Origin: Candidatus Saccharimonadota bacterium | Lineage (GTDB): Bacteria; Patescibacteriota; Saccharimonadia; Saccharimonadales; Saccharimonadaceae | DNA: 64,000 bases | Reading direction: 5' to 3' | Assembly (NCBI GenBank): GCA_017480035.1 | Contig: JAFVBJ010000002.1 | Span: forward strand, 62,001 to 126,000 | Part shown: piece after piece, positions 1 through 64,000 of the stretch | Position numbering within the stretch: position 1 is the stretch's first letter | Layout of the letters: the number at the start of each line of letters is the position of its first letter | Translations under genes and position numbers: made by a program | Notes under the pieces: model-generated | What the model was told of the DNA's origin: nothing | Databases searched by the model: none | What the model saw: the letters and a program-made list of their open reading frames with translations, nothing else

Positions 1-1
1 T

Positions 2-730
2 GGCGGAGCGCTGGTGGGATTTATTGATGATTTGATTAACGTTTTCGGGACAGGGAAAGGTGCAGCAGGGCTGCGTGCGCCAGTAAAATTCTTTATGATT
101 ACGATGGTGGGGCTAGGGCTTGGTTGGTATTTTGTCTATAAGCTTGGTTGGACATCGATTCACGTGCCGTTTTATGGTGATTTTAACTGGGGTGGGGCAG
201 TGATGATGTTGATTTTTGCATTTGCAGTCGTGGCGACTTCGAACGCAGTAAATATTTCGGACGGACTTGATGGTCTGGCCGGGGGTTTGATGATGATTGC
301 GTACGGTGCGTTCGGGGTGATTGCGCTTTTCCGCGGGCAAGTGCAATTGTTTGCATTTTGTATGACAGTTGTGGGGTGGCTACTATCTTACGTTTGGTTC
401 AATGTGCCGCCGGCGAGGTTTATGATGGGGGATGTTGGGTCGTTCGCGCTTGGCGCGGGACTCGGGGTAGTTTCGATGATGACAAATTCGTTCTTCTTGC
501 TTCCGATTATCGGGTTTTTGCTCGTGATTGAAGCAGGTTCGAGTTTGATTCAGATGATTTCGAAAAAGTTTTTCCATCGAAAGTTGTTCATTTCAGCACC
601 GATTCATCATCATCTTGAAGCGAAAGGTTGGGGCGAAGCGAAGATTGTGATGAGATTTTGGATTATTGCTGGCGTTTTTGCGATTGTGGGAATTTTCATC
701 GCAATGGTTGGCGGAAACGTTCCGAAATAA
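2..730 (+). CDS. mraY: Phospho-N-acetylmuramoyl-pentapeptide transferase, 5' end cut by the window
   Basis: Transfers phospho-MurNAc-pentapeptide to undecaprenyl phosphate to make lipid I at the inner membrane. The reading frame is already open at base 2, so the true start lies upstream; the GTG at 14 is internal. About 242 C-terminal residues are visible. They carry the family's NISDGLDGLAGG segment with catalytic aspartates (visible residues about 84-95), several membrane helices, and the conserved HHH motif (APIHHHLE) near the C-terminus. ftsW follows after 20 bp with its own strong Shine-Dalgarno, and murG follows that, so this is the tail of a division/murein operon. Confidence 0.95.
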   Translation, partial: GGALVGFIDDLINVFGTGKGAAGLRAPVKFFMITMVGLGLGWYFVYKLGWTSIHVPFYGDFNWGGAVMMLIFAFAVVATSNAVNISDGLDGLAGGLMMIAYGAFGVIALFRGQVQLFAFCMTVVGWLLSYVWFNVPPARFMMGDVGSFALGAGLGVVSMMTNSFFLLPIIGFLLVIEAGSSLIQMISKKFFHRKLFISAPIHHHLEAKGWGEAKIVMRFWIIAGVFAIVGIFIAMVGGNVPK

Positions 731-750
731 GTAAATTTTAAGGAGGTAAA

Positions 751-2010
751 TTGAGAAAGCACAAGGGAGACGCATTGATTATTGTCCTTATGCTTATTTT
801 GATGGGACTGGGTCTTCTTGTGATGTATACGATTGGACCGGTCAGGGCAAATTTTTTGAATGCGGCGTCAGGAAAAGAAGAATATTCCGAAAGTTTCTTC
901 TTTCTACACCAGCTGATTTCGGTGGGGTTATCGGTTGGCGCGTTTGTCGTGTTTGCGAAATTTTTGAATTATGAAAAAGTGCAAAAACTCTCGAGAGTTT
1001 TGATGATAGTGGCGCTTAGCGCATGTGCGGTTTTGGCGCTCGCACAAGTGACGAACATGCCGCTTGCGAAATGTGAACTCGGAGCTTGTCGTTGGATTCA
1101 AGTCGGAAGAATCTCAATCCAGCCAGCAGAATTTGTGAAGTTTGCAGTTGTGTTGTATCTTGCGTCGATTTTTACAAAATATCGCGGAAAAGGGAAAAAT
1201 ATTTTACTAAACAAAGATTTTTTGTGGCGATTTTTAGTGTCGGTCGGAGCATCGCTATTTTTCATTGTGATTATGCAAAAAGACTTGGGGTCTGGTGTGC
1301 CGATTGCAGTGATTGCACTTTTTATGTTGTTTGAATCGGGGATTCCGCTGAAATCATTTTTGATTGTGTGTACGGCCGTGGTGGTGCTTGGGGTGGGGGC
1401 GATTATGAGTTCGCCGCATCGTCGCGAGAGACTTTGGACTTATCTCGGTGGTGGAGCGCCGGAGCAATCTGAAGAAGACGACGCGGATGCGTATCATATC
1501 GAGAATGCTTTGATTGCGATTGGCACAGGTGGACTGTTCGGGGTTGGTATCGGAAATTCGGTGCAAGCGACAGGATATCTTCCGGAATCGATTAACGATT
1601 CGGTGTTTGCAATTATGGGTGAAACGCTGGGATTTTTGAAACTAGTTCTAGTTTTATTAGCGTTCGCGTGGCTGTTGTTTCGAATTTTGCGAGTTTCGGA
1701 CTATTCGAGTGACTATCAAAATTCATTGATAGCTATCGGTGTTTTTGCGTGGATTATGACGCATTTGGTAGTGAATGTGATGGCGATGACGAATATTATC
1801 CCGCTGACCGGGATTACGCTGCCGCTGCTTTCTTATGGTGGCACGAGTATGATGGCAGTGGGAGCAGCACTAGGATATGTTTACCAGCTTTCGATGTATA
1901 CTTCGAGGGAGGTGACGACTGATGAAAAACGCAAACGTGAATTTATGGAAGATACCGGATTTAATCGAAATATTAGTTATGAACAAGTAAATTATAGGAG
2001 GAGAAGATGA
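751..2010 (+). CDS. ftsW: FtsW/RodA/SpoVE-type SEDS glycosyltransferase
   Basis: SEDS-family polytopic membrane enzyme that polymerises lipid II during septation. 419 residues with about ten hydrophobic segments; the C-terminal part contains the family pattern TNIIPLTGITLPLLSYGGTS (about residues 350-370), which is diagnostic. The start is a TTG at 751, chosen because an AGGAGG sits 5 nt upstream and the N-terminal membrane helix begins directly after it. The stop TGA overlaps the murG ATG by 4 bp, implying translational coupling. FtsW rather than RodA is inferred from its neighbours mraY and murG. Confidence 0.93.
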   Translation: MRKHKGDALIIVLMLILMGLGLLVMYTIGPVRANFLNAASGKEEYSESFFFLHQLISVGLSVGAFVVFAKFLNYEKVQKLSRVLMIVALSACAVLALAQVTNMPLAKCELGACRWIQVGRISIQPAEFVKFAVVLYLASIFTKYRGKGKNILLNKDFLWRFLVSVGASLFFIVIMQKDLGSGVPIAVIALFMLFESGIPLKSFLIVCTAVVVLGVGAIMSSPHRRERLWTYLGGGAPEQSEEDDADAYHIENALIAIGTGGLFGVGIGNSVQATGYLPESINDSVFAIMGETLGFLKLVLVLLAFAWLLFRILRVSDYSSDYQNSLIAIGVFAWIMTHLVVNVMAMTNIIPLTGITLPLLSYGGTSMMAVGAALGYVYQLSMYTSREVTTDEKRKREFMEDTGFNRNISYEQVNYRRRR

Positions 2011-3245
2011 AAGTGCTTGTTGTTGGTGGCGGTTCTGGCGGTCACATCACTCCGGCCGTAGCGGTCGTAAGGGAAATATTAGAAAAACGTCCGAGAACGA
2101 AGATTGATTTTTGGACAGATAAGAAGTACTATAAGAATGTTGTAAAAATTACAACAGAAATAGGGGTGCATTGGGGCGAAGAGGATAAGTTAGGTTCAAA
2201 GAAAAACCCATACATCCAAGTCCGAAAAATTAAAGCCGGGAAGTTTCATCGCTATTCTGGACTGACGCTTGAAAATTATTTTTCGAATCACGCAAAAACT
2301 CTGCGAGATGTGACATTCGGAAATGTGGCAGGATTTTTTGGATTTACATGTGGAATTTTTCAATCGTTTTTCAGATTAGTTGGAAAGAAAAACCGTCCGG
2401 ATGTAATTTTCTTGAAAGGTGGATTTGTTGGTCTGCCGGTCGGGATTGTGGCGAAGTGGCTGAAGATTCCGTATGTGGTGCATGAATCGGATGCCGTGCC
2501 GGGACTAGCGAATAGAATGTTGATGAAGCGCGCGAGAGTGGTTGCGATGGGAAGCCCGTTTGATGAAGGAATTAAAGGACGTGAGAATTGGGCTTGGGTC
2601 GGGATTCCGGTTGCGGCGGAATATAAAAAGATTTCGGCGACGACACAGAAACAGCTGAAAAAATCGGCGGGATTTGACCCGGAGAAACCGTTAGTGATGG
2701 TGACTGGTGGCTCGCAAGGTGCGGAACATATTAATCTCGCGATGCGAAAAATTTTACCAGAAATGTTGAAATTTGCGAGCGTAGGGCTGGTCGCAGGGCG
2801 AAAACATTATGAAAATATGGTGGATTTGAAAAAATATGAAGAATGGGACAAGGCGAAATTACAATCGAATTTTAGGCTCTGGGAATTTTCGCCGGCGATG
2901 AATGAACTTCTTGGTGCGGCGGACGTGGTGATTTCGAGGGCCGGAGCAACAACGATTGCGGAGCTTGCGATTCTTAGCAAGCCGGTGATTCTAGTACCGT
3001 ATGAGAAACTGCCGGGCGATCATCAATCAAAGAACGCAGAGCGATTGGAACGTGCAGGGGCGGTTGTAGTGGTGCCGGATAGTAAAATGAGCGAAAATCC
3101 AGAACTTTTGCTTGAGGAAGCGAGAACGCTAATTCGTAGTCCGAAAAAACGTGAAGAATTGGCGCAAAAACTACATGAGGAGTCGAAAACGAACGCAGCG
3201 GAAAGGCTGGCGGATATTCTGGTTGAGATTGGTGCGGGAAATTAA
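2007..3245 (+). CDS. murG: UDP-GlcNAc:lipid I N-acetylglucosaminyltransferase
   Basis: GT28-family enzyme that converts lipid I to lipid II on the cytoplasmic membrane face. The N-terminal glycine-rich GGGSGGHITPA loop (residues 7-17) and the C-terminal nucleotide-binding stretch with SRAGATTIAELA, followed by PVILVPYEKLPGDHQ, match MurG. At 412 residues it is longer than the usual ~355; part of the excess is an insertion around residues 45-120 with lysine-rich segments. ATGA overlap with ftsW and a preceding AGGAGGAG support the start. Confidence 0.93.
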   Translation: MKVLVVGGGSGGHITPAVAVVREILEKRPRTKIDFWTDKKYYKNVVKITTEIGVHWGEEDKLGSKKNPYIQVRKIKAGKFHRYSGLTLENYFSNHAKTLRDVTFGNVAGFFGFTCGIFQSFFRLVGKKNRPDVIFLKGGFVGLPVGIVAKWLKIPYVVHESDAVPGLANRMLMKRARVVAMGSPFDEGIKGRENWAWVGIPVAAEYKKISATTQKQLKKSAGFDPEKPLVMVTGGSQGAEHINLAMRKILPEMLKFASVGLVAGRKHYENMVDLKKYEEWDKAKLQSNFRLWEFSPAMNELLGAADVVISRAGATTIAELAILSKPVILVPYEKLPGDHQSKNAERLERAGAVVVVPDSKMSENPELLLEEARTLIRSPKKREELAQKLHEESKTNAAERLADILVEIGAGN

Positions 3246-3256
3246 AACGCTTGTGC

Positions 3257-3262
3257 TATAAT
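3257..3262 (+). promoter_or_regulatory. -10 box giving a leaderless ftsQ-like mRNA
   Basis: TATAAT lies exactly 7 nt before the A of the ATG at 3269, so the predicted transcription start is the start codon. No Shine-Dalgarno is present. One of seven exact cases in this window. Confidence 0.6.
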
Positions 3263-3268
3263 TGAAAT

Positions 3269-3802
3269 ATGAAAATCGGGAAGACGATTGTTTCTGAACG
3301 CGAGAAAGCGATTTCGGAATCGGAACGCCTCAAAGTCAGAAAGAAGGAAGAAAAGCGTAAAAAATGGTCGATTGCGATATTTTTTGCGGTTTTATTGCTT
3401 TTTATCGTCGTGATTGCCGGAGTAGTGATTAATTTTGCGAATGAACGCAAGAAGAACGAGATGGATATTCCACAAGAAAAAGTCTATAAGCCATCGGTCG
3501 AGATAATTGACGAGGATGGTTCGGGATATGTGACGGACAAAATCAAGACGGCGGTGGGGATGCTTGAGGAAGATTTTCAGGGGTTTGGATATAAAGTGAC
3601 GCGAGCGGTGGTGCCGACCGGGACAACGCGAGAAATTGATATTTATCTTGAGGAAAAAGAGACTTATTTTAAGATTCATGTCGATAGAAACACGGCAGAG
3701 AGCGCGGAAGATGCGGTCAGAATGATAAAATATCTTGACTCAAAAGAAGAAACCGCGACGTATGTTGATGTGAGAATCGCTGGCAGAGCATATTGGAAAT
3801 AA
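3269..3802 (+). CDS. ftsQ: FtsQ/DivIB-like division protein (short form)
   Basis: Bitopic membrane protein of 177 residues: a charged cytoplasmic N-terminus, one transmembrane helix (about 33-56), and an extracytoplasmic domain of about 120 residues. The C-terminal beta-strand pattern ATYVDVRIAGRAYWK resembles the end of the FtsQ beta domain, which recruits FtsL/FtsB. It is much smaller than canonical FtsQ (~250-280) and appears to lack most of the POTRA region. Position right after murG matches ftsQ in dcw clusters. The assignment rests on topology, C-terminal pattern and synteny, not a strong motif. Confidence 0.6.
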   Translation: MKIGKTIVSEREKAISESERLKVRKKEEKRKKWSIAIFFAVLLLFIVVIAGVVINFANERKKNEMDIPQEKVYKPSVEIIDEDGSGYVTDKIKTAVGMLEEDFQGFGYKVTRAVVPTGTTREIDIYLEEKETYFKIHVDRNTAESAEDAVRMIKYLDSKEETATYVDVRIAGRAYWK

Positions 3803-3822
3803 TTTGAAAATAAAAAAGGAAC

Positions 3823-3854
3823 TTTTCCACAACAACAGGGAAGCTTGTGGAAAA
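3823..3854. other. Inverted pair of DnaA-box-like 9-mers
   Basis: TTTTCCACAA (3823-3832) and its exact reverse complement TTGTGGAAAA (3845-3854) face each other across 12 bp, followed by an A/T-rich tract (3855-3920). Each arm differs from the TTATCCACA consensus at one position. It could instead be a weak terminator hairpin for the ftsQ-like gene, although no T-run follows. Confidence 0.35.
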
Positions 3855-3903
3855 CTTATATAATATATTTGCAGAAAACTCAAAAAATCATTAAAAAAAG
3901 CAC

Positions 3904-3932
3904 TTGCATTTTATTTTCAAAGAGTTTATACT
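3904..3932 (+). promoter_or_regulatory. Sigma70-type promoter in the ftsQ-rsmH gap
   Basis: TTGCAT (3904-3909), 17-bp spacer, TATACT (3927-3932). The predicted start is near 3939, 420 bp before rsmH, so it would make a long leader or a separate small RNA. Confidence 0.6.
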
Positions 3933-3979
3933 TAAGTCAGTGGAATACAATATAAAAACCACAAACAAAAAGAACAAAT

Positions 3980-4054
3980 ATGAAGGATCAGGCGAAAAAG
4001 ATACAAAACGAGTACAACTACGAAGTCATTCGTCTGTTCAAGAAGAAACAGTAG
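3980..4054 (+). CDS. Possible 24-residue lysine-rich peptide
   Basis: A short open frame begins about 40 nt after the predicted transcription start at 3939 and encodes a basic peptide (MKDQAKKIQNEYNY... ending FKKKQ). There is no clear Shine-Dalgarno, and nothing to compare it with. It is listed because it is the first ATG frame of the transcript; it may be chance. Confidence 0.2.
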   Translation: MKDQAKKIQNEYNYEVIRLFKKKQ

Positions 4055-4090
4055 AAGCGTCTGTTCTTTTTCAGCACATTAAAAAAGTTT

Positions 4091-4171
4091 GAGGTCGGTC
4101 AACTAGGAGTTTTGGCACGTGATTGAGGATTCGCGTCATCAAAACCTTAGTTCTTCGTCAAATAAAACCTC
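4091..4171 (+). ncRNA. Structured RNA segment upstream of rsmH
   Basis: GAGGT (4091-4095) pairs with ACCTC (4167-4171), enclosing an imperfect stem of AACTAGGAGTTTTGG against CAAAACCTTAGTT. The remaining bases from 4172 to 4340 show no clear gene. It may be a cis-regulatory leader of rsmH or part of a free RNA made from the promoter at 3904. The fold is by eye only. Confidence 0.35.
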
Positions 4172-4362
4172 CCAATTAACTCAAAAGACAACCTACACAA
4201 TAATCTCTCAACTGTTAGGATTATATGCCCTGCGCAAGCGGACAAAATCGTAACATTTATTGTATAGAACTTAAACAAAAATTTTACAAAAACAAAAATG
4301 CTAAAGTTTCTAGTTGACCGGGCTCAAACAAAGAATGTAACCTGTATGATATAATATAGGTT

Positions 4363-5262
4363 ATGGAAGAACTCCATAAACCAGTTTTATTATCAGAAGT
4401 TATCGCAACCCTGAATCCAAAGAAGAACGAGAGTTATCTCGATTTGACAGCCGGATACGCAGGACATGCGAGCAAGATTTTGGCGGTTACGCAGAATTAT
4501 AAAGATTCGGTTCTTGTCGACAGAGATGAGAACGCGGTGAAATATCTAACGAAGAACCTTTCTGGTGAAGTTTCGATAATTCATGATGATTTTTATAACG
4601 CTACGCAACACCTTTTCGAGTGTGGAAAAACTTTTGATATGATACTTGCGGATTTTGGAGTTTCATCTCCGCAACTTGATAATTCTGAGAGAGGTTTCTC
4701 TTTCTTAAAGCCGGGGCCGCTTGATATGCGAATGGACGAAAGTCAGAAATTGACTGCTTCGGACATTGTGAACAAATGGCATCCGAGGGAAATTGAGAAA
4801 ATCTTAATCGAATATGGCGAAGAAAGTGTTGGAATGGCAAAAAAGCACGCGAGAGAAATCGTTGAAGGGCGACCTTGGAGCGATACGCTTGAGCTTGCGA
4901 ATGCAATTGCTTTTGGAAAACACGTTTCAAAGTCGAAAGGGACGAAGTGGCACGGAAAACATCCGGCGACACAAGTCTTTCAGGCGATTAGAATCGCAGT
5001 GAATGATGAACTAGGGATTATCGAGAGGACATTACCGAATTTACCGAAATTATTAAATCCGGGCGGGAGAGTTGCGATTATCACATTTCACAGTCTTGAA
5101 GATAGATTAGTGAAAAGATATTTCAAAGACAACTCGAGCCTTGGTGAAGAATCGGAATTTGAACTCATCACGAAAAGTCCAATCGTCGCGGAGAAACTGG
5201 AGTTAGTTATCAACCCCAGAGCTAGAAGTGCTAAACTTCGAGTAGCGAGAAAAAGGAATTAG
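4363..5262 (+). CDS. rsmH: 16S rRNA (cytosine1402-N4)-methyltransferase
   Basis: SAM-dependent methyltransferase acting on C1402 of 16S rRNA in the 30S P site. 299 residues, typical length. The N-terminal HKPVLLSEV, the SAM-binding YLDLTAGYAGHA (residues about 25-36) and the ILADFGVSSPQLD motif with RGFSF(L)xxGPLDMRM are RsmH hallmarks; IITFHSLEDRLVKRYF near the C-terminus completes the match. A TATAAT at 4350-4355 places transcription start 1 nt before ATG, so the mRNA is probably nearly leaderless. mraZ, the usual upstream neighbour, is absent. Confidence 0.95.
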   Translation: MEELHKPVLLSEVIATLNPKKNESYLDLTAGYAGHASKILAVTQNYKDSVLVDRDENAVKYLTKNLSGEVSIIHDDFYNATQHLFECGKTFDMILADFGVSSPQLDNSERGFSFLKPGPLDMRMDESQKLTASDIVNKWHPREIEKILIEYGEESVGMAKKHAREIVEGRPWSDTLELANAIAFGKHVSKSKGTKWHGKHPATQVFQAIRIAVNDELGIIERTLPNLPKLLNPGGRVAIITFHSLEDRLVKRYFKDNSSLGEESEFELITKSPIVAEKLELVINPRARSAKLRVARKRN

Positions 5263-5310
5263 CCTCAGGAGCTAATTCTCGATTTAAGATGCTCGAAAAA
5301 AGCATCATAG
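5258..5310 (+). terminator. Tandem hairpins after rsmH
   Basis: GAATTAGC/GCTAATTC with a 7-nt loop overlaps the rsmH stop codon, followed by GATGCT/AGCATC with a 7-nt loop. Neither has a full T-tract (only TTTT after the second), so they may be processing or attenuating hairpins rather than a strong terminator. Confidence 0.45.
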
Positions 5311-5344
5311 TTTTGGATTGATAAAAATAAAAACAATAAATAAA

Positions 5345-5478
5345 AAGGAGGCAATTATGCCAAAGCAAATCATCGTTAAAAGCAACTCACGTGCACAACA
5401 AATCAAAGTGCACTTCCGCTAAAAACGGATTGACTCCTTGGGGCTTCAGCTCGCGCTGGCCCCACTATGACGGGTCAA
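5345..5478 (+). promoter_or_regulatory. Leader with mutually exclusive pairings around the small ORF
   Basis: Segment 5429-5439 (ATTGACTCCTT) is complementary (10 of 11) to the Shine-Dalgarno region 5345-5355 (AAGGAGGCAAT). The same segment can pair instead with GGGTCAA (5472-5478), closing over a GC-rich hairpin GGGGC-TT-CAGC-TCGC-GCTG-GCCCC (5440-5463). The two folds exclude each other. A further stem, GTATCCGA with TCGGATAC, lies near 5558-5592. The rest of 5479-5666, up to the ftsL-like gene, shows no other gene. Confidence 0.4.
5357..5422 (+). CDS. 21-codon small ORF with the strongest ribosome-binding site in the region
   Basis: ATG at 5357 is preceded by AAAAAGGAGG with a 5-nt gap, an ideal Shine-Dalgarno. 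The frame encodes 21 residues (MPKQIIVKSNSR... ending KVHFR), basic and without a membrane segment. The ribosome-binding site can base-pair with 5429-5439 downstream of the stop. A leader peptide or an ultra-small protein are both possible; I recognise no family. Confidence 0.45.
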   Translation: MPKQIIVKSNSRAQQIKVHFR

Positions 5479-5666
5479 GTTCGCTAAACGAATAAGACTC
5501 GATTTGGTTGTGAGTTAACCAGAGTGTTTTTATAAAAAATATGACCTTCCCGAAGGTATCCGAAAGCGATGCGATGGTGCGGTTCTCGGATACACTTCGG
5601 CCTAGACAAAAACATTCGGCTAATCACGAAATTTGAAAATAAAAATAAACATTTAAGCGAGGAAAA

Positions 5667-6074
5667 ATGCGAAACGGTACTTATACAGCGAAACGTAGAG
5701 CTTCATCTCAAGAATGGCGCGGAAATGCGACGCGTGATTTCGGAACGGCAGGGAATTTCGGTACGTTTGGCAGTTTTTCACGAAATCGAAACACAATAAA
5801 ATTCTCCGGGACGGGAAAACTCGGAAAATTTACTTTGATTGGAATTTTCTTTGCACTATTACTTAACCTCGGGTTGATTTATGTCGACCAGAGTGCAAAA
5901 GCAACGAGTTATGACTACCAACTGTCGAATCTATCAAATCAGATTGACGACCTCGAAGCGAAGAAGGAAGATTTGGCGGTTGAACGAGCACGGTTAACGT
6001 CGATTGCGAACTCGAATAATTCGAAAGTTGCGGCAGCGATGTCAGACAGCAAAGATGCTGAATTTGCCGAATAG
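5667..6074 (+). CDS. ftsL: FtsL-like bitopic division protein
   Basis: 135 residues: a Ser/Arg/Gly-rich cytoplasmic tail, one transmembrane helix (about 54-75), then a heptad-like helical region (about 85-115: SNLSNQIDDLEAKKEDLAVERARL) typical of FtsL/DivIC coiled coils that bind FtsB and FtsQ. The position after rsmH is where ftsL sits in dcw clusters. The start at 5667 follows a GCGAGGA-type ribosome-binding site. The family is fast-evolving, so the call rests on topology and synteny. No ftsI follows. Confidence 0.6.
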   Translation: MRNGTYTAKRRASSQEWRGNATRDFGTAGNFGTFGSFSRNRNTIKFSGTGKLGKFTLIGIFFALLLNLGLIYVDQSAKATSYDYQLSNLSNQIDDLEAKKEDLAVERARLTSIANSNNSKVAAAMSDSKDAEFAE

Positions 6075-6080
6075 ATATGA

Positions 6081-6086
6081 TATAAT
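6081..6086 (+). promoter_or_regulatory. -10 box giving a leaderless rnhA mRNA
   Basis: TATAAT ends 7 nt before the A of ATG at 6093; no Shine-Dalgarno lies between them. Confidence 0.6.
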
Positions 6087-6092
6087 TGTTAT

Positions 6093-6554
6093 ATGAAACG
6101 TGTCGTATTCACGGATGGTTCTGCATCGCCGAACCCGGGGCCGGGTGGTTTTTCGGTGATTGATAGTGAAACGGGCGAACCGTTGATTTTGGGTTGTTCG
6201 AAAAAAACAACTAATATCGTGATGGAGGGAGAAGCGATGGCCGCGGCGATGGAAGCGTTTCCTGAGGTAGAAATTCATTCTGATTCGGAATTTTGGATTA
6301 ATGTTTTGACGAAATGGGCGCCGGGCTGGAAGAAAAATAATTGGACGAAACGTACGGGGTCGATTAAGAATTTGGAGCTGGTGAAGCGCCTCTACGCGCT
6401 TTATACGAGTAACAAAGTTGCACTTGTTTGGGTGCGGGGGCACGTTGGTACGGAAATGAATGAAAAAGCTGACGAATGGGCAAACAACGCGCGCGAGAAA
6501 AAGACTTTTGGAAGTATAGAGATTATTGAAATTGAACCGAAAGGGGAAGAATGA
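6093..6554 (+). CDS. rnhA: Ribonuclease HI
   Basis: Degrades RNA in RNA:DNA hybrids. All four acidic active-site positions are visible in 153 residues: Asp in VFTDGSASPNPGPGG (residue 8), Glu in MEGEAMAAAMEA, Asp in IHSDSEFWIN, and Asp in the C-terminal NEKADEWAN, plus the VRGHVG histidine loop. Length matches the single-domain family. Predicted leaderless start; the stop overlaps the following CYTH gene by 4 bp, so the two are probably co-translated. Confidence 0.95.
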   Translation: MKRVVFTDGSASPNPGPGGFSVIDSETGEPLILGCSKKTTNIVMEGEAMAAAMEAFPEVEIHSDSEFWINVLTKWAPGWKKNNWTKRTGSIKNLELVKRLYALYTSNKVALVWVRGHVGTEMNEKADEWANNAREKKTFGSIEIIEIEPKGEE

Positions 6555-7090
6555 AAAAAGTAATTGTAAAATGCAAGCTGAAAAACAGGGATGATTTTGA
6601 GAAAAAACTGACCGAAATCGACATGGATTTTGCGCCGATGTATTGGATGCATGAGCGCGTTTATGTACCGCGAAATTACCAGAAAAAATCGTCGTTTCCG
6701 CGTTTGATTCTTAGAACAGAGATGAAAGCGGTGGATAAACCAGCAAAATATGAATTGCAACTGCGCCGACACATCGAAGATTCGGGAATTGATATTGTCG
6801 ACACGACGATTATTCGGGATTATCAAGAAGCAGCAAATATTATTCTCCAACTCGGGTTTGAAGCGCAAAATGAAGTTTCGGCACGTCGTCAGGAGCTTGT
6901 GCTTGGAAAAGGTACGAGAATGTATCTCGATAAAGTTGACGGAGTGGCGGGATATTATGCAAAAATTGAAACGGAACTTTCGGATAATGACAAAGTTGAT
7001 GAAGTGCGCCGAGAAATAATTTCGACGTTCGAACAATTTGGCCAAGATGCTTCGACAGTGGTGGAGGATACGTATTCAGAACAGATGTAA
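6551..7090 (+). CDS. CYTH-domain protein (class IV adenylate cyclase/triphosphatase-like)
   Basis: 179 residues with CYTH features: an N-terminal VIVKCKLKN strand (ExExK-like but with Glu replaced), charged strands RLILRTE and KYELQLRR, and the closing YYAKIETELS with acidic residues expected to bind divalent metal in the triphosphate tunnel. CYTH enzymes hydrolyse triphosphorylated substrates (thiamine triphosphate, polyphosphate) or cyclise ATP. Loss of the first glutamate of ExExK makes the substrate uncertain. Overlaps rnhA by 4 bp; 20 bp before the DUF4868 gene. Confidence 0.7.
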   Translation: MKKVIVKCKLKNRDDFEKKLTEIDMDFAPMYWMHERVYVPRNYQKKSSFPRLILRTEMKAVDKPAKYELQLRRHIEDSGIDIVDTTIIRDYQEAANIILQLGFEAQNEVSARRQELVLGKGTRMYLDKVDGVAGYYAKIETELSDNDKVDEVRREIISTFEQFGQDASTVVEDTYSEQM

Positions 7091-7110
7091 AACTAAAAAA
7101 GGAGGTAGAA

Positions 7111-8124
7111 ATGTCTGAAATTACAAATTCTGAAATCAAGAAAAAGAGCGAGTTTGATGTTTTCCAGTGGGCGAATCAAATCGAAGAATATAAAAACAAC
7201 GTGAGTTGTGAACTTTTCCTGTTTAATAAAGGGTACACGCCGTTTAAGGTACGATATTCTGATAAATTGACCGCGAGTGTCAAAGCGATGTTTATGATGG
7301 AAGCAACTTCGTACGTCATCAAAGAAGCGGACAAGGGGCTTGAGCAACGCGAATATGAAGATTCGGACGGGGAATCGAACGCAGTTTATCGTACAGACCT
7401 TTCGAACGTGATTCATGCAGAATCTTTGATTAATTTGATTGAGAAAGAATATAAAGACATTGAATACTTTAACGACGGCGGTTCTGGGTCGGAATTTAAG
7501 AAAATTAAGGGAATTATCGCGAAGTTTTCATATCTTGGGGGCGACGAAGGAAATAAAGTTTTCTATATCGCGAAGGGAATCGCTGGTTCGTCAGCGCTAA
7601 AAGGTGCGACTTCGTGGGAGCTGAATGGCGAAAGTTTCGAGCCGTTTGCAGCGGAAATTGCACTAAAAATGCCAGAAGATAACCAAGTTGCGATTGTGGA
7701 TGGGAATGTCGTGATTTTCAATCAGTCGAAATTCGAAACATTATTCCAATATGATTACAAAGCGCAGATGCTCGCGGATGCAAAAGCAAAAGAAATCATG
7801 CAAAAATATAAGTTGACGCTTGATGAAGGGTTGACGCTAAATGATTTGCTTCAGGACAAGAAACCGCTAGCAAAGAAGTTGAATGATATTGATATTCCGG
7901 CGGCGATGGACCAGAAAAAAGTGATTGAATATTGCGATGAAATGCAACTTGAGTTGATGTCGGACGAAGACGATTCAATTATTATCCAGGACGATAAGGA
8001 TCTTGCGATGTTCGTGAATCTTATTAATGAAGATTATTATATTTCGCCGGTGAATGGACTGCGATATGAGATTAAGTCGAAGAAATTGCTGGGGGAACCA
8101 GAGGGCGAAGCACCAAGAGGGTAG
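7111..8124 (+). CDS. DUF4868 protein, KwaB-like
   Basis: 337 residues. The central block (about 185-245), with VAIVDGNVVIFNQSKFETLFQYD followed by a long charged helix, and the C-terminal end NGLRYEIKSKK match what I recall of DUF4868, the domain of KwaB from the Kiwa anti-phage system. KwaB binds DNA and works with the membrane sensor KwaA. No KwaA-like small membrane protein is next to it: neighbours are CYTH upstream and, after a terminator, infB. AGGAGG lies just before the ATG. It may be a stand-alone DUF4868 protein; the defence role is inference. Confidence 0.6.
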   Translation: MSEITNSEIKKKSEFDVFQWANQIEEYKNNVSCELFLFNKGYTPFKVRYSDKLTASVKAMFMMEATSYVIKEADKGLEQREYEDSDGESNAVYRTDLSNVIHAESLINLIEKEYKDIEYFNDGGSGSEFKKIKGIIAKFSYLGGDEGNKVFYIAKGIAGSSALKGATSWELNGESFEPFAAEIALKMPEDNQVAIVDGNVVIFNQSKFETLFQYDYKAQMLADAKAKEIMQKYKLTLDEGLTLNDLLQDKKPLAKKLNDIDIPAAMDQKKVIEYCDEMQLELMSDEDDSIIIQDDKDLAMFVNLINEDYYISPVNGLRYEIKSKKLLGEPEGEAPRG

Positions 8125-8130
8125 CGCGTT

Positions 8131-8220
8131 AAAAAGGCATAAATACTAAATCTCTGCTCCCCGCTCCGGGCCGCTAAGGCTAAGTCTTTAGGTCGCAGAG
8201 ATTTGTATTTATGCCTTTTT
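8131..8220 (+). terminator. Long stem-loop with conserved head (element A)
   Basis: AAAAAGGCATAAATAC (8131-8146) pairs with 8205-8220 over 16 bp, then AAATCTCTGC (8148-8157) pairs with 8195-8204 over 10 bp, so 26 bp with one bulged T; the right arm ends in TTTTT. The 37-nt head (8158-8194) begins TCCCCGCTCCGGG and ends AAGTCTTTAGGTC, nearly the same as the head of the element at 61898-61999. It begins 7 bp after the DUF4868 stop, so it can act as that operon's terminator. Confidence 0.8.
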
Positions 8221-8275
8221 TATGGTAAAATGTATTGTAAATTTAGTTATTTTTTATGGTGACGAAAGGAGAGAG

Positions 8276-10084
8276 ATGGAAGACCAAGAAAAGGTAATTC
8301 AAATTGCAGGTGCAATTACGGTTGATGAGCTCGCAAATGAACTCGGGCTTTCTGTGACATCTCTCATCGGAGAACTTTTTAAACAAGGTATCGTCGCGAC
8401 GATTAACCAGCGCATTGATTTTGATACGGCTTCGCTTATGATTGACGAGCTGGGGATTTCGGGCGTGAGACTCGAAAAGAAAAATACTTCGACGAAAACT
8501 TCGGAAATCCATCACGAACTCTCTGACCACGCAGTTCTTCGTCCGCCAGTTGTCGCAGTGATGGGCCACGTTGATCACGGAAAAACGACGTTGCTTGATA
8601 CTTTGCTTAATAAAAAGACGGTTGAAGCGGAAGCAGGTGGAATTACGCAGCACATTTCGGCGTATCAGCTCGAGCATGAAGGACGAAAAATCACTTTTCT
8701 TGATACGCCAGGGCACGAAGCGTTCGCAGCGATTCGCCAACACGGTGCGATGTTGACGGATATTGTGGTGATTGTGGTGGCGGCGGATGACGGCGTGAAG
8801 CCACAGACGGTTGAGGCGATTAAATTCGCCCAGAGTGCAAACGCAAAAATCATCGTTGCAATCAACAAAATCGACCGTGAAGGTGCGGATATTCCGCGCA
8901 CGATGGCAGATTTGTCGCAACACGGTTTACAACCGGAAGAATGGGGCGGTGATATTACGATGGTGCCGATTTCGGCGAAACGTGGCGACAATCTCGACAA
9001 GTTGCTCGACATGATTTTATTGACGGCAGATATTGAGGAATTAAAAGCAGATGTTGATATTCCGGCAGAGGGGCTTGTGATTGAGAGCCATATGGAAGTT
9101 GGAAAGGGAAGTGTCGTGAACTTGCTTGTAACCGGCGGGGAACTTAAGACCGGGGAATTTATTGTTGCAGGTTCGACGTATGGGAAAGTGCGTACGATGT
9201 TGGATTTTCGCGGAAAGCCAAAAGGTAAAGCAACACCATCGACGCCAGTGACGATTACGGGCTTTAAGGAGCTGCCGAACTTTGGCGACCAGTTCATTGA
9301 GGCTCCGGACGAGAAAACTGCCCGCAAACAGGCTCTTATTAACGCACAGGGCAATTCTGATGCGTTGGCATCCTCGAATGTGACGTCGACAGACCTTCTG
9401 CGCATGATGAACGTTGCGGATAACTCAAAAGTCTTTAATGTGATCGTGAAAGGCGACGTGCTTGGCTCGGTGACTTCGGTGGTTGATTCTTTGAAGATGA
9501 TTGATACGCACGGCGAAGTGACGCTCAATATCGTTTCGACGGGTGTTGGTGATGTAACCGAAAATGATGTTTATATGGCAGCGGGCGACAACACTGTGAT
9601 TTATGGATTTAACGTGAATGTGCCGACGAATATTTCGAAAATGGCGGCGCGAGACGGAGTGGCGGTTAGGAATTATCGCGTGATTTATGAACTTTTGGAC
9701 GACGCGAAAGCTTCGATGGAAGATTTGCTCGACGCAGAAATCGTCGAGGAAGAAGTCGGCGAGATGAAAATCAAAGGTGTTTTCCGTACGGAGCGTTCGG
9801 CAATTATCGCTGGTGGCGAAGTTTTGACCGGAAAAGTGGCGGCAAAAATTGTATCGCCAACGGGTGCGGGAGCGGATCTCCAAGTCTTTGGTCGTGTTTA
9901 TCGCAAGAAAGAACTTATTGGCGAGGTGGAAGTTGATTCGGTGCAGAAAGAAAAAATGGCGGTTTCGGAACTTGTGGCGGGTGAAACTGGTGGAATCGCG
10001 TTCAAACTCGAGAAAAGGCTTGTGATTGAGCTTGATGATAGAGTGAAATTCTTTACACGCGAGATGCGCAAAAAGAAATTATAA
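8276..10084 (+). CDS. infB: Translation initiation factor IF-2
   Basis: GTPase that delivers initiator tRNA to the 30S subunit. 602 residues: a short N-terminal IF2-N helical domain (about 10-60), the G domain with GHVDHGKT (97-104), DTPGHEAF and NKID, then domain II, the IF-2 domain 3, and C-terminal domain IV. The long variable N-terminal extension of many bacteria is missing. Start set at ATG 8276 because AAAGGAGAG precedes it; an upstream in-frame ATG at 8222 would add 18 unconserved residues overlapping the end of the terminator. Confidence 0.97.
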   Translation: MEDQEKVIQIAGAITVDELANELGLSVTSLIGELFKQGIVATINQRIDFDTASLMIDELGISGVRLEKKNTSTKTSEIHHELSDHAVLRPPVVAVMGHVDHGKTTLLDTLLNKKTVEAEAGGITQHISAYQLEHEGRKITFLDTPGHEAFAAIRQHGAMLTDIVVIVVAADDGVKPQTVEAIKFAQSANAKIIVAINKIDREGADIPRTMADLSQHGLQPEEWGGDITMVPISAKRGDNLDKLLDMILLTADIEELKADVDIPAEGLVIESHMEVGKGSVVNLLVTGGELKTGEFIVAGSTYGKVRTMLDFRGKPKGKATPSTPVTITGFKELPNFGDQFIEAPDEKTARKQALINAQGNSDALASSNVTSTDLLRMMNVADNSKVFNVIVKGDVLGSVTSVVDSLKMIDTHGEVTLNIVSTGVGDVTENDVYMAAGDNTVIYGFNVNVPTNISKMAARDGVAVRNYRVIYELLDDAKASMEDLLDAEIVEEEVGEMKIKGVFRTERSAIIAGGEVLTGKVAAKIVSPTGAGADLQVFGRVYRKKELIGEVEVDSVQKEKMAVSELVAGETGGIAFKLEKRLVIELDDRVKFFTREMRKKKL

Positions 10085-11017
10085 TTATTTTGAGCGGGAG
10101 TCGATCATCGCGGCGATGAAATTGACGATTTGAGCGATTTGTTCACGGTCGGCTTTTTCGAGTTCATTTTTGCCGCGAGGCAAGCCAATTAGCATCTGGC
10201 CGAAAGTCTTGCCTTTTGATTCGCGCATGGCTGCAACTGCGGCGATTTTATGGTTTTCGAGCATGATTTTTGTGCCGCTATCAAGTTCTTGCCAAACATC
10301 ATGTTCTGGGTCGCGGAGATTTTTGATGAGTTTTATTTCGGCGCTAGAAAAATCGAGGTTTTTTGAACCGTGAACTTTTTTGTCGATGACGATGCCGACA
10401 TAAGTGAGATGAAGATTTCTTGCAACGAACTTAGCGAGTTTATCGGCGTCAGCATGAGCGTACATTTTGCTCATGCGCCCGAAAAGATGAACAAGATATT
10501 CTTCGTCTTTGATGATGAAAGAATGAACGGATTGGGAGATTTCGTGAGTGATTGGCAAAATGAAAAGTAGAATTGTTATCATGAGAAAATTCAAAATGTA
10601 AATTTCGGACGAAAGACGCTCGATTTTGAAAAGAAAAGTGACGATGGCTGAGAAAATCAGCATGTAGGCGGCGGCCGCAGTCGTGACGATGACGACGTAG
10701 GAAATGAATTTGAGAGATTTTTTCGAGAGAAGAATGAAATTGTGACGAAGAATCGCGTAGTAGCAGAGAATTAAGAGTAAGCCCATCGCGATTGGGATGA
10801 AGAAAAGTATAGACGAGAGAGTTTTTGTGAGATTGGAATTTTCGGGAGAATTGAGAAAAATGATGGTTGAGATAGTCCAGACGATGCCAAAAAGGATGAA
10901 AAAGAAGAAAAATTGGAGCTTTTCGCGACGTTTTTCGCCGGAACCGATGAAAATGCCGAGTCCGGTCAGGGAAAGTAGTAATATGATTAAGACGAGTAAG
11001 AAATTTTTTAGTTCCAT
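10085..11017 (-). CDS. Sensor-like membrane protein with GAF-like tail, no kinase domain (short paralogue)
   Basis: 310 residues: about five transmembrane helices (4-26, 35-56, 70-90, 105-133, 140-160) followed by a soluble domain of about 130 residues with the motif LAKFVARNLHLTYVGIVID. It is paralogous to the 447-residue gene at 12043-13386, with the same fold order and the shared NLHLTYVG/HLHFTYVG motif, but lacks the middle helices. The arrangement resembles the N-terminal 7TM plus GAF sensory half of some histidine kinases, yet there is no HisKA, HATPase or output domain. Last gene of a three-gene operon; ribosome-binding site AAAGGAAC. Confidence 0.6.
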   Translation of the reverse strand: MELKNFLLVLIILLLSLTGLGIFIGSGEKRREKLQFFFFFILFGIVWTISTIIFLNSPENSNLTKTLSSILFFIPIAMGLLLILCYYAILRHNFILLSKKSLKFISYVVIVTTAAAAYMLIFSAIVTFLFKIERLSSEIYILNFLMITILLFILPITHEISQSVHSFIIKDEEYLVHLFGRMSKMYAHADADKLAKFVARNLHLTYVGIVIDKKVHGSKNLDFSSAEIKLIKNLRDPEHDVWQELDSGTKIMLENHKIAAVAAMRESKGKTFGQMLIGLPRGKNELEKADREQIAQIVNFIAAMIDSRSK

Positions 11018-11035
11018 TTTGTTCCTTTTTCTTTT

Positions 11036-12046
11036 TTAAAAACTCGAAAATATTTGTGCCCAGTAGATTTTATTGGAGGAATTTTGGTCGAAAACGATGC
11101 CGACGGACAGATATTTGTAATTTTTGTTCAAGATATTTGCTTTATGGGACGGGGAAGCCATCCATGCTGCGACGACAGTGGAAGGCGACGGTACGCCAGC
11201 ACCGGCGGCGATATTTTCGCCAGCATAGTTTCCGTCAGGAATTTTTAGAGTGGTTTTCCATTCGGAACCGTTTGGACGAGTGTGGGAATATTTTTCGACA
11301 AGTTCTTTCGCGCGGGTTTCGGATGCGGAAGCGGTGCTTGAACCCCAAGAAAGCGTGGAAAGACCGGCTTTTTTGCGTTCGTTGTTGGTGAGTTTTAAGA
11401 CTTCGTCTTTCCATTCGCTGATAGGTACGGCAACGACAGTAACTTCGATTTTGTCACGACGAGAACCGTCGTAAGTGCCGGCGGTGATGGTGGTTTTGCC
11501 GGTGCCGACGATGACGGGATAGCGACATTTTGAGGAATTGTAGCCGAGGGAAGTGCGGGCGTTTTTGTTTAGCCCGGAGATGACGCTTTTGTTTGAAGTT
11601 TGCCAATACATGTTGGAATAGCCGGGGAGACTGTTGTCGATACAGATATCTTTGTCGGCGGATTGGTAGATAGTGATGGATGTTTCATTCCAAAGTTCGC
11701 CGTCAGGAACGTTGCCGCCGGTGGCTTGGCCGTTGCTGTTGGTTTTTTCGCCCGCGTCGGTCGTGATATTTGGCTCGGCAGGTTTGATTGTGACAGTGTT
11801 GCCGTTTTCGTCAGTGACAGTGACTTTGCCCTGGACAAAAGCAGAGTCGGCTTCGCCAAGTTCGATTTCTTCGATGGAGCTGTCGACCTCGTCAGAATAT
11901 TCGGCGACGACATCGAGTGAGCCGTTGCCGCCCCAGCCGGAAGCGGAGGCGATTAAAACGCCGGCAACGACGATAGCAACAGCGTTGATTGACAAAAGAA
12001 TTGTCAAACGCGTCTGGCGAATCATGCGTGCGGCAGCAGCGGTCAT
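11036..12046 (-). CDS. Exported CAP/SCP-domain protein with Ig-like domain
   Basis: 336 residues: signal anchor (about 12-35), an acidic linker, an Ig-like (Big_2-like) domain (about 120-205, with ITIYQSADK and GTGKTTITAGTYDG), then a CAP domain to the C-terminus (LTNNERKKAGLSTLSW, YSHTRPNGSEW, AGENIAAG, WMASPSHKANIL). CAP proteins are secreted and may bind lipid or peptidoglycan. The CAP histidines (YSHTR and SPSHK) are present. It overlaps the upstream sensor-like gene by 4 bp and lies 18 bp before the downstream one, so all three are co-expressed. Confidence 0.85.
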   Translation of the reverse strand: MTAAAARMIRQTRLTILLSINAVAIVVAGVLIASASGWGGNGSLDVVAEYSDEVDSSIEEIELGEADSAFVQGKVTVTDENGNTVTIKPAEPNITTDAGEKTNSNGQATGGNVPDGELWNETSITIYQSADKDICIDNSLPGYSNMYWQTSNKSVISGLNKNARTSLGYNSSKCRYPVIVGTGKTTITAGTYDGSRRDKIEVTVVAVPISEWKDEVLKLTNNERKKAGLSTLSWGSSTASASETRAKELVEKYSHTRPNGSEWKTTLKIPDGNYAGENIAAGAGVPSPSTVVAAWMASPSHKANILNKNYKYLSVGIVFDQNSSNKIYWAQIFSSF

Positions 12047-13386
12047 TTTTTATCCTTTTTCGATTTTTCGACGATGATGGAAGCGAGACGGGTTAACATT
12101 TCGAGCTGGATGAGCTCACGGCGAGTTGATTCGACTTTGTTTTGGACCTTGCCGAAGATGATTTGGCCGATGACGTGATCTTTTTCGTCGGTCAGAATTG
12201 CGACGGAAGTGAGTTCGTTGTTATCGAAAACTTCTTTTGCCTCGGCGGTCGGAGTTTGCCAGACGCCACGTTTTGGCTCATCGAGCTTCTTTAGGATTTT
12301 CAAGTCGTTCGAGGAGAGTTGTTTGGCTTCGGAGCCGTAGAGTTTTTCGTTTATAATAAGACCGACATAAGTGAAATGGAGATGGTCGGCGAGAAAACCG
12401 GCGAGCTCGTTTAGATTAACTTTTTTCGCTTTTTGCATCAAATCGAGCTTTTTTGTGGCGTAGATGAGGTCGACTTGGTCGGTCGAGATGAGAGAGCGGA
12501 CGAAAGAGGAAATTTCGTTGATGGCAGGAATGAGTAAAATGAAAATGAGCGCCATGAGGACATTGAAAATGATGATGGCGGAACTTGGGTTCGGAGTTTT
12601 AAAGATGGCGGTGAAAATGATATAGAAGAAAAGCATGTAGACGGTCGCGACGGTCGCAAGGATGATGGCGTAAGAAAGAGCTTTGAGCCAGCCGGAATTG
12701 AGTTTGATGATACGATATTTTAAGACGGCGTAATAATGGGAAATCATGACGATTGAGAGTGCCATCGGTCCAATCCAAATCAAACTATAATCTTTGAGCG
12801 GGAGTAAGACATCGAAAATTAACATTAACGAGCCAGCGACGGCAGTGCCGGCACCGAGAATGAGAAGACCGTTCTTCAGGCCGCGATTTTTAGTCTTTTT
12901 GACGCGGAAAATTAGTGCAGTTAGAAGAACGATAGTGTTTATAAAATAAAAGGCGGCGTAGCAATAATAAAACCAGTTAAGGTTCAAGGCGACGGAGTTT
13001 AGTTCGTGCGAGAGAGTGAAGTTGGAATAAAGAATGGATGGGTCGTAAATGAGAAGGCCGGATAAAATAGCGGCGCCCATCGCCATAAAAAGTCCAAAAC
13101 CGCGGACAAATTTATATGGATAGCCGACGTAAACCATCAAGCAAACATCCATGAAAAGCGCAGGAATATAGATGCCATAGATGGAATATTTAGCGATTTC
13201 AGTGTCGGTCGGGGTGAGAGAAAGGAAAATTGCGACCGAAATCGTCCAAAGCGCAGCGAAAAAGACGGAAAAAGTGAAGAATTTTGAGGATTTTTTGTTC
13301 GATTTGCTAGAACCGCCAAGGACGGAAAGTCCGGAAGCGAACGTCAGAATCGCCGTTAGTGTTAGTAAAATTGTGATTAATTGCAC
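12043..13386 (-). CDS. Sensor-like membrane protein with GAF-like tail, no kinase domain (long paralogue)
   Basis: 447 residues, about nine hydrophobic segments in the first 290 residues (7TM histidine-kinase N-terminal-like), then a soluble GAF-like domain (HLHFTYVGLIINEKLYGS, about 325-435). No kinase, cyclase or methyl-accepting domain follows. The start is a GTG at 13386 with AAGGAGG upstream. It heads the operon that includes the CAP protein and the shorter paralogue. A plausible role is surface or envelope sensing that signals through a partner; this is inference. Confidence 0.6.
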   Translation of the reverse strand: MQLITILLTLTAILTFASGLSVLGGSSKSNKKSSKFFTFSVFFAALWTISVAIFLSLTPTDTEIAKYSIYGIYIPALFMDVCLMVYVGYPYKFVRGFGLFMAMGAAILSGLLIYDPSILYSNFTLSHELNSVALNLNWFYYCYAAFYFINTIVLLTALIFRVKKTKNRGLKNGLLILGAGTAVAGSLMLIFDVLLPLKDYSLIWIGPMALSIVMISHYYAVLKYRIIKLNSGWLKALSYAIILATVATVYMLFFYIIFTAIFKTPNPSSAIIIFNVLMALIFILLIPAINEISSFVRSLISTDQVDLIYATKKLDLMQKAKKVNLNELAGFLADHLHFTYVGLIINEKLYGSEAKQLSSNDLKILKKLDEPKRGVWQTPTAEAKEVFDNNELTSVAILTDEKDHVIGQIIFGKVQNKVESTRRELIQLEMLTRLASIIVEKSKKDKK

Positions 13387-13415
13387 TTGACCTCCTTTGC
13401 GCTTTTGTTTATAAT
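13387..13415 (+). promoter_or_regulatory. Near-consensus promoter for the surface-protein operon
   Basis: TTGACC (13387-13392), 17-bp spacer, TATAAT (13410-13415). It lies just outside the start of the divergent sensor gene, whose Shine-Dalgarno occupies the complement of the spacer. The predicted start is near 13422, 43 nt before the ATG. Confidence 0.75.
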
Positions 13416-13464
13416 TATTTTAGGCTTTTCCACTCAAAAGGTCAATATTTTAGTGGAAGAAAAA

Positions 13465-15222
13465 ATGGAAAAAGGTAATCCTGACTTAAAACACAGAATT
13501 TATGTAGTAGCAAAAATATTAACGTTTATCGCACTTTTCGGGTTGGCTGTGACGGCGATGACGTTCTCGGCAAAATCGATGTCTATGACGGAAGTGTCAG
13601 CTTCGGTGGGCGTGCCGAGTTCATGGGGAATTATTTCGGCGAATCATCCGGATGAAATCACGATTCCGATTACTTATTTTGATCAAACTTATTCTTGCGA
13701 TAATCGTGGGACAGGGACAAGACAATTTGAATTTGGACAATGTAATGATTCGCAAGGCGGGGGACTGCAAAGAGGAATTGTGAAAGACGCTCTCGGAAGC
13801 GATGGCTTGCCGGTGCCGGCATATGAAACTTCGGCGGATGCAAAGAAAGCTGGAGTTGATTATCAATCGCGCGGCGTGGTCGGGCATGACCCGGTCGTTT
13901 CCGGAGACCCATTTTATCGTTGGTTTCACGAAGTGAACGGCAAATCTGTGAAATATGAGCGGGAAATCGTGTTTAGTCGTGACGGCGCAACGAACCGTTA
14001 TGTATATGGCGGCAAGCAGATTTTCCCGCTAGATAACGTTTTGCAGAGCGACAAGAAATTGCTCGGGCATAATTTCCATTTCACGGCGCACCTCAAAGTT
14101 CCGATTCGAGTTGCGGTGTCGGGAAATGAAAAATTCGACTTTTCGGGCGATGATGATGTTTGGGTGTTTTTAAATGGGCAGTTGGTGCTCGACATTGGCG
14201 GCGTGCATACGGCGATTGACGGATACTTCACGATTAACAGTGACGGGTCAGTGTCGTCGGTGGTGAATGGGAAATATAAAAATACTTATAATTTAGGGCT
14301 TGAACGCGGAGATGTGGTCGACCTCGATTTCTTCTACGCGGAGCGCAACACTTCAGAGGCAAATACATTGATTACGATTTCGGAAATGGAATGGCCGATT
14401 CAAGCGGATTCGAAGCTCGAATCGTCGGTGATAAACAATAATATGCTGCAATATGTAGCAACAATCGCGAACCGTGACACTGCGAATGAAATTACGGTCG
14501 AGAAAATCGCGTCGTCGCTTTCGGGGACGGATGGAGATAGGGAAATTTCGGGATTCATTCCGTTAAATTCGGAAAATTTGGAATATTCATTCACGCCGAA
14601 CGACCTTTCGAGTTGGAAGAAAGTCGATGTTTCGGCGCCGTCTGATACGGACGATGGCTTTAAACTTGCGACACCAATCACGCTCAGTAAAGCTGGAAAA
14701 GAAAAATCGCAGGTCTATTTCCGTTATTATGTGAAGCCGGAAGAAAATGAAATTAACTACACAAACACAGTTTCGTTCTATACAATGAATAGTTCGGGAT
14801 ATAGCGGAATTGCGTATAGTACGGCGGAGGATAAAATCGATACTCTGCGCGTTAAGGATGTGACTGAACCGATTTCGGAACCGGAACCGGAGCCAGAATC
14901 TGAACCGACGCCGACGCCGGAACCGGAGATTGATTGTGACGCGGACCCGTTCGCAGAAGGCTGCATGGATGACGATTCGGCGGAAGATGATTTAGAGATT
15001 TTGCCGGTCTATGGCGAGATTGTGTTCGTGCCGGACACAGGAATTGTTTCAAGTTTTGTACATGACGTGCTCGGAGAGCAGCCATTTGCTAAGGTGGTGC
15101 TTTCACAGTGGTTTATTTTGGTAAACCTGGCGGTATTTTCGCTTAGCTTTTCAACTATGTATAGTCTCCGTAAATATTCGAGATTAGAGAATAAAGATGG
15201 AGGCTATGAACAACAAAAATAA
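13465..15222 (+). CDS. Fibro-slime/PA14-like surface protein with C-terminal VPDTG sorting-like signal
   Basis: 585 residues: N-terminal signal helix (about 15-35), then a fibro-slime/PA14-type domain (about 60-320) with FSGDDDVWVFLNGQLVLDIGG, a calcium- or glycan-binding type motif, a beta-rich region, a Pro/Glu-rich linker (about 455-480), and a C-terminal anchor: VPDTG at 522-526, about 25 residues, a hydrophobic helix, and a basic tail. Start at ATG 13465; a TTG at 13381 is open but lies upstream of the predicted transcription start. The VPDTG plus helix suggests the sortase at 51989-53155 could process it, although the gap before the helix is longer than in classical LPXTG proteins. Confidence 0.8.
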   Translation: MEKGNPDLKHRIYVVAKILTFIALFGLAVTAMTFSAKSMSMTEVSASVGVPSSWGIISANHPDEITIPITYFDQTYSCDNRGTGTRQFEFGQCNDSQGGGLQRGIVKDALGSDGLPVPAYETSADAKKAGVDYQSRGVVGHDPVVSGDPFYRWFHEVNGKSVKYEREIVFSRDGATNRYVYGGKQIFPLDNVLQSDKKLLGHNFHFTAHLKVPIRVAVSGNEKFDFSGDDDVWVFLNGQLVLDIGGVHTAIDGYFTINSDGSVSSVVNGKYKNTYNLGLERGDVVDLDFFYAERNTSEANTLITISEMEWPIQADSKLESSVINNNMLQYVATIANRDTANEITVEKIASSLSGTDGDREISGFIPLNSENLEYSFTPNDLSSWKKVDVSAPSDTDDGFKLATPITLSKAGKEKSQVYFRYYVKPEENEINYTNTVSFYTMNSSGYSGIAYSTAEDKIDTLRVKDVTEPISEPEPEPESEPTPTPEPEIDCDADPFAEGCMDDDSAEDDLEILPVYGEIVFVPDTGIVSSFVHDVLGEQPFAKVVLSQWFILVNLAVFSLSFSTMYSLRKYSRLENKDGGYEQQK

Positions 15223-16051
15223 TCTAAAAATAAAAAATATCTTCCTCGCGCTGGCTGTCCCGACCCTTTTGGTCGGGGTGGCTGGCGGAACTTTCATGGG
15301 GCTTTCGACGATTTTTGGGACGTCGGAGTCGAATCAGACTTCGGCGATTGCTTATGATAAAGACGACAGCGAGACGGAAGCGACGGAGACGAGCGACGAG
15401 AAGACGGAATCGGAAGAAACAGAGCAGGAAATTTCGGAAGAAGATTTGCCGGATACGCTGCCAAAAGAAACGAAAGAAGATTATAAAGAATCGGAAGTGG
15501 CGTTTGAGAAGAAAATTACGACAGTGGAAGCGATTGCGTTTTCGACGAACACGGTGAATGAAGTGAATCTCGCGCGCGGAAAAACGGTGATTTCGCAAAA
15601 GGGAATCGACGGTGAGAAGAAAATCACTTATCTCGTCAAATATAATAGCAAGGGCGAATCGCTCGCGATTACGAAAGTCAGCGAAGAAGTGACGAAAGAA
15701 CCGGTTACGCAAATCAAAAAAGTCGGAGTGAGCGACTATAATTTGAACGATAATATCGCGGTGACGAACTACGCGAGCGGAGTGTGTCTTTCGAGCGACG
15801 CGGACGCGAATGGATGTAAACGTGCAGCAGAATCATATAATTTTGCACAATCGATTGAAATTTCTGGAGTGCATTATGTGACACAAATTCAATTTGATAG
15901 CGGGACAAAAATCGTGTTTTTAAAAGTTTCTGACGACAATTTTTCGTATAACGGGAAGAAATATGTGTATGAAATTCGGTATGTGAGAAGCAAGGAAACG
16001 CTGACGAAAACGTTGTGTGATTCGTATGGATTTGCGTGCGGAAAATGGTAG
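15197..16051 (+). CDS. Membrane-anchored or secreted G5-domain protein
   Basis: 284 residues: one N-terminal membrane segment (about 14-36), a Glu/Thr/Ser-rich acidic stretch (about 55-95), a G5 domain (about 100-180: ending LAITKVSEEVTKEPVTQIKKVG), and a C-terminal domain with four cysteines. G5 domains bind N-acetylglucosamine-containing or surface polymers. Overlaps the preceding gene by 26 bp, so it is in the same operon. The start could be ATG 15197 or 15206; neither has a well-spaced ribosome-binding site. Confidence 0.75.
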   Translation: MEAMNNKNNLKIKNIFLALAVPTLLVGVAGGTFMGLSTIFGTSESNQTSAIAYDKDDSETEATETSDEKTESEETEQEISEEDLPDTLPKETKEDYKESEVAFEKKITTVEAIAFSTNTVNEVNLARGKTVISQKGIDGEKKITYLVKYNSKGESLAITKVSEEVTKEPVTQIKKVGVSDYNLNDNIAVTNYASGVCLSSDADANGCKRAAESYNFAQSIEISGVHYVTQIQFDSGTKIVFLKVSDDNFSYNGKKYVYEIRYVRSKETLTKTLCDSYGFACGKW

Positions 16052-16059
16052 AAAAAGTA

Positions 16060-16087
16060 TTGCAAAAGTATGTGATTTTGGTATAAT
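16060..16087 (+). promoter_or_regulatory. Promoter of the DGR target transcript
   Basis: TTGCAA (16060-16065), 16-bp spacer, TATAAT (16082-16087). The predicted start is near 16094, followed by AGGAGGT before the small ORF at 16118. Confidence 0.65.
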
Positions 16088-16117
16088 CATAAGTAGAAAT
16101 AGGAGGTATAGGTCGTA

Positions 16118-16414
16118 ATGGGTAAAAATAGGCGCAGTTTAAAAGAAGGTTTAAATCTTCCGGTAAATAGCGAAATTTTTGCGGTTTCTACCCCTGTTAT
16201 TTCCGAATTTTTCGATTTTTCGAAAAAACGCGCAGAAAGTATTCTTCTGCTAACAAAAAATTCTCTTTCGATACTGGGATTACGCTTGCGGAGAGCGCGT
16301 GAAAAGTCTCAAAAAAATGAGTGGAACAGTGGAAAAGTTTTCGTTCACGTGTCCGCTAAGCGCCCCAGTAGTACTTTTTATCATGCAGTAATAGAAAATA
16401 ATAAAATTTTATAA
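16118..16414 (+). CDS. Small hypothetical protein ahead of the DGR target
   Basis: 98 residues, basic, no membrane segment and no family I recognise. Supported by a promoter at 16060-16087 and an AGGAGGT about 11 nt upstream of the ATG. It lies 21 bp before the DGR target gene, so it would be co-transcribed with it. It may be a real accessory gene or a leader that sets target expression. Confidence 0.4.
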   Translation: MGKNRRSLKEGLNLPVNSEIFAVSTPVISEFFDFSKKRAESILLLTKNSLSILGLRLRRAREKSQKNEWNSGKVFVHVSAKRPSSTFYHAVIENNKIL

Positions 16415-16435
16415 AAATAGGTGGTTTTAAGGAAA

Positions 16436-18418
16436 ATGAGTATAATTATCGACAAAATAGACAAATTAAAGGTCCGTCAAAAAGTTTATGGTTACCTCTT
16501 AGTAGGGTTCTCATTTTTGGTCTTAACTATCATAACCGTAAAAACTTTGGCACCGGAAATTGGCGTTGATGCGGCGTCCCAGACCGCCTCGCAAACTGTC
16601 GGACCATATACAATGTCGATGAGCAACGATTCTGTCGCCACAATCAGCATCACTCCGACTGATTCTCAAGCTGTCTATACTGGCACGAATAACTTAAGCG
16701 TCACGAACACTTGCCCGTCTGGCGCAAGCATAACCATGACAACAAATTCGACTAGCTCAAATTCCTTGACCCGAACCGGCACAGATTCTTTAACTAAAGA
16801 AATCGCCGCGACGACGACCACTGCTCTCGACAATAATTCTTGGGGATATGCACTGAACAGCTCCTCGACTTACTATGCCGTCCCGAAGAAAGACGCGACC
16901 GCCGCAACAATCTATAACGCTACTGCTGCGCAGACTTCTGCGCTCTCAGTTCCGGTTAAGTTTGGCGTAAAAGTTGACAATAATATCCCGTCCGGCACCT
17001 ACACGAACGACGTACTATACACCATGACACCAAAATCCGGCTGTTTGATTTATTCACTCACTTGGGACATGAATAGCGGTACGGCAAAGTCCGGCGTGAC
17101 TTATCCATCGAGCTTAAGCTGGGGTGCTACAATCGACCTCTCGACGCTCACTCCGACCCGCAGTGGATACACATTTACCGGTTGGTCTAATGGTTCTTCT
17201 ACTTTTACCGGTTCTGAGACCGCTGCAAATCTCAATTCTGGCAACGCGAATTCGGTTACGGTTACTGCTCAATGGACGCCTGGAATCTATGCAATCACGC
17301 TCAATAATCAGTCCGCAACTTCTGCCGGAACGACAACGATTTATGAGAAATATGCAACCGGTTGGTACAGTAATAGCGCGGCTACAACGTCCATCTCATC
17401 CATCACAATCCCAACGAAGACTAACTACACATTCAAAGGCTATTACACAAGCACAGGATGCTCTGGAACGCAGCGTATCAACGCGAGTGGGACGATTACG
17501 GCTGGAAACACGACCTACACGGGCACAGGCACGTTGTACGCGTGCTGGGAAGCTAGTGCAACAGGACTTCATTCAATTACGACGATGCAGGAAATGACTT
17601 CGAGCGTTTGTTCGGCAACGACCACTCCAGCCAAAACAGCAACGACTTTCGACTGGGACGGTTCACATACCGGTGATACTAGCTATGTGCCGCGCAAAAA
17701 GCTTCAGGACACGCGAGACGGCAATTATTATCTTGTCTCAAAGCTCGCGGACGGTAACTGTTGGATGTCTCAGAGCTTGGCACTTGATTTAACGGCAAAC
17801 ACTTCTGTGGTAACTTCGACAACAAGCGGCGGTACGAGCACATTTACGCCGACAAACTCTACGCAGACTTCGACCGGAACGACTTGGGCGCAAAACGGCG
17901 GTAACGTCGCAAGGAGCTATCATCCACAATCTTCAGAAGCGTATTATAGAGCTGGTACGACGAAATCGAGCTCTCCAACTGGTTCTGGTGATACATATCT
18001 CTGGGAAAAGGCTGGAAACTACTACAACTGGTACACTGCGACAGGCGGAACCGGTACTAGCACGATGACTTCGAGCGACGCGACAGCATCAATCTGTCCG
18101 AAGGGTTGGAGATTGCCGCCAAACGGTACGGCCTCAAAGTCATATTATTACTTGATTACTACCACGTACGGTCTCGCATCGAGTTCGGCTGGCTCCACCT
18201 CTCTTCGCGCCGCTCCGCTTAATTTCAATTTATCCGGCTACTACTATTACAGCTCTGGCGCTATGGGCAGTCAGGGCTCGTACGGCTTCTATTGGTCTAG
18301 TACGGCCTACTCGAGTGCTAACTACGCGTACGACCTGTACTTCAGCACTAGCTACATCAGCCCTCAGGGCAGCAGCAGCAAGGGCCACGGGTTTTCCGTA
18401 CGTTGCGTCGCCTTGTAA
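16436..18418 (+). CDS. DGR target: secreted B-repeat protein with C-terminal FISUMP (C-type-lectin-like) domain
   Basis: 660 residues: signal peptide or anchor (about 20-45, cleavage plausible near GVDAASQ), a Ser/Thr-rich beta region, two InlB/Listeria-Bacteroides-type repeats (about 205-285 and 286-375, each with GYTFTGW or NYTFKGY), then a Fibrobacter-major-paralogue (FISUMP) domain from about 410 to the end (GNCWMSQSLALDL, CPKGWRLPP, FYWSSTAY, GFSVRCV). Residues about 598-659 are encoded by the VR. No C-terminal anchor. Start set at ATG 16436; GTG 16421 is possible. Codon use is richer in C-ending codons than in neighbouring genes, which may indicate transfer. Confidence 0.9.
   Translation: MSIIIDKIDKLKVRQKVYGYLLVGFSFLVLTIITVKTLAPEIGVDAASQTASQTVGPYTMSMSNDSVATISITPTDSQAVYTGTNNLSVTNTCPSGASITMTTNSTSSNSLTRTGTDSLTKEIAATTTTALDNNSWGYALNSSSTYYAVPKKDATAATIYNATAAQTSALSVPVKFGVKVDNNIPSGTYTNDVLYTMTPKSGCLIYSLTWDMNSGTAKSGVTYPSSLSWGATIDLSTLTPTRSGYTFTGWSNGSSTFTGSETAANLNSGNANSVTVTAQWTPGIYAITLNNQSATSAGTTTIYEKYATGWYSNSAATTSISSITIPTKTNYTFKGYYTSTGCSGTQRINASGTITAGNTTYTGTGTLYACWEASATGLHSITTMQEMTSSVCSATTTPAKTATTFDWDGSHTGDTSYVPRKKLQDTRDGNYYLVSKLADGNCWMSQSLALDLTANTSVVTSTTSGGTSTFTPTNSTQTSTGTTWAQNGGNVARSYHPQSSEAYYRAGTTKSSSPTGSGDTYLWEKAGNYYNWYTATGGTGTSTMTSSDATASICPKGWRLPPNGTASKSYYYLITTTYGLASSSAGSTSLRAAPLNFNLSGYYYYSSGAMGSQGSYGFYWSSTAYSSANYAYDLYFSTSYISPQGSSSKGHGFSVRCVAL
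18229..18413 (+). repeat. DGR variable repeat (VR)
   Basis: 185 bp matching the TR at 20636-20820 (minus). Counting by eye there are 20 differences: 19 at TR adenines (to T or G) and one C-to-T at 18287. The last ~35 bp before the stop (from AAGGGCCACGG to GTCGCCT) are identical and form the expected initiation-of-mutagenic-homing region. It ends 5 bp before the last base of the target stop codon. Confidence 0.97.
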
Positions 18419-18490
18419 AATTAGCAACCTGAAAGTTAAAGTTACGTCATCTTGAGCAAGTAAACTAACAAGCCGTCCGCCTGAATAAAT

Positions 18491-18551
18491 CGGCCGGCTC
18501 AAAAGGCCGGCCGGGAATAATTAATTTTGGCTCGCTGTGCGAGCCAAAATT
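18491..18551 (+). other. Two hairpins downstream of the VR
   Basis: CGGCCGGC/GCCGGCCG (8-bp GC stem, 7-nt loop, 18491-18513), then a 12-bp stem AATTTTGGCTCG/CGAGCCAAAATT with a 5-nt loop (18523-18551). The first resembles the GC-rich hairpin found just after the VR in DGRs and needed for efficient homing, although here it lies about 80 bp away. The second, followed by AAAAA rather than T, may be a terminator read from either strand. Confidence 0.6.
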
Positions 18552-18588
18552 TAAAAACGGATTTTTAGGCGTTATATATAGGAGAAAA

Positions 18589-19455
18589 ATGGGAAGAAAG
18601 TCTAAATCGGAAGAGCTAGCTAAAACGCAAACAACGATTTTTGAGGCTGTTGAGGCTGTGGAGGATAAGAAAAAGGCGGAAAAGAAAGTCGAAAACGACA
18701 AAAAATCGGAAGACGGGCGAAAATTCCACGCGGAATATAATAAAAATAAGAAAATTGTGATGAGTTTCGAGAAAGGAAATCTTCAGTATATTTTTCTTTT
18801 GAAATCATCGAATGATTTTTGGAAAATGTTTTCGACTTCGGCTTTGTATTATGCTAGAGTTTTGGCGAGGAGACATAATAAATCCGTGAAGATACATATC
18901 GACAAGGATATGTATTATTCGTATGATGGATATGTTGCGATTCGTGATTTTGATGGGTTTTTGGAGATTATGGAAGCGGAAGGAGCGAAGTATGACGAAA
19001 CGCATTCGCCGAATGAATATATTAGAGCCTATAAATTAAAGGAAATGATTCCGGAAGAAGAAATTAAGGGGCTTAGGAAACAAGAAAAGAACGAGCGTGA
19101 GAAAGTTAATGAGATTTTGAAAACGGCCGAACAATATCCGGATATTAATTTTGCTTTGAATGAGTTTGTGAATCGAGTTGTGATTGAATATCGTAAGGAA
19201 CACAATAACGATAGGCTGAAAATTCTCGGGAGATTGCTTGACGTGGCGATTGATATGAAAGTTGCGTTTCGGGATATGTGTAATAGGCTTATTTCGAAAG
19301 AAGAATGGAGAGCGCAGAATGATGTGTATATGAGCCACGTTGAAGCGTATATCGATACAATTACGGCGACTGGGACGATGACGGTTGAGTCGATTTCGAT
19401 TCTTGCGAATCTACACGGAAAAACGAAACAGTTAATCTCAAAAGGCCGATTCTAA
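18589..19455 (+). CDS. DGR accessory protein (MutS-like N-terminus, Avd-like helical C-terminus)
   Basis: 288 residues. After a Lys/Glu-rich tail (1-55), residues about 58-130 (YIFLLKSSNDFWKMFSTSA and following) loosely resemble the MutS domain-I fold; MutS-like (MSL) proteins are a known DGR accessory type. The C-terminal ~110 residues are predicted all-helical (LKILGRLLDVAIDMKVAFRDMC, then a helix ending KTKQLISKGRF) and resemble the Avd four-helix bundle that binds DGR reverse transcriptase. Starts after GGAG; the stop lies 1 nt before the RT start, so the two are tightly coupled. Domain calls are from pattern only. Confidence 0.6.
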   Translation: MGRKSKSEELAKTQTTIFEAVEAVEDKKKAEKKVENDKKSEDGRKFHAEYNKNKKIVMSFEKGNLQYIFLLKSSNDFWKMFSTSALYYARVLARRHNKSVKIHIDKDMYYSYDGYVAIRDFDGFLEIMEAEGAKYDETHSPNEYIRAYKLKEMIPEEEIKGLRKQEKNEREKVNEILKTAEQYPDINFALNEFVNRVVIEYRKEHNNDRLKILGRLLDVAIDMKVAFRDMCNRLISKEEWRAQNDVYMSHVEAYIDTITATGTMTVESISILANLHGKTKQLISKGRF

Positions 19456-19456
19456 A

Positions 19457-20575
19457 ATGGGGTTTGATTTTAGCGAGGCACAACGGGATTGGCTGTTTCG
19501 TGAAATATATAAAGCATATATTCAAGCAAGAAAAAACAAACGTAAGACGGCAGATGAATTTAAGTTTGAGATAAATTATATTGATAATCTGAACGGGCTG
19601 GTCGAGTCGATTTTAAGTCGAGACTATCAACCGTCGAGAAGTATGGCGTTTGTGACGTTTAAGCCGGTGACGCGAGAGATTTTTGCGGCGCCGTTTCGAG
19701 ATAGAGTTGTGCACCATTTTTTGTTTAATCGAAACGGAGGATGGTGGGATAGAAGGTTTATCTACGACTCGTACTCTTGTCGGAAAGGGAAGGGGACTTT
19801 GATGGCGGTTGAACGGTTGGTGAAAAAAGAGCGCCAGATTTCGCAAAATTATAAAAAGAAAACTTGGGTGTATAAATTTGATATTCAAGCGTTTTTCATG
19901 AGTTTGCCGAGGAGAGAACTCTATTCGAGGGTGCTCTGGGGCTTAAAAAGACAATATCCGAAAGGTGGATTTGAATTTGAAGTTTGTCGATTTTTGTGGC
20001 ACCGGATTATTATGGATGACCCGACGGTTGGGGCGAGAAAGCGTGGACATGCGGAAAATTGGAGTCCGAAAATTTTGCCACCGTCGAAAAGTTTGTTTAA
20101 TCAACCGCCAGGACAGGGAATTGTGATTGGGAATTTGACTTCGCAACTTTTGTCGAATATTTATCTCGATAAGCTTGATAAATTTGTTACGCAGAAACTC
20201 GGGCATAAATATTATGGGCGATATGTTGATGATTTTTATATTTTTGTGTTGGAAAAAGATAGATGGAAAATGGATGAGGATATACGGGAAATCGAGACTT
20301 TTTTGCTCGGAATGGGACTGAAGTTGCATCCGAAAAAGCGTTATATTCAGCCGATAGAAAAAGGCGTGCAGTTTATCGGAGCGCAGATTTATCCGAGGAG
20401 GGTTCTGCCGAGTAAGAGAGTGATTGGGAATTTTCGGTCGGCGGCGCAGAGATATATGATGGGGATGGTTGAAGACGATTCGATTATTTCGTATCTCGGG
20501 TTAATGGAACACAGGGATTCACACAAGGTTATTTCGGAGATTTTTAGCGAGGTCGGATGGGAATATAAAAAATAA
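19457..20575 (+). CDS. DGR reverse transcriptase
   Basis: 372 residues with RT motifs in order: FDIQAFF (141-147, first catalytic Asp), IGNLTSQ (224-230, the SQ form typical of DGR RTs in place of the usual SP), YVDD (256-259, catalytic pair), and GLKLHPKK (motif 5). It copies TR RNA into cDNA with errors at adenines, which then replaces the VR. Upstream ATFK-type motif: FVTFKPVTREIFAAPFRDRVVHH. Length and motif spacing match DGR RTs. Terminated by the hairpin at 20570-20597. Confidence 0.96.
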   Translation: MGFDFSEAQRDWLFREIYKAYIQARKNKRKTADEFKFEINYIDNLNGLVESILSRDYQPSRSMAFVTFKPVTREIFAAPFRDRVVHHFLFNRNGGWWDRRFIYDSYSCRKGKGTLMAVERLVKKERQISQNYKKKTWVYKFDIQAFFMSLPRRELYSRVLWGLKRQYPKGGFEFEVCRFLWHRIIMDDPTVGARKRGHAENWSPKILPPSKSLFNQPPGQGIVIGNLTSQLLSNIYLDKLDKFVTQKLGHKYYGRYVDDFYIFVLEKDRWKMDEDIREIETFLLGMGLKLHPKKRYIQPIEKGVQFIGAQIYPRRVLPSKRVIGNFRSAAQRYMMGMVEDDSIISYLGLMEHRDSHKVISEIFSEVGWEYKK

Positions 20576-20597
20576 AGGGCTTTTACACCCTTTATTT
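20570..20597. terminator. Bidirectional terminator between RT and TR
   Basis: AAATAAAGGG/CCCTTTATTT with an 8-nt loop, T-rich on both strands. It can stop the RT transcript on the plus strand and the TR transcript on the minus strand. Confidence 0.75.
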
Positions 20598-20599
20598 TA

Positions 20600-21128
20600 T
20601 TCTTTTGGGGACGTCGGCAGAACAACGAAAACCTTAGGCGACGCAACGTACGGAAAACCCGTGGCCCTTGTTGTTGTTGTTCTGAGGGTTGATGTTGCTA
20701 GTGTTGAAGTTCAGGTTGTACGCGTTGTTAGCACTCGAGTTGGCCGTACTAGACCAATAGTGGCCGTTCGAGCCCTGATTGTTCATAGCGCCAGAGCTGT
20801 AATTGTAGTTGCCGGATAAAGCTCTATCTCGGCATGAAACTACAAATAGAGCAGGCGGCGGAACAAGCGCAGCGGTTCGAATGCTAGGGTGACGCACCTG
20901 TAGGATAACTTCAGACCAGACAATCAAACCCGTGGACAAAGAAGCCCAAAGGCCTGTCCGAGGCGGATCTGGTGCTGCTCGCTTGGCTTTTTGGTAATTT
21001 TTACCACCAAACGGACATTTTAGTCCTCACGTTTTATGTAAGGCCACCTCTGCCGTCCCCTTTTTCGGTGCTATCTTAAGCTCAGATAGACATCTTTGGA
21101 GGCTGCTCATTGAGCTTTGAAGCCTCTT
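20600..21128 (-). ncRNA. Predicted TR transcript with ~300-nt structured 5' leader
   Basis: A minus-strand TATAAT at 21135-21140 (no clear -35) predicts a start near 21128; the transcript would run through the TR to the hairpin at 20570-20597. The leader (21128-20821) folds by eye into several hairpins: GAGGCT/AGCCTC, CTATCT/AGATAG, TGGTAA/TTACCA, GGACA/TGTCC, and GCTCTAT/ATAGAGC ending exactly at the TR edge. No coding potential or known RNA motif (tmRNA, RNase P, SRP) was recognised. Confidence 0.55.
20636..20820 (-). repeat. DGR template repeat (TR), inverted relative to RT and target
   Basis: Read on the minus strand, 185 bp corresponding to the VR. In the VR frame it has 17 Asn (AAC/AAT) codons, including a run of four near the end; 16 of these differ in the VR, mostly to Tyr, Ser, Gly or Asp. 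Flanks on both sides diverge from the VR at once, fixing the ends. An apparent 101-residue minus-strand frame across it is a by-product of the VR homology and not a gene. Confidence 0.96.
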
Positions 21129-21211
21129 ATGGTTATTATAGCGTAAAATGGGGGAGGGGAGATGGGAAGTTTTTGTAAATTTTTACAAAAACTTCTTGAA
21201 AAAATGGTTAT

Positions 21212-21252
21212 TTTTCGTAAAATTTGGAATGGTACTCCGAATTTTACGAAAA
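21212..21252. repeat. 41-bp palindrome, copy 1 (downstream of the ATPase)
   Basis: TTTTCGTAAAATT and AATTTTACGAAAA arms enclose TGGA-ATGGTAC-TCCG. Identical over all 41 bp to 22553-22593. It begins 2 bp beyond the ATPase stop codon and could also act as a terminator. Confidence 0.85.
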
Positions 21253-21254
21253 AA

Positions 21255-22535
21255 CTAAATATATTCCACTGGGACCGCTAAGACGTCATCTGCGACAGGA
21301 ACTATTTCCCGTGTGTTGCAGATAATTGTTCCTGGCATAATTTTTCTTTCGCCAGCTTCTTTTTCTAGAGTAGAGAAATTTTTTGCAGCATCGAAAGATG
21401 GGGTGGTTGAAGTTTTCTTAATTTCAATTGGGTATAATTTGTTTCCGTCACGAATGACTAAATCGACTTCTTTTTGGTCATAATTACGATAGTAATAAAT
21501 CTTATCTTTCGGGTCGATACCGTTATTAACGAAAGATTTGAGAATTTCATTAAAAACGTAAGTTTCGAAAATTGCACCGCTGTATGCGCTATTGTGGAGT
21601 AATTCGCCGCCACTATATCCGGCGAGATAGCTTGCTAAGCCAGTGTCGGTGAAATAGATTTTTGGACGTTTGATGGCACGAGAGTTCGCATTATTGGAGT
21701 ATGGATGAACGAGGTAGATAAGATGGGTATTTTTCACGACCGAAAGCCATTCGTCTGCAGTTTTTGAATCGATTTGGACGTCTGATGCAATACCTGAAGC
21801 GTTGTATTCTTGGCCGGTGCGTGCAGCAAGACAAGAGAGAAAACGCACGAATTTTACCTCATCTTTAACTGAAGCGATAGCGCGGATGTCACGTTCGATA
21901 TAAGTTTTTACATAGTCTGAATAGAAACGGTCGGTTTTAATGGCGTCATTGATGTATAATTCTGGGTATGAACCTCTGATGATGCGGTTGAAGATTTTGA
22001 GGGAATCGAGATGTGAGGAATGGGAACGGGTTTTTAGGGATTTATGATCTGGAATGAACGGGGATTGGCTTAGTTGTTCTTTATTGCCGTCAATTTCTCG
22101 TGCGCTGAGGGTGTATAGATTGTAAAGGCCGATGCGGCCGGCAAGGGAATCGCTGACGTCTTTCATGGTTTCGAAAACTTGTGAGCCGGTAAGGTAATAT
22201 AAGGTGCCGACTTTTTTGTGGGTTTTAAAGAGAGAATTGCTGCGAACGCGGTCTACGCGCATTTTAATATAGGAGAGAAGTTTCGGGGCGTATTGGAATT
22301 CATCAATAATTAAGGGCGTGCCGAGCGCGTCTAGGAAGGCTTCTGGGTCTTCGTTGGCCTGCATGCGCAAGGCGATGTCATCAAGCGTGACGGCGCGAGG
22401 GCTATCCGGCAGTTTTTTTGATAAGTAGTTTAGAAAAGTTGATTTTCCAACTTGGCGTGGACCAGCCAACAAAATAACTGGCGAAGTATTGAAACTTTGC
22501 GCAGTGTTTTCCAAAATTCTATGCTTATATTCCAT
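21255..22535 (-). CDS. AAA ATPase with DUF4143 domain
   Basis: 426 residues: N-terminal AAA_14-type P-loop GPRQVGKS (about 26-33), Walker B LIIDEFQYAP (about 95-104), sensor TGSQ, then a DUF4143 C-terminal domain with IYFTDTGLASYL and the nuclease-like EVDLVI...PIEIKKT pattern (D-x11-ExK type). Such ATPases are common accessory genes of unclear role. Two identical palindromes bracket it within 2 bp (3' side) and 18 bp (5' side). TATAAT at 22542-22547 gives a start exactly at the ATG, so the upstream palindrome covers the -35 region and could be an operator. Confidence 0.85.
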   Translation of the reverse strand: MEYKHRILENTAQSFNTSPVILLAGPRQVGKSTFLNYLSKKLPDSPRAVTLDDIALRMQANEDPEAFLDALGTPLIIDEFQYAPKLLSYIKMRVDRVRSNSLFKTHKKVGTLYYLTGSQVFETMKDVSDSLAGRIGLYNLYTLSAREIDGNKEQLSQSPFIPDHKSLKTRSHSSHLDSLKIFNRIIRGSYPELYINDAIKTDRFYSDYVKTYIERDIRAIASVKDEVKFVRFLSCLAARTGQEYNASGIASDVQIDSKTADEWLSVVKNTHLIYLVHPYSNNANSRAIKRPKIYFTDTGLASYLAGYSGGELLHNSAYSGAIFETYVFNEILKSFVNNGIDPKDKIYYYRNYDQKEVDLVIRDGNKLYPIEIKKTSTTPSFDAAKNFSTLEKEAGERKIMPGTIICNTREIVPVADDVLAVPVEYI

Positions 22536-22541
22536 AAGCTT

Positions 22542-22547
22542 ATTATA
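22542..22547 (-). promoter_or_regulatory. -10 box giving a leaderless ATPase mRNA
   Basis: TATAAT on the minus strand, 7 nt before the A of ATG at 22535; the palindrome at 22553-22593 sits where a -35 element would lie. Confidence 0.6.
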
Positions 22548-22552
22548 CTACA

Positions 22553-22593
22553 TTTTCGTAAAATTTGGAATGGTACTCCGAATTTTACGAAAA
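22553..22593. repeat. 41-bp palindrome, copy 2 (upstream of the ATPase)
   Basis: Identical and in direct orientation to 21212-21252, 1,341 bp away. It overlaps the predicted -35 region of the ATPase gene, so repression by a dimeric binder or recognition as an element end are both possible. Confidence 0.85.
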
Positions 22594-22605
22594 CTTATAG
22601 AGATA

Positions 22606-22642
22606 AAATTAAAAGCCGCCTTTTTCGGGCGGCTTTTAATTT
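22606..22642. terminator. Bidirectional terminator
   Basis: AAATTAAAAGCCGCC (22606-22620) pairs fully with 22628-22642 across a 7-nt loop; A/T-rich ends give a T-run on either strand. It ends the methyltransferase-like transcript on the minus strand. Confidence 0.85.
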
Positions 22643-22683
22643 GCTTGGAAAAGCTTTCGTTTAGGTTTTTGGTGATGGAAGTG

Positions 22684-23895
22684 TTAGAGTTTGATGATTT
22701 CGACGTTCATGCCGAAATCGTCGCCATAAAACGGGTCCTTCATGATGACCGGCAAGGGAAGCTGGCGGGGTTTTAGGCCGAGAGCATCCGTCGCGGCGCG
22801 AACGACACTTAAAGCGTCGTCGGTCGAGAGAAGTTTAATCTTCGACGTGCTGTTTCCGCCGCCCCAACCGAAAATCAGGGAATCACGAATCATCGCGAAA
22901 TGACTGAGCTGTAGGTCGAAAAGCAGTTTTCCGTCCGGCTCAAGCACCATCAATGCGGTTTCGATGACGGGTTTTATCATGTCGGTCATGAAAGAAAGTA
23001 CGCCTTTGATGTAAACCAAGTCAAAACGACGATTCTCGCGCAACGCTTTCTCGAGCATTGATTTGATGTCGAGATGATGATAGTCAATGCGAGATTTCGC
23101 AGCTTCGGGTTGATTTTCCATCAGAAAATCGAAATCGATGCGGGGGTCAGAGTCGCAAGCGGTGAAATGTTGGGTTCTCCAGTTTTCGGCGTTCTCGAGA
23201 TAGCCAGTGCGGCGAATCTCGGGCATGCCACCAGCACCAAGTGCGAGAATGTTTTTCGCGTCCGCGATTTCCTGCATGAACTGATCGTCGCGCCATTTCT
23301 GGTAAAGATAAGCTTCGTCACGATAAGTCCAGAGTGAAAGCGGGTCGCTGAGCGTAGCTTCGCGGTAGATGCCGACGGGGTCGATGCCGTAGCGATAGGC
23401 AGTTTCGATTGCGAGATAACTCGCAGAACCAGAGAGAAAACACCAAAACATTTCGGAGTCCTTTGCTTTTGAGGCAAACATATATTCGCCGAGCGCCGGA
23501 TTTTTCAGGAGCGGTTCGACTTTCTGCCAATACGCGTCGACCCAGAGGCGAAAAATTTCTTCGCCGGAAAGGGAATCGTTGATGAAAGAAGTGTCGAGAC
23601 CAATGATTTTGCCACGATGACGATAAAAATCGGCCACTTTGGCGGGGTTTTCGAGAAAATCGTTGGAAAGTTCGGTGTTTTTCAGGTGTTCGCAGATAGC
23701 ATAGAAACTAGTCTTGATGTCGTCTAAGTCGCTTTTCTTGGTTTCTTCGGGCGTTTTGCCTTCGGAAAGGGTCTTGAAATAGGACAGGGAAATAGGGATG
23801 TAGAACGAAAAAGCACGTTCTTTCGACATCGCCGATTCGCAGCCGTCATATTTCAGTTTGTCGAACATTTCGAGCTGTTTTTTGATATCAAACAT
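22684..23895 (-). CDS. Putative class I SAM-dependent methyltransferase
   Basis: 403 residues. The C-terminal half has a Rossmann-type SAM pattern: NILALGAGGMPEI (motif I), an acidic strand end FTACDSDPRI (motif II), and YHHLDIKSML followed by FDLVYIKGVLSF. The N-terminal ~200 residues are helical and unrecognised. Start set at ATG 23895 because GGAGGTGAT precedes it; an upstream ATG at 23916 is also in frame. A TATAAT at 23942-23947 (minus) is the likely -10. Substrate unknown; lies in an accessory stretch. Confidence 0.65.
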   Translation of the reverse strand: MFDIKKQLEMFDKLKYDGCESAMSKERAFSFYIPISLSYFKTLSEGKTPEETKKSDLDDIKTSFYAICEHLKNTELSNDFLENPAKVADFYRHRGKIIGLDTSFINDSLSGEEIFRLWVDAYWQKVEPLLKNPALGEYMFASKAKDSEMFWCFLSGSASYLAIETAYRYGIDPVGIYREATLSDPLSLWTYRDEAYLYQKWRDDQFMQEIADAKNILALGAGGMPEIRRTGYLENAENWRTQHFTACDSDPRIDFDFLMENQPEAAKSRIDYHHLDIKSMLEKALRENRRFDLVYIKGVLSFMTDMIKPVIETALMVLEPDGKLLFDLQLSHFAMIRDSLIFGWGGGNSTSKIKLLSTDDALSVVRAATDALGLKPRQLPLPVIMKDPFYGDDFGMNVEIIKL

Positions 23896-23981
23896 AATAT
23901 CACCTCCAATGTGCAAAAGTCCACCACCAACCTTATGGTATATTATAGCATAGAATCAGTGATTGGTTCGGTGTTTTAAGA

Positions 23982-24238
23982 TTATTTTCGAATGATTTTT
24001 GCGCAGTAATCGTGGAGTTCAGGAATATTCCGTTCGATTGCGTCCCATAAGATTTCTGGGACAAAAGAGCCGTAATTATGGACAATTAAATTTCTAAAAC
24101 CGATAATTTTGCGCCATTTGATGTCGGGATGTGACTCTATAAAAGTGGTGCTAAGGCTATTAGCGGATTCACCGATTTGGTTATCCTGTCGCAGTATTCG
24201 ATGATTGTTTCCAATGTAAAAACGTCTTTATGCTCCAT
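23982..24238 (-). pseudogene. Broken HepT toxin (HEPN) of a HepT-MntA pair
   Basis: Two fragments in different frames. The first (from ATG 24238) encodes MEHKDVFTLETIIEYCDRI; the second continues DNQIGESANSLS, PDIKW, the HEPN RNase signature RNLIVHNY, and a normal C-terminus (IPELHDYCAKIIRK). Compared with intact HepT, about 30 central residues and the frame between the parts are lost. The start overlaps the MntA stop by 11 bp, the normal HepT-MntA layout. The HEPN active site RxxxxHNY survives in the second fragment, but no intact frame joins it. Confidence 0.75.
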
Positions 24239-24518
24239 AGAGAAGAATCCTGTCGTTTTTTATTAGCTCGAAGAAACGCGGCTTGATGCCGTCAGTGGCA
24301 AGCAGGTCAACTTCGGTCCCAAGTTCGTTAATTAATTCTTCGTGTAAATCGTAATAACTGTCATAAGTATTGAGTTCACCTCTGTCGATAATAATGTCTA
24401 TATCACTATCTTCGTTTGCTAGACCTTTTGCATAGGAACCAAAAAGATAAGCGTTTTTAATGCCGTATTTTTTCCCTAATTTTGATACTATGTTGCTTAT
24501 TTCGTTGATAGTGAGCAT
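24228..24518 (-). CDS. MntA-like minimal nucleotidyltransferase (antitoxin)
   Basis: 96 residues with the nucleotidyltransferase signature GSYAKG followed by DSDIDIII (about residues 26-45), the GSx10DxD pattern of MntA. In type VII toxin-antitoxin systems MntA adds AMP to HepT and inactivates its RNase. Here the adjacent HepT is broken, so the gene may be a leftover or may act on another HepT. Start follows AAGGAG; TATAAT lies just upstream (24546-24551, minus). Confidence 0.85.
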   Translation of the reverse strand: MLTINEISNIVSKLGKKYGIKNAYLFGSYAKGLANEDSDIDIIIDRGELNTYDSYYDLHEELINELGTEVDLLATDGIKPRFFELIKNDRILLYGA

Positions 24519-25448
24519 CTGGTACTCCTTTATTCTTATGAACTAATTATAGCATAAAACGCAGTGAGGGAAAAGTGGGATTTGTTCGGTTTTTGTTCGG
24601 TCGGGAGAGAAGGGGCGGATTTTTGAGAAGAGAATTATGCTTTGATTTCTGGGTGGATTCTGGGTGGATACGGGGAAATAACAGGGGAGGAAAAGGAAAG
24701 AGGGAAACGTGAAATTTTTGAAATTTTTTGTGAAATTTGGGTAAAAATCGGAGATTTCACAACAAAATTTCACAAAAGTCAAATAATTTACAGGGGTGGA
24801 GGGATTTTAGCTCTTCCCGGAAGGGTCAGAAGAGCGGAAAAAGTATTATAAATATCTCTAAAATATCTCATTTAACAGATGGGGCTGCCTCTCGTCAGGA
24901 AGTTTTTTCGGGAAATTCCCAGGCTGCGCCAGAAAATCCGTGCTCGCGTGGGAATTCTCGAAAAAACTTCGCTGGCTCGGCAGCTTTAGTATCTGTTAAA
25001 TGAAATATTTTAGACGAAAAAAATAACACAATTCCCGGTTCTTATAGAAAAAAGAGAGCTGGGTAGGGTAATTCCCGGGTATTTGGACGATTGTTTAGTC
25101 GTGAGGCTTTTTACAGATAGTGTGTCGTAAAATAGGTATTGTGCGACATTGGAAATGTTTCGAAAAGACGATTAAGTTATCGTGGGTTCTTCGCGGCATT
25201 TTTACTAAAAAGCTTATGTTTGAGCTACTTTGTACGATTCTGGGCTTTTCATTGTGATTTTAGGGTATTTTTTAGGTCGACTGGTCGTCCGTCGATTTTT
25301 GTGATTTTTTTGAAAAATTTTCAATTTTGATTTTTCCCTCGTTTTTTATTTTTGGTTTTTGGGTTGGCATAAAAATTATTTTTTGCAATGTAAACTTATC
25401 ATTAAATAACAGGGGAGAAACAGGGGTGGGGAAATATGAAATTTCGAT
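24519..25448. other. 930-bp non-coding accessory region
   Basis: No convincing gene on either strand. It contains the 156-bp palindrome at 24858-25013 and several copies of an ACAGGGG-type motif (24681-24687, 24790-24796, 25410-25426). A/T-rich low-complexity sequence fills 25280-25400. The small open frames present lack ribosome-binding sites. Confidence 0.6.
24858..25013. repeat. 156-bp multi-part palindrome
   Basis: Outer arms of 23 bp with one mismatch (CTAAAATAT.TCATTTAACAGAT), then inner pairs GCTGCC/GGCAGC, GAAGTTTTTTCG/CGAAAAAACTTC and ATTCCCA/TGGGAAT around a short loop. It would form a very long hairpin on either strand. Confidence 0.8.
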
Positions 25449-28400
25449 TTAATGGTGAATCGAGAGATAGCCAGAGTTATTTTCGTCGTCATTCCCTCTT
25501 AGATTTTGACGGAAAGTGTCTTGGTGGGCGCCAGGATTGACATTTTGGCTCGTAGCGACGCCAGGACGGCCGTCATGAAGATCAGATGCGAAATTGACCG
25601 CACGGTCGATTTGAGGCGCGTCTAGGCGCTCCTGGAGCGTTTTAGGGGCATTCTTCTTGCGCTTATTACGGTTTTTGCGGCGGCGGGAATTACGCTCGTT
25701 GTTGCGGAATGGATTCTTCTCTGTTTCATTCCCTAAAATCTTTTCATGGGACTTTGGTGCTTCGGCGGCTGCGGCTTTTTCTTTGATGTGAGAAAGTTCC
25801 TTTTTGTCGACAGCGCGGACAAGCTCGGTCTTTTCGAGTTGTGCTTTTGGAGCTTCAGGCAGGGAATCGACGCCAGGCATGTCTTTTGGATTTAAGACTT
25901 TTTTCTGAGCTTGCTCTTCCCTTTTCTTTTCGGCTTTCTCGGCTTTTTGTTCGTCTAAAATCTTCTTCAAATCTTTTAAGCCAGCAGATTGTTTGCCAGA
26001 GGCGGCATTCGGGCTTAATTTTGACTTTTTGACGTCGGCTGGTGAGCTAACAGTGACTTCTTTGCCGGAATTAGTAATGAAAGTTGGTTTCGGACCGGAA
26101 ACGTGGGTGCGCTCGACTCCATAATTACTGCCCCAGTTTGTTCCCTGTTCTTCGGCTGGGTTGATGCGTCCGGAATCCGAGAGTTCTTTTTTGTATTTCT
26201 CGCTCTGTTCGATAGTTTCACGAATTTCGGCTTCGATTTCGGCGCGATTTCTCGAATATTTTTCGCGAGAACTTCTGACAATAGCTTCGAAGTTGTCTTG
26301 CGGAGTTTTTGGAATATTAAGAGTTGTAGCGGAGAAAGCAGGGACTTTTTCGCCATTAATAATCATGGAGATGACGAAATTGCGGTTGTTCATCTGGAGA
26401 AGGTCTTGTGCTTCGAAAGTTGGCTCGAACTGTTTCGAGAGAATAGGAGCGTCGTCAGCAGAAACGCGGAACGAGATGGTTGTACCAACGTTGCCAAAGA
26501 CAGCGTCACGGACGGCGTCGGTCATCTGGGCGGTGTATTGGTTCGCGACAGTGAGATTAAGGCCATATTTACGAGCTTCAGAGAGAATTACGGCGAATGA
26601 ATCGGTTGCGAAGTTTTGGAACTCGTCAACGTAAAGATAAAATGGGCGACGTTTTTCGACGTCCGGGATGTCGGAGCGGCTCATCGCGGCGAGTTGAATC
26701 TTCGTGACGAGGAAAGCACCGAGAATACCAGCGTTATCTTCCCCGATAAGACCCTTGCTGAGGTTTACGACGAGAATTTTTCCTTCGTCCATGATTTTAC
26801 GGACATTGAAGCTTGACTTTGGTTGGCCGATGATGTTTCTAATGATTGGGTTGGCAGTGAAGGCACCGACCTTGTTGAGAACTGGGGCGATAGATTCGTT
26901 GACCTGTTTTTCGTTCCATTGACCAAATTCATGTTTCCAGAATTGGAGAACGGTTACGTCAGTACAATAATCGAGAGTTTCTTTTCGGAAATCTTTGTCC
27001 GTGAGCATGCGTGAAATGTCGAGCAGAGTCGTTTCTGGGCGATCGAGCAGGGCGAGGAGAGTGTAGCGGAGAATATGCTCGAGGCGTGGACCCCAAGAAT
27101 CGCCGAACATACGTTTTAAAACGCCGATGACTTCAGAACAGACATTTGGTTTTCTCGCGGCGTCGGAAAGTTCGAGCGGGTTGAATGCGACCGGATATTG
27201 AGTGTCGGCAGGGTTGAAATAGACGACGTCATTAATACGGTTTGCTGGGACGAAGCGGAGGTTGTCGATAGCAAAATCGCCGTGTGGGTCGATAATACAA
27301 TAGCCCTGATTATAGAAAGTGTCAGAGAGCGCGAAAAGTTCAAGTAAACCAGATTTACCGGCGCCAGTTTGACCGATGACATAGACGTGGCGGCTGCGGT
27401 CGCGACGGAGCATGCCAAATTGGTGGTTAATGCCGCGGAAATTCGTCAAACCGAAAGCGGAAATATTTTCATCTTCGGCGGCGCGGCCAGTGATGAGTGG
27501 GAGTTTTGCTGGCGGCTCAGCAGTTTTGCTGGTAGCCCAGACGATATTTGGCGTTTCGACGGAGGTGTGTGGGAGGTGATAGACGGAAGCGAGTTCGGAG
27601 ATATTCAAAATGAAGCCAGAATCGGTGAATTGGCGAAGACGATAACTTTCGAGGTCATCTTTATTGAAACTGCCGCCGATTTGGCGAAAACCGTTTAAGT
27701 TGGTCGAGTTGAATTGTTTGAAAGTTCCAACGATGGCTTGCATGTTTAATTTTGCGTTGATGTCGTTTTGGCCGAGGTAGACTAAGCGGATTTTTACTTG
27801 ATAGCCGAGCTTTGTGGCTTTGTCTTCAGCGGCAGTGATTTGGGTTTTAGCACGGTCGGAAAGTTCGACTTTTACGTCGGAAGTTGAGCCGCCAGCCGGC
27901 GGAGTCCAGAGAGCTTGGATAGCTTGGACGAACCATGACCAATCAATGCCGAAGATTTTGAAATTTTTTGCGCCAGATTTAATGTAGTTAATCCATTTGT
28001 CCGTTTCTTTATGCCAAGAATCAGCGACTGGACGGGTTAAAATTTGAATCCAGAGTTCTTCATTTTCGTCGGTGCCAAGTTTTGCGAGGGTGCCGGTGAT
28101 GCCGGCGAGCGGGTCAACTTCAAAAGTATCGAAAGTTTTAATTGGGAGAGCTTCGTTCATCGAGAGACCGAGTTCGGCGCTATGGATGACGGGATGAGAA
28201 GATTTAGCTTTTTCAACATAATCTTCGTCGACAGTATGGATTTGGACAGTCGGATATTGAGCGTAAATCTGGCCTTCGACGAAACTTTGGAGGATTTTTG
28301 GAGTCCAGACGTAGAAACGAATTTGGCCGCCGGTCGAGACGATTTCAAAAGAGAGATGCTCCTGGACGCCACCGGAATTTTTGAGTTCGTTAGCGTCGCG

Positions 28401-28616
28401 CAAAATGCCGTGGAGTGAAGCAAACATTTGCTCGGCGGCAAGCTCCTTTTTGTCGTTGGTGCGCGGAATTTCGAGCATCAAAATCACAGAATCGACGTTT
28501 AGGACTTTTAGACGGTTGATTTTTTTGTAATTTCTATAGGTTAAAAGTCCAAGAATAATGATGGCTGGTATCCAAAAAACCGGCATCAAGATAAAGTGAA
28601 TAAGGTTTGCTAGCAT
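25449..28616 (-). CDS. Type IV secretion/conjugation ATPase (VirD4/VirB4-like) with long charged tail
   Basis: 1,055 residues: N-terminal membrane helix (about 6-26), a ~370-residue extra domain, then a P-loop ATPase with Walker A GQTGAGKS (415-422), DPHGD, Walker B FYLYVDEFQNF (about 655-665) and a SEARKYGLNL region typical of VirD4/TraG-type coupling ATPases. Residues after about 800 are Lys/Glu/Arg-rich and probably disordered. Saccharibacteria carry T4SS-like ATPases of this kind. TAAAAT just upstream predicts a 3-nt leader. It may power protein or DNA transfer to or from the host; the direction is unknown. Confidence 0.85.
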   Translation of the reverse strand: MLANLIHFILMPVFWIPAIIILGLLTYRNYKKINRLKVLNVDSVILMLEIPRTNDKKELAAEQMFASLHGILRDANELKNSGGVQEHLSFEIVSTGGQIRFYVWTPKILQSFVEGQIYAQYPTVQIHTVDEDYVEKAKSSHPVIHSAELGLSMNEALPIKTFDTFEVDPLAGITGTLAKLGTDENEELWIQILTRPVADSWHKETDKWINYIKSGAKNFKIFGIDWSWFVQAIQALWTPPAGGSTSDVKVELSDRAKTQITAAEDKATKLGYQVKIRLVYLGQNDINAKLNMQAIVGTFKQFNSTNLNGFRQIGGSFNKDDLESYRLRQFTDSGFILNISELASVYHLPHTSVETPNIVWATSKTAEPPAKLPLITGRAAEDENISAFGLTNFRGINHQFGMLRRDRSRHVYVIGQTGAGKSGLLELFALSDTFYNQGYCIIDPHGDFAIDNLRFVPANRINDVVYFNPADTQYPVAFNPLELSDAARKPNVCSEVIGVLKRMFGDSWGPRLEHILRYTLLALLDRPETTLLDISRMLTDKDFRKETLDYCTDVTVLQFWKHEFGQWNEKQVNESIAPVLNKVGAFTANPIIRNIIGQPKSSFNVRKIMDEGKILVVNLSKGLIGEDNAGILGAFLVTKIQLAAMSRSDIPDVEKRRPFYLYVDEFQNFATDSFAVILSEARKYGLNLTVANQYTAQMTDAVRDAVFGNVGTTISFRVSADDAPILSKQFEPTFEAQDLLQMNNRNFVISMIINGEKVPAFSATTLNIPKTPQDNFEAIVRSSREKYSRNRAEIEAEIRETIEQSEKYKKELSDSGRINPAEEQGTNWGSNYGVERTHVSGPKPTFITNSGKEVTVSSPADVKKSKLSPNAASGKQSAGLKDLKKILDEQKAEKAEKKREEQAQKKVLNPKDMPGVDSLPEAPKAQLEKTELVRAVDKKELSHIKEKAAAAEAPKSHEKILGNETEKNPFRNNERNSRRRKNRNKRKKNAPKTLQERLDAPQIDRAVNFASDLHDGRPGVATSQNVNPGAHQDTFRQNLRGNDDENNSGYLSIHH

Positions 28617-28638
28617 TACCTTATTATTTTATCACATT

Positions 28639-29670
28639 TTACTCTGCGAGAGTATAGGAATTTTTGTCAACTTTTTTGAAAAGTTTCTTGTTTTGGAGGT
28701 TTAAGAGAATGGTTGTTTCTTTGACTTTGCGGGAAGCGAGGACGCGTTTGACGATTTGCTCGCGAGTAAGCGGGGTTTTTGATTGTTTTAAGATGTCGGT
28801 GATAGTTTCGGAAACAGTACCACGTTTATATCCCCAAGAATCAAGTGCGTAAATGCCGCGACCAATCAAGACGAAACGAGAATCTTTGATGAGTTCGTTG
28901 TGAATGGCTTGGATAGTGACGTTTTTGCGGCGAAAGTCGGAATTTTTGATAGCTTCGGCGATTTCTTCGAAGTGCATTGGTTCCCTTTTCTCTTCGAGAA
29001 CGACGTAGATTTTGTCGCGGATGTTCTTTGGGTTGACAGTCGGCCATTTAGCGAGACCCCAGAGACCGTTTAAAGTTGCAAGATTTTTTGAAACGGATGC
29101 GAGGGCGCGGATTTGGTCAGGATGTTCGTAATTTAAAGTGTTATAGAGTTCATCAAGAGACAAAGGAGCTTTGTTTTTGCGGATATAGCTAATAATTTCG
29201 TCGATTTTGTGTTTGAGAGTTTTTTCATCACCATATTCGGCAATGCCGATGGAGTTATAGTAGTTGTCATTTTCTTCGACAACGGTGAGATTTGAGGAGA
29301 TTTCGCCAATAAATGAGAGCTTCAAACGTTGTTCGTCGCTAGCATCATCGCCAAAAATCTTCACTGCAAGATCGGAAACTTTAGCAATTTTTCCGAGCTC
29401 GGCGAGGCTTTTGATGATGATTTTTTCGGCATGCACGAACTCAGGAATGTTTCCATCCTCAGTCGAGATGCGAAGGCGAATCAAGACAGCTTTTTCAAGT
29501 TGTCTGACGCGCTCGCGCGTGATTGAAAGCATGTCGCCGATTTGTTCGAGAGTTTCCTTGCTTCCGGAAAGTCCAAAGCGACGAGAGATGATTTCTTTCT
29601 CGCGGTCTTGTTCGATGATTTTTAGGCTGTCGTCAATCGCTTTTGCGATCACTTCCGCATTTTGATCCAC
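28639..29670 (-). CDS. Sigma70 region-4 HTH protein with HARE-HTH domains
   Basis: 343 residues. N-terminus: sigma region-4-like helix-turn-helix (about 25-70: RFGLSG, LEQIGDMLSITRERVRQLEKA), which in sigma factors contacts the -35 element. The remainder is winged-helix of HARE/RpoE-delta type (two or more copies, about 145-210 and 215-340: MHFEEIAEAIKN, LTREQIVKRVLA). Sigma regions 2 and 3 are missing, so it is not a complete sigma factor. Start GTG with AAGGAG; it has its own TTGACA promoter. Confidence 0.75.
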   Translation of the reverse strand: MDQNAEVIAKAIDDSLKIIEQDREKEIISRRFGLSGSKETLEQIGDMLSITRERVRQLEKAVLIRLRISTEDGNIPEFVHAEKIIIKSLAELGKIAKVSDLAVKIFGDDASDEQRLKLSFIGEISSNLTVVEENDNYYNSIGIAEYGDEKTLKHKIDEIISYIRKNKAPLSLDELYNTLNYEHPDQIRALASVSKNLATLNGLWGLAKWPTVNPKNIRDKIYVVLEEKREPMHFEEIAEAIKNSDFRRKNVTIQAIHNELIKDSRFVLIGRGIYALDSWGYKRGTVSETITDILKQSKTPLTREQIVKRVLASRKVKETTILLNLQNKKLFKKVDKNSYTLAE

Positions 29671-29716
29671 TTGTTAACTCCTTATTTCCACCACTGTTGA
29701 TATAATCATTTATTTT

Positions 29717-29745
29717 ATATTAACATATTTTTGTGCTAATGTCAA
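29717..29745 (-). promoter_or_regulatory. Promoter of the sigma4-HARE gene
   Basis: On the minus strand: TTGACA (29745-29740), 17-bp spacer, TAATAT (29722-29717). An inverted repeat ATAGTAAT/ATTACTAT lies just upstream (near 29755-29787) and may be an operator. 29790-29867 is A/T-rich with no gene. Confidence 0.7.
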
Positions 29746-29867
29746 ATAAGTCATATAGTAATGAAATTTTTGAACTTCTATTACTATTCTACCACATTTT
29801 TTTACATTTGTGCAAAAAAATTATATGAAAATTTCGCATAAGCAGAATATATTGTACAATAACGATT

Positions 29868-29986
29868 AAGAAAAAATAACAACTTTTTTGCTCCCCGCTT
29901 CGCCCGACCCCGTCGTCACGGGACGGGCTCGCTAAAAACGCTCCCGTTGTCGCTAAAGGTCGCAAAAAAGGTTGTTATTTTTTCTT
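29868..29986. terminator. Long stem-loop with conserved head (element C)
   Basis: AAGAAAAAATAACAAC-TTTTTTGC (29868-29891) pairs with 29962-29986 (one bulge). The right arm overlaps the last Lys codons and stop of topA. The 70-nt head starts TCCCCGCTTCG and ends GCTAAAGGTC, related to the heads at 8158-8194 and 61919-61978, with extra internal GC hairpins. Confidence 0.75.
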
Positions 29987-32308
29987 GGTAGTTTTCGTAC
30001 GACTATGTTTTGCATGACGCGAAGTGGCTTTTGGCTTGTTTTCAAGTAAATCTTTGGCCTGTTCGAGCGTAATTTTCTTTGGATCGAGGTCGTTTGGGAT
30101 TTTGGCATTATTTGGGCGTGGACGGCCTTTGCCAGAAGCCGGTTTAATTGCAGGACCTTTGATGTATGGACCATATGGACCAACGATGATTTTTATTTCA
30201 CCCCAATCAGCGATGATTGAGTCGATTTTCTTTTGATAAAGCTTTGTTGCGGTTTCGAGTGAGATTTTGTATGGATTTTGGGCTGGGTCTTTTTGGTCGA
30301 GAGAAATATTATACTGACCGGCTTTGATGTATGGGCCGAATGGGCCGTTGGCGGCGATAATTTCGGTGCCGTCTTTGGCTTTGCCGAGTGAACGTGGTAA
30401 TTCTGGGAGTGCGAGTTGCTTTAAAGCCTGCTCGAGTGTCACGGTTTTGACGGTGGTGCGAGCCGGGAGCGGTGCAAAACGTGGTTTTTCGCCAGTTTCC
30501 TTTTCACCGTCTCCGAGCTGAATGAAGCCGCCATTTTTGCCAATTTTGGCGTAGATTGTCTTACCGGTTTTTGGATCTTTGCCGAGTTCTTTGGCGGCAT
30601 TATAACGTCCAACGAGGTCACCAGCGTCAACAGTCTTTGAGAATGGACCATAAAAATCATTCAACATTTTTAGGCGAGTTAATTTCGCATCGGCGATTTG
30701 GTCTAGTTTCTCTTCGATACCGGCAGTGAAATCATAATCGACGATGTCGTTGAAATTGTCGCAGAGGAAATCGGAAATTAGTTCGCCGATTGGGGTTGGA
30801 ACGAGTTTTCCTTTTGTTGCGCCGGACTTTTCTTTGGCTTTTTCTTCGGAAATTTCGTTATTTTTTAACGAAATGACTGTGATTTCGCGTTCGTCACCTT
30901 CAGATTCACCTTTTTCGACATAGCCACGAGTTTGGATTGTGCTCATGATTGAAGCGTAAGTTGACGGGCGACCAATGCCGAGTTCCTCGAGTTTTTTGAC
31001 GAGAGTGCCTTCGGTGTAGCGGGCAGGCGGTTTTGCGAAAGCTTGTTTTGCGATAATCTCTTTCATGTCGACAATGTCGCCCTCTTTTAGATCTGGGAGC
31101 GTGGTGTCTTTGGCGTTGCCGTAGACTTTCAAAAATCCATCGAAAATGACCATTTCGCCTTTAGCGAGGAAATTATACGCGGTTTTTTCCGGTGTGATAC
31201 TAATAGCGGTTTTAGCGACTTTGGCATTCGCCATTTGAGTAGCGAGCGTGCGAGTACGAATTAGATTGTATAATTTTTTTTCGTAATCATTTTTGCCGGC
31301 AGATTCGACTTCAATATGGGTCGGGCGAATAGCTTCGTGGGCCTCTTGAGCGGAAGTATCTTTTGTCTTGAAATGACGAACCTGGAGATAATTCTCGCCA
31401 TAAGTTTTTTTGATGTAGTTAGCGATAGAGCCGAGAGCTTGCTCGGAGAGGTTTAATGAATCGGTACGGTGATAAGTGATGTGGCCGGCTTGATAAAGAG
31501 CTTGGGCGGCGTTCATGGTTGTTTTTGAGCTGAAACCGAGACGTGAGTTGGCTTCGATTTGGAGTGCGGCTGTAGTAAACGGAACTGGATTAGCTTTTTT
31601 ACCTTCAGATTTTTCGATAGCAGAAACGACGAAGTCTTTCCCTTTTAGTCCTTCGAGTAATTTTTTAGTTTCGTCGACGGATTTTGGAGATACTTTCTCG
31701 AGTGTAGCGTCAAAATCTTGGCGATTTTTCTGGAATTTTCCGGAAATTTTGAAAGAAAATTTTGAATCGAATTTTTCGATTTCACGTTCGCGCTCGACGA
31801 CAAGTCGGAGAGCTGGTGATTGGACGCGGCCGGCAGATTTTGCGCCCGGAACTTTCTTCCTGACGACACCAGAAAGTCCGAAGCCGACGAGCATGTCGAG
31901 CGTCTGGCGGGCTTGTTGGCTTGATACCATGTCCATATTGACGGTACGAGGGGATTTGATAGCGGCTTTTAAGGCTGGTTCAGTAATTTCGTGAAAAGTG
32001 ATGCGTTTAGTAGATTTCGGGAGTTTCAAGACTTCGATTAAGTGCCAAGAAATTGACTCTCCTTCGCGGTCTTCATCAGTTGCGAGCCAGATAGTTGAGG
32101 CTTCTTTTGCTGCTTTTTTCAAGTCGCGGACGATGTTTTCATGGTCGTCGTTGATTTCGTAAGTGACCTTAAAGTTATCTTTGACGTCGACATTGACATC
32201 TTTTCTAATGTGACCGACAGAAGACATGACCTTGTATTCTTTGCCAAGGTATTTTTCAATTGTTTTGGCTTTTGCTGGGCTCTCTACGATCACGAGATTC
32301 TTTGACAT
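29975..32308 (-). CDS. topA: DNA topoisomerase I
   Basis: 777 residues. Type IA topoisomerase that relaxes negative supercoils. N-terminal TOPRIM domain (LVIVESPAKAKTIEKYLG, and the metal-binding ATDEDREGE), a central domain with the catalytic tyrosine in ITYHRTDS, and RPSTYASIM. The C-terminus has repeats of NGPFGPYI/YGPYIKG (TopoI_C_Rpt) and a basic lysine tail instead of zinc fingers. Start at ATG 32308 (MSKNLVIVES), with TATTAT just upstream giving a near-leaderless mRNA; an ATG at 32344 would add 12 unconserved residues. Confidence 0.96.
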   Translation of the reverse strand: MSKNLVIVESPAKAKTIEKYLGKEYKVMSSVGHIRKDVNVDVKDNFKVTYEINDDHENIVRDLKKAAKEASTIWLATDEDREGESISWHLIEVLKLPKSTKRITFHEITEPALKAAIKSPRTVNMDMVSSQQARQTLDMLVGFGLSGVVRKKVPGAKSAGRVQSPALRLVVEREREIEKFDSKFSFKISGKFQKNRQDFDATLEKVSPKSVDETKKLLEGLKGKDFVVSAIEKSEGKKANPVPFTTAALQIEANSRLGFSSKTTMNAAQALYQAGHITYHRTDSLNLSEQALGSIANYIKKTYGENYLQVRHFKTKDTSAQEAHEAIRPTHIEVESAGKNDYEKKLYNLIRTRTLATQMANAKVAKTAISITPEKTAYNFLAKGEMVIFDGFLKVYGNAKDTTLPDLKEGDIVDMKEIIAKQAFAKPPARYTEGTLVKKLEELGIGRPSTYASIMSTIQTRGYVEKGESEGDEREITVISLKNNEISEEKAKEKSGATKGKLVPTPIGELISDFLCDNFNDIVDYDFTAGIEEKLDQIADAKLTRLKMLNDFYGPFSKTVDAGDLVGRYNAAKELGKDPKTGKTIYAKIGKNGGFIQLGDGEKETGEKPRFAPLPARTTVKTVTLEQALKQLALPELPRSLGKAKDGTEIIAANGPFGPYIKAGQYNISLDQKDPAQNPYKISLETATKLYQKKIDSIIADWGEIKIIVGPYGPYIKGPAIKPASGKGRPRPNNAKIPNDLDPKKITLEQAKDLLENKPKATSRHAKHSRTKTTKKK

Positions 32309-32371
32309 ATTCAATATAATATATATGTTGTGAAATTTTGTCAAATTTTTATAGAATTTTTTAGAAAAGTG

Positions 32372-32401
32372 TTGACAATGCGAAAGTCCTTATGGTATTC
32401 T
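32372..32401 (+). promoter_or_regulatory. Promoter of the 32.4-kb secreted protein
   Basis: TTGACA (32372-32377), 18-bp spacer, TATTCT (32396-32401); the predicted start is near 32408. Confidence 0.65.
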
Positions 32402-32449
32402 AGGTATAGAGTTTGGACTATTCTGGTGGTAAAGAAAGGATTTTTTACC

Positions 32450-33103
32450 GTGAGTAAAAATAGAAACATAAAGAAAGGATTTGTTGCATTACCTGTTTTG
32501 GGTCTTGCGGCGATTTCTTCTGCGCTTATATTTGGCGCAACACCATCAACTAATGCAGCATCTAGTACTGCTACTTCACAAGTGACCGTAACGGTCGGAT
32601 CGGTGATTGGCATTGGTGCAACTGACATTTCGTTCACCTTGAGCTCGCCGTCGACGACTGGTACTTTCGCTTCTGGAACTGGAACTGTTGCCGTGAAGAC
32701 GAATGATGTTTCGGGTTATTCAGTCTATTTGACTTCAAATTCGACAACTTCGACTTCGCTCGACCACGAATCTGTTTCGACTTCGAAAATCAACTCGATT
32801 TCGTCTACTCAAACGATTTCTGGCTCGACGACAACTTTCTCAACTGCAGACACTTGGGGTTGGTCGAAAGATGGTTCGACTTTCTACCCAGTCGTGACAA
32901 AAGGCACAAAATCAACCGCAGCAATCCCGACACTTTATCGCAAGACAAGTGTTCCGGCATTGACGAATGATGAATCGACCTTGACGATTGGTGTGACTGG
33001 TACTTCAAGCTTGGTTTCCGGTGATTATACTGGTACGTTGCTTCTCACTGCAATTACGAACAGCGACACAACAACGCTTCAACAGTACGATTCAACGATT
33101 TAA
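32450..33103 (+). CDS. Secreted Ser/Thr-rich beta-sandwich protein
   Basis: 217 residues: signal peptide (about 1-35, hydrophobic ALPVLGLAAISSALIFGA, cleavage near TNAAS), then an extracellular domain very rich in Ser and Thr with alternating beta strands (VTVTVGSVIGIGATDISFTL, SGYSVYLTSN). The composition resembles WxL-type or pilin-like surface proteins, but no diagnostic motif or C-terminal anchor is present. Start set at GTG 32450, preceded by AAAGGA; the long upstream frame from 32330 includes the promoter. Strong single-gene promoter and terminator imply high, independent expression. Confidence 0.6.
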   Translation: MSKNRNIKKGFVALPVLGLAAISSALIFGATPSTNAASSTATSQVTVTVGSVIGIGATDISFTLSSPSTTGTFASGTGTVAVKTNDVSGYSVYLTSNSTTSTSLDHESVSTSKINSISSTQTISGSTTTFSTADTWGWSKDGSTFYPVVTKGTKSTAAIPTLYRKTSVPALTNDESTLTIGVTGTSSLVSGDYTGTLLLTAITNSDTTTLQQYDSTI

Positions 33104-33126
33104 CCTTTCTTGACCGCCAGGTCCAA

Positions 33127-33158
33127 AAAAGACACTCGCTGCGAGACGAGTGTCTTTT
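33127..33158 (+). terminator. Rho-independent terminator
   Basis: AAAAGACACTCG/CGAGTGTCTTTT with an 8-nt loop, ending the gene at 32450-33103. Confidence 0.9.
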
Positions 33159-33180
33159 CTTACTCTACGGATATAAGCAA

Positions 33181-33529
33181 AAAGCCTCTAATTGGAACTA
33201 GGTAAGGGTGGGCATCACCTAGTCCCAATCAGAGGCTCTTTGTAATCCCTATAACGCATCTCTTTTTAGTGACACCGGGAGAACCCCGGAGCGTGACCCA
33301 CCCTCACACAATATTGGGGCCCGCCGGTTATAGGGGTTGCTATGTCCTTAAAGTCGTCTTTCATAGTGGAGGTAATACTATATGACTTATAAACGATAAA
33401 AGACAATTTATAAGTTTGAAAGCTTTTAAGAACACGCAACTTCTGTTATACTGGATAACAGAAATTATGACTTATTTAGGTGCGGTATAGAGGATGGGGC
33501 ATTTTCATGCTCTCTTATAACCTCTAACT
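33181..33529 (-). ncRNA. Orphan structured non-coding RNA candidate (~350 nt)
   Basis: A minus-strand consensus-like promoter (33536-33564) and a strong terminator (about 21-bp stem, 33241-33181, then TTTTT) delimit it, with no open frame between. Hairpins from 5': TAGAGG/CCTCTA containing GCAT-GAAA-ATGC; TTCTGTTAT/ATAACAGAA with a 5-nt loop; CTTATAAA/TTTATAAG; then AACCCCTATAAC paired with GTTATAGGGATT enclosing a 71-nt GC-rich domain. I looked for RNase P, tmRNA, SRP and 6S signatures and recognised none. Confidence 0.65.
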
Positions 33530-33535
33530 GTCTTT

Positions 33536-33564
33536 ATTATACCATATCGAAAAATAAAAGTCAA
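33536..33564 (-). promoter_or_regulatory. Promoter of the orphan RNA
   Basis: On the minus strand: TTGACT (33564-33559), 17-bp spacer, TATAAT (33541-33536). Confidence 0.8.
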
Positions 33565-33667
33565 CACTTTTTATCGAAAATTGTTAATAATTCAACTATT
33601 TTGACATATTTTTGAGAAAAAAGCCATAAGCAAAATCCCCGATTAACAGGGGTAGAAAGGAAGTGGT

Positions 33668-34600
33668 ATGGAAATAAAGACTGTTTTTCCTGCCGAAAAT
33701 GAATATCTAAAAAGGCTAAAATGCCTGAAAAAAGCACCAAAAAAGCTGTATTTTTATGGAAAAATACCGGAAAATGAGGGGGATTTGGCAATAAATCCGC
33801 GTTTTTCGTTCGAAAAACCGGGGCGGCCGCGGACGGTGGCGATTGTGGGCGCGCGTAAAATGACGGCATATGGGGAGACTTGGGCGTTTCAGCTCGCTAA
33901 AGAACTGGCGGAGATGGGAGTAGTGATTGTTTCGGGGATGGCGACGGGGATTGATGCGGCGGCGCACAGAGGCGCGTTGGCGGCGGGAGGGAGGACGATT
34001 GCGTTTCTCGGGACGCCGATAGATAAGATTTATCCAGCGGAAAATGTTGGGCTTTTTCATGAGATTCTTGATAATTCTGGAGCGGTATTGTCCGAGATTG
34101 CGGCAGAAGAAGAATATTATCCGAAAACGTCGTTTTTAGAGCGAAATCGACTGATTGCTGGGGTGGCGGACGCGGTAATTATTGTCGAGGCGGATCTTCG
34201 GTCTGGGTCGCTTAATACGGCGGCACATGCGCTCGAGCAGGGTGTACCGCTATTTGCGCTACCGGGCGACGTTTCGAGGCAGATGTCACGAGGGTGTAAT
34301 GGACTATTTAACAAGGGCGCAGCGGCGATTACTTGCGTGGAGGACGTTTTGAACGCGATTTTGCCGGGGTCGGTGCGACATCAGATGAAACAGAAGATTG
34401 AGCTTTTTGGTTCGACGCCGGACGAAACGGAAGTTTTGAAATGCTTGGCACGAGGAATTGGTTCTGGGGAGGAGATTTTAGCGAAAATAAGAGAAAAAGA
34501 CGGGGGCTTTGACGCGTCGAGGTTTAATATTGCGATTACGATGCTTGAAGTTCGCGGGATTGTGAAACGAGAATATGAAAATCAGTGGATGTTAACGTAA
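33668..34600 (+). CDS. dprA: DNA processing protein DprA/Smf
   Basis: Loads RecA onto incoming single-stranded DNA during natural transformation. 310 residues: Rossmann-like DprA domain with TVAIVGARKMTAYG, VSGMATGIDAAAH (about 95-107), FLERNRLIAGVADAVIIVEA and SGSLNTAAHALEQG, then a C-terminal winged helix (about 240-310, DML1-like). The usual N-terminal SAM domain is reduced. An ACAGGGG motif lies 20 bp before the start. It overlaps nothing; pth is convergent and ends 1 bp away. Confidence 0.95.
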   Translation: MEIKTVFPAENEYLKRLKCLKKAPKKLYFYGKIPENEGDLAINPRFSFEKPGRPRTVAIVGARKMTAYGETWAFQLAKELAEMGVVIVSGMATGIDAAAHRGALAAGGRTIAFLGTPIDKIYPAENVGLFHEILDNSGAVLSEIAAEEEYYPKTSFLERNRLIAGVADAVIIVEADLRSGSLNTAAHALEQGVPLFALPGDVSRQMSRGCNGLFNKGAAAITCVEDVLNAILPGSVRHQMKQKIELFGSTPDETEVLKCLARGIGSGEEILAKIREKDGGFDASRFNIAITMLEVRGIVKREYENQWMLT

Positions 34601-34601
34601 A

Positions 34602-35123
34602 TTACGCAAGAAATTCGTCTATTTTGGCAGTGGTTTCACGGAGGATTTCAGGGAGTTTTTTGCGTTCTTCCTCGGTGAATTTACTGAGAACAAAATCGGT
34701 GTCGCCGATTTTTCGGCGAAGGGCATCATTTGCGGTGCCGATGCGAAGTCTCGGGAAGCTATCTGTTCCGAGATGTTCGATAGTAGATTTTAGGCCATTG
34801 TTCCCGCCAGCACTTCCCTTTTCGCGAAAGCGGAGTTTGCCGAAATTGAGGTTGAAATCGTCGCAAATAATCAAAATATCCTGGTTTTTGATTTTATAAA
34901 AATTTTTGAAAGCGGCGATAGAGCGGCCGACGTCGTTATAGAAAGTCTGGGGTTTAATGAAGAAAGTATCGCCCGAGCGGAAGTATTTTGCGTCGTTTTT
35001 CTCGGTTTTTTCCCAGTCGATGCCTTTGATTTTGGTGTAAAAATCAAGCGCGAGAAAACCTGAGTTGTGACGGGTGAAATTATACATGTTTCCGGGATTG
35101 CCGAAGCCGACGATTAGTTTCAT
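34602..35123 (-). CDS. pth: Peptidyl-tRNA hydrolase
   Basis: Recycles peptidyl-tRNA released from stalled ribosomes. 173 residues, slightly short. Motifs: VGFGNPG at the N-terminus, TRHNSGF with the catalytic His (residue 19), KPQTFYND, ICDDFNL with the catalytic Asp, and GSAGGNNGLKS. A minus-strand TATAAT (35138-35133) would give a 3-nt leader; a stronger promoter farther up (35204-35232) would give a ~75-nt leader with a hairpin. Confidence 0.94.
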   Translation of the reverse strand: MKLIVGFGNPGNMYNFTRHNSGFLALDFYTKIKGIDWEKTEKNDAKYFRSGDTFFIKPQTFYNDVGRSIAAFKNFYKIKNQDILIICDDFNLNFGKLRFREKGSAGGNNGLKSTIEHLGTDSFPRLRIGTANDALRRKIGDTDFVLSKFTEEERKKLPEILRETTAKIDEFLA

Positions 35124-35132
35124 AATATCTCC

Positions 35133-35232
35133 ATTATATCATAGAAACGGAAATGCACCTCTTGGTAGAGGTGCATCTGCGTTGGTTAACCTTTTATAAT
35201 TCCATTATATCACATAAGCGGTTTTTTGTCAA
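35133..35232 (-). promoter_or_regulatory. Dual promoters and hairpin leader of pth
   Basis: Minus strand: full-consensus TTGACA (35232-35227), 17-bp spacer, TATAAT (35209-35204); then a palindrome ATGCACCTCT/AGAGGTGCAT (35176-35153), then a second TATAAT (35138-35133). The two -10 regions share ATATAATGGA. Confidence 0.7.
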
Positions 35233-35254
35233 GGGATTTACACCCTTGAATGAA

Positions 35255-35281
35255 AAAGACCTCTGTAAAACAGAGGTCTTT
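35255..35281 (-). terminator. Terminator of the PIN-PhoH gene
   Basis: AAAGACCTCTGT/ACAGAGGTCTTT with a 3-nt loop, followed on the minus strand by TT; lies 16 bp after the PhoH stop codon. Confidence 0.85.
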
Positions 35282-35297
35282 ATGAAAGGTACTGAGG

Positions 35298-37361
35298 TTA
35301 GATTTGACCCATACGACGACGGACTTTGCGACGATTTTCGGTCATGACGCGGGCAATATCGCCACGCATATTCGTCTTTAACTGAACGTTGGCGCAGATT
35401 GGCTCGTCGAAGAATAACATCCTCGAATAGTTCAAACCATTTTTGAACTGTTTTTCCGGTGTGCTGTCGTGAATCTGGTCGATGTCGCCGCAGATAATCA
35501 GCTTCGAACCCTTGGCGGGACGAGTGATGAGAGTGTCGGCATCGTCAATCATGACACGCTGGAACTCGTCGAGAATGATGATTGAGTCTTCGAACGAGTG
35601 ACCTTGGGCGTCTTCGTATGGCATGCTGGTGAAATAGCGCTTGTAGAGATACTCAACCTGGTTGTCGAGCATTTCGCGATAGGTCATCTTGCCTTCGTTG
35701 TCATCGCGAGAGCCTTTGTTTTTTCCACCTTTTCCGGATCCTCCGGAGTAGAACGCTTTTTCTTTTTTCCTTGAATGTTGCTCAGGGAAATCGTTGGCGG
35801 CATAATCGCCGGCGCTAAAGTCGAGTCCATCGAGGTCATCAAAACTTCCGGTATAGCTACCACGCGTGCGACGAGAATCGCGAGTATAATGCTCGCCGCG
35901 ACCACCTTTTGACTTTTTGTCACTTCTTTTCTCATCAAAATCCTCCCTATCTTCTTGTCTTTCGTCGCCATAACGACGCAACTGTTCCCGCTTCTTCTGG
36001 AATTCGGGCGTGCTCGCGAGATATGAGCGAATAGCGTCCTTTGCGGCGGCGATTAATGGCTCCATCTTCCGATCTTGATTGCCGGGGAGTGCGCCGAGCG
36101 GATTTTTCGCGGCACGAGACGGAATCAAGACGGCTTGGCTGTATTTGCCAGCTTTAACTTCCTTAATGGCGTGGATGATGGCTTGATAAGTCTTGCCAGT
36201 TCCTGCCGCGCCGGTGACATTGACGATTAAAATCTTGTCGTCATTCAGGGCGTCGTAATAGGTCGCGATGCCGGCATTGGCCGGAGTCTTTCCTTCCCGT
36301 TTAGCGAAGCGCAACGGATAGATCATGTCGTTTTCTTTGTGGTAGCGAGCGACGTTAATAAAATCGTCGCGCACGGTGAAATAGCCACGCGGATAGCGAT
36401 CATCCTTTGGGGTCATGATGAGGTATTCGTTTGCAACAAGTGGCAGTTCTTCGGGCATAAATTCCTCGAATTCTTCGCGCGAGAGATGTTCTTCGTGGTA
36501 GAACTGTTCGAACATCTTTGGCGGTACGGTTAGCTCACGACAACCTGTGAACGGTGGACGCTTTTTGAAGCTGTAAGACTTTACGCGAACACCGAAAAGG
36601 TCGGCTTTCGAGAGCAGTGAGTTGTCGTTTGTTAAGAGAATGACATCTTTTTCGTCATTGCCGAATGCTAAAATGTCAACCTTTTCTTCTGCTTCCGGAA
36701 TTTCGAGGGTGCCATCAACCGGCATTCCATAGTAAATCATGGATGCGGCAAGTGCAGTCACAGCAATCCAACCGTCGTTATCGTCTTTTTCCGGAACGTA
36801 CGGCAAAATTTTACTGAAGTTGCGGTGGAGTGGCAAAATCGAAATCTTCTGCTTGCCCCAACCGGTTGGTATGGGGGCGTCGAGATTCAGGATTTCGCCA
36901 ATCTGGCGACCGGAGTTCGGGAAGAACTTTTTGAGTCGGTCGAAAGCGATGCGGGCAATCATCCCGCGGAGCGAACGCTCTTCTTTGATGTGATTCAGCT
37001 CCTCGAAGACAACGTATGGAATGACGAGATGGGCGTTTTCGAGATTCGGTTTGAATCCGATAGGTTGATGCCAATCTTCATCCGATAAGTCCGGAATGAT
37101 GTCGACACATGATAAAATTAAGTTCGTGTCGATGACGTAGGTCTTTCCGGGAGAATCTTCAAGCTTCGGAGCGGTCGGCAGAGTTTCGACTGCACTTTGA
37201 GGAATGATATCTTCCTCGGTCGGTTCGTCAGCGAAATAATCTGCTTGCATAGTTGCATCGTGAAGCTCACGTTGTTGTTGGGCTTCGATTTGCTGTTGTC
37301 TTGTCCGCGTTGACATGTAGGTCTTGCGGTGCGAATGACTTCGCTTCTTTCCTTTTGCCAT
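35298..37361 (-). CDS. PIN-PhoH fusion ATPase with a disordered insertion
   Basis: 687 residues. N-terminal basic/Gln-rich tail, PIN nuclease domain (about 75-260: YVIDTNLIL, acidic residues at VVFEELNHIK and LLTNDNSLL), then a PhoH-like P-loop ATPase with TGAAGTGKT (383-391) and Walker B IIILDEF (594-600). Between them, about 450-560 is an unusual charged Gly/Arg/Ser/Asp-rich insertion, likely disordered. PIN-PhoH (PhoH2) proteins are RNA helicase/RNase enzymes. Strong AAGGAGG; its 5' UTR shares 23 bp with the lipoprotein gene at 45631-46335. Confidence 0.9.
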   Translation of the reverse strand: MAKGKKRSHSHRKTYMSTRTRQQQIEAQQQRELHDATMQADYFADEPTEEDIIPQSAVETLPTAPKLEDSPGKTYVIDTNLILSCVDIIPDLSDEDWHQPIGFKPNLENAHLVIPYVVFEELNHIKEERSLRGMIARIAFDRLKKFFPNSGRQIGEILNLDAPIPTGWGKQKISILPLHRNFSKILPYVPEKDDNDGWIAVTALAASMIYYGMPVDGTLEIPEAEEKVDILAFGNDEKDVILLTNDNSLLSKADLFGVRVKSYSFKKRPPFTGCRELTVPPKMFEQFYHEEHLSREEFEEFMPEELPLVANEYLIMTPKDDRYPRGYFTVRDDFINVARYHKENDMIYPLRFAKREGKTPANAGIATYYDALNDDKILIVNVTGAAGTGKTYQAIIHAIKEVKAGKYSQAVLIPSRAAKNPLGALPGNQDRKMEPLIAAAKDAIRSYLASTPEFQKKREQLRRYGDERQEDREDFDEKRSDKKSKGGRGEHYTRDSRRTRGSYTGSFDDLDGLDFSAGDYAANDFPEQHSRKKEKAFYSGGSGKGGKNKGSRDDNEGKMTYREMLDNQVEYLYKRYFTSMPYEDAQGHSFEDSIIILDEFQRVMIDDADTLITRPAKGSKLIICGDIDQIHDSTPEKQFKNGLNYSRMLFFDEPICANVQLKTNMRGDIARVMTENRRKVRRRMGQI

Positions 37362-37367
37362 AGCAAA

Positions 37368-37432
37368 ACCTCCTTATTAATGTGCGAGTTGAGTGTCAGG
37401 ACGATTTCGCACGTCCTCGAGAGCCACTCAAG
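37368..37432 (-). promoter_or_regulatory. Structured 5' leader of PIN-PhoH
   Basis: On the minus strand, TTGAGTG/CACTCAA encloses GGACG/CGTCC (37432-37389), directly before the ribosome-binding module AACTCGCACATTAATAAGGA (37390-37371), which also occurs at 46366-46347. Confidence 0.5.
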
Positions 37433-37434
37433 TT

Positions 37435-37470
37435 AATAAAAACAGTGGGGGTTAGCCCACTGTTTTTATT
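37435..37470. terminator. Terminator hairpin between der and PhoH
   Basis: AATAAAAACAGTGGG (37435-37449) pairs fully with CCCACTGTTTTTATT (37456-37470) across a 6-nt loop; T-runs on both strands. It probably ends the der transcript (minus). Confidence 0.85.
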
Positions 37471-37593
37471 TTATCATAGATTATGCGTCGTCGCGATTTT
37501 TCTTTGAATAATTTTTGCGTTTTTCTTGGACGCGGTAATCCTTTTGCTTTGCAAAAGTCTTTCCGCCCGGCGGCGCCTCGAAAAAAGAAAAAT

Positions 37594-38994
37594 CTATTTT
37601 CTTTTTGCTCGGCTTCTAGGGCGGTCATTATGATAACTGAATTTAATCGGCGTGCCGACGAATGGATAGGCTTCACGGATTTTGCGCTCGAGATAGCGTT
37701 TGTACGACCAGTGGAGAAGTTCCATCTCACGACCATGAATGACGAACCATGGCGGAGTGATGTCGGTCTGGACGATGTATTTTGGTTTCGGGTGAGTGTT
37801 TTTAAGACCGGCTGGCGGATGCGCGACGATGGCTTCACGGAGAATTTTGTTAAGGTCGGTGGTTTTGATTTCGGTATGGCGAGCGGCGTCAATTTCGAGC
37901 GCGAGATCAAAGATTTTTGTGACGTTTTTGCCAGTTTCGGAAGATGTAATGAGGACTGGAGCGAATGGTAGAAAATCAAGGTCACGTTCGAGATTGTCGA
38001 GGATATGGTCGATTTCAGTGTACTTTGGCGTTTCGGTGTTGTCTTTGCGTTTTTTGTCAGAAACTTGGCTGACGACTGGTTTTGAATTGTCGAGCAGGTC
38101 GGCTTTTGTCAGAACAACGATAATTCCCTTGCCGGATTCGACGATTTGGCCGGCGAGTGATTGGTCGAGTTTGCTATGTGGCTCTTTTGAATCGACGAGA
38201 AGGGCACAAATATCAGCTTCTTCGATTGCGGCGAGGGTTCTTATCGCGGAGAATTTTTCGATGCCAACTTCGCGTTTACCGGGTTTTCTGAGTCCGGCAG
38301 TGTCGAGAATTTCGATAGTTTCGCCCTTGTATTTTATCTCGACGCGATTAATGTCGCGAGTGGTGCCTTGATGAGAACTGACAACGGCTTGTTGTTTCTT
38401 TGCGAGTTTATTAAAGAGACTGGATTTTCCAACGTTTGGGCGGCCGATGAGAGCAAGTTTGATTGGACGGTTTTTTTCGTCGTCGGGATTTTCGCCTGTT
38501 TTGACGTTTAATTTTGATTTAATGGCGGATTTTAGAGTGTCAATTCCCTGGCCAGTTGTTGCGGAAGTTCTGAAAGTGTCATAATTTTTAATACCGAGAC
38601 GGAGAAATTCAGATTCGTCGAGTGCTTCTCCAAGATCAGATTTATTAAGTACGAGAAAAACTGGTTTTTTTGATTTTAGAGCGGTTTTTGCAATATCTTT
38701 ATCTTTTTGAGACGGGTATTTGCTAGAGTCAAGAGTGAGCAAAATTAAATCGGCGACATCGACAGCGTCTTGAATTTGGTCTTGGATGCTGGATTCAAAA
38801 TCATCTTCGGGATTTTTTAAGCCGGCGGTGTCGATTAATAAAAAAGCGTCGTCAATTTTTGCGCTGACGTTATCGCGGGTCGTGCCTTCTTCGCGGGCGA
38901 CAATGGCAATATTTTTCTTTGCCATGCGGTTTAGGAGACTCGATTTTCCGGCGTTGGTTTGGCCAATTAAAGCGACGATTTTTTGCTTGCTCAT
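37594..38994 (-). CDS. der: Ribosome biogenesis GTPase Der (EngA)
   Basis: 466 residues: two tandem G domains (GQTNAGKSS near residue 10, DTAGL; GRPNVGKSS near 190, DTAGLRKPGK, TKAD) and a C-terminal KH domain (PPWFVIHG...YLERKIREAYPFVGTPIKF). Needed for 50S maturation. Start at ATG 38994 (MSKQKIVALIG); TATAAT at 39009-39004 (minus) gives a 3-nt leader, and the longer frame from 39015 would include the -10. A Lys/Asp-rich insertion follows the second TKAD motif. Confidence 0.95.
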   Translation of the reverse strand: MSKQKIVALIGQTNAGKSSLLNRMAKKNIAIVAREEGTTRDNVSAKIDDAFLLIDTAGLKNPEDDFESSIQDQIQDAVDVADLILLTLDSSKYPSQKDKDIAKTALKSKKPVFLVLNKSDLGEALDESEFLRLGIKNYDTFRTSATTGQGIDTLKSAIKSKLNVKTGENPDDEKNRPIKLALIGRPNVGKSSLFNKLAKKQQAVVSSHQGTTRDINRVEIKYKGETIEILDTAGLRKPGKREVGIEKFSAIRTLAAIEEADICALLVDSKEPHSKLDQSLAGQIVESGKGIIVVLTKADLLDNSKPVVSQVSDKKRKDNTETPKYTEIDHILDNLERDLDFLPFAPVLITSSETGKNVTKIFDLALEIDAARHTEIKTTDLNKILREAIVAHPPAGLKNTHPKPKYIVQTDITPPWFVIHGREMELLHWSYKRYLERKIREAYPFVGTPIKFSYHNDRPRSRAKRK

Positions 38995-39081
38995 AATGAA
39001 ACAATTATAACACATTTCTTATGTTTTGAAAAGCGCTCTTGTCAAGATGGACAAAAAATGATAAGATAATAAAAATAATTT

Positions 39082-39158
39082 GGCTCCTTCGTCTAGTGGT
39101 CCAGGACGTCTGGTTCTCATCCAGAAAATCGCGGGTTCGACTCCCGCAGGAGTCACCA
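39082..39158 (+). tRNA. tRNA-Glu (anticodon CTC), CCA encoded
   Basis: Acceptor GGCTCCT/AGGAGTC, D arm, anticodon stem TCTGG/CCAGA with loop TTCTCAT (anticodon CTC), T arm GCGGG-TTCGACT-CCCGC, discriminator A then CCA. The terminator follows at 39163-39189. Confidence 0.95.
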
Positions 39159-39162
39159 CAGT

Positions 39163-39189
39163 AAAAAAGAACCCGCAGGGGTCTTTTTT
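39163..39189 (+). terminator. Terminator of tRNA-Glu
   Basis: AAAAAAGAACCC-gcag-GGGTCTTTTTT hairpin with a T-run, 4 bp after the tRNA. Confidence 0.8.
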
Positions 39190-39224
39190 AGTTTGGGGAC
39201 GACGCCCGGGAGAAAACAAAGGTT

Positions 39225-39244
39225 ACTCCCGCAGGAGTCACCAC
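39225..39244 (+). repeat. 20-bp duplication of the tRNA-Glu 3' end
   Basis: ACTCCCGCAGGAGTCACCAC occurs at 39140-39159 (tRNA T arm to CCA) and again at 39225-39244, 85 bp downstream, in direct orientation. It resembles an att site pair left by tRNA-targeted integration. Confidence 0.8.
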
Positions 39245-39251
39245 GAAATCT

Positions 39252-39276
39252 AACTTGCCAAGAGGCAAGTTTTTTA
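39252..39276. terminator. Terminator downstream of CotH gene
   Basis: AACTTGCC/GGCAAGTT with a 4-nt loop, then TTTTTT on the plus strand; it adjoins the CotH-family stop codon. Confidence 0.65.
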
Positions 39277-40569
39277 TTTCAAATTATCATGTAGCCAATT
39301 AATGCGCTTATTATAAAAATCGATAATATAGTCAATTTGCGATTCGAAAGTTTTTCGCGATTCAATTTCTTTGTTGCTGATGAAATCGTCAATAATATCT
39401 TTGCGCGATAAACGATGATAAAGATTTTCGTTTTTCTCCCAGGCGGACTTTAGGGTCGAATTGTTTTTTAGTTTGTTGAGATTTTCTTGAATTTTTGGGT
39501 ATGTGTTATTATAAAAAATTTCGAAGGAATTTTTATACTTTTGTTTAAATTCGGCGTTTTCTAATAATTGTTCGTAGACTGGATTTTTAACATCGTAATT
39601 GTCTTTAATGAAACCGGTTGCTTCGTGGCTTGATGTGATACGGTCAGCGTCCCAAAAAGGTCCGGCATGCATTTTTTCGCCGTCATTCCAATAAAAAACT
39701 GAGCCAAGACCGATGCCATTATTTTCGTATATTTCGTTTAACATAAAATAATTAACAAATGAATTTATGTCGACATTTTTTTGATTCTCGTATAAATTCG
39801 TTGTTTCGTCGAGGATGTATTGTTTTTGTTTTTGATTAGTTTCTGAAAATGATTTTGGATTTTTTAGTTCGAATGTGATATTTTTGAGCTGCTCGGATTT
39901 TTCGATTTGATAATCAATCGCGAAAGATTTTTCGGAAACAAAAGGCTCGGTTGTTTCTTCGAGTTTGCCTTGAATATCCATTTCGACGATGAATCCGAAT
40001 TCGTTTTTATACTTAATTTTATTGTCGGATTTTTCGATTGTTTCGGCTAGTAAATATAAGCCGGAATATTTATCGTCGATGTATAATTCGACGTATTTTG
40101 TTCTTGGAGACCAGTCGTCAAAAACGAAATACGCGAGATTATAATGGAAGAATTGTCGGATGCCGGAAGGGTCGATGAAATTTGGGAGTAGAATGAATGA
40201 GTCTGCTTCGCCAAGTCCAAGTAAATTGTATTTTTTGTTAAGTTTAAGGCGATAAGGGTATGGTGCGTTATAATCTTTTGCTGCGGAATATGATGAACTG
40301 CCGCGGGCTTTAATTTTACCGGAAAAATCGATGCCGTTTAATGAAAAGGTTGCGTTGGTGTATTCGCGTTTTTTGTAATTATCGTTATTGTTTGTTTTAA
40401 TGTCGAAACGTGGTACTTCTTCGACGAATAAAAGTTCGTCAAGATTTTTTGTGGGTTTTTGGTTTAATAAAAAAGATATGACAAAAATAGTTATTAATAT
40501 AGCAAAAAATGATATGAAAAGAAACTTTTTAGTCGCAGTCGAATGAATTGTCATTGTATTCTGTGTCAT
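39274..40569 (-). CDS. CotH-kinase-family exported protein
   Basis: 431 residues: N-terminal signal anchor (about 17-37), then a CotH domain: IKARGSSSYSAAKDYNAPYPYRLKL (about 95-110), LLPNFIDPSGIRQ, WSPRTKYVELYIDDKYSGLYLLAE, and GPFWDADRI with the metal-binding Asp. CotH proteins are secretory-pathway atypical kinases. Many bacterial homologues are surface-associated. It overlaps the acidic 72-residue gene upstream; the start at 40569 is taken, ATG 40554 being an alternative. Third gene of an operon with the GT-C-like protein. Confidence 0.85.
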   Translation of the reverse strand: MTQNTMTIHSTATKKFLFISFFAILITIFVISFLLNQKPTKNLDELLFVEEVPRFDIKTNNNDNYKKREYTNATFSLNGIDFSGKIKARGSSSYSAAKDYNAPYPYRLKLNKKYNLLGLGEADSFILLPNFIDPSGIRQFFHYNLAYFVFDDWSPRTKYVELYIDDKYSGLYLLAETIEKSDNKIKYKNEFGFIVEMDIQGKLEETTEPFVSEKSFAIDYQIEKSEQLKNITFELKNPKSFSETNQKQKQYILDETTNLYENQKNVDINSFVNYFMLNEIYENNGIGLGSVFYWNDGEKMHAGPFWDADRITSSHEATGFIKDNYDVKNPVYEQLLENAEFKQKYKNSFEIFYNNTYPKIQENLNKLKNNSTLKSAWEKNENLYHRLSRKDIIDDFISNKEIESRKTFESQIDYIIDFYNKRINWLHDNLK

Positions 40570-40747
40570 CTAATGCAGCAGGATCGATTCCAAGGTTGGC
40601 TAGATCGTCATCATCCATCGAGCGATCATCATAATCTTCTGCGCCGTCTTTGATTGGTACACCAAGATTATCTTCGTCGCCTTCGTCTTCAACGAAATCT
40701 TCGCGAATTTCGTCGTCATATAAATCGTGAACTACGTTGTCTTCCAT
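40529..40747 (-). CDS. Small strongly acidic protein
   Basis: 72 residues with about 40% Asp+Glu and almost no hydrophobic stretches; ends in NDNSFDCD. It overlaps the upstream gene by 16 bp and the CotH gene by about 41 bp, so it is embedded in the operon. No family recognised. The composition suggests a disordered acidic protein, perhaps a regulator or a counter-charge to the membrane proteins beside it. Confidence 0.6.
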   Translation of the reverse strand: MEDNVVHDLYDDEIREDFVEDEGDEDNLGVPIKDGAEDYDDRSMDDDDLANLGIDPAALDDTEYNDNSFDCD

Positions 40748-42351
40748 GATTTTAGTATAACATAAAATAGAATTGGTGTCGTGATGACGAGCGGGAAAAG
40801 ATAGCGGAAAAGCATTACAGGTGCGAGCATGACGGTGATAAATAGTCCGAGACAGAAGCTTAGTGGTAGAAAATACTGATATTTTTTACGATAAAATGTG
40901 AAAACATATGCAAGAAAGAGAGTAAAAGTCGTGAATGGTGCGCCCCAAAGTAAGTGCATGACTGGAACTTGGCTCCATTTTTGTTCCGAAATAATTGAAA
41001 ACATAAACCACTGGAGATTTGGAATGAGTGACGAAGTTTTTAGACCATAAACTTCGTATGTGATGTAGAAACAATCGACGTAAGTGTGCCACTCAAACGG
41101 CACTTCGTGTCCTGGTTCTTTTGCTGGGTACGGCAAATATGGATGATATAAACCAAGCGTAAAAACGAGTGGAGCTTCGAAATAACTTGCTGGATATTTT
41201 TCGCCGATTCTGCGCCATAAATCAAAAAATTTCAGGGGGTTTTCTTCAACTTTTTCGACAATTAAACAATTCTTGTATGGGTCGGAAATTCCAGCTGAGC
41301 GGTTATATTTTTCGAAGCTCCATTTTTCATTGATCCAAGCGTCGCAGTCTTCCTTAAAATATTCTGTTAATTCCCCTCTTGTTGATTCATCGTCTGGGTG
41401 GTCATGCGCAGCGCGGGCGATTTGCATAATTGGGACATTGATTGTCTCTTGAAAAAATGAATCTTTACTTTTTACGATATTGCCAATTAAGAAATGATTA
41501 TAGCCGAGGAAAATAATAGTTGGAATTAGTGTCGTTAAAAAAACCTTCTTTCGAATATTTTTGTCCTTTAGGGCGAAAATTCCAAAAAATATAGTTGGAA
41601 TGAGAGCGTAGATTCCATTATTTCTAGTTGCGCAAAATAGGAAAATAAGCAACCCGAAAATGACATATTTGATTTTTCTATCGAAGAAATTTTCACCTTC
41701 GGAAAGTTTTAGAAGTGTTAATAGGATGAGTAAAAATAATCCACCGAAAATTGTGTCTTGTCCAGAGCGAATTAAAAGTGATTGGACGAGTGGATGGAAC
41801 ATGAAAAAAATTGCAAAAAGAATACCAAAAGATTTTTTCTTGAGCTTTTTTGAACAATAGAAAATTATTTCAGTCATGACGAGATTGACGAATAAAAATT
41901 GTAGAACAATCATGATGGCGTGGCCGGCGTGTTCAGAATCAAGTGCGTTGCCAAGCGAGAAAAAAGAACCGATTAAGAAACTGACGAGTGGCGAATAATG
42001 TGTTGTGTAATTTTGGTTATCATAGGTCCAGCGCATGTAAAAAGAATCGTATGGATAGTGTCCTGGAAAATATGCGAGGAGCATTATAATGGAGATGATT
42101 GTGAGCGGAATGAAAATATGCCAACGCTTTAATTTGAAAGATTTATCTTCTTTTAATTTGACTTTGATTTCAAGGAAAAAATAAAAGAAGAATGCGACAG
42201 GAATGCAAATTAGGAGAGGAATAATGAGATCTGTGATATTATATTCGACAAGTCTATCGGATAACGTTGCATCCATGAATTTTGTGCCAAAATAAAATAA
42301 GAAACTTAAAAATAGTCCCAATATGGCACTAAGGATGATGCGGCGTTTCAT
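40732..42351 (-). CDS. Polytopic membrane protein, GT-C/DUF6020-like
   Basis: 539 residues with about 11-13 membrane helices and a soluble loop (about 310-420). The first luminal loop has FPGHYPYDSF, and the membrane pattern with R/N-rich turns (RSGQDTIFGG, ATRNNGIYAL) resembles DUF6020 or GT-C glycosyltransferases using polyprenyl sugar donors. Likely role: cell-surface glycan assembly. TATAAT at 42364-42359 (minus) gives a 1-nt leader. It is divergent from the VirB6-like gene, sharing a 70-bp promoter region. Confidence 0.65.
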   Translation of the reverse strand: MKRRIILSAILGLFLSFLFYFGTKFMDATLSDRLVEYNITDLIIPLLICIPVAFFFYFFLEIKVKLKEDKSFKLKRWHIFIPLTIISIIMLLAYFPGHYPYDSFYMRWTYDNQNYTTHYSPLVSFLIGSFFSLGNALDSEHAGHAIMIVLQFLFVNLVMTEIIFYCSKKLKKKSFGILFAIFFMFHPLVQSLLIRSGQDTIFGGLFLLILLTLLKLSEGENFFDRKIKYVIFGLLIFLFCATRNNGIYALIPTIFFGIFALKDKNIRKKVFLTTLIPTIIFLGYNHFLIGNIVKSKDSFFQETINVPIMQIARAAHDHPDDESTRGELTEYFKEDCDAWINEKWSFEKYNRSAGISDPYKNCLIVEKVEENPLKFFDLWRRIGEKYPASYFEAPLVFTLGLYHPYLPYPAKEPGHEVPFEWHTYVDCFYITYEVYGLKTSSLIPNLQWFMFSIISEQKWSQVPVMHLLWGAPFTTFTLFLAYVFTFYRKKYQYFLPLSFCLGLFITVMLAPVMLFRYLFPLVITTPILFYVILKSWKTT

Positions 42352-42422
42352 GTTTATTATTATACTAAAAAATGAATAAAATTTTATTCCTTTTATGGTT
42401 TTTTAGTGTATAATAAATGTAT

Positions 42423-45400
42423 ATGGATGCAACTGCTGACGATTGGTTGACAGGTAGCGACGACGGAGATGAAACATCCTCCGGATTTTCTGAATTTCAG
42501 GATAAAATTTCTGATTGGGGTAATCGCATGCAAGAACGCGCACGCGAAAGTCGTCAGGAAGCTGCGAAAAGTTTTGGGCGATTAGCAGAAAGCGGCGCGA
42601 AAGATAAAGGCTCGGCGGCTGGGAAAAAAGGTGCCGGAAATTCAAAATTCACTTCGGCAGTGCAAAATGCAAAAAATGCTGAAGGTAAAGACGGATTTGC
42701 GAATAATGTACAAGGTAAGACGCTAGAACAGACTGCAAAAGCGATGCCGGGCGGAAAGACGTTCGTTAATCAAGCGAAGAAATTCGGACCGTTTGGGACG
42801 ATTCTGCTTGTCGTCGGAGCGCTAGTCGGAGTTTTTGCTGGGACACAAAGTCTTGCGCCGTTCGGACTTGTCGCGAACGGGCTTGACCAGTTTAATAATT
42901 TGAGGACGTCGATGAACAAGAGAAATACTTATTTTAGGCGATTCTCTTTGGATGAGTCCAGAAATACTCCATTAACGAAAAAGGCCACGATTTTTAGTGC
43001 TGAAAAATTTAAAGTGTCAAAAAGTCTTTCAAAAAAATTGGGTAAGCAGAACATTTATTATAAAGAAGACGGTGTAAGGTTTTTAGTTTACGAAGATAAT
43101 GATACCGGAAAAGTTTACGGTGTTGCAGCGAATGATGATGACGTAGGAAAAATTCCGAGTACTGCGGAAATTGAAGTCGATGGTGTGAAAAAGACTGTTA
43201 ATATTGATACAAAAGTAAAAATTGATGATGCTATTGTGGATTCGGACAATTTTTCACGTTCTCTTGATGTCGGTACGAGAACGCTAAAAGGCCATATTGC
43301 TGGTTGGTTTGATGGTTTATCAAGTTTCTTTCATACTTTTAGGATAAAGAGCTCTAGAAACAAATTTAAAGATGCGCCAGAAACGGCTACAGATGAGGAT
43401 ATTAAAAATCGGGCATATAACGCAGATGAAGGGATGAGCGAAGATATTAGGGCGTCGAACAGTGAGGCACGCGAGGATGCTGGCAAAGATGTCCCTAACG
43501 AAGATGGTGAGGGTACCCACTGGGAAGAAAATCCGGTAGATGTTGAAGAAGATACTGGCGTGAAAAAAGATGATACTCGAGGCTTGAAGCCGGTCGATGT
43601 TGAAGGTCGTGTAAAATCCGATCTTGAAATAAAGGCAAGAAACATGGCTGCTGCCATGGGCAGCGGTGCAAATTTGGCATGTATGGCCCTTAAGATATAT
43701 GCGGCGTTTAATGCAATAGTTGCTGGCGTACAGATTGCTAATATTATAAATTATGTAACCGGTTTTCTTGAGGCGATTGATAAAACGAAAACTGGTGATG
43801 CTGGAAAAAATGAACTTGCGTACTACATGAATTCATTGTCGGAAAAAGGAGATACATATGGCTCATCTCTTAGTGCTGATACTAGTGCCGACTATAACAC
43901 TCCGGTTAAAACTGGGACTTCGTCACTTGAGTCTCCGGCTTGGAACCAATTCTTTTCTTCTGGTTCGATAGTTGTGCAAGCAGACGATCCGGTTGCTCTG
44001 AAATTTAATCGTGAGTATACGAGTGCACAGTCAATTAGCCACGTGACTGGAATGGAGGGAGGCATGGCATCGGATATTATTGGCGCGATAACTGCACTTG
44101 GGAGTTCCGCTGAAGCCTATAAAACATGTCTTTATATTGACGCGGCGGCGAATATTGCTGGGCTTATGATTGATGGTGGCATTGATATTATTCTTGCAAT
44201 CTTCACTGGTGGTGTCGGCAATGTTATAAAAGAAATTATTACTAAGATATTGTCTACACTATGGAAAACAATAGCACTCAATGCAATTGTTACTGCTTTA
44301 GTAAGTATATTTATGTCGTTCCTACCACAAATTGCGCAGTGGATGGCGATGGATTTAATTGGAAATATGGCTGGCGAGGATGCTGCTTACGCAATTAATT
44401 CCGGATTTAATATATACCTTGGGGGGCAGATGCAGGTTGGTTCTGGGTTGCCCGCGACAGAGGAGAAGCTAATGGCGCATTGGCGAGCGCAGCAGGAAGT
44501 GATTGCTGAGGAGGGTGCGTTTGAACGAAGTATGAAATCTCCATTTGATCCAACGAGTAAATATACATTCCTTGGTTCGATTGTTAATTCCCTGATGCCG
44601 ATTGCAAATACTTGGAGTTCTCCGCTTACGACAATTTCGAAGACAGTAAATACCGTCGGAACTTCACTTATGAGTCTCCGTCCAACCGCAAGTGCGGAAG
44701 GTGAAGCGAAATTTGAGACTTCACTAAATTATGACTGTCCAAACCTCTCTAAAATTGGGGCAGTTGGCGACGCATACTGCAATCCGTATTTCGTTACGGA
44801 TATGACGACGATGGCGGATGACCCATCTGACGTGATTGATGCAGTTTCGTATGATACTGAAAAAGGTGACGATCCTGAGGACGGTAATTTTCTTTGGGAT
44901 GATGAACGTGGATGGATTGATTCTGATGGTGACGGCGAAAAAGATGCGTATAACCCACCGATTAATCCAGAAGGCACGCTTGCTAAGTGGGTAATTGCTT
45001 GTCCGACTCGTGATTCAGGATTTGGCTTAGTTGACTCAAATGTTATGAATTCAATTACGCAACTTAGATTGACTGGAAATGAAGCACTTGACGATGCCGT
45101 TAAAACTGGTATGAGCTGGATCCCAATAGTCGGAGATATAGACCAAATCAAGGACGACTTTACGCAAGTAGCTGAATTTGGTTGGGCGACTGGTCAAAAT
45201 TGTTTGAGCGAAGAATATAAATATTATTCGCGTTATGCAGAAGATCAGAGAATGCTTGAATCGATGGGCTTGATTGAAGAGTCTGCTGTGATTGCATTTT
45301 TGAATGAATACTACGAAGAGCATCCTATTGATAATTCATATGAAGGAATGATTGCTAGGTATGCTGGAATGACGACGGAAGAAATGGAAGAAACGCTTGC

Positions 45401-45587
45401 TTATGTAGAGATGTTCGAATGGTTAGCTGATTATCATCCAGAAAATTTTGGACCAGGAAAATCTGAACCGGCTCCGGATGGAAGTTATCAATACGAATCA
45501 AATGAGATTGTGGCGCAGAAAGAGCAGATAATTGTCGGAAGGTATATTATCTACGATGACCTTCGTACGAAAGTAAAGATAGCATAA
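42423..45587 (+). CDS. Very large membrane protein, possibly VirB6/TrbL-like T4SS component
   Basis: 1,054 residues. Charged Gln/Arg-rich N-terminus, a membrane segment (about 125-150), a soluble middle region with acidic linkers, a cluster of hydrophobic helices (about 415-450 and 560-640, rich in Ile/Ala/Gly), and a soluble C-terminal third with several cysteines. The size and helix cluster fit a VirB6/TrbL-like channel component that could work with the T4SS ATPase at 25449-28616, but no diagnostic motif supports it. Start at ATG 42423, 2 nt after the predicted transcript start from TATAAT at 42409-42414; ATG 42417 is possible. Confidence 0.5.
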   Translation: MDATADDWLTGSDDGDETSSGFSEFQDKISDWGNRMQERARESRQEAAKSFGRLAESGAKDKGSAAGKKGAGNSKFTSAVQNAKNAEGKDGFANNVQGKTLEQTAKAMPGGKTFVNQAKKFGPFGTILLVVGALVGVFAGTQSLAPFGLVANGLDQFNNLRTSMNKRNTYFRRFSLDESRNTPLTKKATIFSAEKFKVSKSLSKKLGKQNIYYKEDGVRFLVYEDNDTGKVYGVAANDDDVGKIPSTAEIEVDGVKKTVNIDTKVKIDDAIVDSDNFSRSLDVGTRTLKGHIAGWFDGLSSFFHTFRIKSSRNKFKDAPETATDEDIKNRAYNADEGMSEDIRASNSEAREDAGKDVPNEDGEGTHWEENPVDVEEDTGVKKDDTRGLKPVDVEGRVKSDLEIKARNMAAAMGSGANLACMALKIYAAFNAIVAGVQIANIINYVTGFLEAIDKTKTGDAGKNELAYYMNSLSEKGDTYGSSLSADTSADYNTPVKTGTSSLESPAWNQFFSSGSIVVQADDPVALKFNREYTSAQSISHVTGMEGGMASDIIGAITALGSSAEAYKTCLYIDAAANIAGLMIDGGIDIILAIFTGGVGNVIKEIITKILSTLWKTIALNAIVTALVSIFMSFLPQIAQWMAMDLIGNMAGEDAAYAINSGFNIYLGGQMQVGSGLPATEEKLMAHWRAQQEVIAEEGAFERSMKSPFDPTSKYTFLGSIVNSLMPIANTWSSPLTTISKTVNTVGTSLMSLRPTASAEGEAKFETSLNYDCPNLSKIGAVGDAYCNPYFVTDMTTMADDPSDVIDAVSYDTEKGDDPEDGNFLWDDERGWIDSDGDGEKDAYNPPINPEGTLAKWVIACPTRDSGFGLVDSNVMNSITQLRLTGNEALDDAVKTGMSWIPIVGDIDQIKDDFTQVAEFGWATGQNCLSEEYKYYSRYAEDQRMLESMGLIEESAVIAFLNEYYEEHPIDNSYEGMIARYAGMTTEEMEETLAYVEMFEWLADYHPENFGPGKSEPAPDGSYQYESNEIVAQKEQIIVGRYIIYDDLRTKVKIA

Positions 45588-45592
45588 AAATA

Positions 45593-45619
45593 GGCACCTC
45601 GGTAAGAGGTGCCCTTTTT
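45593..45619. terminator. Bidirectional terminator
   Basis: GGCACCTC/GAGGTGCC with a 5-nt loop and A/T tracts on both sides; serves the VirB6-like gene (+) and the lipoprotein gene (-). Confidence 0.85.
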
Positions 45620-45630
45620 GGTGGTGTTGA

Positions 45631-46335
45631 TTATTGTCTAACTTCGTATGTGAGTCCTGTCCCGTTGAGAGGGTCTTCGCTGTCGGCATTCACCTTTAAG
45701 GTCTCGACAACTGTATTTAGTGCAACGATTGCACTTTCGGATATAGTCATTCCAGTCTGATCGATAGAGATTTGTTTTTCCTTATCTGTTGATACATAAT
45801 ACATTATGTCGAAATCGTTGCGATCGACTTGAAGCCCACGTTCTTTCTCAACCGCGATTATCCAATCATGCGTATCTTCGTTGCGACATTCATATACTTC
45901 GGCGGTTTCACCATCTTTAAGTGACTCGCCATAGTTAATGAACGTATATGGAACTACCAATTCGTAACCATTATCTTTCATGTAACTTACAAGGTCGAAG
46001 TAATTCTCTCCCTGCCAGTAATCCTGGAAATTGCCGGAACCGGGGCCATCAGGCTCGTGTCCTTCCATCTCCACATTTGCGGCTTCGCCGGCGGCGAGCA
46101 TGTCGGAATCGTTGCTGCCCTCTGCGGAATCATTTTTTGCTTCGTCATACTGCCTGACTTCTTCCTCGATTCTGGCGAGGTCTTCGTCGGATTTGATTCC
46201 GCCCTGGATTTCGCCCTCACCGTGAAAATCATCAGTTTTTGAGGATGAAACAGTTGTTGAGTTGCTTCCGCATGCCGTCAAGACGGTCGCGAGCAATGTT
46301 GCTACTAAAAAAGATACAAGAATATTCTTCTTCAT
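45631..46335 (-). CDS. Lipoprotein of unknown function
   Basis: 234 residues with a type II signal peptide: hydrophobic core followed by the lipobox LTAC (Cys about residue 22), then an acidic Ser/Thr/Glu linker and a compact C-terminal domain (about 110-234) with two further cysteines. Start at ATG 46335 (MKKNILV), preceded by AAGGAGG; the longer frame from 46485 runs through the divergent promoter. Its ribosome-binding region is identical over 23 bp to that of the PIN-PhoH gene. No known domain recognised. Confidence 0.7.
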   Translation of the reverse strand: MKKNILVSFLVATLLATVLTACGSNSTTVSSSKTDDFHGEGEIQGGIKSDEDLARIEEEVRQYDEAKNDSAEGSNDSDMLAAGEAANVEMEGHEPDGPGSGNFQDYWQGENYFDLVSYMKDNGYELVVPYTFINYGESLKDGETAEVYECRNEDTHDWIIAVEKERGLQVDRNDFDIMYYVSTDKEKQISIDQTGMTISESAIVALNTVVETLKVNADSEDPLNGTGLTYEVRQ

Positions 46336-46432
46336 AATATAACACCTCCTTATTAATGTGCGAGTTTCGAGATAACACCACCTCTTACTTAAATATATTA
46401 TATCACGAAAAGCAGAAAAACGCAAGTTGTGA

Positions 46433-46438
46433 TATAAT
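46433..46438 (+). promoter_or_regulatory. -10 box giving a leaderless DUF3048 mRNA
   Basis: TATAAT ends 7 nt before the A of ATG at 46445. A second TATAAT (46402-46397, minus) serves the divergent lipoprotein gene. Confidence 0.6.
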
Positions 46439-46444
46439 AAGCTT

Positions 46445-47749
46445 ATGGTAAAGAATAAAGCAAATAAAAAACCATCAAAAATCAAAAAAATTTTCTCAAA
46501 AAAGCGAAACGTGGTGATTTTTGTGATAGTGCTGGTTTTATTAGTTGGAGGTGGGGCTGCAGCGTTGATGTTAATAAATAAAGATGGTGGGATTCTTGAT
46601 TTATCTAACGATACTTCTAATAAAAAAGAAAATGAAGAGCGAGTTGTTAAATATTATGATGATTTGACTGGGGAGCTAGTTTCGTATTCGGGATATCAGA
46701 AAAATGCGGACGGGAGCGAGAAAAAAGATTCAGACGGAAAATCGATTTATATTTCGGAAACACAAGCAAAGGAACAGGCCGATAAAAACAACCTAGCGCG
46801 AATCAATTGTATCCAGATTCCAAACGGGACTGATGCGCGACCACAAGTTGGGCTTTCGAGTGCAAAAATCGTCTATGAGGCGATTGCAGAGGGCGGAATT
46901 ACGCGTTTTGCGGCGCTTTATCGAGGTTCGACGGATGATGTGATTGGACCGATTCGTTCGCTTCGTATGTATTATCTCGAGTGGGATATTCCGTATGATT
47001 GCACGATTGTACATGCAGGTGGAGTGAAAGCAGCAGTGGAGCGTGCGAAGTCGTATGCGCATCTTTCGGAGTCGAATACATATATGTGGCGAGACTATTC
47101 TGGTTATTATGCACCAAACAATCTCTTCACTTCGGCGGAGCTATTAGATAGCTTTAACCGAGACAATAAATATACTGATTCGAGACCAAAAGTTTTTGCG
47201 AGGCTGACGCCGGACGAGTCGGACGCGGAACTGAAAGAAATCCGAACAGCTTCGACGGATGAATCGGATGAAAATGCGAAAAAATATGCCTATGCGAACT
47301 CGATTTATGTGCATGTGACGGCGGCGGCGAATTATAATGTGAACTATACTTATGATTCGGCGACGAATACATACCTACGTGCGTATGAGGGGAATTCCGG
47401 GAAACATATGTCGTATACTTGTAAAAATACCGGGAAATCTGAAAATAAAATCAAGCCACAGAAAGATTGCGGCGCAGCGAAACAAGTGGCGCCGAAAGTT
47501 GTGGTGGTGATGAAAGTTGACGAAGCACTCAATCAAGAAAATCTCTATCGTGAAGAAATTACGACGACGGGGTCGGGAGAAGCGTGGGTTTTCCAAAATG
47601 GAATTGCGATTGAGGCAACATGGTCGCGAGATAAAGCGGAATCTGGACTCGTGTTTAAGGATAAACAGACGGGTGATGAAGTGAAGCTCGCGCCGGGGCA
47701 GACGTGGATTACGGCAATAGCAAAAAGCTATGGATATGTAAAATATTAA
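46445..47749 (+). CDS. DUF3048 (YerB-like) exported protein
   Basis: 434 residues: basic N-terminus, one membrane helix (about 22-42), then a DUF3048 domain with ARPQVGLSSAKIVYEAIAEG (about 123-142), ITRFAALY and VIGPIRSLRMYYLEW, and a C-terminal part ending GQTWITAIAKS. Function of the YerB family is unknown; members are envelope proteins, often lipoproteins, but here a plain membrane anchor replaces the lipobox. The stop overlaps the convergent gltX end by 4 bp. Confidence 0.85.
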   Translation: MVKNKANKKPSKIKKIFSKKRNVVIFVIVLVLLVGGGAAALMLINKDGGILDLSNDTSNKKENEERVVKYYDDLTGELVSYSGYQKNADGSEKKDSDGKSIYISETQAKEQADKNNLARINCIQIPNGTDARPQVGLSSAKIVYEAIAEGGITRFAALYRGSTDDVIGPIRSLRMYYLEWDIPYDCTIVHAGGVKAAVERAKSYAHLSESNTYMWRDYSGYYAPNNLFTSAELLDSFNRDNKYTDSRPKVFARLTPDESDAELKEIRTASTDESDENAKKYAYANSIYVHVTAAANYNVNYTYDSATNTYLRAYEGNSGKHMSYTCKNTGKSENKIKPQKDCGAAKQVAPKVVVVMKVDEALNQENLYREEITTTGSGEAWVFQNGIAIEATWSRDKAESGLVFKDKQTGDEVKLAPGQTWITAIAKSYGYVKY

Positions 47750-49221
47750 TTATTTACTAACGCAGTACGAACTTTGTTTAAGCGGGCGAGGACTTTTTCG
47801 CGGCCGAGAACTGTGAGTGTTTGATGAAGTGCTGGACTAAATGGCGCAAACGAAACTGCAATACGCACAAGGCTGAAATATTCTGCTGGTTTCTTCCCTG
47901 ATTTTTCGAGGAGGGCGTTTAGTTCGTTTTGAAGATTTTCTTCGCTCCAATCTTTGATGTCGTTTAAGCGTTCGATTGTCATCGTCATGAGATCAACTAG
48001 TTCGGATTCGGAGAGTTTCTTCAAGAATTTGTTGCCGGTAATAAGTTCAAGATTGACTTCCGGGTCGATGAAGAAATATTCGGTCATAGTTCTGAGGTCG
48101 GAGAGAGTTTTTAAGCGGTCGTAGATGATAGAAAGAACCTTTTTCTTATATTCTTCCGGTTCGGAAGCAGCAGATTCAGGCCAAAAACCTTCGGTGCGAG
48201 TAAAGAGCGTGTCGATTCCCTGTTTGTCGGCGATTCTGCGAATCCATTGACCGTTATACCAGAAGATTTTTACTTCATCGAAACGAGCGCCGGAATTTTG
48301 GATGCGGTCGATAGAGAAAGCGTCGATTAGTTCTTCTTTGGTGTAGATTTCTTTTTCGGTGCCGTCGTTCCAGCCGAGACAAGCGAGATAATTTAACATA
48401 GCTTCCGGAAGAATGCCATCGTCGCGATATTCGGTGACGGATTTTGCGCCGTCGCGCTTCCCTAGCTTCTTATTGCCTTGTGGGGCAAGAATATGCGGGA
48501 GGCTGACGAAAAGCGGTCTAGGAAGCTCTAGCGCTTCGTAGAGGGCAAGATAATTTGGCATTGAGCTCAAATATTCGACGCCGCGCATGATGTGCGTTAC
48601 GCCCATTTCAGCGTCATCTACGATATGCGCAAAATTATAGGTCGGGAGGCCGTCTTTTTTGATAAGAACGATGTCGTCACAAACTTCTGGACCAGTATGC
48701 ATTTCACCCATCACTTCGTCGGTCCAATCGTAATTTTTCGGAATGGTTTTAAAGCGAATTGGATGACCGGCACCGAGCAGCGCTAGATTCTTTTCTGGGG
48801 ATTTTTCGGCATTTTCTGGGCGATGATTGCGATAAAGATAAGGGACTTTTGCACGCTCATCGGCTTTTCGATATTCGTCGATTTTTTCGCTTGGCGTGTC
48901 ATCAACATAAGCGCGACCAGATTTAATGAGCTTTTTCGCCCATTCAAGATAATGCTCTTTTCGTTCAGTTTGGAAATATGGACCGTTTTCTCCGCCAACA
49001 ATCGGACCTTCGTCCCAGTCGAGTCCGAGCCATTTTAAAGTGTCTTCAATAAGTTCTGTCGCACCTTCGACGTAGCGAGCTTGGTCTGTGTCTTCAATGC
49101 GAAGAATGAAAGTGCCACCGTCTTTTTTTGCGACGAGGTATGGGTAAATTGCACTTCGGACGTTACCGATGTGGATATAGCCGGTTGGGCTTGGGGCAAA
49201 ACGCGTAACTGTTTTTTTCAT
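47746..49221 (-). CDS. gltX: Glutamate-tRNA ligase
   Basis: Class I aminoacyl-tRNA synthetase charging tRNA-Glu (and possibly tRNA-Gln for later amidation). 491 residues: HIGH-type motif PTGYIHIGNVRSA near the start, LRIEDTDQAR, DFAHIVDD-like NFAHIVDD, and the KMSKS equivalent KLGKRDGAKS (Gly for the usual Ser). The C-terminal anticodon-binding helices are present. The leader is about 17 nt after TATAAT (49250-49245, minus). Confidence 0.95.
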   Translation of the reverse strand: MKKTVTRFAPSPTGYIHIGNVRSAIYPYLVAKKDGGTFILRIEDTDQARYVEGATELIEDTLKWLGLDWDEGPIVGGENGPYFQTERKEHYLEWAKKLIKSGRAYVDDTPSEKIDEYRKADERAKVPYLYRNHRPENAEKSPEKNLALLGAGHPIRFKTIPKNYDWTDEVMGEMHTGPEVCDDIVLIKKDGLPTYNFAHIVDDAEMGVTHIMRGVEYLSSMPNYLALYEALELPRPLFVSLPHILAPQGNKKLGKRDGAKSVTEYRDDGILPEAMLNYLACLGWNDGTEKEIYTKEELIDAFSIDRIQNSGARFDEVKIFWYNGQWIRRIADKQGIDTLFTRTEGFWPESAASEPEEYKKKVLSIIYDRLKTLSDLRTMTEYFFIDPEVNLELITGNKFLKKLSESELVDLMTMTIERLNDIKDWSEENLQNELNALLEKSGKKPAEYFSLVRIAVSFAPFSPALHQTLTVLGREKVLARLNKVRTALVNN

Positions 49222-49254
49222 AATTTTTCTCGATTAACGTATATATTATACAAT

Positions 49255-49283
49255 AAAATATCCCCTATTTCTAGGGGTATTTT
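49255..49283. terminator. Terminator hairpin between gltX promoter and DUF4367 gene
   Basis: AAAATATCCCCT pairs with AGGGGTATTTT (one bulge, 6-nt loop); stops minus-strand transcripts from the gene at 49302-50405. Confidence 0.7.
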
Positions 49284-49301
49284 ATGTGTGAGGGTGGCTA
49301 G

Positions 49302-50405
49302 TTAAAGAGATGTGACTATGTTTTTGATTTGCTTCTTGCTGAGGACGCCGGAATTTGCGGTGATGCGATAGAAAATTCCATCTTTAACCCATGTGGCGTT
49401 GCTGTAATTGATGTAGATAGTGATACCTTGTTCGCGGACAACATCGTAGTTCTCGCCGTAGGCACCTTTGACGTAGTTCGTGAGGAGTGCGTTTGAATCC
49501 CAAGTAGTCTTTTCTTCGGCGAGAGTGAAAGAATTGTTGTCTGGGCCTTTAAATTCGATGATGACAGATTGGTCGTTTGTGTAGACACCAGAGAGGTTGT
49601 AATCGCGTGGGACGTAGCTTGGGTAGCTTGCTTCGACGCCGGTTTGGACGGCAGCGACTTTCACGGAGATGTTCGGGAGATTTACTTTGACGACAGCGGC
49701 GAGCGCAATAACACAAGCAGCGGAAGTTGCAAGAGCGAGTAAGATGCGACCGCCTTTGCGTTTTTTCAAGCGATGGATCTCGCGATCGGTAGATTTGCGA
49801 GATTTTTTCGCTTTTTTCTTTGCTTTTTCTTCGGCTTTCATCTCGGAAAGCATAACTTTCTCGGCGATTTTTTCTTCGCGAAGAGCGGCTTTTGAAGGTT
49901 TTTCGGTTTCACGTTCTTCCATTTCGGCGAGTGCACGAGCAATCGCAGCATCTTTTAAGGCGCGGGAAGAAATTTCAGCAGATTTTCTTGCTTCGTTTTC
50001 AGCTTTTCTAGCGTCGATTGCAGCTTGATATGGATTTGGGGCAGGAGGAATATCAGGGATTTCTTTGACTTCAGGTTCTGGTTCGGCGACCGGCTCTGGC
50101 GCGGAAACTGGCTCTGACTCTTCGAAGATGTTGATGTGAGAAATTTTCGGAACTGACGCAGCAGCTTCTTTTTCGGCTTTAAGGTCTTCGCTGTCTATAA
50201 TGGAGATTTTACGAGTTTTATGATATTCGATACGAGGGGCAGTATTAACTGCTTCGGCTTTTTCGGCGATTCTGTCGGATTCGTCAGTGATTATAAGTTT
50301 CGTCGGGCGTTTAACGTAGCGGCGGTTCAGAGTTGTAGATTTCTCAAGACCGCGGTGCGTGGCACGGCTGGTAATATTGACTTTTATTTCTTCAGATTTA
50401 TTCAT
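49302..50405 (-). CDS. DUF4367-containing membrane protein
   Basis: 367 residues. A long cytoplasmic N-terminus (about 1-220) rich in Ala/Glu/Lys with likely coiled coil (about 130-215), one membrane helix (about 222-243), then an extracytoplasmic DUF4367-type domain with QGITIYINYSNATWVKDGIFYRI and a C-terminal helix IKNIVTSL. DUF4367 appears in envelope and sigma-regulator-linked proteins, and is frequent in Saccharibacteria. TATAAT and a ~40-nt leader precede the ATG. Confidence 0.75.
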   Translation of the reverse strand: MNKSEEIKVNITSRATHRGLEKSTTLNRRYVKRPTKLIITDESDRIAEKAEAVNTAPRIEYHKTRKISIIDSEDLKAEKEAAASVPKISHINIFEESEPVSAPEPVAEPEPEVKEIPDIPPAPNPYQAAIDARKAENEARKSAEISSRALKDAAIARALAEMEERETEKPSKAALREEKIAEKVMLSEMKAEEKAKKKAKKSRKSTDREIHRLKKRKGGRILLALATSAACVIALAAVVKVNLPNISVKVAAVQTGVEASYPSYVPRDYNLSGVYTNDQSVIIEFKGPDNNSFTLAEEKTTWDSNALLTNYVKGAYGENYDVVREQGITIYINYSNATWVKDGIFYRITANSGVLSKKQIKNIVTSL

Positions 50406-50495
50406 TTCAAATGTATGACCTTATAAAAAGCTTATATATATTATAACCGAAAGCACCATGAAAAAGCAAGTGCTTTTTCAGGAAAATTTGAGGTT

Positions 50496-51986
50496 TTAGA
50501 GAGTTTCTTGGATGAGGGCAAAACCAGTTTCGGTAGTCTTGATGTAGTAGAAATATTTGTTGTTGGTTGTAATGAGACTATCGAAGCCGTATGCGGCATT
50601 GTCGACGACGAGCGTGCGGACGTTTGTGCCATCAAAATCCCAAGTCAAGAATTTATTTGAAGCTTTGTCGACGCGTGACATCATGTGAGTGTCGAGGAAG
50701 CGGACAACCTCGTCGCCGTAATCATATTCATGATAGAGTTCGAGTTCGGTGTCAAAGACTACGACGCGTGAGCCTTCGCGGAGAGTGATGAATTCTTTGT
50801 TATTTGAGACGCTGGCTTCGGACGGGACGATGCCGATAGTGACGTCGGCGACTGGTGTCATGTTGAATTTGTCGTTGCCGGATGGAAAATCATTGGCTTT
50901 ATAGACATAAAGGTGATTGTCGATGGTGTAAAGTAAATAATTAGTACTGTTGAAGCGGGTGATTTCAAAAGCAATTATGGCATCTTCGTCGGTATTGACG
51001 GCGACGATGGTTGAGACTTTCTCGCCAAGACGGAGAGTTTTGATATAGCTATTGCTTTCTTCGAATTTGGTTTGGTAGATGAGAGTTTGGTCATAGATAG
51101 CGAATTTTACGGCATCTTCGGCGAACGGGCCGGAAACAGTTTTGGAAACGGTGTCGATACGCATCAAATTATTGGAAGTGATAGCGACGATTTTATCTCC
51201 AGCTTCGTTTTCGAACTTTGCTTGACTGATTTTTTCGCTGGACGTTTTGCGAGCCGAAGCGACGAGATTTTCGGAATTAGCGACGAAGCGTGAATAATCG
51301 TCAGAGAGATTGACGCTTTCTTTAATGTCTTTTAGATTGATGATTCCCCATTCGTCAATTTTGTCGTTTGCGACATGGAGTAAGATTTTTTCGGTGTTTT
51401 TGCTCCATTCGATGCTTCTAAATTCGAGATTGAACTTGCCATCACTAGTGCCGTTGAAAATGCCTTTGATGTCAATGTGTTTGAATTTTGGCGTGCCGGT
51501 AAGGTCCGTGACGATAACCCAATCAGTAGAGTTCTCTTCACTATAAATTGCAGTGGTGCGATTTGGTGAGACATAGAAGAATTTTAGTTTTTCAAATTCT
51601 TTAATAGTGGTTTTTTCACGATTCTGTTTGATTAAACGTGGATATTCGAGGCGGAGCAGCCAGCCTGGAGTGACGTTGATCTCCTTTTCCCAGCGTTCGT
51701 AGCCATCTTTTTCAAGTGCGACTAGATGCTTGCCGCCTGGGAGCATTTTTGACATGCTTGAATGTTGATATTGTTTTTCTTCGTCAATAAAAACTGTGGC
51801 GTCGGTTGGGTGGGTTTTAATAGAAACGAGGCCGTTTTGCTCGACTGAAAAATCAGAGTTGATGCGCCAACCGGCAACGGCGGCGACAAGAATGATAACG
51901 ATGGCGACGACGGAAGTCGCCATGAAAAAGTCGGTAAGCAGGACTTTGATAGTGCGTTTGCGGCGGATTTCGTCAATATCGTCCAT
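50496..51986 (-). CDS. PEGA-domain membrane protein with beta-propeller-like region
   Basis: 496 residues: short basic N-terminus, membrane helix (about 18-42), PEGA domain (about 50-115: VSIKTHPTDATVFIDEEKQ, LEKDGYERWEKEINV), then ~370 residues of repeated beta strands suggesting a propeller. Extracytoplasmic. It starts 2 bp after the sortase stop codon (GGGAGC ribosome-binding site), so the two form an operon. A hairpin GAAAAAGCA/TGCTTTTTC near 50459-50480 probably terminates it. Confidence 0.8.
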   Translation of the reverse strand: MDDIDEIRRKRTIKVLLTDFFMATSVVAIVIILVAAVAGWRINSDFSVEQNGLVSIKTHPTDATVFIDEEKQYQHSSMSKMLPGGKHLVALEKDGYERWEKEINVTPGWLLRLEYPRLIKQNREKTTIKEFEKLKFFYVSPNRTTAIYSEENSTDWVIVTDLTGTPKFKHIDIKGIFNGTSDGKFNLEFRSIEWSKNTEKILLHVANDKIDEWGIINLKDIKESVNLSDDYSRFVANSENLVASARKTSSEKISQAKFENEAGDKIVAITSNNLMRIDTVSKTVSGPFAEDAVKFAIYDQTLIYQTKFEESNSYIKTLRLGEKVSTIVAVNTDEDAIIAFEITRFNSTNYLLYTIDNHLYVYKANDFPSGNDKFNMTPVADVTIGIVPSEASVSNNKEFITLREGSRVVVFDTELELYHEYDYGDEVVRFLDTHMMSRVDKASNKFLTWDFDGTNVRTLVVDNAAYGFDSLITTNNKYFYYIKTTETGFALIQETL

Positions 51987-51988
51987 AT

Positions 51989-53155
51989 TTAGCTCCCGAA
52001 AATGTTCTCAAAGAAGGTGTTTTCGTTTTTTGGCAACTCGCCGTCGATAGTAGTGACTTCTTGGTCAGCAGTTGGAGCTTCGGTTGAAGTGTCGAGAGCT
52101 GGGCTGATTTGTTCAGCAAAAACAAGCAAGCGATAACGCGAAGTGCCGAGTGGCCAACAAGTGATAAGTGTGAGGATAGCTTTGTCACCGTCGTATTTTA
52201 ATGATTCGACGTCAGACGGTTCGACGGTTTTTGTGCCGGTCATGCGGTAAGTATAACGAACTTTGTTGTAATCGATGTAGATTAAATCTCCTTCAACGAG
52301 GCGCTCGAGACCGGAGAAAATAAATTTGTACTGGTTTGAGCTGTAAATGTCGCCGGCGGAATGTCCGGTGATGACAGTGTTGCCGATTTGTCCAGGATAA
52401 GCACTAGCTCCTGGGACCATGAAATGTGCGACGCCGTTCATCATGGCTTGGTTGATGGTGTGAGTGTCGTTGCTGATGCCGAAATGAACCGGGACGTCGA
52501 CGTTTAATTTCGGGATGATGAGTTTATTGGTTTCGGAAACGGCGGTGCTGACGGTTGGGTCGATAGCGGTGATGCCGTCATCAGAAACGTTGCCCGGGGC
52601 GATGTATGCCATGATTGGAGCGAAAATGAGACGGTTGTATTGTAAGAATAAAATAAATAAGACGACGAAGACTCCAGCGAGAGCAGGAATAAGTTTTTTG
52701 TGTTTCTTCTTCAGTTTAAAACGGCTGTCGGCTTTTTGCTGGATAGTTGAACGCAGAGTTTTTGTGATAGTTTCGTTGTCGGTGGCTTCCGGTGCGAGAG
52801 TTTCGGCGTTTAGGCGTTCGCTATCGCTTTTTGCGCGAGCGTTTTTTAGTTTTTCGGTTTCGATGTATTGTTTAGCAGCTTTAGCATAATAATCGTTGTA
52901 GTATTTTTGGTAGTAATTTTGCCAAGCGGAATGGTATTTCTGGAGATCTTGGTTCGAGACAGTGGTGCCGACGGAAGCGTTTTTATAAGTGCTGGTTGTT
53001 CCTTGACTTTGCGGAGTGACTTGCTGTTGTGACTGTGCTTGCGCAGCAAAAGAAGAGCTCGTATTATAAGCCGAAAGGACTTTTTTACGTGCTATCTCTG
53101 CGGCAGTTTGGCGCTGTCGCTCATCAGAATATTGCCCACCGGTGTCTGGATTCAT
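51989..53155 (-). CDS. Sortase (class E-like) with long Gln/Lys-rich cytoplasmic tail
   Basis: 388 residues. An N-terminal cytoplasmic tail of ~150 residues (Gln/Ser/Tyr-rich), a membrane helix (about 156-176), then the sortase beta-barrel: catalytic His265 in VITGHSAGD, Cys333 in TLITCWPLG, and Arg340/342 (SRYRLLV). Sortases join proteins to the wall or each other at LPXTG-like signals; the VPDTG in the surface protein at 13465-15222 is a candidate. Predicted leaderless start. A short acidic tail follows the catalytic domain. Confidence 0.92.
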   Translation of the reverse strand: MNPDTGGQYSDERQRQTAAEIARKKVLSAYNTSSSFAAQAQSQQQVTPQSQGTTSTYKNASVGTTVSNQDLQKYHSAWQNYYQKYYNDYYAKAAKQYIETEKLKNARAKSDSERLNAETLAPEATDNETITKTLRSTIQQKADSRFKLKKKHKKLIPALAGVFVVLFILFLQYNRLIFAPIMAYIAPGNVSDDGITAIDPTVSTAVSETNKLIIPKLNVDVPVHFGISNDTHTINQAMMNGVAHFMVPGASAYPGQIGNTVITGHSAGDIYSSNQYKFIFSGLERLVEGDLIYIDYNKVRYTYRMTGTKTVEPSDVESLKYDGDKAILTLITCWPLGTSRYRLLVFAEQISPALDTSTEAPTADQEVTTIDGELPKNENTFFENIFGS

Positions 53156-53161
53156 AAGATT

Positions 53162-53167
53162 ATTATA
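53162..53167 (-). promoter_or_regulatory. -10 box giving a leaderless sortase mRNA
   Basis: Minus-strand TATAAT, 7 nt before the A of ATG at 53155. Confidence 0.6.
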
Positions 53168-53199
53168 TCATAATATACATTTTTTATGAAAATGTGTGA

Positions 53200-53205
53200 T
53201 ATAAT
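53200..53205 (+). promoter_or_regulatory. -10 box giving a leaderless mRNA for the 53.2-kb membrane protein
   Basis: TATAAT ends 7 nt before the A of ATG at 53212, which favours that ATG over the in-frame GTG at 53206. Confidence 0.6.
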
Positions 53206-53211
53206 GTGCTT

Positions 53212-53697
53212 ATGGATAAGAGTTTAAAGAAGACGGAGCAAAAAAACAAAAATTTTTTTAATTTTAAGAATTTAGCCAGAATTTTTTTGGTTGTATGCAT
53301 AGTCGTTGGACTCGTTTTAGTTTGTATAGGTTCGGCGAGAGTGCATAAATACAAAGCAAGTATTCTCGACAAACCAGTCGAGGAACTTTCGGTCGATATT
53401 GAATCGCTTTCGGGTGAGTATGAGGAGATTGAGAAAGAAAAACTAGATGAATACGAAGCGAACGGTTTTTCGGATAAATATTTTGAACTGAATAGTAAAT
53501 CAGCGGAGATTAGCAAGAAAATTTCGCAAGCGACCGGGAGCCGTTATGTGAAAGAAAAAGGCAAGACGATTGATACATTCGGTGATTATTTGAATTATGC
53601 GCCGGAAATTACTGCAGGGTTAGTTGTGATTGTGGTTGGGTTTGTTGGATTCTTTGCGTGCAAGATTAAAATTAATACAGATAAGGCAAAAAAATAA
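53212..53697 (+). CDS. Membrane protein with coiled-coil between two helices (paralogue 1)
   Basis: 161 residues: membrane helix (about 21-42), a charged helical middle with ELNSKSAEISKKI, and a second membrane helix (about 128-150). The gene at 53952-54455 has the same TM-coil-TM layout and the shared pattern EYEANGFSDKYFE versus EYETAALSEKYEE, so the two are paralogues around tRNA-Leu. Function unknown. Confidence 0.65.
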   Translation: MDKSLKKTEQKNKNFFNFKNLARIFLVVCIVVGLVLVCIGSARVHKYKASILDKPVEELSVDIESLSGEYEEIEKEKLDEYEANGFSDKYFELNSKSAEISKKISQATGSRYVKEKGKTIDTFGDYLNYAPEITAGLVVIVVGFVGFFACKIKINTDKAKK

Positions 53698-53752
53698 GCC
53701 CCCTCAAGGCGTGATACGTCTTCCTCGCTCGCTAGCTCGCGAGTTTGCCGTT

Positions 53753-53777
53753 CCATTTGAGCCACAGGCTCAAATGG
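53753..53777 (-). terminator. Hairpin abutting the tRNA-Leu 3' end
   Basis: CCATTTGAGCC/GGCTCAAATGG with a 3-nt loop. Its outer CCA is the encoded CCA tail of the tRNA, so it probably defines 3' end formation or termination. Confidence 0.7.
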
Positions 53778-53861
53778 TGGGCGAAGTGGGAATCGAACCC
53801 ACACGGTATTGCTACCACTAGATTTTGAGTCTGGCGCGTCTACCAATTCCGCCATTCGCCC
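53775..53861 (-). tRNA. tRNA-Leu (anticodon CAA), CCA encoded
   Basis: 87 nt; acceptor GGGCGAA/TTCGCCC, anticodon stem CCAGA/TCTAG with loop CTCAAAA (anticodon CAA), a variable arm typical of class II Leu tRNAs (GGTAGCAATACC), T arm GTGGG-TTCGATT-CCCAC, then ACCA. Confidence 0.95.
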
Positions 53862-53951
53862 TCATTTCTTTATTTTATCATATTTTTTAAGAAAATAAAG
53901 GCTTAAAAATTTCTTGCTTATGGTATAATAAGAGTAATTGGAGGAATTTTT

Positions 53952-54455
53952 GTGAAAAAAAGTAATAATAAAAGCAAAGCAGAACGCGTAATTCGTAAAC
54001 GCAATTATATGCCAATTATTGTTATCGTCCTCGGATTTATTTTCGGTGGGATTTTAATTGGTTTTGGAATTTATAATAATCTTAATTCCGAATATAATTC
54101 GATGAATATTAAATCGGAAGAGCAGCTAAAGCAAGAAGTTTCGGATAAGTCAAAGCAAGTCAATGAAATTCGTTCGAAGCGCAACGAGGAATATGAAACT
54201 GCAGCGCTTTCCGAAAAATATGAAGAATACAATCGTGAACTTTCAGTAGCAGAAGGTGAACTATATGATCTTGAAGCCGAACTTTATAATGTCCAAAGTG
54301 GATTTTATGACGGCTTAAAGAATGATAAAATTATGTCATCTGTCCCGATGATTGTGATTGGTGCGGCAGTGATCGTCTTTGCACTTGGTTTCGTTTTGAA
54401 AATGTCGACCGACAATAAGAAAAACGTGATTTTGACCGTTTCTGAGGAGAAATGA
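53952..54455 (+). CDS. Membrane protein with coiled-coil between two helices (paralogue 2)
   Basis: 167 residues: basic N-terminus, membrane helix (about 20-42), an acidic coiled-coil middle (about 50-120), and a second helix (about 128-150). Related to 53212-53697. Start GTG at 53952 with GGAGGAA upstream and a TATAAT farther up. Its stop overlaps the P-type ATPase start by 4 bp, so it may be a partner or regulator of that pump; inference from coupling only. Confidence 0.65.
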   Translation: MKKSNNKSKAERVIRKRNYMPIIVIVLGFIFGGILIGFGIYNNLNSEYNSMNIKSEEQLKQEVSDKSKQVNEIRSKRNEEYETAALSEKYEEYNRELSVAEGELYDLEAELYNVQSGFYDGLKNDKIMSSVPMIVIGAAVIVFALGFVLKMSTDNKKNVILTVSEEK

Positions 54456-56920
54456 AAAAATATAAAGGGTTAAATTATAACGAGGTCCGCGAGCGAAGGC
54501 GCGCGGGTCTTGTTAATGCGGCAGTAATTGCTCCGAGCAAAACTGTTAAAGAAATTATCATTTCGAACACGGTAACGTATTTTAATATTGTTTTTTTGGC
54601 GATTGCAATAATCCTGGTTGCGGTTGGCTCTTTTCGAGATTTGACATTTTTGCCGGTGATTATCGCTAATTCCCTGATTGGTATTATTCAGGAGCTGCGC
54701 GCGAAAGCTGTGCTCGATAAATTGACAGTTTTAAATGCACCGCGTGCACGAGTTGTGCGAGACGGCAGAACTTTGGTGATTCCGGTTGAGAAGTTGGTGC
54801 TGGACGACGTGGTGATTTTGAAAACTGGCGATCAGATTCCGGCCGATGCGAAAGTTTTGTCTGGTGAAGTGGCGGTGAATGAATCGCTTTTGACTGGTGA
54901 AGCTGATGAAATTATGAAAGCGGAAGGCGATGATTTACTTTCCGGGAGTTTTATCATTTATGGTGAATGCTACGCGAAATTAACGAAAGTTGGGGCGGAT
55001 AGCTATGCTTCGCAACTAACTTTGAAAGCAAAGGCGATTAAAACTGGCGAACAATCGGAAATTATTCGTTCGCTAAATGCATTTGTGCAGATTGCAGGGA
55101 TTGCGATTATTCCGATTGGCATTATTCTCTTTTCGCAACAATATTTCTTTAACGGTACGTCGGCGCAGCTTTCGGTACAATCGATGGTGGCGGCGGTTAT
55201 CGGGATGATTCCGGAAGGATTGTTCTTGCTTGCGTCGGTGACTTTAGTACTTTCGGCGATGCGTCTCGCGCAAAGTAAAGTTTTGCTTCATGATATGAAA
55301 TCGATTGAGACGTTGGCGCGAGTTGACGTGCTTTGTGTTGATAAAACTGGAACAATTACGGATGACAAAATGGACGTAGTGGATGCAGTTTGGCTGGGTG
55401 AAAATGAAAAAATGAAAGAAATGCTGCCGGCGATGCTTGGCGAAGTAGTGGCGAATCTTGCGGCGGATAATGCGACGATGGCAGCTTTGAAAAAAACATA
55501 TAAGCGCCAACGTTCGTTCAAGCAAGATGAATATGCTGGATTAGTTGGGACGATGCCATTTTCTTCGAAATATAAATATTCTGGTGTGCAATACTCAAAA
55601 GCAGCATTTGTGATTGGTGCGCCGGAGTTTGTGATGCGAGATGATTACGAAAAAGTCAGAACTGCGGTCGAGAAATATTCGAAGCGCGGTTATCGTGTTT
55701 TGGTATTTGGTCAATATAACGGCAAGTTGATTTCGAAAACTGGCGATAGTGGTGACAAAGCTTTAACGGCGAAAGTGCGACCGCTCGCGATTATTGTATT
55801 GCAGAATAATATTAGAGAAACTGCGCCGGCAACGTTTAAATATTTTGCAGAGCAAGGCGTTGAAGTGAAAGTGATTTCGGGCGATGATCCGGAAACTGTT
55901 TCGGAAGTTGCGAAACAGGCTGGGATTATTGGCGCAGAAAAATATGTTAACGTGACAAAGCTAGGTTCGGGTACGAATTTTAAGAAAGCGGTGCTAGAAA
56001 ATGTTGTGTTGGGACGTGTGACACCAAATCAGAAGCGTCGAATTGTGAATATTTTGCGCGAAGCTGGTCGAACCGTAGCGATGGTGGGTGATGGCGTAAA
56101 TGATGTCTTGGCACTCAAGGATGCAGATTGTTCGGTGGCGATGGCGAGCGGCTCGGATGCGGCAGTACAAGCTTCACAGCTCGTACTTCTTGAGTCGGAT
56201 TTTTCGAAAATGCCGTCGGTGGTGCGTGAAGGGCGTCGAGTGGTGAATAATTTACAACGCTCCGGGTCGTTATTCTTAGTGAAAAATATTTTCTCGTTTA
56301 TTATGGCTTTAATTGCGATTTGTTTTGCGGCGACGTATCCGATGAATCCGACGCAAGTTTCGCTTGTGACGATGTTTACGATTGGCGTGCCGAGTTTCTT
56401 CCTTGCACAGATTCCGGGTGAGGGCTTGATTCGAGGGAGTTTTATTAAAAACGTGATTTATAATGCGGCGCCGGCAGCTTTGACGAATTTGCTTTTGATT
56501 GCAGTAGTGAATTTCGTTGGAACGACCTTCTTCCAGATTCCGCGTCCAGTGCTTTCGACGATTTGTACGTTTGTTTGGTCGGTAGTTGGGCTAGTTTATC
56601 TTATTCGACTCTGTAAGCCGTTTGATAAATGGAAGTTGATGATTGTTTCGGGATGTATTACAGGACTCGTACTTTGTTGTATCTTCCTGAAAGGGATTTT
56701 CGGACTAGAGCATAATCTCGGATGGGAAGCTTGGGGCATCTTTGCGGTCGGTGCGATTTTGGCGTTGCCAGTGATGCTCGTGATGGAAAGAGTATTCAGA
56801 TGGTTGAGTGAGAATGTATTCGAGAAATATGTGATTAATCGAATCAACAAGCTTCCATCGGTTTCTGGGATGATTGAGAAACGAAAAAAGAAACATATTA
56901 AAAAGATGCTTTCAAAATAA
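54452..56920 (+). CDS. P-type cation-transporting ATPase
   Basis: 822 residues. Actuator loop TGEA (about residues 148-151), phosphorylation site DKTGT (Asp about 294), and the hinge MVGDGVNDVLALKDAD (about 545-560), with about ten membrane helices; IPEGL in M4 marks the P2/Ca-Mg-type cation-binding helix. The long N-terminal cation-binding extensions of heavy-metal pumps are absent. It probably moves Ca, Mg or a related cation; the ion cannot be told by eye. Coupled to the small membrane protein upstream. Confidence 0.92.
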   Translation: MKKYKGLNYNEVRERRRAGLVNAAVIAPSKTVKEIIISNTVTYFNIVFLAIAIILVAVGSFRDLTFLPVIIANSLIGIIQELRAKAVLDKLTVLNAPRARVVRDGRTLVIPVEKLVLDDVVILKTGDQIPADAKVLSGEVAVNESLLTGEADEIMKAEGDDLLSGSFIIYGECYAKLTKVGADSYASQLTLKAKAIKTGEQSEIIRSLNAFVQIAGIAIIPIGIILFSQQYFFNGTSAQLSVQSMVAAVIGMIPEGLFLLASVTLVLSAMRLAQSKVLLHDMKSIETLARVDVLCVDKTGTITDDKMDVVDAVWLGENEKMKEMLPAMLGEVVANLAADNATMAALKKTYKRQRSFKQDEYAGLVGTMPFSSKYKYSGVQYSKAAFVIGAPEFVMRDDYEKVRTAVEKYSKRGYRVLVFGQYNGKLISKTGDSGDKALTAKVRPLAIIVLQNNIRETAPATFKYFAEQGVEVKVISGDDPETVSEVAKQAGIIGAEKYVNVTKLGSGTNFKKAVLENVVLGRVTPNQKRRIVNILREAGRTVAMVGDGVNDVLALKDADCSVAMASGSDAAVQASQLVLLESDFSKMPSVVREGRRVVNNLQRSGSLFLVKNIFSFIMALIAICFAATYPMNPTQVSLVTMFTIGVPSFFLAQIPGEGLIRGSFIKNVIYNAAPAALTNLLLIAVVNFVGTTFFQIPRPVLSTICTFVWSVVGLVYLIRLCKPFDKWKLMIVSGCITGLVLCCIFLKGIFGLEHNLGWEAWGIFAVGAILALPVMLVMERVFRWLSENVFEKYVINRINKLPSVSGMIEKRKKKHIKKMLSK

Positions 56921-58168
56921 TTATTTCTTCAATGCTTTTTCGTAAACTTTGAGAAGATTTTTGATTTGAGTTGACTGGAGAACTTCGCCTCGATTTTTGA
57001 AAGCGGCTCTACTCATTTTTTCGATGATTTCGGGATTTTTTATGCAATCTAGGATAAGTGTGGCCATTTTTTCAGGAGATTCGTCGTCTGGGCGAATGCC
57101 AGCGTCTTTTAAAACAACTTGGTCCATGTCTTTGTCGCAATAAATTACAGGGAGTCCAACTGCGCCAGCTTCGAGAATCGTTAAACCTTGGGTGTCGAAT
57201 CCGTAAGAGTTAATGATAGATAGATGCTGGTTTTCGAGCAATTCCATAACTTTTTCGTGTGGAACAGCGCCGAGAAATCCGACATTTTTTGCAAGATTAT
57301 TTTCTTCTACGAATTTTCTGGAAGCTTCGAGTTCGTTGCCGTCGCCAACAGCAGTGAAATAAAAATCGTCGGTCTGGTTTTTAACGATTTTTAGAGCTTC
57401 GAGAAACGGGAGAATGCGTTTTTCGCGCGAAAGACGGCTAGTCCAGATGATACGTAGTGGCTCATGAGAGCCTTTTTTAAGCGTGCGAACTTTCCAATCG
57501 CGTAATTTTACAACTTCGTCAGAAACGCCATTAGAAACGGCTGTGATGGGCTTTTTGACGCCATAATGTTTGAGTTTGTCGGCAAAATGTTGGCTCGGAG
57601 TGATAACTTCGTCAGCGCAGTTTGCTTCGCGTACCATTAATTCCCACATATTTTTTGTCGCGATAGTCGGAGCAAGATAATCGTCACGGTTTATTTTCTT
57701 GGCAGTGCAATAATTTTTTAAGTATGAGCGATGGATTTTGTTTAATGCAGTGCCGGCGAAAGTTTTAAATGGGTGTGGCACGTTGACGGCAATCGCCATA
57801 TCTTCCCTACCGTGCATAGTTTGGACGAGTGGAAGATTGAATTCTTTGGCAAGCAAAATCGCGGCGATTGAAGCGCCAGCTTCGTAATGAACGTGGATGA
57901 GGTCGAAATCAGATTTGAAATTTGGGTAATTTTCTTTGATAAATTTTACGATGATTTTTGGCCAACGTGCAGTCGGTGCGCCATTGATTTTAATGAATTT
58001 TGCGGTCGGGAGAACAATGACATTTTTTTCTTCTGGTTTAGAAAAACCTGGGCAGAAAACTGTTACGCTGTGGCCGAGTTTTTCGAGTTCTTTTTTCTGT
58101 GCGGAAATTGATGACGGAATCCCGCCAGCAATTTCGAGATAGAGATCGGTGAAGATGGCGATTCTCAT
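56921..58168 (-). CDS. GT4-family glycosyltransferase
   Basis: 415 residues, GT-B fold. N-terminal GGIPSSISAQKKELEKLGH and DLIHVHYE, C-terminal RIIWTSRLSREKRILPFLEA and the GT4 acid motif TQGLTILEAGAVGLPVI with the catalytic Glu. Similar to lipid or glycan mannosyl/glucosyltransferases. The ATG overlaps the stop of the DUF2207 gene (TAATG), and GGAGG precedes it, so the pair is co-translated. Confidence 0.9.
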   Translation of the reverse strand: MRIAIFTDLYLEIAGGIPSSISAQKKELEKLGHSVTVFCPGFSKPEEKNVIVLPTAKFIKINGAPTARWPKIIVKFIKENYPNFKSDFDLIHVHYEAGASIAAILLAKEFNLPLVQTMHGREDMAIAVNVPHPFKTFAGTALNKIHRSYLKNYCTAKKINRDDYLAPTIATKNMWELMVREANCADEVITPSQHFADKLKHYGVKKPITAVSNGVSDEVVKLRDWKVRTLKKGSHEPLRIIWTSRLSREKRILPFLEALKIVKNQTDDFYFTAVGDGNELEASRKFVEENNLAKNVGFLGAVPHEKVMELLENQHLSIINSYGFDTQGLTILEAGAVGLPVIYCDKDMDQVVLKDAGIRPDDESPEKMATLILDCIKNPEIIEKMSRAAFKNRGEVLQSTQIKNLLKVYEKALKK

Positions 58169-60912
58169 TACCATCCTCCTCCGCCCCCTCCGCCGCCACC
58201 GCCGCCGGAGAAGCCGCCACCGCCGCCGCCAGATGAGCTGGAGCTAGACGACCAACTGCCACCACCAGATGACCAGCCGTCACTATGAGAACTGACGTCG
58301 ATTGGGCGGGACATTGCGCTAGCAGCGATGCTATGTAAAACAGAATAGCTGAAGCCGGCGGTATACCAATCTGGCTGAGGCTCGTCGCTTAGTTCGTAGT
58401 ATTTTCCGAGTTCTTTCATCCAAGATTTTTCAAGTCCAAAGAGTGCGGCGTACGGCAAGAGCTTTTCGTTTAATTTAATAATTCCCTCTTCGCTAGTGTC
58501 GACGTTTTTGATGCTTTGTAGGAATTCTAGACGGTCCTTTTCGGCCATTTTAATATAAAGCTTTAGGCCGTCGAGATAATTTGTGATTGCCAGGCCTTTT
58601 TCGGTGCGGAGACGGTATTTTGCGGCAGTGTTTGCGAGAATCGGGATGAATAGGAAGACAATAAAAGTAAGTATAATCATGATTGATATAGTCCAAGCGC
58701 CTTCGTAAACGGAGTATTTAGTGTAGCCAGTAATTTCGACGTACCAGTTCCAAATGCCAGCAAAAGCACCGCTAAAGAAGGTTATGGCGACGAGGATGAG
58801 AGCGATAATGCCGACGCGTTTGAGGAAGCGATCAGACGGTCTAAGGTTATCCGGCTCTTTAACTTTTTCTTTAGACTCTTTTTCGAGCGTAAAATATTTG
58901 TCGACGTATAATTTGTGTTTAATATGTGAATCGTAATTTTCGAAAGCGTCTTCGAGTAATCTTGAATAGGAATGGTTTTTGACTTCGAATTTATCGCCGA
59001 TATGATTAAGTTCTCGGCCGTTGTTGAGAATTTTGAGTAGGTCGCGTTGTTCGTTTGAGAGCCCGGCGAGATTGAGAACTTCACCAGACCACTCATAGCC
59101 GCCAAAAAGTTTTTTCTTGCCTTTTTTCAGGGCAATTTTCTTGTCAATTATGAGCTCAAGCATGGTTGCAACTTTAGGGTTTTTAGTGTGTTTGAGGTAT
59201 AACTCAGCAGCTTGAGCGGCAGTTAAATCTTTTGGCGGGGTATATTGCGGAATAATCGGGAGATTTTTCAGGTAGGAAATTTTTTCTTTTTCGTTTTTTA
59301 GAGTTTTATTATAAGTGAAGATGAAAATGGATGTGAGAGTGATGAGGACTAGAACGAAAATATGATAGTAGAGGTAGTTGCGATTTGCAGGGAGAATTTT
59401 AAAGGTGTCTTCTTTGAAATGAACGGAAATACTGAAAGGTTTGCCGGATGCGAGGCTAGTTTCGGTGTAGGAATAACCATCTTCGGTTTTTTCGATAGCA
59501 CAATTCATACCTTTTAAGCTTTCGGCGTTTTTGCTGCCACTGTCAGTGCAATAAGCATAATACGATTGGTCTGAAGCTTTGTCATAATATGTGTCGAGAT
59601 TCGATAAAAGTGCTTGGTCGAGATGGAGATTTACTGTGACTTTTTCGATGTCATAGTAGAATTTGTCGAGTGGCGTAAAAGTGAAAGTTTGGGTGACACG
59701 GTCGTTGACATCTTTGAGGTTATAAACGATGTCGCTAAAATCGTATTCAAGCTCAAAAGTGTGCTCGTCGTGGAGATATTCGCGGTAATTTCCAGTTTCA
59801 ACATCATAATATCCGTCAAAATTTGCGCTTTCAAAAATGTAAAAGTCGTCCCCGGTGAGATTTTTACCATCTTGTTTGACTTTGATACTGAAATCTTTGA
59901 GGCTCTTAGTGATGAATTTATTTTTGCTTTGATTTGTGAATGGGAGATGCCTAGTCAGACCTGTACTAGAGTTTGTAGTTGGGAAAAAACCAGTGATTGT
60001 TTCTTTGACGGATAGTTTTGAAGTGTTGTCGGAATTTTTCGAGAGGTAGTAATCGAATGTGGCAGAGCTAAAATATAATTTTTTAATGAATTTATTTTTT
60101 GGAACATAAAATGTGTCTTGGTTGAAATTTGTGACAAAAGTGAGGTTCTCGCCACGCGAGAGATTTTTGGCACTGAAATTAATACCGTTTGCGATATCGG
60201 AAATATCGCAGCGGTTTTGGTTTGATGAGCCTTGACGTCCGACGTAGCACCACGCGGCAAGTTTGTTTTTCGTGGTGTTGTTTTGGTGGATGAGGGCTTT
60301 ATTGTAGTAAGTGGCGTCTTTTGAGACTTCTAAATCTGATTTGAGATTTTTATAAATCTCTTTATCCATGCGGAGATTGACGCTTATTTCGTCAAAAGAT
60401 TGGCTCCAACCAGTACCGTTTGAATCCCAATAAAGTTCTTGATATGCGTCGAGAGAATATGTTGAGGCGTCAAATTCGGTGATAGTATGGATGAATTTGT
60501 ATTTTAGGACATAAGTTTGTTCGCCTTGGACATAGACATTCGGGTCGCCAATACGGACAAGAAAATAGTCGGAATAAGCGACGACAGTATATGGTTCGGA
60601 CGCGCCGTTTCTTGTAACTTCAATGTCGAGCTCGTCGGGGCTTTCCATGGTTAAATTTGTGCCATCTTGATTTAAGAATGGGATTTTTCGTTCGATACCA
60701 TGGTTTTGGTTGTAATTTGGAAATTCGGCGACAAGAGTTTCGGTGACTTGCATTTCGCTTGAATCGTCAGTATTCTTTGTTAAATAATAATCTGCGTTGA
60801 ATTTTTTGAAAGAAAAATCATCGGCGGAAGCAAAAACATCACTCGGTAGCGCGGCAAAAAAAGTCGACAGAGTTATGACAGCCAAAAGAAAAAGGTATTT
60901 GAGCTTCTGCAT
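58168..60912 (-). CDS. DUF2207-family membrane protein with duplicated ectodomain
   Basis: 914 residues: signal peptide (about 1-30), two tandem DUF2207-type extracellular domains (about 35-290 and 292-515) that repeat FxADYYLTKNTD/FDYYLSKNSD with IERKIPF/LTRHLPF, a membrane helix (about 520), a cytoplasmic helical domain, two more helices (about 720-790), and a C-terminal Ser/Gly-rich tail ending in a long glycine run and Trp. The Gly-rich tail is a DUF2207 hallmark. Start at ATG 60912, exactly 7 nt after TATAAT; the frame from 60930 would include the -10. Confidence 0.85.
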   Translation of the reverse strand: MQKLKYLFLLAVITLSTFFAALPSDVFASADDFSFKKFNADYYLTKNTDDSSEMQVTETLVAEFPNYNQNHGIERKIPFLNQDGTNLTMESPDELDIEVTRNGASEPYTVVAYSDYFLVRIGDPNVYVQGEQTYVLKYKFIHTITEFDASTYSLDAYQELYWDSNGTGWSQSFDEISVNLRMDKEIYKNLKSDLEVSKDATYYNKALIHQNNTTKNKLAAWCYVGRQGSSNQNRCDISDIANGINFSAKNLSRGENLTFVTNFNQDTFYVPKNKFIKKLYFSSATFDYYLSKNSDNTSKLSVKETITGFFPTTNSSTGLTRHLPFTNQSKNKFITKSLKDFSIKVKQDGKNLTGDDFYIFESANFDGYYDVETGNYREYLHDEHTFELEYDFSDIVYNLKDVNDRVTQTFTFTPLDKFYYDIEKVTVNLHLDQALLSNLDTYYDKASDQSYYAYCTDSGSKNAESLKGMNCAIEKTEDGYSYTETSLASGKPFSISVHFKEDTFKILPANRNYLYYHIFVLVLITLTSIFIFTYNKTLKNEKEKISYLKNLPIIPQYTPPKDLTAAQAAELYLKHTKNPKVATMLELIIDKKIALKKGKKKLFGGYEWSGEVLNLAGLSNEQRDLLKILNNGRELNHIGDKFEVKNHSYSRLLEDAFENYDSHIKHKLYVDKYFTLEKESKEKVKEPDNLRPSDRFLKRVGIIALILVAITFFSGAFAGIWNWYVEITGYTKYSVYEGAWTISIMIILTFIVFLFIPILANTAAKYRLRTEKGLAITNYLDGLKLYIKMAEKDRLEFLQSIKNVDTSEEGIIKLNEKLLPYAALFGLEKSWMKELGKYYELSDEPQPDWYTAGFSYSVLHSIAASAMSRPIDVSSHSDGWSSGGGSWSSSSSSSGGGGGGFSGGGGGGGGGGGW

Positions 60913-60918
60913 AGATAA

Positions 60919-60924
60919 ATTATA
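60919..60924 (-). promoter_or_regulatory. -10 box giving a leaderless DUF2207 mRNA
   Basis: Minus-strand TATAAT, 7 nt before the A of ATG at 60912. Confidence 0.6.
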
Positions 60925-60932
60925 ACACAAAA

Positions 60933-61862
60933 TTATTCTTCAGTGGCTTCGCCAATAGCAGCTTTGATAGTGTTGATTGATTGTTGGAGTTTGATGCCTT
61001 CTTCTTCTGAGAGTTTGATTTCGAGACGTTTGATGACGCCATCGCGACCAATCACGCTCGGAAAACCGTGGAACGTGTCAGTAAAATCATCATAAGTCGA
61101 AACTGGCATAACACGACGTTCGTCGTAGATGATGTTGTTGACGATATCGGTAACGCATGCGCCGATGCCGTAATAAGTGGCGCCTTTGCGGTTGATGATT
61201 TCGTAAGCTTCGTTTTTAGTTTCTTCGGAGATTTGGTTTTGTTCCTCCGGAGTAAACATGCGAGAAAGCGGCATTCCGCCAACGTCGCCGGTCGACCAAA
61301 GTGTGAATTCGGTGTCTCCATGCTCGCCAATTTGATAGGCATGGACGGATTTTGGTGAGACGTTGAGTTTTTCGGAAATTTTGAAACGTAGACGAGCAGA
61401 ATCAAGTACCGTGCCAGAGCCGATGATTTGCTCAGTCGGGAGACCAGAATATTTCCAGACAAGATAAGTCATGACATCCATCGGGTTGCTAACGACGACA
61501 AAAATACCATTGAAGCCAGCTTGCATGATTGGCTCAACAATCCCGCGCATGATGCTAGCGTTTTTCTGGAGTAATTCCATACGAGTTTCGCCGCCTTTGG
61601 CTTGTGGAACGCCGGCAGTGATGACGATGACGTCGCAGTCGCCAGCATCTTTTTCATAAGTTCCAGAATGTATATTAATATATGTCGGAGAAACGGCGAG
61701 AGTGTCGCGAAGATCCATTGCTTCACCTTCAGCATCGTCTGCGTTAATATCGACAAGAACAAGTTCGTTGATGGCGGTTTTGCTCGAAACCATGCAATAA
61801 CCAATACTAGCGCCGACATTTCCGGTACCGACAATCATAACTTTTACATTATCTTTTTGCAT
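60933..61862 (-). CDS. ldh: L-lactate dehydrogenase
   Basis: Reduces pyruvate to lactate and regenerates NAD, the expected fermentative end step. 309 residues: NAD-binding VGTGNVGASIG, substrate-loop AGVPQAKGGETR (Gln at the position that marks LDH rather than malate dehydrogenase), VVVSNPMDVMTYLVW, and the catalytic GEHGDTEF. Start follows AGAGGAT; a TATAAT lies at 61889-61884 (minus). The conserved-head stem-loop at 61898-61999 is just upstream. Confidence 0.92.
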   Translation of the reverse strand: MQKDNVKVMIVGTGNVGASIGYCMVSSKTAINELVLVDINADDAEGEAMDLRDTLAVSPTYINIHSGTYEKDAGDCDVIVITAGVPQAKGGETRMELLQKNASIMRGIVEPIMQAGFNGIFVVVSNPMDVMTYLVWKYSGLPTEQIIGSGTVLDSARLRFKISEKLNVSPKSVHAYQIGEHGDTEFTLWSTGDVGGMPLSRMFTPEEQNQISEETKNEAYEIINRKGATYYGIGACVTDIVNNIIYDERRVMPVSTYDDFTDTFHGFPSVIGRDGVIKRLEIKLSEEEGIKLQQSINTIKAAIGEATEE

Positions 61863-61897
61863 TTTGAAATCCTCTTATGTTTATATTATATCATATA

Positions 61898-61999
61898 AAA
61901 TAAAAAACATTCTTTCTCTCCTCGCTCCGGGGTTCGCTTTGCTCACGTCCCAGGCTGCTAGGGCCAAGTCTTTAGGTCGAGAAAGAATGTTTTTTATTT
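61898..61999. terminator. Long stem-loop with conserved head (element B)
   Basis: Perfect 21-bp stem: 61898-61918 pairs with 61979-61999, overlapping the stop of the minus-strand gene at 61994-62782. The 60-nt head starts TCCTCGCTCCGGGG and ends CAAGTCTTTAGGTC, nearly identical at both edges to element A although the stems are unrelated. Confidence 0.8.
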
Positions 62000-62782
62000 A
62001 TCCCAAAAAATAGAAGAGTGAGAGGATTCGAAATGCTTGCTGGGGTTCCAGAGTTCGAGGGCAGCGATTTTTGATGGAATATCGCCAATGAAAAGCCCGA
62101 GAGGTGTAAAATTTGTTGCGGAAATCGGTGTCGCGATGACTTTGCCGACAGAAGCGACTAGAATATAGTCTGCGTGAAAAGTAAAAATCGTGACTGGATA
62201 GCTTAAAGTGAATTTATGGAGAGTCTCGACGATTGGCATGAGCGGTGAGCTGAGTAAAATCATTTTTGGGTAGAGGAGATTTCGGAAAAGTTTTTGGAGT
62301 TGCGCCATGGTTGCGACAAGAGTAATATTTCCCTTTTCGATAAATTCTTCGGCAGATTCGGAAACGACGTCGATAGTGTCACGTGCGAGGACGGCGGGTT
62401 TTGTGGTTTCTTTCAAGATTTTTGTGAGCGCGACAGCGGTTTTTGAATTTTTGGTGAAATCTCCGGAAAAAAGTGTGATGTCGGCGTCTTCGACGGCGAA
62501 TTTTAGCTCGTCTGATTTATCGAAGCTACCAGATTCGGTGCTGGGTGCAAAATTGATGCCGGGAATCGGCGGGATTTTTGTTCTGAGTGCGTCCGGAAGA
62601 AGCAGACGTACTTCTTTCAATGGAAAATTATTTACCATGGTTTCGGTTTGGCTAAATTCGGTTTTAAAACCATTAATGTTGCCACCGACGACTTGGAGAA
62701 CGCCGGTTTTTTGTTCTGGGATATTCCAGAAAATGTCCGGAAAATAAGCTTTGTCGGTTTTTATGAAATAATCGAGATTCAT
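61994..62782 (-). CDS. Ribokinase-fold protein, NnrD-like but degenerate
   Basis: 262 residues. The layout resembles ADP/ATP-dependent NAD(P)H-hydrate dehydratase (NnrD): VLQVVGGNINGF near the N-terminus, an ITLFSGDFTKNSKT segment where NnrD has a glycine-rich GPGLG, then KPAVLARDTIDVV in place of the usual VLDADAL. The catalytic Asp and Gly motifs are altered, so activity is doubtful. It overlaps xth by 4 bp and ends in element B. A divergent kinase-fold repair or regulatory protein is equally possible. Confidence 0.45.
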   Translation of the reverse strand: MNLDYFIKTDKAYFPDIFWNIPEQKTGVLQVVGGNINGFKTEFSQTETMVNNFPLKEVRLLLPDALRTKIPPIPGINFAPSTESGSFDKSDELKFAVEDADITLFSGDFTKNSKTAVALTKILKETTKPAVLARDTIDVVSESAEEFIEKGNITLVATMAQLQKLFRNLLYPKMILLSSPLMPIVETLHKFTLSYPVTIFTFHADYILVASVGKVIATPISATNFTPLGLFIGDIPSKIAALELWNPSKHFESSHSSIFWDK

Positions 62783-63579
62783 TTTTCCTCCAGCTCAATA
62801 GAAATCGGGCAATGATCGGAACCAAAAATACTTTCGTAGATTTCGGCGGATTTTAATTTATCTTTGAGTTTTTCGGAGATGAAGAAATAATCGATACGCC
62901 AGCCAACGTTGTTGGCACGAGCGTTGCCCCAATGTGTCCACCAAGTGTAGCGTTCTTCGGCTGGGTGGAGTTCGCGAAAAGTGTCGATAAGTCCAGCCTT
63001 CAAAAAGCCGTCAATTCCCTTTCTTTCTTCGGCAGTGAAACCGGCATTTTTCATGTTTTCTTTTGGACGAGCAAGATCGATTTCTTCGTGTGCAGCATTA
63101 AAATCGCCACAAACTACGACTGGCTTTTCGGATTGTAATTTTTCAAAATATTCTTTTAAGGCTGGGTCCCAAAGTTTTTCGCGTAGTTTCAAACGTTCAA
63201 GACTGCGTTTTGAGTTTGGAACATAAACTGTGACGATAAAAAAGTTTTTGAGTTCCAACGTTAAAATACGACCTTCATTTAATGGGTCGCCAAAAACATC
63301 TTTTTCAATTTTTAGTTCTGGGTATTTTTCAAAATCATGAAATTCGTTTAAAATTTTTATACCGTTTCGGACGAAAATAGCTGTGCCGGCATAGCCTGGG
63401 CGTTTAGCAGAATTCCAATATTCGACATAATCACCAAAATCAACTTCGACTTGGTCGCGATTTGCTTTTGTTTCCTGAAGACATAAAATATCAGGATTTT
63501 CATAAGCGAGAAATTTTTCGAGTTCACCTTTCCTCATGACGGCGCGAATGCCATTGACATTCCACGAATAAATTCGCAT
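62779..63579 (-). CDS. xth: Exodeoxyribonuclease III (AP endonuclease)
   Basis: 266 residues of the EEP fold. Cleaves DNA at abasic sites and trims 3' ends in base excision repair. Motifs: WNVNGIRA, LQETKAN (metal-binding Glu), GDFNAAHEEIDLA, and the C-terminal GSDHCPI with the catalytic His. The ATG overlaps the smpB stop (TAATG), so it is co-translated with smpB. Confidence 0.96.
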   Translation of the reverse strand: MRIYSWNVNGIRAVMRKGELEKFLAYENPDILCLQETKANRDQVEVDFGDYVEYWNSAKRPGYAGTAIFVRNGIKILNEFHDFEKYPELKIEKDVFGDPLNEGRILTLELKNFFIVTVYVPNSKRSLERLKLREKLWDPALKEYFEKLQSEKPVVVCGDFNAAHEEIDLARPKENMKNAGFTAEERKGIDGFLKAGLIDTFRELHPAEERYTWWTHWGNARANNVGWRIDYFFISEKLKDKLKSAEIYESIFGSDHCPISIELEEK

Positions 63580-63998
63580 TAGAACATTCTCCTTCTACTC
63601 TCGCGGTCTAGGTCTTTTTGCTTGATTGAAGCGCGTTTATCATATTTTTTCTTACCTTCAGCGATGGCGATGTCGAGTTTAATGTAACGGCTGCCACCAT
63701 ATAATTTTGTCGGGACAATTGTCATACCGTCTTGTTTTGCACGCTCAAGCGAATGAATCTGTTTTTTTGTTGCGAGAAGTTTAATGTTTCTGGCGGTTTC
63801 TGGGCCGAGCGTTAAGTTATTAAGCCAAAGTTCGCCATTTCGGAGTGTGACGAAGGAACCTTTGAGTTGGACGTGATGATCACGAATTAAGCGGACTTCC
63901 GGACCAGCGAGGCTCATGCCGCATTTGATTGCTTCGCCAAGTTTGTAATCAAAAGAAGCGCGACGGTTTACGGTCACGGTTGAAGCCGGCTTTTTTGA
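63579..63998 (-). CDS. smpB: SsrA-binding protein SmpB, 5' end cut by the window
   Basis: Binds tmRNA and brings it to stalled ribosomes. The visible part covers nearly the whole protein: VNRRASFDY near the N-terminus, GMSLAGPEVRLIR, GSFVTLRNGELWLNN, and a basic C-terminal tail (KKKYDKRASIKQKDLDRESR). In-frame codons SKKPAST continue upstream to the window edge and match the usual SmpB start region, so the GTG at 63977 is internal and the true start lies beyond 64000. The tmRNA gene itself was not found here. Confidence 0.95.
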   Translation of the reverse strand, partial: SKKPASTVTVNRRASFDYKLGEAIKCGMSLAGPEVRLIRDHHVQLKGSFVTLRNGELWLNNLTLGPETARNIKLLATKKQIHSLERAKQDGMTIVPTKLYGGSRYIKLDIAIAEGKKKYDKRASIKQKDLDRESRRRMF

Positions 63999-64000
63999 TT

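Follow-up and report, generated by a model that had tools for sequence, protein, structure and literature searches.

A chromosomal diversity-generating retroelement with an antisense template repeat in a Ca. Nanosyncoccus-group saccharibacterium

Two inverted repeats of 185 nt, 89% complementary to each other, lie at 18229-18413 and 20636-20820 of a 64,000-nt stretch of saccharibacterial DNA (hereafter the window). The arrangement raises the question of whether this is a working diversity-generating retroelement (DGR), which protein it would vary, and whether it would do so in the manner of the DGR of Bordetella phage BPP-1. The genome (773 kb in three contigs, 97.5% complete) is that of a Ca. 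Nanosyncoccus-group saccharibacterium; the genomes that carry related reverse transcriptases (RTs) are labelled Candidatus Saccharibacteria and are mostly ruminant gut MAGs, Ca. Nanosyncoccus alces among them. We are highly confident that the locus is a functional chromosomal DGR which diversifies a gene with a FISUMP domain.

The locus and the pattern of altered adenines

The variable repeat (VR; 18229-18413, plus strand) stops 5 nt short of the target gene's 3' end, stop codon included. The template repeat (TR; 20636-20820, minus strand) is downstream of the RT gene and antisense to it, as a separate unit, and the accessory and RT genes occupy the space between the two repeats. Identity between TR and VR ends abruptly on both sides. 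Of the 185 positions, 20 are mismatched: 19 are TR adenines and one is a C>T change; with 54 adenines in 185 positions, this excess is highly significant (hypergeometric P = 8e-11). Eleven of the altered adenines became G and eight became T, with no A>C; all of them lie at the first or second position of a codon, and the target frame remains open. The same bias was found genus-wide, where 1103 of the 1183 mismatches in 53 TR/VR pairs (93%) are at TR adenines: 482 changed to G, 481 to T and 140 to C. The rate of change depends on context, since it is 63% for the first A of AAY, 39% for the second and 7% for the remaining adenines. The absence of A>C from the window VR was considered as a special trait and rejected: A>C is scarce throughout the genus and in viral-contig relatives (12-13%), and its equal scarcity in viral DGRs (12%) marks it as generic.

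The RT (372 aa; 19457-20575, plus strand) begins 1 nt after the accessory gene (288 aa; 18589-19455, plus strand) and is of the DGR type, with IGNLTSQ and YVDD motifs. Among solved structures it is closest to the BPP-1 DGR RT (8ub7, E 6.6e-42), other RTs reaching 3e-14 at best, and it matches PHROG 1423 with an E-value of 7e-74. Both reading frames are stop-free and the target is also intact. The initial annotation had described a 185-bp VR, a TR on the opposite strand and 19 adenine differences plus one other, figures that proved exact on recount; its accessory gene and RT with these two motifs between VR and TR were likewise found, with intact frames. Its overall reading of the locus as a complete DGR also holds, on the strength of the adenine-specific TR/VR pair, the DGR-type RT, an accessory protein with the Avd fold and a strain comparison within the same genus (the last two are described below). 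The locus is a genuine, complete DGR.

In the mechanism that we propose, the TR RNA would be made as its own minus-strand transcript and the accessory protein (Avd) and RT would be expressed from a plus-strand operon. The two proteins would reverse-transcribe the TR RNA with adenine-specific errors, and the resulting cDNA would replace the VR at the 3' end of the FISUMP gene. Up to ~20 residues of a C-type-lectin-like domain could vary as a result, with stop codon, frame and scaffold kept constant.

Beside the DGR, two identical 41-bp near-palindromes (21212-21252 and 22553-22593), the sole two copies in the genome, enclose a single AAA_14/DUF4143 gene (21255-22535). The arrangement is suggestive of a mobile or selfish cassette adjoining the element.

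The diversified protein and its possible role

The target gene (16421-18418, plus strand) codes for 665 aa, with an N-terminal hydrophobic segment, a List_Bact_rpt region and a C-terminal FISUMP domain (TIGR02145, residues 524-663); a likelier start is the ATG at 16436, which is preceded by AAGGAAA. A FISUMP domain is present in 30/30 aligned DGR targets tested, and no further FISUMP genes were found in the genome. The AlphaFold model of the target (pLDDT 77.5) displays a C-type-lectin-like (CTLD-like) fold in its C-terminal 282 aa. Structural comparison with VIA-align returned 10 rows with Z >=2, mostly representing one fold: the best was the C-terminal domain of Legionella Lcl (Z 6.8, rmsd 2.7, 107 aligned), followed by intimin (5.6), snake and human C-type lectins (~5-5.5) and BPP-1 Mtd (5.4). 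The Z-scores for this fold are modest (4.6-6.8), and the CTLD rows come from VIA-align only, Foldseek having given no confident match for the model. The predicted fold supports a C-type-lectin-like C-terminus. The initial annotation had proposed a secreted lectin-like protein; the lectin-like part is backed by the modelled fold, and what speaks for secretion is the N-terminal hydrophobic segment in the sequence. Given that segment the target is probably exported, and it may be displayed on the cell surface, though no C-terminal anchor was found in it.

Directly upstream of the target, at 13381-16051 (plus strand), are genes for a PA14/fibro-slime protein with a sorting-like tail (VPDTG-hydrophobic-basic) and an overlapping G5-domain protein. 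Three sortases are encoded in the genome. It is possible that the PA14/fibro-slime, G5 and target genes form a surface-adhesin cluster. A 98-aa ORF without known family (16118-16414, plus strand) separates the G5 gene from the target.

Saccharibacteria are obligate epibionts and, to our knowledge, the proteins by which they recognise their hosts are largely unknown. Binding of the target to the host bacterium or to gut surfaces, and hence a role in host recognition, is plausible. Genus-wide, self-diversifying, exported lectin-like proteins would be concrete candidates for host recognition, the varied residues being the place to look for binding. Where the function of a DGR target with a CTLD fold is known, as for BPP-1 Mtd, it is to bind a ligand, and exported-type proteins with PA14/fibro-slime and G5 domains precede the target; both observations argue against variation serving escape from phage or predator binding rather than attachment to the host bacterium. 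We regard such escape as somewhat unlikely, but it has points in its favour: cellular DGR targets can double as phage receptors (Roux et al. 2021, PMC8144416), and a KwaB-like (Kiwa anti-phage) gene at window positions 7111-8124 (plus strand; PF16162, E 5e-9) hints at phage pressure.

Spread and recent activity in the genus

Among 174 genomes of the genus, 97 carry a related RT, in up to four copies each. These relatives were detected by an alignment-based search, a single-sequence search of the genome contigs with the RT having given no match. Contig C3 of the window's own genome holds a further complete DGR (L004; 5787-9258 within G000:C3:22000-33000), absent from the initial annotation; it has a layout like the window's, an RT 54% identical to the window RT and 29/30 mismatches at TR adenines. 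The repeats of the two DGRs are ~75% alike, their TRs differing in 54/181 columns, and each TR is a good match for its own VR only; no extra VRs for either TR were found in the genome. When the two VRs are compared, the differences occupy 20/44 shared TR adenines and 0/83 positions elsewhere.

Recent activity was assessed with a pair of near-identical genomes, G134 and G145 (locus DNA 95.9% identical, RT 98%). Three of 237 sites differ between the two TRs, as against 27 between the VRs. These VR differences affect 24 of the 61 shared TR-adenine sites and none of the 173 shared non-adenine sites, and the three TR changes recur in each genome's own VR, as expected from TR-to-VR copying. In the target protein, 16 of 20 amino acid differences are inside the VR. 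The anticipation, in the initial annotation, that VR differences between strains would be confined to TR adenines was thus borne out on this pair; the test covers genus relatives, no sister strain for the window's own locus having been found. Since the VRs of near-identical genomes differ at many shared TR adenines and at no shared non-adenine site, mutagenic TR-to-VR copying has taken place recently in the DGR family of this genus. The window's own copy is probably active now, to judge from its sequence.

A perfect GC-only inverted repeat of 8 bp with a 7-nt loop (18491-18513) is located 77 nt after the VR. Among the 53 loci, perfect GC-rich hairpins were observed downstream of the VR in 51% and downstream of the TR in 8%, compared with 0% for shuffled sequences. 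A hairpin/cruciform downstream of the VR is necessary for efficient homing in BPP-1, and phage DGR hairpins lie 4-34 bp from the VR and have a GRNA loop (PMC3240598). By analogy, 18491-18513 is a candidate counterpart of the BPP-1 element; it could be a terminator instead, since the 77-nt distance and the 7-nt loop depart from the phage consensus. The distance, beyond the phage range, also lends something to the view that the locus is a relic, i.e. a once-active DGR whose VR/TR differences are old and whose homing has been lost. This is improbable, because none of the three reading frames (RT, accessory and target) is broken and the VR is the same as its own TR at every non-adenine site but one, though many of these sites vary among the TRs of the genus. 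Such a near-full match argues that the VR was rewritten from the window TR after this TR had diverged.

The RTs of Nanosyncoccus form one clade (support 0.945) which, in a tree sampled by similarity, groups with RTs from viral contigs, apart from the other sampled Patescibacteria RTs; tentatively, this placement suggests a horizontal origin. One contig labelled Ca. Nomurabacteria (L147, JAITNW010000014.1) carries an RT that shares 51% identity with that of the window, reflecting either transfer across CPR phyla or mis-binning. DGRs in CPR bacteria are already known. A literature search found no account of DGRs in this genus, key DGR papers being outside its reach; what is new here is their genus-wide, multi-copy occurrence in gut Saccharibacteria, together with an enlarged Avd and a reversed TR layout.

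Accessory protein, template RNA and comparison with known DGRs

The accessory protein comprises a long helix (residues 5-61), an alpha/beta domain (67-149) and an Avd-type four-helix bundle (residues ~162-288, DNA 19072-19452); the model, for which 48 relatives were aligned, has a pLDDT of 93.6. Pfam, PHROG and NCBIfam gave no family match. The possibility of a new family was discarded once structure and order- and phylum-wide searches had pointed to Avd with an extension. With VIA-align, the best rows for the C-terminal bundle are S23-family structures (Z 16.0 and 14.8) and BPP-1 Avd (13.6 and 13.4). Stand-alone ORFs of ~105-130 aa next to the RTs of other Patescibacteria match the accessory profile only at ~162-267 (E 1e-4 to 1e-11). 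Because the bundle has the Avd/S23 fold and these stand-alone Avd ORFs match the C-terminal domain only, the accessory protein is, by fold, distant sequence similarity and context, an Avd with ~150 extra N-terminal residues (the long helix and the alpha/beta domain). L312, which comes from a sister genus within the family, has the long form as well.

The alpha/beta domain weakly resembles MutS domain I: hhalign gives a probability of 25%, below a safe call, with the alignment falling in the expected DFYE region, and Pfam MutS_I was detected in 1 of the 48 relatives (E 0.041). The likeness recalls 'MSL' (PF01624), a named DGR accessory (PMC10053308), but at this probability identity of the N-terminal domain with MutS-I is not established. 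A whole-genome search of G000 for MutS domain I gave no match above the cut-off, and MutS-type mismatch repair seems to be absent from this genome. Some related Avd proteins, those of L067 and L078 among them, have an additional N-terminal Cro/CI-type HTH domain, which suggests DNA binding or self-regulation.

The TR is downstream of the RT and antisense to it in 60 of 64 loci of related Saccharibacteria, whereas in viral relatives (61 of 64 loci) and in other Patescibacteria (21 of 27) it precedes the RT on the same strand. In L312 and L164, VR and TR keep the same inverted relation and the accessory-RT block is reversed. The closest RT relatives of L164 (67%) share the window's TR orientation, so the block must have turned within the genus. 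We infer that it did so by recombination between VR and TR, which fits their being inverted repeats around the block; the turning may be a side effect of the repeats. That the repeats are instead an invertible or gene-conversion cassette, exchanging VR and TR by DNA recombination with no retroelement, is scarcely credible: the repeats do flank a block found the opposite way round in L312 and L164, but RT and Avd are present, and DNA recombination would not alter template adenines alone (19/20 in the window, 1103/1183 in the genus), a bias which refutes it as the source of diversity.

In the DGR, the convergent RT and TR units are separated by a bidirectional terminator-like hairpin (20569-20598; z -3.3) that begins about 38-40 nt past the TR. 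On the other side of the TR, a 5' leader is predicted for the TR RNA (310 nt; 20821-21130, minus strand); it is non-coding and structured (z -2.9 versus shuffled sequences). A -10-like TATAAT is at 21140-21135, by the predicted leader; scanning for promoters gave no complete sigma-70 site, and an Rfam scan returned tRNAs only. The nearest relative retains a 13-nt leader motif, GACGGCAGAGGTG, and a hairpin whose pairing is preserved by a compensatory change; the motif occurs in these two loci only. The BPP-1 template requires a structured 3' spacer (PMC12875486, PMC8867640). Since the terminator follows so closely, little room is left at the window locus for a 3' spacer RNA like that of BPP-1, unless transcription enters the antisense RT gene; this applies to the window locus, as a simple scan detected a terminator after the TR in 12 of 53 loci. 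Because it folds better than shuffled sequences and its motif and hairpin are kept in the nearest relative, the leader is a candidate functional part and could replace the 3' spacer. A bolder proposal, which we put forward as rather unlikely speculation, is a lineage-specific type of DGR whose TR RNA is transcribed independently, in antisense, and is recognised through the 5' leader, the added N-terminal domains of the enlarged Avd or both, in place of a BPP-1-like 3' spacer RNA. In such a DGR the accessory-RT block could also flip by recombination between the VR/TR inverted repeats, perhaps turning the element on or off.

The window DGR shares with that of BPP-1 (brt, avd, TR, VR, mtd) the RT type, the Avd fold, adenine mutagenesis and a CTLD target with the VR at its 3' end; the inverted repeat past the VR is a candidate further parallel. 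It differs in that the BPP-1 TR is upstream on the RT strand, not downstream and antisense, in the ~150 additional N-terminal residues of its Avd, in having a terminator immediately after the TR and so little room for a long 3' spacer RNA, and in its host, a reduced-genome epibiont, and FISUMP target. With the DGRs of other Patescibacteria, among which a CPR-restricted DGR clade 2 has been described (Roux et al. 2021, PMC8144416), it has in common a chromosomal location, a reduced genome and homologous Avd and RT; it departs from the loci that we read in its enlarged rather than stand-alone Avd, and from most of them in the position and strand of its TR. RT and TR on opposite strands are also characteristic of the G5 inverted-orientation cassettes, a rare layout (G1 is >20 times as frequent; PMC6642488) which in the window's genus is the rule. 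The combination of inverted layout, enlarged Avd and little room for a BPP-1-like 3' spacer makes this locus a natural test of what a DGR needs from its template RNA.
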